A stretch of DNA of 32,465 nt from Defluviitaleaceae bacterium (GTDB lineage: Bacteria > Bacillota_I > Bacilli_A > MOL361 > Turicibacteraceae), in NCBI GenBank assembly GCA_009778135.1, contig WRKJ01000085.1:1-32465 (forward strand). The letters are read 5' to 3'. A model generated the notes under the pieces. That model ran no database searches. It had not been told where the DNA came from and saw only the letters and a list, made by a program, of their open reading frames with translations. Shown piece after piece: positions 1-32,465 of this stretch. Position 1 is the first letter of the stretch; each line of letters opens with the position of its first letter. The position numbers and the translations under genes are program-made.

Positions 1-69
1 CATTTGACATACACCTCCTCAAGCAAACATGTTTACTTTTATTATACCTGAAAAATAGGGATTTATCAA
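1..69 (-). promoter_or_regulatory. Promoter, RBS and start of a leftward gene cut by the window edge
   Basis: On the minus strand a -35 TTGATA (64-69) and a -10 TATAAT (41-46) are separated by exactly 17 bp. They are followed by a strong Shine-Dalgarno GAGGAGGT (13-20). Two start codons are possible: ATG at 8-10, very close to the SD, or ATG at 1-3 with normal spacing of about 9 nt. The two are in different frames. Nothing of the protein can be read, so the product is unknown. The gene is divergent from prs. Confidence 0.75.
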
Positions 70-200
70 GATGAGTACGAAAAGAAGGTGAGGGTAACAT
101 CAATCAACAGATAAGGGTTCACAAAAAGACGAAAAATGAGCGCAATGTTTAGGGAATCCACCTAGGACAAATATCAACATCTATAGCTGCTAACCACTAC

Positions 201-271
201 GAAAAGCCCAGAAGACGGCTTTTCCCCGCTCATGCTGTCAGCTAGAGTCATTAACAGAGAAGTGGCTTTTC
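201..271. other. Hairpin with two alternative 3' arms in the left intergenic region
   Basis: The 8-nt arm gaaaagcc (201-208) pairs perfectly with ggcttttc at 217-224. A second copy of ggcttttc lies at 264-271, so two exclusive foldings are possible. No T-run follows on either strand, so this is not a standard terminator. No gene was found between 70 and 300. Confidence 0.3.
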
Positions 272-307
272 TTCTTGCTTAGATAGCGTTATTATTAATA
301 AGGACTA

Positions 308-336
308 TTGAAGAAATGTATGAAATGTTGTAAAAT
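308..336 (+). promoter_or_regulatory. Promoter of prs
   Basis: TTGAAG (308-313) and TAAAAT (331-336) are separated by 17 bp, about 40 nt before the prs start codon. This is a good sigma-A type housekeeping promoter. Confidence 0.7.
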
Positions 337-375
337 GGATAAGTATATTGTCATAATGATTAAGGATGGTGCTTG

Positions 376-1347
376 ATGGCCGAAATAAATCGTAAAAAGT
401 TTAAAATTTTTAGTTTAAGTGCAAATCGTGCATTGGCAGAGGAGATTGCCGCATATATGAAGGTACCGTTGAGCGAGTGTACAACGAGTCGCTTTGCAGA
501 TGGTGAAATTCAAGTTGAAATTGGAGAAACGGTTCGTGGTCATCACGTTTTTGTGATCCAACCAACGTCTACCCCCGTTAATGAAAATTTAATGGAATTA
601 TTGGTAATGGTAGATGCATTAAAACGTGCTTCAGCGAAAACAATTAATTTAATTGTCCCTTATTATGGTTACTCACGTCAAGATCGTAAAGCGCGTGCAC
701 GTCAACCAATTACGGCTAAACTAGTTGCGAATTTAATTGAAGCTTCAGGTGCAACCAGAATGATGACGATGGACTTACATGCAAGTCAGATTCAAGGTTT
801 CTTTGACATTCCGATTGACGATTTTAGAGCGTTGCCAACCATGGCGAAATATTTTATTGAAAAAAATTTACAAGACGTTGTTGTTGTTGCACCTGATCAT
901 GGAGGTGCAACACGAGCAAGAAAACTAGCTGAGCACTTAGATGCGCCGATTGCGATTATCGACAAACGACGTCCGAAACCTAATGTCGCTGAAGTCATGG
1001 GGTTAATTGGAGAAGTGGAAGGGAAAACTGCCATCATCATTGACGACATGATTGACACCGCTGGCACATTGCAAACAGCAGCTAATGCATTGGCAGAACG
1101 TGGTGCAAAAGCTGTCTATGCGGCATGTACCCATCCGATTCTTTCAGGTCCAGCTGTCGATCGAATTAACAATTCAGCCCTGGTGGAACTCGTCACAACC
1201 AACACCATTTCTTTAGGTAAAGATAAGCAAAGTGAAAAGATCAAACAACAAAGCATTGCTTACTTGTTGGCAGAAGGTGTTAAACACATTTTAAATGATC
1301 AACCTGTGTCGGATCTATTTAAACCGATGGCAGGGATTGCTGAATAA
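376..1347 (+). CDS. prs: Ribose-phosphate pyrophosphokinase (PRPP synthetase)
   Basis: Cytosolic enzyme that transfers pyrophosphate from ATP to ribose 5-phosphate to make PRPP, the precursor of purines, pyrimidines, NAD, His and Trp. The 323-residue length is typical of class I enzymes. The N-terminal motif [16 protein letters not shown] (about 100-115), the [12 protein letters not shown] segment with its conserved His (about 132-143), the PDHGG loop (about 173-177) and the PRPP-binding loop [13 protein letters not shown] (about 220-232) are all intact. The ATG at 376 is chosen because AAGGATGG at 363-370 is suitably spaced; an in-frame TTG lies at 373. It is a single-gene unit with its own promoter and a strong terminator. 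In many Bacillota prs is followed closely by pth, as here, but a leftward membrane-protein gene separates them. Confidence 0.97.
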
Positions 1348-1349
1348 TC

Positions 1350-1386
1350 GAAACTAAAAAGCTCGCATATGCGAGCTTTTTAGTTT
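1350..1386. terminator. Long symmetric terminator after prs
   Basis: The arms 1350-1367 and 1369-1386 form a nearly perfect inverted repeat of about 17 bp with A-rich left and T-rich right flanks. It can therefore terminate prs from the left and the converging membrane-protein gene from the right. Confidence 0.9.
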
Positions 1387-1423
1387 CAAGATGTTAATGA
1401 TCGTCGCTTTTGCACCATGATCA

Positions 1424-3142
1424 TTAGCTGTCTTCTTTTAAGGTTGCCCAATGATTCTCATCAAAAATATAAACGACCCAACCGCCAGGGAAATCATGCC
1501 TTTGTCCAGTTTGCAAAACGTACCCCATTCTATGGTGGTCGTAAGCTTCTTCTATGTGTGTTACAGATCCGATCAAAAACACCCGTTCTTCATCATGAAA
1601 AAAATCATGATAAGCAACACCTTGTCGCAAAGGGTTGCCAACAACCCCTAAATTGGAATGGAAAGGAATGACCACAACTTCCCAATTTGCAACCCCAGTA
1701 ATAGCGAGGGCCTGCCAGAAAGCACCGTAACCGACCGTCAGTTCTTCTTCTAATAAAAAGTCGACAATTCTTTGTCTATCTGCCGTCAAATTAGCATTTC
1801 TCTGAATGCCTAAAGTCGTCATGCTAAAAAGTGAGCCGATTAACACAGTGGCAATCAAACTAGCAGCCACATACTTTTGTAAACGTTGAGGGGTCAGCAT
1901 CTTGTTTAAAACGTCATGAAGTTGATGTTTCTCATTGTGTTCTGCTTCACTAAAGCCGACTGTTTTAACGGGTACATTTTCTATCATGGGAGAAATGACA
2001 ATGATAAAAATAGCTGCGATCAAAGAGGTGGCGGTGAAGTTAAAACGTTCTCCGATTCCGATGGTAATAAACGCTTGAGAGAGCGTAGAAAACATGAGGG
2101 TGGTTATCAGTACATGAACTAAATTTTGATCTGCATCATCTTTTGGCGTCTGAAAGTAAAGAAAGGTGAGCGTGAAGAGGAAGCTGGCTCTGATGATGAA
2201 AATAAGCCCTTCGATAGAAAATAGCCCACTACCACCTACTAACCCAAAAGCGTAAAATAAAGTGGTCATAGATTGGAACGTTCGTTCAATAAATTGAGTG
2301 GTATTCGCTAAATTCAACCCAAAGGTAAGACCAGCTTCTTCCACGAAAACAGCCCCATTACGAGTCAATAGATGAATGAATAGCATTCCTAATAGATGAA
2401 GCGCAAAAGCAGCGCATGCATAAAGGAGTCCAGCCCCATTTATTTGAGAGGACTTGTTATTGATGCTGCGTAAAAGGGGTAAAATTTCTACAAAGATTAA
2501 AGGTACGTATAAGACAATCACCATTCTTGTCGATTGTATCCCTTGAGCAAATGCAAGCAATAATGTGATGATCCACAAGGCTTTTTGCCATTTGAAAGTG
2601 TCGACTTTGTTGTATTTTGTGCGTAAATAGACACCTAATGTTATAAAAACAGTCGCAAGATGGGTCGATAAAGAACCATTAACAAATAAGATAGAGAAGA
2701 CTGAAAAAATGGTGTATCTGGAGAAAAACATGAGTAACACCATAACGCCTGCGAACATCGCCATTATATTTCTTTTTTTAAAGCTCATCATGTAATAAAA
2801 CAAAGCAAGATTTACAATTAACATGAATGAAACGGCAAGGGAGTAGGCAAGGTGTACATTCCTTGTTAACCAATAAAATAAGATAGCTGGTGTTGTGATA
2901 TAAACAAAGCGCATCTCGTTAAGATGTGCCCAGCCAGCAGGAAACAAACTAAAAGAACGAGCAGCCTCTCGTATAAAGGCAAGATCAGCGACGATATCAG
3001 AATGTAAAAAGTCCCAGTAATAGGAGAAATTAATGTAAAGGGTATAACTGATCAAGATGATTAAAATCAGCAAGAGGGCGACCATTAAATTTGGATTTTT
3101 TTGATTTTTAAATGAAAATTTACTTAATTGATTAAATGACAT
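1424..3142 (-). CDS. Polytopic membrane protein, GT-C glycosyltransferase-like
   Basis: 572-residue integral membrane protein with many hydrophobic helices. The first (about 18-38) is followed by an extracytoplasmic loop containing a WDFLHSD segment. GT-C lipid-linked sugar transferases often carry an Asp-containing first loop of this kind, followed by an aromatic 'LFP..W...E' stretch, here LFPAGWAHLNEMRF. The last ~110 residues form a soluble extracytoplasmic domain. Its GYGAFWQA and VVIPFHSN segments recall the C-terminal domain of Gram-positive GT-C proteins of unknown substrate. Assignment to GT-C is inference from topology and motif spacing; the donor and acceptor are unknown. The ATG at 3142 is preceded by AAGGAG and by a good promoter. 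The gene is transcribed against its prs and pth neighbours and has no partner in an operon. Confidence 0.6.
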   Translation of the reverse strand: MSFNQLSKFSFKNQKNPNLMVALLLILIILISYTLYINFSYYWDFLHSDIVADLAFIREAARSFSLFPAGWAHLNEMRFVYITTPAILFYWLTRNVHLAYSLAVSFMLIVNLALFYYMMSFKKRNIMAMFAGVMVLLMFFSRYTIFSVFSILFVNGSLSTHLATVFITLGVYLRTKYNKVDTFKWQKALWIITLLLAFAQGIQSTRMVIVLYVPLIFVEILPLLRSINNKSSQINGAGLLYACAAFALHLLGMLFIHLLTRNGAVFVEEAGLTFGLNLANTTQFIERTFQSMTTLFYAFGLVGGSGLFSIEGLIFIIRASFLFTLTFLYFQTPKDDADQNLVHVLITTLMFSTLSQAFITIGIGERFNFTATSLIAAIFIIVISPMIENVPVKTVGFSEAEHNEKHQLHDVLNKMLTPQRLQKYVAASLIATVLIGSLFSMTTLGIQRNANLTADRQRIVDFLLEEELTVGYGAFWQALAITGVANWEVVVIPFHSNLGVVGNPLRQGVAYHDFFHDEERVFLIGSVTHIEEAYDHHRMGYVLQTGQRHDFPGGWVVYIFDENHWATLKEDS

Positions 3143-3267
3143 GAATTACAGGCTCCTTGTTATCATAAAATGCGCGTTTGCGGAAGTCGTTAAGTCACTT
3201 TCCACGTTTTAATTTCTTCAGTCATTTTGTTTTTTTAACAGAATGTGACAGAATATACCTTGCACCA

Positions 3268-3296
3268 ATTATACAATAAAATGAAAACAATGTCTA
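3268..3296 (-). promoter_or_regulatory. Promoter of the GT-C-like membrane protein gene
   Basis: On the minus strand TAGACA (3291-3296) and TATAAT (3268-3273) are separated by 17 bp. The predicted transcript starts about 115 nt upstream of the ATG at 3142. Confidence 0.7.
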
Positions 3297-3388
3297 GTTG
3301 CGTGCAAATTTTTTCATGAGACTGCTCAAGATGCGTCTCATGTTTTAGCTGTAAACGAATTTTCTTTGTCGACCTTTTTTAAGAAAGG

Positions 3389-3417
3389 TTGATTTTAATC
3401 AGAGAATGTGATACGAT
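3389..3417 (+). promoter_or_regulatory. Promoter of pth
   Basis: TTGATT (3389-3394), 17 bp, then an extended -10 TGATACGAT (TACGAT at 3412-3417). It lies about 50 nt before the pth ATG. Confidence 0.6.
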
Positions 3418-3468
3418 CGTAAACAAGCATGATTTTTTGGTCTGTTTTTTTAAGGGAAGTGTTGATAA

Positions 3469-4059
3469 ATGAAATTATTCGTGGGATTAGGAAATCCAGG
3501 AAAGAAATACGCAGAGACTCGGCACAATGTCGGGTTTAGGGTCATCGACGAATTAGCCAAAAAGTGGCATGTTTCGATGTGTGAAGAAAAGAAGTTTCAA
3601 GGAGAAATGGGAAGTGTGCATTTAAATGGCGAGAAAGTGATGTTGCTTAAGCCGATGACGTATATGAATTTATCAGGCGAGTCCGTTCAAAAAGTAATGG
3701 ATTTTTACGACCTTTATAACGAAGATGTCATTGTCATTTACGATGACCTCGATATGGAAACGGGAAAAGTCCGCGGTCGAGAAAAAGGCAGTGCAGGTGG
3801 GCATAATGGGATTAAGTCGATGATTTTACACTTGGCAGGTGAAGACTTCAAACGATTTAAGATTGGCATCGGAAAACCAGCGCATGGGAAAATAACGGAC
3901 CATGTGTTGGGCGGCTTTACAACGGAAGAAGGGATTGACATTTCGCTTGCCATTGAGAAAGTAGTGAGCGCCTGCGAAGAAATGTTGCAGACAGATTTTT
4001 TAAAGGCTGTGAGTGGGTTGAATCAGTCATGCAAGCACCTAGGTAGCAGAGATGGCTGA
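3469..4059 (+). CDS. pth: Peptidyl-tRNA hydrolase
   Basis: Cytosolic enzyme that cleaves peptidyl-tRNA released prematurely from ribosomes, recycling tRNA. The 196-residue protein shows the full bacterial Pth signature: GLGNPGKKYAETRHNVGF at the N terminus with the catalytic His and nearby Asn, KPMTYMN with the substrate-contacting Asn, the YDDLDM acidic motif and GSAGGHNGIKSM. The ATG at 3469 follows an AAGGGAAG ribosome binding site. The gene stands alone: the next gene has its own promoter and mfd, the usual neighbour in many relatives, is absent. Confidence 0.97.
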   Translation: MKLFVGLGNPGKKYAETRHNVGFRVIDELAKKWHVSMCEEKKFQGEMGSVHLNGEKVMLLKPMTYMNLSGESVQKVMDFYDLYNEDVIVIYDDLDMETGKVRGREKGSAGGHNGIKSMILHLAGEDFKRFKIGIGKPAHGKITDHVLGGFTTEEGIDISLAIEKVVSACEEMLQTDFLKAVSGLNQSCKHLGSRDG

Positions 4060-4141
4060 TGTGTGACGAGGTTGATTTTTTGCAAGCTGTGCATACTATA
4101 TGATGAACTGATAGTAAATAGACGATTTTTGAAAAAGCGTG

Positions 4142-4170
4142 TTTATTTAAGCTTGGGATTGTGATATAAT
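4142..4170 (+). promoter_or_regulatory. Promoter of the ImmA/membrane-protein pair
   Basis: A perfect extended -10, TGATATAAT (TATAAT 4165-4170), has a weak -35 TTTATT at 4142-4147 (17 bp). The -10 lies over an in-frame ATG just after it, so the gene must start further downstream at 4211. Confidence 0.6.
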
Positions 4171-4210
4171 GTATGTATTAAAAAGACTGTTTAAGAAGGA
4201 GCGCAATCTT

Positions 4211-4777
4211 ATGACGATGGCTAATTCAAGCAAGATTTTAGATAAAAAATCAGCAGCAGAGAAAGCAATTGAGCTTTACGAACAATTCTTCAACATTGAT
4301 GAAGCGTTGGATTCAAGTCAGTTCATCACTGATTTAGACAAAATTATTGAAGCGCTAGGGATTAAGCTACTAGAAGGTAATTTAAATGACATTTTTGCAG
4401 ATGATCCAGAAGTTGATACGGAAGAGCAGATTGCAGGCTTTTTATACAAAGAAGCCTCTGGCTATATGATCGCGGTAAACGATCAGGATGCACTGACAAG
4501 ACAAAGGTTTACTGTGGCGCATGAAATAGGTCATCTTGTGCTTAATCATTTAGAAGGTGATGAAGCACACAGTATTTTTAGAAATGGCGTTACGACGACA
4601 GGAACTGATCCAAGAGAAATTGCAGCCAATGCTTTTGCAGCTGAATTGTTAATGCCAGAGCGACTTTTTAAACGTGGCTTTTTCTTGTCTGATGACTCAT
4701 CGGAACTTGCCATGAGATTTGCTGTGTCATTAGAAGCCACGCATGTAAGGCTTAGAAATTTAGGGATGATTTGGTGA
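4211..4777 (+). CDS. ImmA/IrrE-family zinc metallopeptidase
   Basis: 188-residue cytosolic metalloprotease-like protein. The zinc motif HEIGH (about 104-108) sits in VAHEIGHLVLNH, followed by the usual downstream ligand region REIAANAFAAELLMP (about 135-149). ImmA-type proteases cleave repressors of mobile elements, and IrrE-type ones cleave the DNA-damage response repressor DdrO. Neither a helix-turn-helix repressor nor other mobile-element genes are visible nearby, so the substrate is unknown. The start at 4211 is chosen because AAGGAG lies 9 nt upstream and the promoter -10 excludes the earlier ATG. Its stop overlaps the next start by one base, so the two are co-translated. Confidence 0.85.
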   Translation: MTMANSSKILDKKSAAEKAIELYEQFFNIDEALDSSQFITDLDKIIEALGIKLLEGNLNDIFADDPEVDTEEQIAGFLYKEASGYMIAVNDQDALTRQRFTVAHEIGHLVLNHLEGDEAHSIFRNGVTTTGTDPREIAANAFAAELLMPERLFKRGFFLSDDSSELAMRFAVSLEATHVRLRNLGMIW

Positions 4778-5244
4778 TGAATAAAGAAAAACTCAATCAA
4801 TTAAGAAATAAAAAGAAGCTTGATGTTACCCCTGTTAAGGCTGAGATGGAAACGAGAGATGCTTTTCATTTTGACCTCTTGCAAAAATCAGTGATACTGG
4901 CAGATGGCATTTACACGGATTGGCAACATCGAGAAAAAGCGGAGCATAAAGAACGTAAAAAGATGATTAAGAAAATCTGGATTGGGATTGTCATTCAGTT
5001 TGTCATTGTGATGATGTTATTAATTGCCAATGGACTTAATTGGTTAGAGATAGATGCTGTTATCTTTGTGTCATTCTTTGGTGCGATTATCATTCAATTT
5101 ATCTCTTTATTGTTGGTTGCAGCGAAATATTTGTACAATGAAAGAACGACTGATTCCTTGAAGATTGTAGAGAATCTAATGATTACAACGATCTCTCACA
5201 ATATGGATTACTATTTCAAACCCAATGAAGATAAAAGAGATTAG
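4777..5244 (+). CDS. Small two-TM membrane protein coupled to the ImmA-like protease
   Basis: 155-residue protein of unknown family. A charged N-terminal cytosolic part of about 60 residues is followed by two hydrophobic helices (about 66-88 and 93-116, including VIQFVIVMMLLIANG and FFGAIIIQFISLLL). The tail of about 40 residues contains ENLMITTISHNMDYY. The start at 4777 overlaps the stop of the metallopeptidase (TGATG), so synthesis is probably coupled. The pair resembles small protease plus membrane-protein modules found in mobile elements, but no element boundaries are visible here. No function can be assigned. Confidence 0.75.
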   Translation: MNKEKLNQLRNKKKLDVTPVKAEMETRDAFHFDLLQKSVILADGIYTDWQHREKAEHKERKKMIKKIWIGIVIQFVIVMMLLIANGLNWLEIDAVIFVSFFGAIIIQFISLLLVAAKYLYNERTTDSLKIVENLMITTISHNMDYYFKPNEDKRD

Positions 5245-5252
5245 TACAACAC

Positions 5253-5411
5253 ATGGTATCAGGATTCGGGCTTGCTCTTGTGAAAAGCTTTGTTGAGTTA
5301 GCAGGTGGAGGCTTTGAGCTAACGGTTGATGGGGATTTGTTTAAAGTCAGGATGACATTTGGAAATACCACAAATTTTCCACAATTTTGCCACAAAAATG
5401 TCACGCTTTAG
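5253..5411 (+). pseudogene. 3' remnant of a sensor histidine kinase
   Basis: The frame from 5253 to the TAG at 5409-5411 reads MVSGFGLALVKSFVELAGGG and continues FELTVDGDLFKVRMTF. This is the G2 box and final strands of a HATPase_c domain, the very C terminus of a two-component sensor kinase. The dimerisation/H box, N box and G1 box are all absent, because the upstream DNA codes for the unrelated membrane protein. No ribosome binding site precedes it. It is best read as the relic of a kinase that once lay directly before the permease gene. The last ~17 residues overlap the CCACAA operator and may be read-through beyond the original end. Confidence 0.7.
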
Positions 5412-5431
5412 TCACAAAGGTATGCTATAAT
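5368..5431 (+). promoter_or_regulatory. Operator of three CCACAA repeats and promoter of the first permease
   Basis: CCACAA occurs at 5368-5373, 5379-5384 and 5390-5395, an exact 11-bp period that puts all copies on one face of the helix. An extended -10 TGCTATAAT (TATAAT 5426-5431) lies 30 bp after the last copy. At the -35 position there is only acgctt, far from consensus. Phased direct repeats beside a poor -35 are typical of activation by an OmpR-type response regulator. The same layout recurs at 9486-9539. Confidence 0.65.
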
Positions 5432-5512
5432 AGTTGCTATGGTAACAAATTCAGATTTTTTTCTGTTTAATAAAAAGCGATGATCTGAATTCAAAAAATT
5501 AAAAGGAGGTGT

Positions 5513-5536
5513 ATGTCGGGTGTGATTTACGCTTGA
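5513..5536 (+). other. Possible seven-codon leader ORF before the first permease
   Basis: AAAGGAGGT (5502-5510) is followed after only a few bases by an ATG that encodes MSGVIYA and stops at 5534-5536, 7 nt before the permease ATG at 5544. The permease has no other nearby SD, so it may be translated by coupling to this leader. The paralogous gene has the same SD and ATGTCG, but two extra bases put it in frame with its permease. Confidence 0.4.
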
Positions 5537-5543
5537 CAAGCAT

Positions 5544-7100
5544 ATGAATTTTTTTAAAAGGGCAACGACAAGTATTGTAAGAAGGCCAGGGAAAACAGTT
5601 ATTTTGCTGCTGCTGGTGTTTATTTTGGGGACAGTGATTGCAGGCGCCATTTCTGTAGAAGGGGCGATTAGTAACACAGATGCTAATTTGCGTCGAAACA
5701 TGCAACCGATCGTTTCAATTGAAATGAACCATCAAGATTGGGCGAATACACTAGAGGGGGAGTATTTTGATTGGATCACCACATTTCCACCGCATCCACC
5801 TGCTTTAACGGTCGATCATGTTCGTGCCATTGGTGCACTAGATTACGTTGGTTTTTATGATTACATCATCGAAGGCTGGCTACAAAGCTTTGATCTTTCA
5901 CCGTATACGGCAGATGGCAGAACGGGATTTGGCGGCATGGATGGAGAGCCAAGGAGTTTTACTTTGCGAGGAACGAGCACGCATGAACTTGTTCAAGTTG
6001 AACAAGGGATTATGGAAGTGGTACAAGGGCGTCAGTTTGAAGAAAGTGAATTGGTAGCTGGAGGAGATCGTTCTGCGATTATTGTGTCAGAAGCCTTTGC
6101 AAATTATAACAATTTAGCCCTTCATTCAACGATCACTTTGTATCACTTTGTGATGTTTCCAGATGAAGATGGCGAACTATGGGGCTGGGGAACAGATTGG
6201 TGGGCCGATGATAATATTTATGCACGGGTTGGCATGGAATTTGAAATCATTGGTTTTTATGATATTCCTTTAGGCCCAGATGTAGATGAGAACCATCAAG
6301 ACTATTGGGACCGAGTAACGCATGTTAGTAGTACGATGTATGTGCCAAACTGGGCGATTGAAGATGTTGATGCAAGGCGGGAGGCTGCCCTTGGATCGGT
6401 TTGGGATGCTGTTGATGTCGAGCAGCCTGAGTGGATGACGCATGGACCAGAGGAAGCGCCAGAAAGAAGTGTGACGCCTCTTTTTAGATTAGAAGATCCT
6501 ACTTATTTAGATGACTTTAGAGCAGCAGCAACACCGTTACTGCCGGATCATCATATGTTGGTGGATTTATCAAGTACATTTGATGGCATTTCGTCTTCAA
6601 TGGCAACGCTGCAAACCATTTCGGATTGGATTTTATACGTTTCCATTGGTGCAACTTTGTTGATCTTGAGTTTGTTAATTACGTTATTCTTACGAGATCG
6701 TCGTTATGAAATGGGTGTTTACTTGGCATTAGGTGAGAAAAAAGGAAAGATCATCACGCAAATTTTAATGGAAGTTCTTGTCACATCAGTTGTGGCCATT
6801 ACATTATCGGTCTTTGTTGGTCATCTTCTCTCATCTCAGATGTCACGCGCCATGCTGATAAACCAGCTTCAAGCAGAGCAAAGCGATGATCACTGGAATC
6901 GCGATTGGACGATATTTGACCAAATTGGCATTCCGACTAATCAAATGTCAGTAGATGAGATGATTGATGCATTTGAGGTTTCACTTGGTATTGAAACCGT
7001 TGGTTTATTTTACATCATTGGATTAGGCGCCGTTGTGTTATCAACACTGGTACCTGTTGTATATGTTGTCACATTAAATCCGAAGAAAGTCTTAATGTAA
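5544..7100 (+). CDS. FtsX/MacB-type ABC transporter permease, copy 1
   Basis: 518-residue membrane protein with the four-helix FtsX/MacB layout. One N-terminal helix (about 18-38) is followed by a large, very acidic, Trp-rich extracytoplasmic domain (about 40-355). Three C-terminal helices follow (about 362-384, 405-430, 483-505), with the conserved cytosolic loop RDRRYEMGVYLALGEKKGKI. Such permeases work as mechanotransmitters or exporters of envelope-active molecules with a cytosolic ATPase, here the gene at 7204. The N-terminal ~60 residues and the helices are nearly identical to the permease at 9608, while the external domains differ. The start at 5544 is forced by an in-frame stop at 5523. 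The substrate is unknown; the neighbouring PASTA protein suggests a cell-wall role. Confidence 0.9.
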   Translation: MNFFKRATTSIVRRPGKTVILLLLVFILGTVIAGAISVEGAISNTDANLRRNMQPIVSIEMNHQDWANTLEGEYFDWITTFPPHPPALTVDHVRAIGALDYVGFYDYIIEGWLQSFDLSPYTADGRTGFGGMDGEPRSFTLRGTSTHELVQVEQGIMEVVQGRQFEESELVAGGDRSAIIVSEAFANYNNLALHSTITLYHFVMFPDEDGELWGWGTDWWADDNIYARVGMEFEIIGFYDIPLGPDVDENHQDYWDRVTHVSSTMYVPNWAIEDVDARREAALGSVWDAVDVEQPEWMTHGPEEAPERSVTPLFRLEDPTYLDDFRAAATPLLPDHHMLVDLSSTFDGISSSMATLQTISDWILYVSIGATLLILSLLITLFLRDRRYEMGVYLALGEKKGKIITQILMEVLVTSVVAITLSVFVGHLLSSQMSRAMLINQLQAEQSDDHWNRDWTIFDQIGIPTNQMSVDEMIDAFEVSLGIETVGLFYIIGLGAVVLSTLVPVVYVVTLNPKKVLM

Positions 7101-7137
7101 GTGTGATAATTAAAGGATTAACATGTGGGTTTATGAG

Positions 7138-7153
7138 GCAGTGTCGACACTGC
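7138..7153. promoter_or_regulatory. Perfect 16-bp palindrome between permease and ATPase genes
   Basis: GCAGTGTCGACACTGC is a perfect inverted repeat in the 103-bp gap between the permease stop and the ATPase start. It has no U-tail and could be an operator or an RNA hairpin that adjusts expression of the downstream genes. No clear promoter is visible in this gap. Confidence 0.35.
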
Positions 7154-7203
7154 AGTTTAGTTTAGCCCAAATAGCAGATAAAAATTAAAGGTGGTTATGG
7201 TTG

Positions 7204-7878
7204 ATGGCAATTTTAGAAGTTGTAAACGTACAGTATGGTTTTCAAGATGGTGAAAATAAGCGTGTGATTTTAGATAACATTAGTGCGGGTTTTGAAAAAG
7301 GTAAGTTTCACGCTATTTTAGGAGATTCAGGTTCAGGTAAGACGACCTTTTTATCATTGATTAGTGCATTAGACAAGCCGCATGGTGGGCAGATTCTATT
7401 TGAAAACAAAGATATTAATCGAGACATTGGTGCTGAAAAATATCGTCGAAATCATATCGGCATGGTTTTTCAAGCTTATAATTTAATTCCGTTTATGACG
7501 GCTGCAGAAAATGTACGTGTGGCCATGAGTATTACTGAAAATGACTTGCCTGCTGATGAAGCATCCGTTGCGTATAATTTACTGGATCACATTGGGATTA
7601 CCCGTGATAAAGCAGATCGGACTGTTAATAAGTTATCAGGTGGAGAGCAACAACGCGTTGCGATCGCGCGTGCTTTGTCAACAAATGTCGATTTGATTTT
7701 AGCAGATGAGCCGACGGGGAATTTAAATGAAGAAATGGAAGCTGAAATTGTCAATATTTTAAAGAACCTTGCCCATGAGCATGACAAATGTGTGGTTGTC
7801 GTGACCCATTCGAAAGATATTGCAGCACAAGCTGACGTTATTTTCAAGCTTAAAGGAGGGCAATTTCTAGATGAGTAA
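7204..7878 (+). CDS. ABC transporter ATP-binding protein (MacB/LolD/FtsE type)
   Basis: 224-residue cytosolic ATPase that should power the neighbouring FtsX-type permeases. It has a complete set of motifs: Walker A GDSGSGKT (about 40-47), the Q-loop in VFQAYNLIPFMTAAENV, signature LSGGEQQRVAIARAL (about 143-157), Walker B LILADEPTGNL (about 165-175) and the H-loop in VVVTHS. The Q-loop/PFMTAAENV pattern is typical of the MacB/LolD branch. The ATG at 7204 is chosen because AGGTGG lies 9 nt upstream; a TTG lies directly before it. It is the only ATPase for two permeases, so it is probably shared. Its 3' end overlaps the PASTA gene by 8 bp. Confidence 0.95.
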   Translation: MAILEVVNVQYGFQDGENKRVILDNISAGFEKGKFHAILGDSGSGKTTFLSLISALDKPHGGQILFENKDINRDIGAEKYRRNHIGMVFQAYNLIPFMTAAENVRVAMSITENDLPADEASVAYNLLDHIGITRDKADRTVNKLSGGEQQRVAIARALSTNVDLILADEPTGNLNEEMEAEIVNILKNLAHEHDKCVVVVTHSKDIAAQADVIFKLKGGQFLDE

Positions 7879-9361
7879 AAATGGCGATTTTCTATCAGGA
7901 TTCAGTGGAGGCAATACGCAAAAACCTTTAACTGAGCAGCACACAACGCCTGCTAAAGAAACGACGCCTCCTAACAAAGAAACACCCAGTCAAGTGAATG
8001 TGACAGAAAATAAAAAACTTGCTGACAAAATGGTTGCAGAAGCAGAAAAAAAAGACACTGCTGCTAAGCCATCTTCAAGACCTAGAACATCAGGGACGGC
8101 GACGCGTCCAGCTCAAAGTGCGAGTGCGATTATTAAAGCACCCGAGCATGTGGTTACAAAAGACAGTACCTTTCATAAACGTCAAATGACGAAATATGGC
8201 ATTTTCGGTGGTGTTGCCATCGTTGTTGCGATGATTGGATTTTTTGTTTTTCGGATGTTAAATACCGTTGAAATACCTAATTGGGTTGGTGAACCTATTG
8301 AAGGGAACAACAGCTTAAATGGTTGGCTAATTAATAACAACATTAGTGTTACTCGCGAGGAAGCTTACAGTCTTGAATTTGATGAAGGCATTATTATGTT
8401 ACAAAATCGTGAGCCAGAAAGTACGATTCAGGCAGGTGCTACGATCACCTTTACTGTTAGTCTTGGTCCGAATATGAATGAAATTGTTGAATTACCAGAC
8501 TTTGAAGCGATGACGCGTGCCCAAATTACCGCATGGATGAATGACATGCGCATCAGAGGGATTACGTTCAGAGAACAAAGTCATGCTGAGATTGAAAATA
8601 ACCATGTTATTCGTGTTGATTTTCCAAGTACTGTAGACCCAGAGAACTTTAGACGAAGTGATTCCATGAGTGTTTACGTGTCAACAGGACCGGAGACAGT
8701 CACAATTGGTAATATGGTGGGGAATACGCCTGAGCAATTTGAGCAGTTTATTGAAGCCCATCCTGCGCTTGACATTGTCCTTGAATACGAACCACATAGA
8801 ACCATTGAACGTGGCACTGTCTTGGCACAAAGTCACTCACCTGGGACAAGGCTACCTGTTGGTGAAACATTGACGTTGACGCTTTCAGCTGGCATACCCA
8901 TTCCTGTGCCGAACTTTGCGAATATTCGAATGTCAGAAGCGGAAGCAATGAGTCTTGACTTTGAGGATGGTTTAGCTGTTGATTTTGTTCAAAGGTATCA
9001 TGACACTGTCATATTTGGTAGATTCATTTCTCAGTCTGTTGCATATGGAGAAGAACTTTATGGAGAAAATCCGACAGTTCAAGTCGTTTACTCGTTAGGG
9101 CGACCGTGGATAGATATGTGGGGAACAGAGCAAGGCATTGAACGAGAGCTTTTCGAAATGAATGATAGAGGTGCTTCTTTGAGCGTTGAGTTTCGCCGTG
9201 TTAATTCTTGGGAGCCTCGTGGTACGGTTGTTAGTCAATCTCATTATGGACAACGTGTCCCTTTAAATACGAACATCATTGTTGAAGTAAGTCTTGGAAA
9301 TTTACAACCGCCTGTTGATGCACCACCACCAATAGAGATGCCACCGGGAGATGATGATTAG
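7871..9361 (+). CDS. Membrane-anchored five-PASTA-repeat protein without kinase domain
   Basis: 496-residue single-pass protein. Residues 1-108 are a cytosolic, low-complexity Thr/Pro/Lys/Ala-rich region. One TM helix lies at about 109-129. Five PASTA-like repeats follow at about 132-200, 205-274, 277-342, 343-411 and 412-476; each begins with a short hydrophobic strand such as VEIPNWVG or VELPDF and ends with a SLG/STG/SAG strand. A Pro-rich acidic tail ends the protein. PASTA domains bind muropeptides or peptidoglycan and normally sit on PknB-type kinases or PBPs; neither catalytic domain is present. The start overlaps the ATPase by 8 bp after an AAAGGAGGG site, so the two are translationally coupled. 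This suggests it serves the transporter as a wall sensor or anchor (inference). Confidence 0.85.
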   Translation: MSKNGDFLSGFSGGNTQKPLTEQHTTPAKETTPPNKETPSQVNVTENKKLADKMVAEAEKKDTAAKPSSRPRTSGTATRPAQSASAIIKAPEHVVTKDSTFHKRQMTKYGIFGGVAIVVAMIGFFVFRMLNTVEIPNWVGEPIEGNNSLNGWLINNNISVTREEAYSLEFDEGIIMLQNREPESTIQAGATITFTVSLGPNMNEIVELPDFEAMTRAQITAWMNDMRIRGITFREQSHAEIENNHVIRVDFPSTVDPENFRRSDSMSVYVSTGPETVTIGNMVGNTPEQFEQFIEAHPALDIVLEYEPHRTIERGTVLAQSHSPGTRLPVGETLTLTLSAGIPIPVPNFANIRMSEAEAMSLDFEDGLAVDFVQRYHDTVIFGRFISQSVAYGEELYGENPTVQVVYSLGRPWIDMWGTEQGIERELFEMNDRGASLSVEFRRVNSWEPRGTVVSQSHYGQRVPLNTNIIVEVSLGNLQPPVDAPPPIEMPPGDDD

Positions 9362-9373
9362 AAAATGGGGAGC

Positions 9374-9420
9374 AAAAAAATATCGCATCGACATGAACTA
9401 GCGTCTTGCGATATTTTTAT
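9374..9420 (+). terminator. Terminator after the PASTA gene
   Basis: aaaaaaatatcgca (9374-9387) pairs with tgcgatattttta (9407-9419), followed by a T-rich tail. It lies 13 bp after the PASTA stop and closes the permease-ATPase-PASTA unit. Confidence 0.85.
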
Positions 9421-9485
9421 CTGTTTTAGAAGGTAACGCAGTTGATGAAGAACAAGATCAGTTTTAACGTTTGAGCTTGGGAATG

Positions 9486-9539
9486 CCACAAATTTGCCAC
9501 AAAATTAAGACGCTTTTCTCATTGATTTTGTGTTATAAT
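9486..9539 (+). promoter_or_regulatory. Second CCACAA operator and promoter of permease copy 2
   Basis: CCACAA at 9486-9491 and 9497-9502 again shows an exact 11-bp period. TATAAT follows at 9534-9539, 31 bp after the last copy, with cgcttt at the -35 position, matching the layout at 5368-5431. The two sites also share flanking bases (TGG.AAT.CCACAAATTT). This points to one common response regulator encoded outside the window. The ~60 bp before it (9425-9485) show faint similarity to the histidine-kinase relic. Confidence 0.65.
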
Positions 9540-9607
9540 ACGTTACATCAGTATTTTAAAGTTTAAATCATTTACAATTGCAAGCTAACAGCATAAAAAG
9601 GAGGTGT

Positions 9608-11206
9608 ATGTCGAGTGTGACCCTCATACTTGACAGACATATGAATTTCTTGAAAAGAGCAACGACAAGTGTTTTAAGAAGACCTGGAAAAACCATCATT
9701 TTACTGCTTCTTGTGTTTATACTGGGATCAGTGATCGCAGGCGCCATTTCTGTAGAAGGAGCGATTAGTAACACAGATGCCAATTTGCGTCGTAACATGC
9801 AGCCCATTATGTCGATCGGGATGGACCATGAAGCTTGGTGGGAATATGAGTCGACTTATGACTTTGATTGGGAGACAACTTTTCCACCAGCACCACCCAT
9901 TTTAACACCAGCAGATGTTCGTGCCATCGGAGATTTGAATTATGTGACGTTTTATGATTACATGGCCATGGTAGGTTTAAGCAGCCTTGATTTGAGACGT
10001 TATGAAGGTGAGCATGAGTCTTGGTTTCAAGAAGGTGTGCCAGATTGGTTTGATTTAAGAGGTGTTTCTAGTTCTTCAATGGTTGTCATTGAAGAAGGCA
10101 TTATTGAGTTGGTACAAGGTCGCCAATTCGAGTCAGGTGAGTTGACCCCAGGAAATGAACGTGCGACAGCGCTTATTTCCGTCGCATTTGCTGATGTCAA
10201 TGAATTAGCCATCGGGTCAACGTTTGAATTGTATGAAGTCATCACTTTACCAACGGATCCTGATGGAGATTCTTGGATAGAGTGGGGACCGGAGATGTTT
10301 ATTGATGAGAATGTTCACGCCCGTGTCGGATTGGAGTTTGAAGTAGTGGGTCTATTTGATGTTCCATTAGATCCCGACGTTGTCCAACATAGTCAAGAAT
10401 ACCAAGATAGAATCAGAGCATTAAATGCCATTTATGCACCAAACTGGTCGATTGAAGATGTGACGAGAAGAATCGCAGTGGAGCATGCGGCCGCTTGGGA
10501 AGCCTCTCCTTATGATGCGCCGGGTTGGGTCGGTCATCAACTGGAAAATTCGGAGCATCAAATGCGGGTTATTCCGTTATTCGTGTTGGAAGATCCCGCT
10601 GATATGGATCATTTTCGAACAGCGGGCGCACATTATTTACCTGATTTTTATCAATTTGAAGACTTATCAAGTGCTTTTGATGAGATCGCTTCTTCGATGG
10701 CAACGATGCAAACCATTGCAAATTGGATTTTATATGTGTCCATTGGTGCTACTTTATTGATTCTTAGTTTATTGATCACGTTATTTTTACGCGATCGTCG
10801 TTATGAAATGGGTGTTTATTTAGCATTGGGAGAGAAAAAAGGTAAAATCATTACGCAAATTTTGATGGAAGTCCTTGTCACATCTTTTGTGGCCATCACA
10901 TTATCTGTTTTTGTCGGTAGTCTTATTTCCGGTAGGGTTTCTCATAACATGTTAATGAATGAATTGACAGCGGAAGTCAACAATGATCCATGGGATAATT
11001 GGAGACATGAATGGACCATTTTTGATGAGATCGGAATTCCAACAACGAGTATGTCAGCGGATGAAATGATGGCTCAGTTTGACGTTTCCTTAGGCATCCA
11101 AACCATCGGTTTATTTTATGTCATTGGATTAGGTGCAGTGATCTTATCAACTTTGGCACCTGTGATTTATGTGGTGACATTAAACCCGAAAAAAGTTTTA
11201 ATGTAA
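9608..11206 (+). CDS. FtsX/MacB-type ABC transporter permease, copy 2
   Basis: Paralogue of the permease at 5544, 532 residues from 9608 or 521 from the internal ATG at 9641 that matches the paralogue's start. Topology is the same: N-terminal helix, large acidic extracytoplasmic domain, three C-terminal helices, with the shared RDRRYEMGVYLALGEKKGKI loop and the C-terminal TLNPKKVLM. The external domains differ in sequence but keep landmarks such as HARVGLEFEVVG and YAPNWSIEDV. AAAAGGAGG ends 3 nt before the 9608 ATG, unusually close. No ATPase follows, so it probably uses the one at 7204, perhaps as a second homodimer or as a heterodimer with copy 1. It is a single-gene unit behind its own CCACAA promoter. 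Confidence 0.9.
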   Translation: MSSVTLILDRHMNFLKRATTSVLRRPGKTIILLLLVFILGSVIAGAISVEGAISNTDANLRRNMQPIMSIGMDHEAWWEYESTYDFDWETTFPPAPPILTPADVRAIGDLNYVTFYDYMAMVGLSSLDLRRYEGEHESWFQEGVPDWFDLRGVSSSSMVVIEEGIIELVQGRQFESGELTPGNERATALISVAFADVNELAIGSTFELYEVITLPTDPDGDSWIEWGPEMFIDENVHARVGLEFEVVGLFDVPLDPDVVQHSQEYQDRIRALNAIYAPNWSIEDVTRRIAVEHAAAWEASPYDAPGWVGHQLENSEHQMRVIPLFVLEDPADMDHFRTAGAHYLPDFYQFEDLSSAFDEIASSMATMQTIANWILYVSIGATLLILSLLITLFLRDRRYEMGVYLALGEKKGKIITQILMEVLVTSFVAITLSVFVGSLISGRVSHNMLMNELTAEVNNDPWDNWRHEWTIFDEIGIPTTSMSADEMMAQFDVSLGIQTIGLFYVIGLGAVILSTLAPVIYVVTLNPKKVLM

Positions 11207-11219
11207 GGCATTAAATGAT

Positions 11220-11306
11220 ACGACCATTTGATGAAGTGAATGTTTGATTGTGAATAAGTAACGCATAGGTTCGTGTGACAAGCCTATGCGTTTATGGTCG
11301 TCGTTT
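11220..11306 (+). terminator. Nested hairpin terminator after permease copy 2
   Basis: An outer stem, acgaccat (11220-11227) with atggtcgt (11294-11301), encloses an inner stem, acgcatagg (11261-11269) with cctatgcgt (11283-11291). A short T-run follows at 11303-11306. It separates the permease gene from the peptide transporter operon. I see no clear promoter for the operon between here and 11341. Confidence 0.55.
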
Positions 11307-11355
11307 TCTCAAAGCGGTCGAAGTGAAAAATAATGAGACTCAAGGAGGAAAAGTA

Positions 11356-12180
11356 ATGTCCACATTAAAAAAGCGCTTGAAAAATTTACAAATTGTGATG
11401 GGTGGTAGCATTGTGTTTGTGCTGGTGATCATGGCGATTTTTGCGCCACTTGTTGCCCCACTGGACCCGCTTGCGATTGATGTCCCCGGTCGGCTTAGCC
11501 CGCCTTCAGCGTATCATTGGTTAGGGACGGATGCACTCGGTCGAGATGTGTTCTCAAGGCTTATTTTTGGTACACGGATCAGTTTAATGATTGGTGTACT
11601 TGCTTCTTTTTTTGGGGCTGTTGTTGGGGTGACGATTGGGATCATTTCAGGTTACTATGGCAAATGGGTAGATGCCGTTGTCATGCGCTTTTGTGATATT
11701 TTACTTGCATTTCCAGGTATTTTATTGGCTTTAGGTATTATTACGATTCTCGGAGCAGGCACGTTTAATACGATTATTGCTGTTTCTATTTTCGCCGTGC
11801 CGATTTTTGCTCGTATTGCACGTGGTCAAGCGATGCAGGTAAAAAAAGCAGAATACATTGATGCGATTAAAACAGTGGGTGCCAGTGACTTACGGATTTT
11901 AACACGTCACATCTTGCCGAATATTCTTTCGCCGATTACCGTTCAAATGACGCTTTATGTGGCAAGTGCCATTGTAACAGCAGCAAGTTTATCTTTCTTA
12001 GGACTTGGTACGCAACAGCCTACACCTGAGTGGGGGACCATGCTGGCAGATGGACGTGAATTTTTGCTGCAAGCGCCGCATCTTGTTTTGTATCCAGGAC
12101 TGTCTATTTTAATCACTGTGCTTGGGATTAATTTACTTGGTGATGGACTCAGAGATGCACTTAGGCCAAGAGGGAGGTAA
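11356..12180 (+). CDS. dppC: Peptide ABC transporter permease, DppC/OppC type
   Basis: 274-residue inner-membrane permease of a peptide or nickel importer. It begins with the OppC_N helix and motif APLVAPLDP, continues with HWLGTDALGRDVFSRLIFGTR, which is diagnostic of the DppC/OppC/GsiD branch, and has the EAA loop EYIDAIKTVGASDLRILTRHILPN that docks onto the ATPases. The start at 11356 is set by AAGGAGG 7 nt upstream; the open frame continues 5' into the terminator hairpin but has no SD there. It is the first gene of a five-gene operon C-B-D-F-A. Putting the C permease before B and the binding protein last is a less common order. Confidence 0.93.
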   Translation: MSTLKKRLKNLQIVMGGSIVFVLVIMAIFAPLVAPLDPLAIDVPGRLSPPSAYHWLGTDALGRDVFSRLIFGTRISLMIGVLASFFGAVVGVTIGIISGYYGKWVDAVVMRFCDILLAFPGILLALGIITILGAGTFNTIIAVSIFAVPIFARIARGQAMQVKKAEYIDAIKTVGASDLRILTRHILPNILSPITVQMTLYVASAIVTAASLSFLGLGTQQPTPEWGTMLADGREFLLQAPHLVLYPGLSILITVLGINLLGDGLRDALRPRGR

Positions 12181-12185
12181 ATGAT

Positions 12186-13115
12186 ATGCTTTACTTTTTT
12201 ATCAAACGTTTGTTGCAAATGATTCCTGTTGCCATTGGTGTTACCATCGCTGTTTTCTTAATCTTGCACCTTATCCCAGGTGATCCTGCGAGGATCATGG
12301 CAGGAGAAGCAGCCAATCCAGAGCAACTGGAACAAATGCGAATTAATTTAGGACTTCATTTGCCACTTCATGAGCAATTTTTGAACTATTTTGGCAATTT
12401 GCTTCAAGGTGATATGGGCACTTCGATTCGCACAGGTCGACCTGTCGTCCTTGAAATTTTTGAAAATCGATTTTTGATTACTTTACAGCTGGCGATTGCA
12501 GGTACATCACTCTCTATTTTATTGGGACTGATTGTGGGCATTCTTTCTGCAGCAACAAAAACGCGATATAGCTTTGTGGAAAAGCTATTGATGCTTGTTT
12601 CTTTAGTCGGTTTAAGCATGCCGAATTTTTGGCTCGGTATTTTACTGATTCAACTTTTTAGTGTCAGACTGGACTGGCTGCCGATTATTGGTTGGGGCAC
12701 ATGGCAACAGATGATCATGCCCATGCTGACCCTTGGCGTTACAGGGATGGCTGCTATTGCGCGTATGACTTCTAATTCACTTACAGAAGTGCTGGCACAA
12801 GACTACATCCGTACTGCTTATGCCAAAGGTGTCAAAAGCAGTGTGATCATCTTTAGACACGCCCTTAAAAATGGTCTTATCCCAGTGGTGACGATTGTTG
12901 GCTTGCAATTTGGCAGCTTGCTTGGGGGTGCAATTATTACAGAAAGTATCTTTGCGATTAATGGTCTTGGTAGGCTTGTTGTCGATGCGATTCGGGCGCA
13001 AGATTTTCCACTTTTACAAGGTGCAGTGCTTGTTTATGCACTGGTCTTTGTCGTGGTGAATTTCTTGGTGGATATCTCCTATCGACTCATCAATAAACGC
13101 ATGGAGTTAAATTAG
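12186..13115 (+). CDS. dppB: Peptide ABC transporter permease, DppB/OppB type
   Basis: 309-residue permease that pairs with DppC to form the membrane channel. It opens with FIKRLLQMIPVAIGVTIAVFLILHLIPGDP, the N-terminal signature of DppB/OppB proteins, and carries the EAA loop DYIRTAYAKGVKSSVIIFRHALKN and the C-terminal ESIFAINGLGRLVVDAI motif. It starts 5 nt after dppC, and its SD AGGGAGGT lies inside the dppC stop region, so the two are tightly coupled. Confidence 0.94.
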   Translation: MLYFFIKRLLQMIPVAIGVTIAVFLILHLIPGDPARIMAGEAANPEQLEQMRINLGLHLPLHEQFLNYFGNLLQGDMGTSIRTGRPVVLEIFENRFLITLQLAIAGTSLSILLGLIVGILSAATKTRYSFVEKLLMLVSLVGLSMPNFWLGILLIQLFSVRLDWLPIIGWGTWQQMIMPMLTLGVTGMAAIARMTSNSLTEVLAQDYIRTAYAKGVKSSVIIFRHALKNGLIPVVTIVGLQFGSLLGGAIITESIFAINGLGRLVVDAIRAQDFPLLQGAVLVYALVFVVVNFLVDISYRLINKRMELN

Positions 13116-13125
13116 GAGGTATGAG

Positions 13126-14136
13126 ATGATGACACAACCATTATTACAAGTCAGTGATCTAAAAACGTCCTTTTTTAGTGATCGTGGCGAAGTTAAAGCA
13201 GTTAATGGTATTAGCTTTTCATTAGAAGCGGGGCGCACCATTGGCATTGTTGGCGAGTCGGGTTCTGGCAAAAGTATTACGAGCTTGTCTATTATGCAAC
13301 TTTTACATGGCACATCAGGTCAAATCATGAGTGGCGAAATTTTATTCAAAGGTCGTGACTTGCTCAAGCTTAAAGAATCTGAGATGCGCAAAATCCGTGG
13401 TAATGAAATTTCCATGATTTTCCAAGAACCGATGACCAGTTTAAACCCAACGATGAAAATTGGTGAGCAAATTGCTGAAGCGATCCGTATTCATCAACAA
13501 GCGTCGCGTAAGATGGCTTGGGATAAAGCGGTCGACATGCTTGACAAAGTCGGTATCCCTTCACCTAAAAAACGTGCGAGTCAGTTTCCTTTTGAGCTTT
13601 CAGGCGGCATGCGACAACGCGTCATGATTGCCATGGCACTCGCTTCTAACCCTGAACTGTTAATTGCAGATGAACCAACAACGGCACTTGATGTAACCAT
13701 TCAAGCACAAATTTTAAAACTTATTAAAGCTTTGCAAAGTGAAACGCAAACAGCGATGATCATGATCACCCACGATTTAGGGGTCATTGCTGAAACATGT
13801 GATGACGTTGCCGTGATGTATTGTGGTAAAATCGTTGAGTACACCGATGTCGTTACATTGTTTAAAAATCCGCTTCATCCGTATACAAAAGGTTTGCTTG
13901 CTTCATTACCGACGCATGATGTGAAAAAAGAGAAGCTTGAAATCATCGAAGGACATGTCCCAAGTCCTTACGAATTGCCATCAGGCTGTGCTTTTGCGCC
14001 GAGATGTCCTTATGTGACCGATGCATGCGCTAAAGAAATGCCACCACTGATTGAGGGAAGCGTGAGATGCATTCATGCCCAAGCGATTGCACAAGGACTT
14101 CACCGAAAAACGATGCAAGCGAAAGGAGGTGCATGA
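13126..14136 (+). CDS. dppD: Peptide ABC transporter ATPase, DppD/OppD type
   Basis: 336-residue cytosolic ATPase. It contains Walker [10 protein letters not shown]-loop [10 protein letters not shown], signature [15 protein letters not shown], Walker [14 protein letters not shown] and H-loop MITHDLG. The oligopeptide-transporter C-terminal extension has the Cys-rich [13 protein letters not shown] segment, which in this family binds an Fe-S cluster or shapes the C terminus. The LSGGMRQR signature marks the D subunit. SD AGGAGGT lies 5 nt before ATG 13126; ATG 13129 is an alternative start. It forms the ATPase heterodimer with the next gene. Confidence 0.94.
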
Positions 14137-14140
14137 GGTC

Positions 14141-15118
14141 ATGAGTGAACCTTTATTAGAAGTGCGAAATTTAAAAAAATATTTTCCTGTCAAAACAGGA
14201 TTTGCTAAAACAACGCAAGTAAAAGCAGTCGATGACGTGAGTTTTACAGTCAATGCTGGTGAAACGGTAAGCATCGTTGGCGAATCGGGTTGTGGTAAGT
14301 CAACAACAGGGCGTGCGATCATGCAACTTGACAAACCGACAGCGGGTCAAATCATTTTTAATGGTGTTGATTTGATGACGCTTTCTAAATCTGATTTGAG
14401 AAAAACACGTGGTGACATTCAAATGATTTTTCAAGATCCGTTTGCATCACTTAATCCAAGACAAACTGTTTATCACATGTTAAACGAAGTGATGGCTGTT
14501 CAAGGCATTGGTAAAAATGGTCAGCGTCGCGAGAAGATTAAAGAACTGTTAGCAACTGTCGGCTTGCTAGAACATCAAATTGACTTGTTGCCACATCAAT
14601 TTTCAGGCGGGCAACGTCAACGGATTGGCATTGCTCGTGCGCTTGCTGCTAACCCGAAACTGATTGTCTGTGACGAAGCTGTTTCTGCCCTTGATGTGAG
14701 TATTCAGGCGCAAGTGCTTAATTTGCTCAAAGATTTGCAAAAAGAGCTCAACTTGACCTATTTATTTATTTCTCATGATCTCGGTGTTGTCCGGCATATA
14801 TCAGATAAAATCATCGTCATGTATCTCGGTAAAGTCATGGAAATTTCTGAAAGTGAAGCACTGTTTAATCGCCCACGTCACCCCTACACAAAAGCTTTGC
14901 TTTCTGCGATTCCAACCATTGATTTTGACAACCCGAAAGAAAAGCTCATCTTGCAAGGCGATGTGCCAACCCCTTTAGACCCACCGACGGGCTGTCCTTT
15001 TCATACCCGTTGTCCTTTTGCGATTGAAGCGTGCAAGCAAACTGTTCCGGCAGTAGAACCTCAAAAAGATGACCCGACCCATGGCGTAGCTTGCATTCGG
15101 ACAGAAGAAATTGCCTAG
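14141..15118 (+). CDS. dppF: Peptide ABC transporter ATPase, DppF/OppF type
   Basis: 325-residue ATPase partner of DppD. It contains Walker [20 protein letters not shown], signature [15 protein letters not shown], Walker [16 protein letters not shown]-loop SHDLGVV and the C-terminal [15 protein letters not shown] Cys motif. DEAVSALDV and SGGQRQR mark the F subunit. The start at 14141 is chosen because AAGGAGGT lies 10 nt upstream. It begins 4 nt after the dppD stop; the open frame extends upstream inside dppD but without an SD. Confidence 0.94.
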
Positions 15119-15147
15119 TTTGATACGGATTTTCAATCCGTGTCAAA
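15119..15147 (+). other. 13-bp hairpin directly after dppF
   Basis: tttgatacggatt (15119-15131) pairs with aatccgtgtcaaa (15135-15147) with one G-U and a 3-nt loop, starting one base after the dppF stop. There is no U-tail, so it is more likely an RNA 3'-end protector or processing barrier than a full terminator. Confidence 0.6.
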
Positions 15148-15168
15148 CGACAGTTGCTTGGCGTTTTT

Positions 15169-15219
15169 GAAACAGATGGTGAGGCGCTTAACACAGTTGA
15201 GCATCTCACCATCTGTTTC
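15169..15219 (+). other. 15-bp perfect hairpin between dppF and the binding protein gene
   Basis: gaaacagatggtgag (15169-15183) pairs perfectly with ctcaccatctgtttc (15205-15219). An inner stem, gctta/tgagc, extends it. No T-run follows. With the preceding hairpin it probably sets differential mRNA levels between the permease/ATPase genes and the binding protein, which such systems need in excess. No convincing promoter is visible between 15220 and 15310. Confidence 0.6.
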
Positions 15220-15325
15220 ATAAGTGTTTTGCATTTGTTAGGTGTCACGACCGTCTTTTGATTGCGGGCGTTAACGCGTGGGAAATAAAAAGGCAGATGA
15301 AAAAAATTGAAGGAGGAGAAATCCT

Positions 15326-16924
15326 ATGAAAAAAAGAAGTATGTGGCTAGCTTTGCTAGCAGTTGCATTTTTGCTGTTTTTGACAGCATGTGGTACCGAT
15401 GAGGATGGATCGAGTCTTGGAGAAGTCGTTGATCCGACCGAAGCGGATAACGGTGATGAGGTGTCACCTGCTATGACTGGCGGCGAAATCGTCTATGTGG
15501 TCGCATCTGATGTTGTCACCTTAGATCCGATTCGTTCAAATGATTCAGCTTCAACAGATGCACAGTCACAAATGCTTGACGGTTTAACACGTTTTGATCC
15601 TGTCACTGCAGAGTTATTACCACGCTTGGCAACAAGTTTTGAACAAATCGAACCAACCGTTTGGGAATTTTCTTTACGTCAAGGGATTTATTTCACAGAT
15701 GGTGCTTACTTTGATGCCGATGTTGTGGCACTCAATTTAAACCGACTTTTAGATCCAGAGGAAGCATCACCTGCGTTGTTTATTGTTGAAATGATCACTG
15801 AAGTTGAAGTGGTTGACACTTATACGGTACATATCCACACAGAATTTCCATTTGCACCACTTCCTGGTCATTTAGCGCATCGAAGTGGCTTCATGGTGAG
15901 TCCCAATGCGATTGCTGCAACTGAAGTCGGTGAAGATGTTGAACCTGTTGGTACAGGACCATTCATTCTTTCTGACCGTGAATATGGGAATTTCCTTTTA
16001 ATGGAACGAAATGATGCTTATTGGGGAAGTCAATTGGCAATTCCTGATTATGTTCGCTTTATTGTCGTACCAGAACCAGCGACACGCTTTGCCATGGTGC
16101 AAACAGGTGAAGCCCACTATTTAGTCGGTCAACCCACTGATTTTGCGGTTGCTTCCGATATTGATAGCATTGATGTTGATTTACTTCAAACGACGACACT
16201 TGATTATATCGGTTTTAATACGGCTGAAGGGCCACTTGCGAATGTCCTCGTTCGTCAAGCAATTACGCATGCGATTGATCGAAATGCCATCGTTGAAGGA
16301 TTAGCTGAAGGCGTTGGTTTAGTCGCAACAGGACCACTTGCACCACTTGTGGACATGTCACCCACTGTTGAAGGGTTAGACTTTGATTTAGAGTTGGCAC
16401 GTGCGTTACTTGAAGAATCTGGTTATACAGACATTGAACTGAATTTTTGGTACAATGAAGGGAATAACTTCCGTGGACTTGTAGGTGTGTTTGTGCAAGC
16501 ATCTTTAGCTGAAATTGGGATTACCGTTAATGTTGCTTCTTTAGAATGGGGTGCTTATCTTGAAGCAACTGCAGCGGGTGAGCATGACATGTTTATGTTA
16601 GGTTGGGTGACGACAACAGGAGATCCCGACTACGGATTATTCCCCATTTTACATAGCGATCAAGTCGGTGATCCAGGGAACCGTTTCTTCTTTGAAAATG
16701 ACGAAGTCGATGCGCTGCTAGCGCGTGGTCGTCAATCATCAGACAGAGCATACCGCATGGCTGTTTATCAAGAAGTTGCGGAATTGCTTGTTTATGAAGC
16801 GCCGATGGTACCATTACGTTTCCAACAAGCTGTTTTGCTTTCAAACGGTGTTGATGGTATTTTAACAGACTTCGCTAATACGCCATTCTTCTACCGTGCA
16901 ACGTTACGACCTACAGTCGATTAA
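15326..16924 (+). CDS. dppA: Peptide-binding lipoprotein, family 5 solute-binding protein
   Basis: 532-residue extracellular lipoprotein. The signal peptide ends in the lipobox LTAC with the lipidated Cys at residue 22. An acidic linker rich in Asp and Glu (23-50) is followed by the SBP_bac_5 fold: VVTLDPIRSNDSAS, DGLTRFDPVTAELLPRLATSFE, WEFSLRQGIYFTDGAYFDADVV, GTGPFIL and MLGWVTTTGDPDYGLFPIL. It delivers di- or oligopeptides, or another ligand of this large family, to DppBC. GAAGGAGG lies upstream of the ATG. The ligand cannot be read from the sequence. Confidence 0.92.
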   Translation: MKKRSMWLALLAVAFLLFLTACGTDEDGSSLGEVVDPTEADNGDEVSPAMTGGEIVYVVASDVVTLDPIRSNDSASTDAQSQMLDGLTRFDPVTAELLPRLATSFEQIEPTVWEFSLRQGIYFTDGAYFDADVVALNLNRLLDPEEASPALFIVEMITEVEVVDTYTVHIHTEFPFAPLPGHLAHRSGFMVSPNAIAATEVGEDVEPVGTGPFILSDREYGNFLLMERNDAYWGSQLAIPDYVRFIVVPEPATRFAMVQTGEAHYLVGQPTDFAVASDIDSIDVDLLQTTTLDYIGFNTAEGPLANVLVRQAITHAIDRNAIVEGLAEGVGLVATGPLAPLVDMSPTVEGLDFDLELARALLEESGYTDIELNFWYNEGNNFRGLVGVFVQASLAEIGITVNVASLEWGAYLEATAAGEHDMFMLGWVTTTGDPDYGLFPILHSDQVGDPGNRFFFENDEVDALLARGRQSSDRAYRMAVYQEVAELLVYEAPMVPLRFQQAVLLSNGVDGILTDFANTPFFYRATLRPTVD

Positions 16925-16986
16925 CACTTCAAGTTTTCATTTATGAAAATAAAATGAGAAATTTGTGAAATAACGATGATTAAACG

Positions 16987-17015
16987 AAACTTGGACTTGC
17001 TCCAAGTTTTTCTTT
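16987..17015 (+). terminator. Terminator of the peptide transporter operon
   Basis: aaacttgga (16987-16995) and tccaagttt (17001-17009) form a 9-bp stem with a 5-nt loop and a T-rich tail. The promoter of the next gene overlaps it: TTGCTC (16997-17002), 17 bp, then extended -10 TGGTAAAAT (TAAAAT 17020-17025). Confidence 0.85.
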
Positions 17016-17074
17016 GTGGTAAAATTAAACGTGTAATCAAGCGTTAAATTCAAATCAGAAGATTAGGTGATAAA

Positions 17075-18013
17075 ATGAATCCTCCTCATCATAAACGGCA
17101 AATTTGGACGAAGGTGTTGACAGGTCTTTTCTTTCTTTTAGGTCTTTTCACTTTTATGACAGGTTCCAGGGTTTATCGGAAAACGTTTAAAGTAAAGCCG
17201 CATGACATCACACGACGTCGTTTGCATGAAAAAAGGTTGGCAGAATTAGAAACGTATGCGTACCAGCGCTTCATGGTTGAAAGTTCTAAAAATTGTTACA
17301 ACATTGAAGCTTTGCATATTAGATCAGCAGTTGAAAGCGATGATGTCATCATTTTAGTTCATGGCATTCGTAGCAATTATTATGACTTATTGCCGACCGC
17401 TTATCGTTATTTACAAGATGGTTATCATGTCATTTTGTATAACCAGCGACAATCAGGTTTAACGGGTGGCAATAATTCTACTTTCGGTTTATATGAAAGA
17501 TTTGATTTGGAAGAAATTGCCACTGTTGCACGTCGGATTTATCGTGACGGAAAAGTCGGTGTGCATGGCTTTTCCATGGGTGCGGCGACTGCAATTATGC
17601 AATCAGCATCTAATGAACAAACAAACCTCGTCGACTTTTATATTTTGGATGCTCCTTTTCATTCGATGGCAAGTGCTGTAGAGCTTGGCGTTCGCCGTAA
17701 AGAAGAAACAAAAATGCCAGTTTGGTATGTGAAGTTTGCAGGGGATGCGGTGTTACGCTTAAAGCAGCGCGTGGCTTATAAAGACATTATGCCCTTGAGC
17801 GTCATTCAGCATACAACACGCCCTGTTTTATTGATGCATGGTGAAAAAGATGAAGTGACCAGTCCAGATGGAAGTCGACAGTTATTTGCAGCCATTCATC
17901 ATAATCAACGTCGATTAGAAATCTTTCCTGAAGAAGAACATTGCACGGCCCATTATCGCAATGAAGCTGCCTACTTTGAACGGATATATCGATTTATGAG
18001 TGATTATGTATAA
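17075..18013 (+). CDS. Membrane-anchored alpha/beta hydrolase
   Basis: 312-residue serine hydrolase with one N-terminal TM helix (about 13-30), placing the catalytic domain most likely outside the membrane. The oxyanion region is LVHGIRSN (about 94-101), the nucleophile elbow is GFSMG with Ser167, and the acid and base are Asp259 in GEKDEVT and His289 in EEEHC. This matches the YqiK/YkrB-like Bacillota hydrolases of unknown substrate and the general 'alpha/beta hydrolase, extended family' layout. ATG 17075 follows AGGTGA. It has its own promoter and a hairpin terminator after it, so it is monocistronic. Confidence 0.88.
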   Translation: MNPPHHKRQIWTKVLTGLFFLLGLFTFMTGSRVYRKTFKVKPHDITRRRLHEKRLAELETYAYQRFMVESSKNCYNIEALHIRSAVESDDVIILVHGIRSNYYDLLPTAYRYLQDGYHVILYNQRQSGLTGGNNSTFGLYERFDLEEIATVARRIYRDGKVGVHGFSMGAATAIMQSASNEQTNLVDFYILDAPFHSMASAVELGVRRKEETKMPVWYVKFAGDAVLRLKQRVAYKDIMPLSVIQHTTRPVLLMHGEKDEVTSPDGSRQLFAAIHHNQRRLEIFPEEEHCTAHYRNEAAYFERIYRFMSDYV

Positions 18014-18044
18014 AGTACCAAAAAAGTGCACTTCAACTGAAAAC

Positions 18045-18068
18045 AACGCCCTAATCAGGGAGTTTTTT
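18045..18068 (+). terminator. Short terminator after the hydrolase gene
   Basis: The stem aac-g-ccct / aggg-a-gtt has a 4-nt loop and runs into TTTTTT at 18063-18068. It overlaps the last codons of the converging gene, leaving no spare spacer between the two genes. Confidence 0.65.
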
Positions 18069-18638
18069 CTTGATTTCAGCCAGCTGTGCATAAATCGTTT
18101 CGAAATCTTGCTGAAGGGCAGTGTTGATTTCATAGGTAGCTCTTGAATGTCTAAAGTTTTGGAGTATTATTTCTTGTTCGACGAGTGTTTGAATGGTATC
18201 TGCAATGTTGGAAATAAAGGCGTAAATAATTTTAGTCTCTGTTACATTTAAATCTTCCGTGATGAGTAAGCCAATTAAGGTAACGAAGACAAGGTAGGCT
18301 TTTGGATCGAGGGTGCCAAGAAAATAGATAAATTTCGAGTTAGTAAATTCGTACACATATGTTTCGGGTGCTTTCCCTTTTTTGTAGTGATAATTTGAGC
18401 CTTGAGAAGCCTCATCAGTGAAAAAAAAGCCAGCTGCAGTTGATGCTGGATTTCGGTGGTTATTTCGAGCATTTTGATGAAAAAAAGGGGTGTTTTGTTG
18501 TTTGGGGTTGATCATGTGTTCTCGTTTTATTGCGTTTCTTTCATGAAATTCGTTTAAATATTGCGTTTGCTCTTGCTTTCTGCGCTTGTTTTTGGTAGAA
18601 TCATAAAAAATAGAACTTTTAGACCGCTTCTTTTTCAC
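18051..18638 (-). CDS. Uncharacterised protein with a basic low-complexity N terminus
   Basis: 195-residue protein starting at GTG 18638, chosen because AGGAG (18648-18652) lies 9 nt upstream; the open frame continues 5' but without support. Residues 1-95 are very polar (Lys, Arg, Asn, Gln, His) and probably disordered. The C-terminal half is ordered and mostly helical, with the hydrophobic stretch KAYLVFVTLIGLLITEDLNV and then a helix ADTIQTLVEQEIILQNF. The end, QQDFETIYAQLAEIKKKL, looks like a coiled coil. The hydrophobic stretch is too polar around its edges to call a TM helix firmly. I recall similar small proteins of unknown function in spore-forming Bacillota but cannot name a family. 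Confidence 0.6.
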   Translation of the reverse strand: MKKKRSKSSIFYDSTKNKRRKQEQTQYLNEFHERNAIKREHMINPKQQNTPFFHQNARNNHRNPASTAAGFFFTDEASQGSNYHYKKGKAPETYVYEFTNSKFIYFLGTLDPKAYLVFVTLIGLLITEDLNVTETKIIYAFISNIADTIQTLVEQEIILQNFRHSRATYEINTALQQDFETIYAQLAEIKKKLPD

Positions 18639-18720
18639 ATCAATCAGCTCCTGGGGTGGATGTTTGTTATTTATTATCGTATGTGAAAAACTTAAGAAGG
18701 GTGCGATCGGGGATTTTAAG

Positions 18721-19464
18721 ATGGAAATAAATGTAAGCATTGAAGAATGGCAACACATCCAACAAATGGCAACAATTGGAGAATTGACAATCGGTATGAT
18801 TCATGATCTTAAAAATCAACTGGCTTGTATCGGAATGAATACGGAGCTTATTGAGTGTTTAAATGAAAAGGATGCATTGAGTAAATACATTTCGACCATT
18901 AAAAGACAGCTTGTTTATGCCAATGAAATGATTGAACTCATGTTGCGTGTCGGTAAAAAAGATGTGAATCATCGTCGTTTTGATTTGACCGTGTTAATGG
19001 AAGATGTGGTCACTTTTTTTAAACGTGCTTCAAACTGCGATATTACCATTAAGACTTATGTGGACGAGTCAACGCATGTTATTTCAGGATGTCAAGCTTT
19101 AATCAGCAATAGCATTTTAAATCTTTGTGCCAATGCCTATGATGCTATTGGTGGAAAAGGCGTGATTGAAATCAGTTTAAATCGCAGTTATGTTGAAAAA
19201 GTCGACAATGATCTTTTGAATTTAGCATTTAGTGGAGAATGCTCGATTTTAACAGTGCGTGATACAGGATGCGGCATTGAAGCGGATCACTTAAACGATA
19301 TTTTTGAGCCTTTTTTTACAACAAAAGACGCGACATCAACGAATGTGGGCATGGGGCTTGCGAATGTGATTTATGCTGCAAGAGAACATGGTGCAAGCAT
19401 CACGGTTGAATCTGAAGTCGGCGTTGGGACCACATTTAAATTGTATTTTAAGGCTGCTGCCTAA
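18721..19464 (+). CDS. Soluble orphan sensor histidine kinase
   Basis: 247-residue kinase without TM segments or a recognisable sensor domain; it begins almost directly at the phosphoacceptor helix. The H box is MATIGELTIGMIHDLKNQLA with His28. The ATP-binding domain has the N box SNSILNLCANAYDAIG (Asn134, Asn138), the G1 box VRDTGCGI (179-186), the F box FEPFFTTK (195-202) and the G2 box VGMGLANV (209-216). The IHDLKNQL type of H box is shared with NtrB- and sporulation-type kinases, where similar soluble kinases feed phosphorelays. No response regulator is adjacent. The start at 18721 is tentative: GGGG lies about 8 nt upstream. It may be cotranscribed with the membrane protein 44 nt downstream. 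Confidence 0.85.
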   Translation: MEINVSIEEWQHIQQMATIGELTIGMIHDLKNQLACIGMNTELIECLNEKDALSKYISTIKRQLVYANEMIELMLRVGKKDVNHRRFDLTVLMEDVVTFFKRASNCDITIKTYVDESTHVISGCQALISNSILNLCANAYDAIGGKGVIEISLNRSYVEKVDNDLLNLAFSGECSILTVRDTGCGIEADHLNDIFEPFFTTKDATSTNVGMGLANVIYAAREHGASITVESEVGVGTTFKLYFKAAA

Positions 19465-19508
19465 ACAAGGATATGACCCATTGCATACATTATACGAGGT
19501 GATGGTGT

Positions 19509-20147
19509 ATGGGTATTTTATTTTTGTTTTTACAGACATTTTTGTTGGTTTTTGCCCTTGGCGTTGATGCTTTGGTTTGTAGTTTTTCTTATGCTGTTAA
19601 CAAGATTCGGATTCCGTTTAAGTCGATGATGATGATCAATGTGGTGACACTGTTCTTATTAGGTGCTGGCATTGTCATGGCAAAGGTTTTAGTCGAATTT
19701 TTACCTTCGACTTTGGTGTATGCCAGTTCTTTCTTCATTCTGTTTATGTTAGGCATGTCTAAAATTTTTGAAGGGGTGATTAAAGGCACGATCAAGCGTC
19801 ATGAAGGACGTCGACATTTTAGCTTTTCTTTGTTTAATTTAGGGTTTGTTTTACAAGTGTACGCCCAGTACGAGCTGGCAGATTCAGATGATTCTAAAGT
19901 ATTGAGTTTGAAAGAAGCGATTCCGTTAGCTTTTGCTTTGGGATTTGATGGTTTATCTGTTGGTTTATCGATTGGTTTGATGCAAATAGATGTGACGCTT
20001 TTACTTGGCATGTCTTTTGTGGTCGGCATGATTTGTGTTGCTTTAGGTGATTATCTGGGTCGTAAATTGTCGAAAAAAATGTCTTTTGATTTTAGTCTTA
20101 TCAGCGGATTAATTTTGATTTTAATTGCGATTTTAAATGTGATTTAG
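19509..20147 (+). CDS. ytaF: YtaF-like membrane protein (MntP/YtaF family)
   Basis: 212-residue protein with six hydrophobic helices in two repeated halves. The first repeat begins ALGVDALVCSFSYAVNKIRIPFKS and the second ALGFDGLSVGLSIGL, each with the intramembrane Asp typical of MntP/YtaF/TerC-like cation exporters. The NKIRIPFKS loop points to the YtaF branch, named for a sporulation membrane protein of Bacillus subtilis. ATG 19509 follows GAGGTGA. It ends one base from the stop of the converging tadA. The ion transported, if any, is unknown. Confidence 0.8.
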   Translation: MGILFLFLQTFLLVFALGVDALVCSFSYAVNKIRIPFKSMMMINVVTLFLLGAGIVMAKVLVEFLPSTLVYASSFFILFMLGMSKIFEGVIKGTIKRHEGRRHFSFSLFNLGFVLQVYAQYELADSDDSKVLSLKEAIPLAFALGFDGLSVGLSIGLMQIDVTLLLGMSFVVGMICVALGDYLGRKLSKKMSFDFSLISGLILILIAILNVI

Positions 20148-20148
20148 G

Positions 20149-20643
20149 TTATGAATCGTTAAGGATAAAGTCGTTAGCCGCTTTCTTTTTCTTTTGTTTA
20201 CGTAATGTTTTAAAAAATTGACTGAGCAAGGCTTGACTTTCTGTTTCCATGACGCCCGAAATGACTTCACATTGGTGATTAAAACGGTTGTCTGATAATA
20301 AATTATAAAGGGTGCCACCACAGCCAGCTTTCAAATCTTTCGCACCGTAAACAACTGTTTTGATGCGCGCTTGAACGATGGTGCCTGCACACATCATACA
20401 CGGTTCAACGGTCGTATAAAGTGTTGCATCATCTAAACGCCAAAATCCCAATTTTTCATTGGCTTCATGGATGGCGAGCATTTCAGCGTGAGTTGCTGTT
20501 TTTTGTTGTGACTCTCTTAAATTATGGGCGCTTGCGATGATTTTATTATGTTGGACGATAATGGCGCCAATGGGAACTTCATTTTTTTCGTAAGCGCACT
20601 TGGCTTCTCGGAGTGCTTCTGACATAAAATCTTCGTGATTCAT
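20149..20643 (-). CDS. tadA: tRNA-specific adenosine-34 deaminase
   Basis: 164-residue zinc enzyme that converts A34 of tRNA-Arg(ACG) to inosine, needed to read CGN codons. The zinc motif is complete: HAE (His52 ligand, Glu54 proton shuttle) and PCMMC (Cys82, Cys85). VPIGAIIV near the N terminus and RIKTVVYGAKDLKAGCGG after the motif are typical of TadA rather than other CDA-fold deaminases. The SD AAAGGACG lies upstream of the ATG at 20643. In many Bacillota the SRP RNA gene follows the tadA region; here a different structured RNA candidate lies on the divergent side. Confidence 0.94.
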   Translation of the reverse strand: MNHEDFMSEALREAKCAYEKNEVPIGAIIVQHNKIIASAHNLRESQQKTATHAEMLAIHEANEKLGFWRLDDATLYTTVEPCMMCAGTIVQARIKTVVYGAKDLKAGCGGTLYNLLSDNRFNHQCEVISGVMETESQALLSQFFKTLRKQKKKKAANDFILNDS

Positions 20644-20685
20644 AAAAAAACGTCCTTTTTACTTTTTTTTTTTATCATTTTGTGG

Positions 20686-20960
20686 TAGAATAATGATACT
20701 GAATGATAAATGCAAGGTAGTCTAGTGCAGCAAAACGTAAGTAATAGCGCATATTGGCGTGTATCATTTTCAAATACAAGGAAACGAGGACGACTCGTAC
20801 CAATGTCGGTAGCATTCATTGGATGCTACCAGCATTAGGACGAGTTGACGCAGTCGTTGGAAATGAGACGCATGAATAGGCGTGGTTACTTATGTTGTGA
20901 TGCACTAGAAATGCAGTCACTTTGAATGTTCTCAAGCGAGTTGATCGGCATTTCCAGAGA
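20686..20960 (+). ncRNA. Candidate structured RNA, 6S-like rod
   Basis: Behind an extended -10 (TGGTAGAAT, TAGAAT 20686-20691) lies a non-coding segment that folds by eye into one long interrupted rod. Pairings, outside to inside: 20721-20729/20901-20909 (9 bp), 20734-20744/20886-20896 (11 bp, one GU), 20747-20750/20880-20883, 20757-20760/20868-20871, 20764-20771/20860-20866, then an open region (20772-20782). Further in: 20783-20787/20854-20858, 20793-20798/20840-20845, 20802-20806/20832-20836 and 20808-20815/20823-20830, closed by a 7-nt loop. A closing stem, central bubble and apical stem of about 190 nt total is the architecture of 6S RNA, the RNA polymerase decoy. The SRP RNA GGAAG/AGCA core is absent. 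Identity as 6S is inference. Confidence 0.55.
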
Positions 20961-21009
20961 TAGCCTGAACTTTTAAATAGATGTGAATTTTGAATTTGAG
21001 GTGTTGGTG

Positions 21010-21219
21010 TTGTCCAAAACATTTATATTAAATATTAGAAATCTCGATACAGTTGAAGACGCTGTTAAGATTGAAAACCATTTTATGAATCTGCCCGGCG
21101 TTGAAAAAGTTGACATTGAGATGGCGTTAAACATTGTTTCACTTCGCTATAACGAATCGGTTGGTTCGCCTCATCAATTGTTAGAGGCTTTTGAACAACT
21201 GGGTTATCCAGTACGTTGA
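21010..21219 (+). CDS. Small HMA-fold protein lacking the CxxC metal site
   Basis: 69-residue protein with the beta-alpha-beta-beta-alpha-beta pattern of heavy-metal-associated domains: KTFILNIRNL, TVEDAVKIENHFMNLPGV, EKVDIEMALNIVSLRYNE, SPHQLLEAFEQLGYPV. The loop that normally holds MxCxxC reads NLDTVED, so it cannot bind copper in the usual way. GAGGTG at 20998-21003 favours the TTG start at 21010; GTG at 21007 or 20983 are alternatives. It follows the structured RNA with no terminator between them and is closed by a strong terminator, so the RNA region could be its 5' leader. Confidence 0.65.
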   Translation: MSKTFILNIRNLDTVEDAVKIENHFMNLPGVEKVDIEMALNIVSLRYNESVGSPHQLLEAFEQLGYPVR

Positions 21220-21245
21220 TGCACAGATGTGTGCATTTTTCTTTT
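21219..21245 (+). terminator. Terminator after the HMA-fold gene
   Basis: atgcaca (21219-21225) pairs with tgtgcat (21230-21236) around a 4-nt loop, followed by a T-rich tail. From here to 21430 I see no gene. Confidence 0.85.
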
Positions 21246-21430
21246 CCTTGTCAGTTTTTTAGGAGCTGAAGTGGTGATAGGTTGAACAGGTTGCTTTGTT
21301 ATTCAGATGGCGTTGTACATTTTGTAAACAAAATTATAACACACCAGATGAAGAAAAGCCAGTTGTGACGTTATGTTTGATGGATTTCTTCATCGAAGGT
21401 TGTTTTTCACTTTATCAATACGTTTACAAA

Positions 21431-21459
21431 TTGAAAAAAAGGACGAAATCCTGTATAAT
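21431..21459 (+). promoter_or_regulatory. Promoter of typA
   Basis: TTGAAA (21431-21436) and TATAAT (21454-21459) are separated by 17 bp. The leader of about 110 nt before the ATG contains a small hairpin, ctagtg/cactag (21514-21519/21523-21528), followed by a short T-run, a possible weak attenuator. Confidence 0.8.
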
Positions 21460-21575
21460 TTCAACGTTATAGCAGGAAGCTAATGACGGTATCAATGGTG
21501 AGTTTTCAACTTTCTAGTGCTGCACTAGCCTTATTTTTAGCGACAAATAGAGACAAAAATAAAAGAGGAAAATGT

Positions 21576-23417
21576 ATGAATATTAAAAATGTTGCAATTA
21601 TTGCCCATGTTGATCATGGAAAAACCACGCTGGTCGATGCGTTGTTAACCCAGTCGGGACTTTTCCGTGAGAATGAAGAAACCAATGAGCGGATGATGGA
21701 TTCAAATGACATTGAACGCGAGCGTGGGATTACAATTTTAGCAAAAAATACAGCGATTGATTATAAAGATTACCGCATCAACATTTTAGATACACCAGGA
21801 CATGCTGATTTTGCTGGTGAAGTTGAGCGGATCATGAACATGGTCGATGGTGTGTTACTGATTGTAGATGCTTATGAGGGGACCATGCCTCAGACGCGCT
21901 TTGTTTTAAAGAAAGCTTTGGAACAAAAGTTGACACCGATTGTGGTCGTGAACAAAATTGATCGCCCGGCAGCACGTCCAGAAGAAGTGGTGGATGAAGT
22001 GTTAGAATTATTCATCGACTTAGGTGCTGGCGAAGACCAATTGGATTTCCCAGTTGTTTACGCATCAGCTTTAAATCAAACTGCGAGCATGAGTGATCGA
22101 CCTGAAGATCAAGAAGACAATATGTTGGCTGTTTTTGAGACCATTTTAAATGAAATTCCATCACCTGACATGGATCAAAACGGCACGCTTCAGTTTCAAC
22201 CTGCTTTGTTAGATTATAATGATTATGTCGGTCGTATTGGGATTGGACGCGTGGCACGCGGTGTCATTAAAGCGAATGAAACAGTTTCGATTTGTCGACT
22301 TGATGGTACCATCAAACAGTTTCGAATTACCAAGTTGTTTGGCTTTTTAGGCCTTGATCGCATCGAAGTGGATCATGCTGTTGCTGGAGACATCGTGGCT
22401 GTTTCGGGGCTTGCTGATATTAATGTCGGAGAAACAGTGTGTGAAGTCGGTCAAGAAGCGCCGCTTGAACCGTTGCGTGTGGATGAACCGACTTTGAAAA
22501 TGACATTTTCAACCAATTCGTCACCTTTTGTGGGACAAGAAGGAAAACTCGTGACGGCTTCTAAAATTGATGAGCGTTTAAATCGAGAAACCCAACGTGA
22601 TGTGTCATTATTGGTAGAACGTGTGGGAACGAAAGAAGAATGGATCGTATCAGGGCGTGGTGAATTACATTTAGGAATTTTACTTGAAAACATGCGTCGT
22701 GAAGGATTTGAACTTGAAGTTTCAAAACCAGAAGTCATCATTAAAGAAATTGATGGACAGCTTTGCGAACCGTATGAAGATGTACAAATCGAAGTGCCTG
22801 AGCCATCAAGTGGTGCCGTTATTGAAGCGTTGGGAAATAGGAAAGGTCAAATGCAAAACATGATTCACAACGAGTCTAATCAAGTCCGCTTGCTTTATGT
22901 GGCACCTTCACGTGCGCTCATCGGATTTATGACTGAGTTTTTAACGTTGACAAAAGGATACGGCATTTTAAATCATACCTTTTTAGATTATCGTCCGATG
23001 GAAGCAGGCTCGGTCGGAGAACGCAAAAATGGGGCTTTGGTTTCAATGGAAAATGGGAAAGCGACCAACTATAGTTTAACGGCGCTTGATGATCGTGGCA
23101 CCATGTTTATTGAGCCAGGAACAGCTGTTTATGAAGGGATGATCATCGGAGAAAACAACAAGGAGCAAGATTTAGCTGTTAATGTTTCAAAAGCGAAGCA
23201 GCTAACGAATCACCGTTCAGCTGGTAAAGACAATACAGTTGTTTTGAAACGTCCGCGCGCGATTACTTTGGAGTATGCTTTAGAATACATTGATAAAGAT
23301 GAATTGGTGGAAATTACGCCAACTTCGATTCGCTTACGTAAGAAAATTTTAGAGACCAATGCGCGTAAAAAATATGACAAGTATCAAAAGCATGCACCAG
23401 CCGAAGGTGCAGAGTAG
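21576..23417 (+). CDS. typA: Ribosome-associated GTPase TypA/BipA
   Basis: 613-residue translational GTPase of the EF-G/LepA class that binds 70S ribosomes and aids 50S assembly and growth at low temperature or under stress. The N terminus [15 protein letters not shown] is the P-loop. [13 protein letters not shown] and NKIDRP complete the GTPase motifs. Later domains match EF-G II/III/V, and the TypA-specific end contains [29 protein letters not shown]. The length is normal. The start is set at 21576 by AGAGGAAA just upstream; the frame is open further 5' but lacks an SD. It is monocistronic with its own promoter and terminator. Confidence 0.97.
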
Positions 23418-23423
23418 ATGATC

Positions 23424-23464
23424 AAAAGGCAGGCACTTTAGCAGCTTCAAAGGGTCTGTCTTTT
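23424..23464 (+). terminator. Terminator after typA
   Basis: aaaaggcaggc (23424-23434) pairs with gtctgtctttt (23454-23464) over 11 bp with two G-U pairs, ending in the T-run. Confidence 0.75.
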
Positions 23465-23549
23465 AAAGGTTGATCCAGAAATTACTTGTTAAAAATGTTT
23501 AATCAAGCAACTATTTTGTACCGATAAATCGTTTGTTGATTAAAAAAGT

Positions 23550-23578
23550 TTGACAATCAAAATAAAATAAGCTATAAT
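23550..23578 (+). promoter_or_regulatory. Consensus promoter of degV
   Basis: A perfect TTGACA (23550-23555), 17-bp spacer and perfect TATAAT (23573-23578). It drives degV and, from the 1-nt spacing, the next gene as well. Confidence 0.9.
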
Positions 23579-23655
23579 AAGCCATATCAGTTTTTTCTCA
23601 TATCCAACTTTTCACCGCCGAGCGTTAACTGATGTAACCTAAGGAGATGAATTTT

Positions 23656-24540
23656 ATGTTTCAAATAGTTTCAGACGGTGGGAGTGACTTTACGCAAGAA
23701 GAAGTAAAAAAGTATGGCGTAGAAGTCGTGCCATTTTACGTTAATTTTGATGATGAATTTTTAAAAGTAGGCGTAGACATCAGCACAGAAGCATTTTTCA
23801 ACCGTCTTTCTTCAGAAAAAGGTGTTTTTCCAAAGACATCGCAGCCGAATCCCCATGATTACGTTGAAGTGTGCGAAACTTATCTTAAAGAAGGAAAAGA
23901 CATTGTTTTGCTAACCATTTCATCTAAATTGAGTGGTTCTCATAACAGTGCTCTGGTTGCTGCGGATATTTTAAAAGAAGACTATCCAGATCGGAAAATC
24001 ACGGTGATCGACTCGTTAAACGGAAGTGTGGCACAAGGTCTTATTTTGCGAGAAATGATCAAAATGAGAGATGCTGGCTATTCATTGGAACGCACGGAAG
24101 CATTGACAAAAGAAGTGATGAAGACCACGAGAATTTATTTCACGCTTGATACATTGGAGTATTTAAAAAGAGGTGGACGAGTCGGTCCAACAACAGCTTT
24201 TGTCGGTGGTATTTTAGGATTGCGTCCGATTTTACAATTAGAAGACGGAGAAGTTTCACAGCTTGATAATGTGCGTGGAAAGAAAAACGTTTTGAGACTC
24301 ATTAAAGAAGCGATGGTCGGCGCATTAGAAGATGAGAAAGAGAAAGTTAGCATCAGTGTTGGTCACATCTTGAGTGAAAAAGAAGCCCTTTCATTCAAAA
24401 CCAGTTTAGAAGAAGCCCTTGGGATTCAAATCGACAACCCGATTACAGCGGTTGGGGCAACGATTGGCGCACATGCTGGACCTGGTGCATTAGCGTTTGC
24501 TTATTGCAAAAAATATGAGACATTAGAAGGAGAGATTTAA
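23656..24540 (+). CDS. DegV-family fatty-acid-binding protein
   Basis: 294-residue cytosolic protein of the DegV/FakB family. In Gram-positives FakB presents exogenous fatty acids to the kinase FakA (DAK domain) for phosphorylation and entry into phospholipid synthesis. Family landmarks are IVSDGGSDF at the N terminus, PKTSQPNPHDY, ISSKLSGSHNSA and the LDTLEYLKRGGRVG segment. The ATG at 23656 is chosen because AAGGAG lies 9 nt upstream; an earlier in-frame ATG at 23647 directly abuts the SD. No fakA gene is in the window. Confidence 0.92.
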   Translation: MFQIVSDGGSDFTQEEVKKYGVEVVPFYVNFDDEFLKVGVDISTEAFFNRLSSEKGVFPKTSQPNPHDYVEVCETYLKEGKDIVLLTISSKLSGSHNSALVAADILKEDYPDRKITVIDSLNGSVAQGLILREMIKMRDAGYSLERTEALTKEVMKTTRIYFTLDTLEYLKRGGRVGPTTAFVGGILGLRPILQLEDGEVSQLDNVRGKKNVLRLIKEAMVGALEDEKEKVSISVGHILSEKEALSFKTSLEEALGIQIDNPITAVGATIGAHAGPGALAFAYCKKYETLEGEI

Positions 24541-24541
24541 C

Positions 24542-25168
24542 ATGGTAAATAGTCAAACATGGTTTATTGTCGCTCAAGTTTTAGGTTTAATTACCATTAT
24601 TTTTGAATTTGCATCTTATCAAATCAAAGATAAAGCGAAATATTTTCTCACCACGGGTGTCGGGAGCTTCTTTTGGATGTTCATGTTTGTGGCAATTGGG
24701 TTGGCAACTGGAATGAGCACACAACTTTCGTTACTGCTTGCTGCAACATACAGTACCATTCGTAATCTCGTTTTTTATCGTATTTTTTCTAAGAACACGC
24801 CACAAAGTAAAGAAGCAGGTCTTATTTTCTTGTTGGTCATGATTGCCATTGCCGTCGTAGCAGGTACAATTACCGTGCTTAATGCACCAGAACAAGTGAG
24901 ATGGCTCCATATACTCGGTTTATTTGCTGCTTTAGCCTTTGTTATTGGACAGTATTTACCAGGTGATCATTATGTACGTGTTACTGTTGTCTTTTATGCT
25001 GTTGTTGTGTTGTTAACACAAACGCCATTGAATATTCTAGAAGGTGATTTTCGTTGGAACATTATGGGCATTTTGATTGAAACAGCAAAAATAATTTCGG
25101 TGATTATTTTCTATGCCCGTTATTCATCTCAACCGAAAAAACCGCAATTAACATTTGTTAAACCATAA
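24542..25168 (+). CDS. YgjV-like membrane protein
   Basis: 208-residue polytopic protein with about six hydrophobic helices. AQVLGLITIIFEFASYQIKDK at the N terminus, the FFWMFMFVAIGLATG helix and the GILIETAKIISVIIFYARY end match the YgjV family of small inner-membrane proteins, whose function is not established. It begins 1 nt after the degV stop with AAGGAG inside the degV end, so the two genes form one operon. Confidence 0.75.
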   Translation: MVNSQTWFIVAQVLGLITIIFEFASYQIKDKAKYFLTTGVGSFFWMFMFVAIGLATGMSTQLSLLLAATYSTIRNLVFYRIFSKNTPQSKEAGLIFLLVMIAIAVVAGTITVLNAPEQVRWLHILGLFAALAFVIGQYLPGDHYVRVTVVFYAVVVLLTQTPLNILEGDFRWNIMGILIETAKIISVIIFYARYSSQPKKPQLTFVKP

Positions 25169-25197
25169 AGAAATTTGTGAGAATTGGTTTTAAATTA

Positions 25198-25238
25198 AAA
25201 ATGAGGCGACTTAACTGACAAGTGAAGGGCCTCATTTT
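25198..25238. terminator. Bidirectional terminator between the ygjV-like gene and the lipoprotein gene
   Basis: aaaatgaggc (25198-25207) pairs with gcctcatttt (25229-25238), with an inner actt/aagt stem. A/T flanks on both sides allow use by both convergent genes. Confidence 0.85.
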
Positions 25239-25310
25239 ATGATGCGATCATTTAAATAGAAAGGGTTTTAAAAAATGATGAAACGACTTAGAAGTCTCAT
25301 GCGATTTTGT

Positions 25311-26141
25311 TTAGTCAACGGTTAGTTCATCTAACCAAGCAGGGAATTGAATGGTGACATCTTGATAAGTGATGGCTATGGTCATATCCAATGTCATGTC
25401 CATTGTGACACCGAGTTGCTCAACAGGGATTTCAAAAAAGAGTGTTGTTGTGGAAGAAAAAGGCAAGTCGTCTTCATCTAAGTACATGACTGTTGTAACT
25501 TGCCAATCGTTAAGTTGTTGCTCATCAATGTCACCAGCTTCGAAGTGGATCAAATCACTGAAATCTTCCATGTTGAAGAGGTCCATCATATCGAAGTTTT
25601 CTAAAAATGCCAAAATACCTGTTGTATTGTAAATGAATGTTAAGCGATGGTGATCATTTATTTTAACAGCAGTCGCTTCTTCAATCCATTCTTCCAAAAT
25701 GGCATCAACTTCTAGGTTGTTAAACACGTTGATGGCAGTATGAACTTCGTCGGTATTAACAGCGACGCGTTGGTGTTGAACATTTCCGAATTCAGAAGTT
25801 TCGGTATACTGATAGCCATCTCTTGTAAAGACATACATGTTGATTGACATGCCCATCATTGAGAGGTCCATTTTCATGCTTGACCGCTCTAAACTTTCAA
25901 TTTCCATTTGAAGATGCAAGGGGATGCTCATGTCGAAAATACCCATATCCATTGAAATGAGTCCGTCAATGTCTGTGACACTCGATACAGGTTTTCCTGC
26001 TGTTTCAAGTGCAAGTTGTGAACGTGACAAAAGTTCTAAAGCATCTAAATTTTCATCTAAGGCATCTGAAGCGTTGCGACAACCTGTTAAAGGGACAACC
26101 ATCGCAACCAAGATGCCGATTAAAATCACGGGTATTTTCAT
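25311..26141 (-). CDS. Secreted lipoprotein, DUF6612/LolA-like
   Basis: 276-residue lipoprotein starting at ATG 26141, set by AAAGGAGT (26151-26158). The signal peptide ends in the lipobox PLTGC. The mature part shows alternating short strands with many Met and Asp (MDLSMMGMSINMYVFTRDGYQYTE and repeated MDMTLDMTIAI) and an EDDLPFSSTTTLFFEI segment. This pattern resembles the DUF6612/LppX-type beta-sheet lipoproteins with a half-barrel fold that can hold lipids; that assignment is by general resemblance. Its promoter lies at 26179-26207. Confidence 0.7.
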   Translation of the reverse strand: MKIPVILIGILVAMVVPLTGCRNASDALDENLDALELLSRSQLALETAGKPVSSVTDIDGLISMDMGIFDMSIPLHLQMEIESLERSSMKMDLSMMGMSINMYVFTRDGYQYTETSEFGNVQHQRVAVNTDEVHTAINVFNNLEVDAILEEWIEEATAVKINDHHRLTFIYNTTGILAFLENFDMMDLFNMEDFSDLIHFEAGDIDEQQLNDWQVTTVMYLDEDDLPFSSTTTLFFEIPVEQLGVTMDMTLDMTIAITYQDVTIQFPAWLDELTVD

Positions 26142-26178
26142 TTCTAACAGACTCCTTTTAAATTTTACGCTTTTAGTC

Positions 26179-26207
26179 ATTGTAGCACAAAAGATGGATG
26201 AATGCAA
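26179..26207 (-). promoter_or_regulatory. Promoter of the lipoprotein gene
   Basis: On the minus strand TTGCAT (26202-26207), 17 bp, then extended -10 TGCTACAAT (TACAAT 26179-26184). Confidence 0.75.
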
Positions 26208-26272
26208 TCTTTTGAAAAAGTCAAATAAACTTGAAAATTTTCAAATGATACGTTTTTTTCACGGAGATGTAT

Positions 26273-26301
26273 TTGACATTGAAGTGACCCAGTGGTATAA
26301 T
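26273..26301 (+). promoter_or_regulatory. Consensus promoter of the four-TM membrane protein gene
   Basis: Perfect TTGACA (26273-26278), 17 bp, then perfect TATAAT (26296-26301) with TGG before it. It diverges from the lipoprotein promoter with about 65 bp between the two -35 elements. Confidence 0.9.
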
Positions 26302-26348
26302 TAGGTTGTGAAGTGACATAATTTTGAGATTTGGGAGTAGGTTGAACC

Positions 26349-26933
26349 ATGGAGTCATTAAAAAAAAGCAGTAAGTATATCGTGATCGCTTTGCTGATCA
26401 TGGCGTTAGTTGGCATGGCGTTGCCGCTTGTTCACGTGAGTGTTCATTTTCTTGGTACCGTTAACATGAGTTTTAGTTTGATTGACTTATTGGGTGCTTT
26501 TGGTGGTGAATTGCCACAAGAAACGCTTGACTTGGGAGTGGGTGATCTTTTGTTTGAAGAGATTGGCTTGTATGTCGGATTACCTTTGTTGGCCTATGTC
26601 GTTGCGATGATTGTCATCATCACCACGTTTTTGCTCGCATTTACAGCGAAGTTTAAGCTACTAAAAATTGTTCTGGTTTCAATGGCAACTGCTTTAATGA
26701 TTTTTGTCGGAAGAAGTGTCACAGCTTTGCCAGTGACGCTCAGTGATCATTTTGAGGATATATTAGCTGATGCGATCGGCGGGTTTGCTGGTTTCTTCTC
26801 GTCGATGATAGATCTTTCTACCATTTTGGAAATTGATCTTGGCTTTGGCTATTGGCTCACGTTGATCATGCTATTGATGCTTTTACCTTTGTTAATTGTG
26901 ACTCGAATAATGGAATACTTACAAAAGCATTAG
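26349..26933 (+). CDS. Four-TM membrane protein of unknown function
   Basis: 194-residue protein with about four hydrophobic helices: IVIALLIMALVGMALPLV, LPLLAYVVAMIVIITTFLLA, LLKIVLVSMATALMIFVG and YWLTLIMLLMLLPLLIVT. The first extracytoplasmic loop, containing VHFLGTVNMSFSLIDLLGAF, is long. I recognise no family. ATG 26349 follows GGGAG. It is monocistronic: a consensus promoter precedes it and its stop codon lies within the terminator. It is divergent from the lipoprotein gene; a shared role is possible but unproven. Confidence 0.7.
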   Translation: MESLKKSSKYIVIALLIMALVGMALPLVHVSVHFLGTVNMSFSLIDLLGAFGGELPQETLDLGVGDLLFEEIGLYVGLPLLAYVVAMIVIITTFLLAFTAKFKLLKIVLVSMATALMIFVGRSVTALPVTLSDHFEDILADAIGGFAGFFSSMIDLSTILEIDLGFGYWLTLIMLLMLLPLLIVTRIMEYLQKH

Positions 26934-26955
26934 AAGCACGTTCTAATGCTTTTTT
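26923..26955 (+). terminator. Terminator overlapping the end of the four-TM gene
   Basis: aaaagcattaga (26923-26934) pairs with tctaatgctttt (26942-26953), followed by more T. The stop codon at 26931-26933 lies in the left arm. Confidence 0.9.
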
Positions 26956-27127
26956 CATGAAAAAAATCTAAAATAGCTTCGTTAAACCATTAATGCGAAT
27001 ATCGGTCGATTTGGTCGATTGAGCGGGTGATCGTTGCATTTATTGCCTTTAAAAGGGGAATATATACTAATTTTCAGCGTTTTCATGACAAAATGAATTG
27101 ACAAGTTCGATGAAGTATGCTTATAAT
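26956..27127 (+). promoter_or_regulatory. Upstream region and promoter of the dockerin protease
   Basis: TTGACA (27098-27103), 18 bp, then extended -10 TGCTTATAAT (TATAAT 27122-27127). Upstream, ggtcgatt is repeated at 27004-27011 and 27013-27020 (9-bp period). No gene was found from 26956 to 27097. Confidence 0.7.
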
Positions 27128-27238
27128 GTTCAAAATACCAAAAAGCAAATGAAAGAGTATCACAGTGTTGCAAAGGTATGATTGATGTGAATTTCTTTTC
27201 TTGAAGTTGACATCGGGAAATTAAAAAGGAGGTTGCCC

Positions 27239-27301
27239 ATGTTAAAAGGGAGTTCAAATGTCTTTCGATGGGGGGTGAAGAAGTGTCGTTTAGTGATATG
27301 A
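27239..27301 (+). CDS. Possible 20-residue leader peptide in the protease mRNA leader
   Basis: A very strong SD, AAAAAGGAGGTT (about 27224-27235), is correctly placed for an ATG encoding MLKGSSNVFRWGVKKCRLVI. The peptide is basic and partly hydrophobic. It lies in the ~230-nt leader between the promoter and the protease ATG at 27363, and its stop overlaps a second mini-ORF, M-K-K (27298-27309). It could be a regulatory leader peptide or a small secreted/membrane-active peptide. There is no homology evidence. Confidence 0.4.
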   Translation: MLKGSSNVFRWGVKKCRLVI

Positions 27302-27362
27302 AGAAGTGAGTTTAATTAAAAAACATCATTTTTTGACTATAAAAAAGAGAAGGAGCGTTACC

Positions 27363-30300
27363 ATGATAATCAAAAGATTAAGCACAAGAAATTGTTCCAA
27401 AAACAACTTTAAAACGGATAAAAGAACTTCTCCTTTTGGGGGACGTCCTTTTTCTCTCTTGTTAGCACTACTCATGATTGTGAGTCATCTGCCTTTGTCG
27501 CAAGCCTTTGCGGCTCAAGATGGGATGCAGGCACCTGTGTCATTGGATGGCGCAGCGGATGTCCTTTACGCTGACAGTGATGGTGAGCTAACCGAACTTC
27601 AAGAATTGGCACTTTATGAAATTGGACGTGAACGTCTTAATCGTGGACTGATTGGCTTTGAAGATGCGTATGCGTTATCAGACGATGATGATCTAGTCAG
27701 TGTTATTGTCATGTTTGAACATAGTCCATCTGAAGTACAAGTATTAGTAGCTGAACGAGAAGGCGTTCAACTCTCTCGAGCAGCAGCTGAGGAAATCGTT
27801 GAAGATGACCATGCGTTGTTTAGACAAGAGTTGAGTACGTTATTTGAGTCACAACAAGCGCAAACTTATACCATTGAATGGGAGTATCGGGTGGCGCTAA
27901 ATGGTGTGAGTCTCACATTACCTGCTCATTTGGTAAGTGCGTTAGCCGATTTTGAAAGTGTTCGAGCGATTTATCCCAATGCGATGATGTCTCATGGTCC
28001 AGTAGAGGTTGAGTCGTTAGAATCAGTACTGAGAAACCCGCAAGGCATGGCACCAGGTCGACGTACCATGAGGGCAGATGACATGCATGCATTGGGGTAC
28101 CGTGGTGCAGGCGTCGTCATTGCGGTGTTAGATACAGGGATTGATTACGATCACCCTGCATTTGAAGGTGCATTTTTAACGTTTGAAGAAATGCGTGAAC
28201 GTAACCCGGCTTTAACAGAGGAAGAAACCATTAATGGCTATTTCTTTGGTCGAAACTTCATTAATGATGTCGCACTTTTTCCAACGATGGCAAATCCACA
28301 AGATGCACCGGCTGCCAATGATCCGATGGAAACAACCTATGAATTTTGGCGTGGAACTGGATTGCCTCGATTTTCTAACCCACTTACTGGAGAAGGCCAA
28401 TTTTTCACGGCACATGGGACCCATGTAGCAGGTACAATTGCCGGTCGAGATACGGGTGCTGATGTGGCTATTTTAGGGGTGGCACCAGAAGCGACACTCA
28501 TTGCTTATCGGGTATTAGGACCGCGTGGGTCAGGGCCGATTGCAGGGATTGTCGCAGCCATTGAACAAGCGGTTCATGATCGTGTGGATATTGTGAACAT
28601 GTCATTGGGTGGTGCCAATAACACGCCAGCTGGTTGGGCACCAACAACAGCAGTTAATCATGTCAAACTGACGAATCCTGATATTTCATTTGTCATTTCA
28701 GCTGGGAATTCTGGTTCTAACTTTCATACCGTAGGTTCTCCTGGAACAGCCAGTACAGCCATTACCGTTTCCAACATTGTGGAAGGTGGCTATACAGGTG
28801 TGATGATGGATCATGAAGGAGAAGCGTATGCGATTAACTTCGGTTCAACACCTGCGAGTTTATGGGTTTATGATCCTGCTCTAGGTAAAATCATTAACAC
28901 ATGGGAAGGTTTGGAACATGAAGATGGCGTTTATCGTCTCTTTGCGTTGCCGAGAACCGATGAGACCAATCAAGCACCTGGACCCGTACCTGGCGTTGGT
29001 GTACAAGCTGATTTTGATGCATTAGTGGCTAAGTACGGTATTGATGCGTTGCAAGGTGCATTTGTGTTAATCAGACGTGGACACACATTTGTAGATGTGG
29101 CAGCAACAGCCTATGAATTAGGCTTAGGTGGTGTCATCGTTATTAATAACACCGATGCAAATGATGTTGCAGGGATTCCAACATTGCCACTGCCTTATGT
29201 GTTTGTGGCACTTGATCGTGGGATTGTGTTGTATGAACAGATGCAAGGCGCTATTGCAGCAGATGAACCATCAGCCATCTCATTTTCATCACTGTTGATG
29301 TCTTCTTTTAGATTAAGCCCGACATCATCTCGTGGTCCAATTGCACAGAGTTATGAAATTAAACCGGATATCGGTGCCAATGGAACCAGTGTCTTTTCAG
29401 CTGTTCCTGCTTGGTGGGTAGGTGCAGGAGGTGGTTCAGACTATCGCATCGCATATGCCAATATGTCTGGAACATCTATGTCTGCGCCTCATGTGGCAGG
29501 TGCTGTTGCTTTAATGATTGAATACAGTCGCGAACATACCGGAGAAGCTTGGGAAAATGAGGTGTTAAAAACCCGTATCATGAACACGGCCATTCCATTT
29601 GAAAGCGGCTTATACAGTGTGTTTGATAAAGGGATTGGTTATATAGATGTTTATGCAGCAACTCATGCACAAACCGTGGTGTTTGTTGAATATGACCGAG
29701 TGGCAACGGCAGCTGGTGTTCCTTTTGCTTCACAAAATTTTCAAACGATGCGAACAGGCTCTTTTAGTTTTGGTGGCGCTAATGCACACAATGGTCTAGA
29801 TAGAACGTTGACAGGAAGCATTGTCAATCAAGGAACACAAGCGCAAACCTATGTGATTACCTATGCGTTTATCCAAGGTGGTAGAAATATTCAAGATCCA
29901 GCACAAGCAACCCTTAGCTTTAGTGAAACCACCCTCACAGCGCCAGCCGGTGATACTGTTTATTTTGAAGCGAATTTCCGAATTGAACCAAGATCCACAG
30001 CTGGTTTTTATGAAGGGATTGTGACAGTTGCAACAGCAGATGGCGAGATCATTGCCAGATTACCTTTTGGTGCTGTTTTGAGCACACCACTCTTACAAGA
30101 TGTTTATTTGTATCGCCCAGTTATTTCCACATCAGCGTATCGACAAAACCCTGCCAGTAGTCAATTAGGGATTTTCTACACACCCAATCATGGATTTGGT
30201 GTCAATACCTTTGTTGTTAGAGATGTCGAAGGTCTTGATGAAAGCAATTGGTTCTTTGACGAATTTGAAGCGGCATTTATTGGTGGAAGGACAATGCTAG

Positions 30301-31505
30301 GAGGCGGCCTAGGTTTAGGACAACCGCATCGTGGACTTGCCTTTGATCAGAGTTTTCAAGGGGTAACCCTCGAAGAAGAAGGTGATTATTTCTTAGTACT
30401 AGAAGTTTTCAGACAAACAACAGCAGCAGGTGGTTGGGTGCTCGAAAAAGACATTTTATTGCCTTTCTCAGTTGATAATACACCACCAGTCTTAACCCTT
30501 GATCAACTAGAAGATTCATCGACTTTATCGGTCATAAATCCTGAAAGTGGGATTGCGATTAGCGGAAATGTCCACGATACTTGGTTAGAGGCTGCAGCCG
30601 AAAGAGGATTGACGTTTGACATTTGGCGAGCAGGTGCGCCTCATGGTCCAATGGCAAATCAAGGATTGAATGGCTTGTGGATGCAAGTTGAAGATGAAAA
30701 CCCTGTTCGAGTGTCATTAGATCACAATGGGAACTTTGATATCCAATTGGAAACTGATGCAGCACTGCCACTTGATGTGACGTTCTTTGCCATCGATAAC
30801 TATACCATTATTCCAAGAGTTGATGCCATGCTTGGAACAACAAATCAAGGAAGTGTTTTGGGCTGGTTGGCAGATGACGACTTCTTGCTACCAACTAGAA
30901 TGGTAAATGCGGATCTAGGCTTAAATGCTTACTTACGTATCGGTCGTTTATTTAATTTTACCGGTGCAGTGTTGAGTGAAAATGTGTGGACGGGATCAAA
31001 TATGATTGAAAAGACAGTAACGCTTGTTGAACAGCGTGTGCCAGTGACCCTCGAAACACCGATTAGTCTTTCAATAACAGATGACGTTTTAACTTGGGAT
31101 TCAGTGGCAAATGCAAGTGCGTATCGGATTTATATCAATGGCATTTCAGAAACTGACGTTTTAGAAGCTTACGTTGACTTAACAACATTAACCATCCCGT
31201 ATGGAACGCATACAGTTGCTGTTCGAGCCATTGGTGATGGTGAATACCTTCTTGACTCAGCATTAAGTGAAGCCATCGAATTTACCGTGTATCGCATCAT
31301 CTGGGGAGATGTCAATGGAGACGGTGTCGTTAACCTGAATGACCTTGTCTTACTCAATCGTTACCTTGCAAATCATGATTTGAGTGGCATTACCTTTTAT
31401 AGACACCTAGCCGATGTGTACCACGATGGTGTGATTAATGCGGATGATCGTACTTTACTTCAACGTTACCTCGCAGGACATCATGTCGTGCTAGGTCCTC
31501 AATAG
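27363..31505 (+). CDS. Secreted subtilisin-family (S8) protease with C-terminal dockerin
   Basis: 1380-residue precursor. Signal peptide at about 30-51 (LLLALLMIV, cleavage near AFAA); I9-type propeptide at about 112-206; peptidase S8 domain with catalytic Asp257 (VLDTGID), His351 (AHGTHVAG), oxyanion Asn449 (SAGNSG) and Ser705 (SGTSMSAPH). A PA domain is inserted at about 546-636, as in lactocepin/C5a-peptidase enzymes. A long beta-sandwich region follows (about 790-1230), then an FN3-like module (about 1231-1311). The type-I-like dockerin at about 1314-1378 has two Ca-binding repeats, GDVNGDGVVNLND and ADVYHDGVINADD. ATG 27363 follows AAGGAG. No LPXTG or S-layer motif is visible, so attachment to a cohesin scaffold, probably the next gene's product, is the likely way it is held at the cell surface. 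Confidence 0.92.
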   Translation: MIIKRLSTRNCSKNNFKTDKRTSPFGGRPFSLLLALLMIVSHLPLSQAFAAQDGMQAPVSLDGAADVLYADSDGELTELQELALYEIGRERLNRGLIGFEDAYALSDDDDLVSVIVMFEHSPSEVQVLVAEREGVQLSRAAAEEIVEDDHALFRQELSTLFESQQAQTYTIEWEYRVALNGVSLTLPAHLVSALADFESVRAIYPNAMMSHGPVEVESLESVLRNPQGMAPGRRTMRADDMHALGYRGAGVVIAVLDTGIDYDHPAFEGAFLTFEEMRERNPALTEEETINGYFFGRNFINDVALFPTMANPQDAPAANDPMETTYEFWRGTGLPRFSNPLTGEGQFFTAHGTHVAGTIAGRDTGADVAILGVAPEATLIAYRVLGPRGSGPIAGIVAAIEQAVHDRVDIVNMSLGGANNTPAGWAPTTAVNHVKLTNPDISFVISAGNSGSNFHTVGSPGTASTAITVSNIVEGGYTGVMMDHEGEAYAINFGSTPASLWVYDPALGKIINTWEGLEHEDGVYRLFALPRTDETNQAPGPVPGVGVQADFDALVAKYGIDALQGAFVLIRRGHTFVDVAATAYELGLGGVIVINNTDANDVAGIPTLPLPYVFVALDRGIVLYEQMQGAIAADEPSAISFSSLLMSSFRLSPTSSRGPIAQSYEIKPDIGANGTSVFSAVPAWWVGAGGGSDYRIAYANMSGTSMSAPHVAGAVALMIEYSREHTGEAWENEVLKTRIMNTAIPFESGLYSVFDKGIGYIDVYAATHAQTVVFVEYDRVATAAGVPFASQNFQTMRTGSFSFGGANAHNGLDRTLTGSIVNQGTQAQTYVITYAFIQGGRNIQDPAQATLSFSETTLTAPAGDTVYFEANFRIEPRSTAGFYEGIVTVATADGEIIARLPFGAVLSTPLLQDVYLYRPVISTSAYRQNPASSQLGIFYTPNHGFGVNTFVVRDVEGLDESNWFFDEFEAAFIGGRTMLGGGLGLGQPHRGLAFDQSFQGVTLEEEGDYFLVLEVFRQTTAAGGWVLEKDILLPFSVDNTPPVLTLDQLEDSSTLSVINPESGIAISGNVHDTWLEAAAERGLTFDIWRAGAPHGPMANQGLNGLWMQVEDENPVRVSLDHNGNFDIQLETDAALPLDVTFFAIDNYTIIPRVDAMLGTTNQGSVLGWLADDDFLLPTRMVNADLGLNAYLRIGRLFNFTGAVLSENVWTGSNMIEKTVTLVEQRVPVTLETPISLSITDDVLTWDSVANASAYRIYINGISETDVLEAYVDLTTLTIPYGTHTVAVRAIGDGEYLLDSALSEAIEFTVYRIIWGDVNGDGVVNLNDLVLLNRYLANHDLSGITFYRHLADVYHDGVINADDRTLLQRYLAGHHVVLGPQ

Positions 31506-31529
31506 TTTGATCGTAGAATTGGAAAATAA

Positions 31530-31568
31530 CTAAAGCTGTAGTGGGTTGTTTGGCTACTACAGCTTTAG
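31530..31568 (+). other. 13-bp hairpin between protease and cohesin genes
   Basis: ctaaagctgtagt (31530-31542) pairs perfectly with actacagctttag (31556-31568) with a 13-nt loop, and A-rich sequence rather than a T-run follows. It is 24 bp after the protease stop and 5 nt before the SD of the next gene. It may be an RNA stabiliser or partial terminator within one operon. No separate promoter for the cohesin gene is visible. Confidence 0.6.
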
Positions 31569-31591
31569 AAATGAAGGAGAGGAAATAGCTG

Positions 31592-32465
31592 ATGCGTGTA
31601 AACAAGTTGAAAAATGGCTTAAAAGCTTTTTTGGCAATGGTATTTTTGGCAATGATACTCGTATTCACCAATGGGATACCTACGCTCGCTGTAAATGGGG
31701 AAACGATCATCATACCGATGGGTGAAGCGGAAACGCCCATTGTGATTTCAGGATCAGAAGAAACAGTGATGCAACATGCAGAAGGAGAAGACGCGTATGT
31801 AGATGTGGCATTGCGTGTAGACAGCTGGTCAGAAGCATACGATCTATTTGCTTTGCAATTTTGGGTGGTCTTTGATGCAGAAGAATTGACGCCTGTAGAG
31901 CTAACATCATCAGCGCTTTTGCCGATTGATGAGCTGCCAGAACTTTCAGACGAGATGTCATTTGTCTTTTTTGATCTAGAGATGTTTGGCGTCACTGATC
32001 CTGGAGAATTGGCAACGATTCGATTTAGAATCAATGATACGAGTGCCTCGGGAGAAATTCCAGTTACATTGATACCGGTTAGTGGACATGTTACCAGTTG
32101 GGACGCTGCTACTACTGAGCGACCTGTTGAAGTGGGAACACAAGGATTAATTACGATAGAGCCAGTAGAAGATGTGCCGATAGAAAGACCACCTGCAGAT
32201 GAGACACCCATTGTGATTTCAGGATCAGAAGAAACAGTGATGCAACATGCAGAGGGAGAAGATGCGTATGTAGATGTGGCATTGCGTGTAGACAGCTGGT
32301 CAGAAGCATACGATCTATTTGCTTTACAATTTTGGGTGGTTTTTGATGCAGAAGCGTTGACGCCTGTAGAGCTAACACCATCAGCGCTTTTGCCGCTTGA
32401 TGAGCTGCCAGAGCTTTCAGACGAGATGTCATTTGTCTTTTTTGATCTAGAGATGTTTGGCGCAA
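31592..32465 (+). CDS. Secreted scaffold-like protein with tandem cohesin-like domains (3' end outside window)
   Basis: Open frame from ATG 31592 (SD GAAGGAGAGG) to the window end, 291 residues seen. A signal peptide occupies about 1-33 (FLAMVFLAMILVF, cleavage near TLA). From residue 48 the protein is made of 157-residue units: one complete (about 48-204) and a second cut at 291. Each unit shows the cohesin pattern: an early strand YVDVALRVDSW, then LFALQFWVVFDAEELTPVEL, FVFFDLEMFG, GELATIRFRIND and a closing GLITIE strand, followed by a short acidic/Pro linker. Cohesins bind dockerins, and the gene just upstream encodes one. Attachment modules and the total number of repeats lie beyond the window. 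Confidence 0.75.
   Translation, partial: MRVNKLKNGLKAFLAMVFLAMILVFTNGIPTLAVNGETIIIPMGEAETPIVISGSEETVMQHAEGEDAYVDVALRVDSWSEAYDLFALQFWVVFDAEELTPVELTSSALLPIDELPELSDEMSFVFFDLEMFGVTDPGELATIRFRINDTSASGEIPVTLIPVSGHVTSWDAATTERPVEVGTQGLITIEPVEDVPIERPPADETPIVISGSEETVMQHAEGEDAYVDVALRVDSWSEAYDLFALQFWVVFDAEALTPVELTPSALLPLDELPELSDEMSFVFFDLEMFGA
31733..32465 (+). repeat. Near-identical 471-bp tandem repeat encoding cohesin-like units
   Basis: Unit 1 (31733-32203) and the start of unit 2 (32204-32465) are aligned without gaps at a period of 471 bp (157 codons). By eye they differ at only about a dozen positions over the overlapping ~260 bp, mostly synonymous. Such identity points to recent duplication or ongoing gene conversion. 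Confidence 0.85.

Follow-up and report, generated by a model that had tools for sequence, protein, structure and literature searches.

A dockerin-bearing subtilase beside a tandem-cohesin scaffold: a probable dedicated two-component protease complex in a Defluviitaleaceae bacterium

Does a dockerin-bearing protease that is encoded next to a protein of tandem cohesins belong to a cellulosome, or do the two proteins form a complex of their own? The question is raised by the distal end of the 32,465-nucleotide stretch analysed here (the window), which is contig WRKJ01000085.1 (C85) of a draft genome of 2.32 Mb in 109 contigs with an estimated completeness of 97%. The initial annotation of the window had offered two readings, a surface complex for degrading protein, linked to a peptide importer nearby, or a protease displayed by a private scaffold. 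We consider it likely that the locus encodes a dedicated two-component extracellular protease complex in which docking to a scaffold replaces the sortase anchor of the protease's relatives.

Protease, dockerin and scaffold

The features of the locus are compiled in Table 1. Translation of the protease is assigned, in line with the initial annotation, to an ATG with a good ribosome site (AGAAGGAG) and ends at a stop codon at 31503–31505; the frame itself opens earlier, at a GTG (27306), from which the triad residues are numbered. Pfam recognized the catalytic domain (Peptidase_S8, 1.5e-49), the prodomain (Inhibitor_I9, 1e-4) and, slightly under the cut-off of 23.9 bits, the PA insert (21.5 bits, 3e-4). 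Catalytic residues Asp276, His370 and Ser724 occupy alignment columns that are invariant in four relatives (five proteins). The nearest solved protease is the S8 peptidase 8jmw, and C5a peptidases in the PDB match residues 582–813, the latter half of the catalytic region. The protein thus resembles the lactocepin/C5a-type proteinases, as initially annotated, but lacks an LPXTG sorting signal and terminates in a dockerin. Fn3-like sequence, for which the structure model has no confidence, precedes this domain.

Table 1. Features of the protease–scaffold locus (positions in the window)
Feature	Position	Strand	Evidence or remark
Perfect sigma-70 consensus promoter-like site, TTGACA-18-TATAAT	27098..27127	+	12/12 matches; upstream of the gene pair
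Secreted S8 subtilase: I9 prodomain, PA insert, Fn3-like stretch, C-terminal dockerin	27363..31505	+	1380 aa counted from ATG
Type I dockerin, two Ca-loop repeats	31302..31475	+	Pfam 3.3e-11; PDB dockerins; model
Intergenic 15-bp hairpin without U tract	31530..31568	+	z -3.15; 0/200 shuffles fold as well
Scaffold gene, 5' part, from ATG	31592..32465	+	Rest on contig C94 (L006:84-490)
Cohesin unit 1, 157 aa	31739..32209	+	Pfam 4.8e-9; model and Foldseek
Cohesin unit 2, truncated at contig end	32210..32465	+	95% identity to unit 1; in-frame completion on C94

The two-repeat dockerin (residues 1334–1389) scored 43.7 bits with Dockerin_1 (PF00404; cut-off 22.9) and matched solved dockerins in the PDB down to 1.2e-11, the second and third best matches being a C. 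thermocellum serine protease (structure 8x39). Its structure was modelled with a pLDDT of about 90, and the Foldseek matches with E below 1 were dockerins. The two repeats are unlike each other, and calcium loop 2 has a tyrosine at position 3 (DVYHDG), where asparagine or aspartate is expected.

The product of the second gene begins with a signal peptide, which is followed by units repeating with a period of 471 nt and 95% identical across 269 nt; secretion and tandem architecture are therefore as initially described. Unit 1 scored 37 bits with the Pfam Cohesin profile (PF00963), above the cut-off of 24.1. An AlphaFold model based on a 59-sequence alignment is a nine-stranded sandwich (pLDDT 71), and all 50 PDB matches that Foldseek listed for it are cohesins, mostly of type I (best match 4ums, E 2.9e-8). 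The alignment profile alone also matched mainly cohesins in the PDB; a PDB search with the single unit sequence found nothing, the cohesin being remote. Because the alignment was chosen partly with the Pfam Cohesin profile, we take the Pfam score of the single sequence as the independent evidence. Structure prediction, which might have spoken against cohesins, thus agrees with this score.

The last base of the window is the end of the contig. The repeat DNA occurs at one other place in the genome, the first bases of contig C94, and the terminal 83 bases of C85 are exactly the initial 83 bases of C94. Reading through this overlap stays in frame and gives a protein of 426 aa before a stop, in which the signal peptide is followed by two complete cohesins and a helical, FIVAR-like C-terminus; we call the latter FIVAR-like only, as its score (27.7 bits) is slightly under the cut-off for FIVAR (PF07554; 29.2 bits). 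FIVAR modules are also found alongside cohesin/dockerin complexes of C. perfringens. Contig ends identical over 83 bp are what one more near-identical unit would give, so that two cohesins are a minimum, and further cohesins or other parts of the scaffold may sit in the assembly gap. Following the contig further, as had been advised, hence yielded a minimum cohesin count, whereas the anchors and additional dockerins sought at the same time did not turn up: neither an LPXTG motif nor SLH domains nor a membrane segment were found in the assembled scaffold parts, between which the gap remains, and no further dockerin in the genome at E<=10. A carbohydrate-binding module was likewise absent from the assembled scaffold parts in Pfam searches.

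Both genes lie on the same strand, 86 bp apart. The intergenic hairpin was rejected as an intrinsic terminator because it lacks a U tract, and no terminator-like site was found between the genes, which agrees with the single transcript originally proposed. In the cip-cel cellulosome operon of C. cellulolyticum, intergenic hairpins set subunit ratios via RNA processing (PMC4423207). By analogy, and purely as an idea, the hairpin might be a processing site that sets the amounts of protease and scaffold.

Beyond the scaffold gene, C94 contains five 62-bp tandem copies of an element (L006:582-885), each with the inverted repeat TCGTCTGT..ACAGACGA. The element is also present on six other contigs and represents an intergenic repeat family. 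The region farther downstream (L006:1003-6185), which may be a locus for matrix or surface proteins, encodes a small secreted protein that is TasA/CalY-like by eye and has no Pfam match; it also contains a DUF285 surface protein and a match, though weak, to S26 signal peptidases.

Partners in the genome and in the class

A genome-wide search for Dockerin_1 returned a single match, the S8 protease, even at E<=10, and the scaffold gene is the one true cohesin gene of the assembled genome. A second cohesin match, on C104, is a DUF11-like LPXTG repeat protein and was dismissed as a false positive, as was a DUF11-like repeat protein in G006, a genome from a different genus within the family. The assembled genome therefore offers protease and scaffold no candidate partners besides each other, and it encodes no cellulosome. 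Of the attributes of a cellulosome, a scaffoldin with several cohesins is present (at least two complete units). Several different dockerin enzymes are lacking, the only dockerin protein is a protease rather than an enzyme acting on plant polysaccharides, and the assembled scaffold parts carry the FIVAR-like domain in place of a CBM. The other seven genomes of the order contain neither a comparable pair nor a true cohesin.

The two readings of the initial annotation fared differently. Display of the protease by a private scaffold is well supported, both by the lone dockerin and the lone true cohesin gene in an assembly of 97% completeness and by the recurrence of S8-dockerin and cohesin genes as neighbours in other families. 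The importer, which is of the Opp/Dpp type (11275–16924), is connected with the pair by proximity only; it is located about 10 kb upstream with unrelated genes in between, so the link to protein feeding is weak. That the complex feeds on protein together with this importer is plausible, if weakly so.

The relatives of the protease differ from it at the C-terminus. A paralogue on C109 (62% identical) has no dockerin and ends in a proline-rich tail, a relative in a genome of the same genus (42%) is also dockerin-free, and the two relatives in G006 (54% and 44%) terminate in LPATG sorting signals, one of them with a FIVAR domain (9e-11) ahead of the signal. The dockerin is thus best viewed as a lineage-specific C-terminal replacement in this gene. 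The arm of FIVAR and anchor in the G006 relative has a partial counterpart on the separate scaffold. It is mainly the changed C-terminus and this FIVAR counterpart that lead us to take anchoring or assembly in trans as the role of the pair, and judging from these sequences docking appears to replace covalent anchoring by sortase. A single-protein search of genome contigs with the protease found no relative, and a profile of the relatives found only general subtilases (24–52% best-segment identity).

The class was surveyed in 395 genomes, with G006 left out as a false positive and the weak dockerin/cohesin signals of L117 and L163 (E about 1e-2 to 1e-4) left uncounted. Among the matches listed, 59 genomes have a cohesin, and at least 54 of these also have a dockerin. 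Where the two domains are on neighbouring separate genes, 36 pairs have the dockerin gene ahead of the cohesin gene and 1 has the reverse order, again among the matches listed; within the same limits, the dockerin-first order spans 32 genomes, usually with 105–154 bp between domain ends. Most dockerin-first pairs are from one family, however, and hence are not independent. In about 25 genomes of this family (L048, L049, L054, L055, L060, L063 and others), a dockerin gene is followed at about 105–154 bp by the gene of a cohesin protein with a membrane segment towards the C-terminal end. The cargo there combines a dockerin with cadherin-like domains (L049, L054) and in L054 resembles autolysins. 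Dockerins were also seen on an NPCBM/F5-8C protein (G332, G374) and on an Ig-like surface protein (G117). Fused forms were also seen: a cohesin joined to a phosphodiester glycosidase (NAGPA) domain (L081:4772-7960), and solute-binding proteins (SBP_bac_5, SBP_bac_8) that start with a cohesin followed by a dockerin (L077:4211-7474, L082:10815-14783).

Besides the protease studied here, at least seven S8-dockerin genes are among the matches listed, six of them near a gene with one to five cohesins. In G054 and G145 the S8-dockerin gene precedes a three-cohesin gene; in G073, G088 and G118 an S8-dockerin protein of 2400–2500 aa is encoded after a gene carrying three to five cohesins. G201 has an S8-dockerin gene and a one-cohesin gene with one ORF between them, which encodes a Rieske/VanA-type oxygenase (L085:3902-4948), and no cohesin was seen with the S8-LRR-dockerin protein of G254. 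Five of the seven proteases form one clade, whereas the protease of WRKJ01000085.1 falls among its relatives without a dockerin, and a tree constrained to place it in the five-member clade was rejected (AU p 2.2e-5). Subtilases would thus have captured a dockerin, with a cohesin gene nearby, at least twice, and the phylogeny points to a repeated origin of such neighbourhoods.

A model of the complex and its alternatives

The model that we infer extends to dockerin–cohesin binding, stoichiometry and the site of the complex. The S8 protease would be secreted and lose its prodomain, and its C-terminal dockerin would plug into the cohesins of the scaffold, the product of the second gene on the shared transcript. 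Two or more proteases would then sit next to one another on the scaffold, whose FIVAR-like C-terminus would tie the complex to a surface, either the bacterium's own wall or a protein substrate. The protease would in this way be displayed at the surface, with scaffold docking standing in for the sortase anchor that its relatives bear in the same chain.

Alternatively, the pair might be a corner or remnant of a conventional cellulosome, with the remaining enzymes absent from the draft assembly, whose 109 contigs split even the scaffold. Exactly one dockerin in a genome 97% complete, no true cohesin elsewhere in the order and no CBM found on the scaffold parts make this very improbable, and the single dockerin led us to reject cellulosome membership. 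Protease and scaffold might also not be partners, the dockerin serving another cohesin, for example that of a neighbour species, and the scaffold another ligand. Cohesin–dockerin specificity is not safely readable from sequence, and the repeats of this dockerin are asymmetric; nevertheless, the apparently common transcript, the lack of other partners in the genome and the strong one-way gene order across the class render such a mismatch unlikely.

Other alternatives accept the pairing and concern its location or purpose. The absence of an LPXTG motif, SLH domains and a membrane segment from the assembled scaffold, despite five sortases in the genome, would suit a soluble, released multi-protease particle, with the FIVAR-like domain targeting a substrate or host matrix, a role comparable to that of the CBM in a cellulosome. 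This is a tentative option that deserves consideration, but in the majority of comparable pairs the cohesin partner bears a membrane segment at its C-terminus, and two relatives of the protease are sortase-anchored. The scaffold could instead serve control, with the protease kept close to the cell to process surface proteins or turn them over, not for feeding. The same role has been proposed for the cellulosomal proteases of C. thermocellum (PMC12484212); for the present pair we regard it as somewhat unlikely. The dedicated scaffold-docked complex may in addition be one case of a wider pattern. Subtilases of the class would repeatedly have gained a dockerin and an adjacent cohesin gene, giving stand-alone, protease-only complexes ("proteolysomes") that replace sortase or membrane anchoring, and the same cassette would carry autolysin-like hydrolases and other cargo. 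We give this generalization an even chance of being correct.

Relation to known systems

Cohesin–dockerin pairs outside cellulosomes are known in archaea, too. Such non-cellulosomal modules were reportedly surveyed by Peer et al. in 2009. Cohesins and dockerins occur far outside cellulosomes, where their role is mostly unknown (PMC5244752), and dockerin proteases are known within cellulosomes and mucinolysomes (PMC12484212, PMC5301203, PMC12997984). A close parallel is Clo1313_0689 of C. thermocellum (PDB 8x39, 8x3a), an S8 protease docked through a C-terminal dockerin; unlike the protease described here, it comes from a cellulosome producer, has two dockerins and uses shared scaffoldins rather than a dedicated neighbour. 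Through its double dockerin, the C. thermocellum enzyme shows a preference for a scaffoldin bound to the cell (reviewed in PMC12484212). In Ruminococcus flavefaciens, a cysteine peptidase is attached to the cell by its dockerin via ScaE (PMC5301203), but this involves a different peptidase class, a shared anchoring scaffoldin and a full cellulosome.

Tandem-cohesin scaffoldins with dockerin peptidases among their cargo are found in the mucinolysome of Limousia, an animal-gut bacterium, which by contrast comprises many enzymes, mainly glycosidases, and several scaffoldins, one with a sortase motif (PMC12997984). The C. perfringens complexes with X82 cohesins exemplify pairing outside a cellulosome (Adams 2008, cited in PMC12997984); they differ in being pairwise, made of glycoside hydrolases with single cohesins, and devoid of a tandem-cohesin scaffold. 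Lactocepin PrtP and C5a peptidase share the S8 fold, the PA insert and a long C-terminal stalk with our protease but have an in-chain LPXTG anchor and no dockerin. In the open-access full texts that our search covered, we found no description of a stand-alone protease–scaffold pair or of the dockerin-then-cohesin gene order.

The locus represents a minimal, self-contained case with one enzyme, one scaffold and one apparent operon, and it comes with natural controls in the form of a paralogue without a dockerin in this genome and of relatives anchored by sortase. The purpose of docking without a cellulosome thereby becomes testable through two genes. Beyond this organism, the class-wide gene order predicts partner pairs, and compact pairs of this kind could be used for enzyme display.
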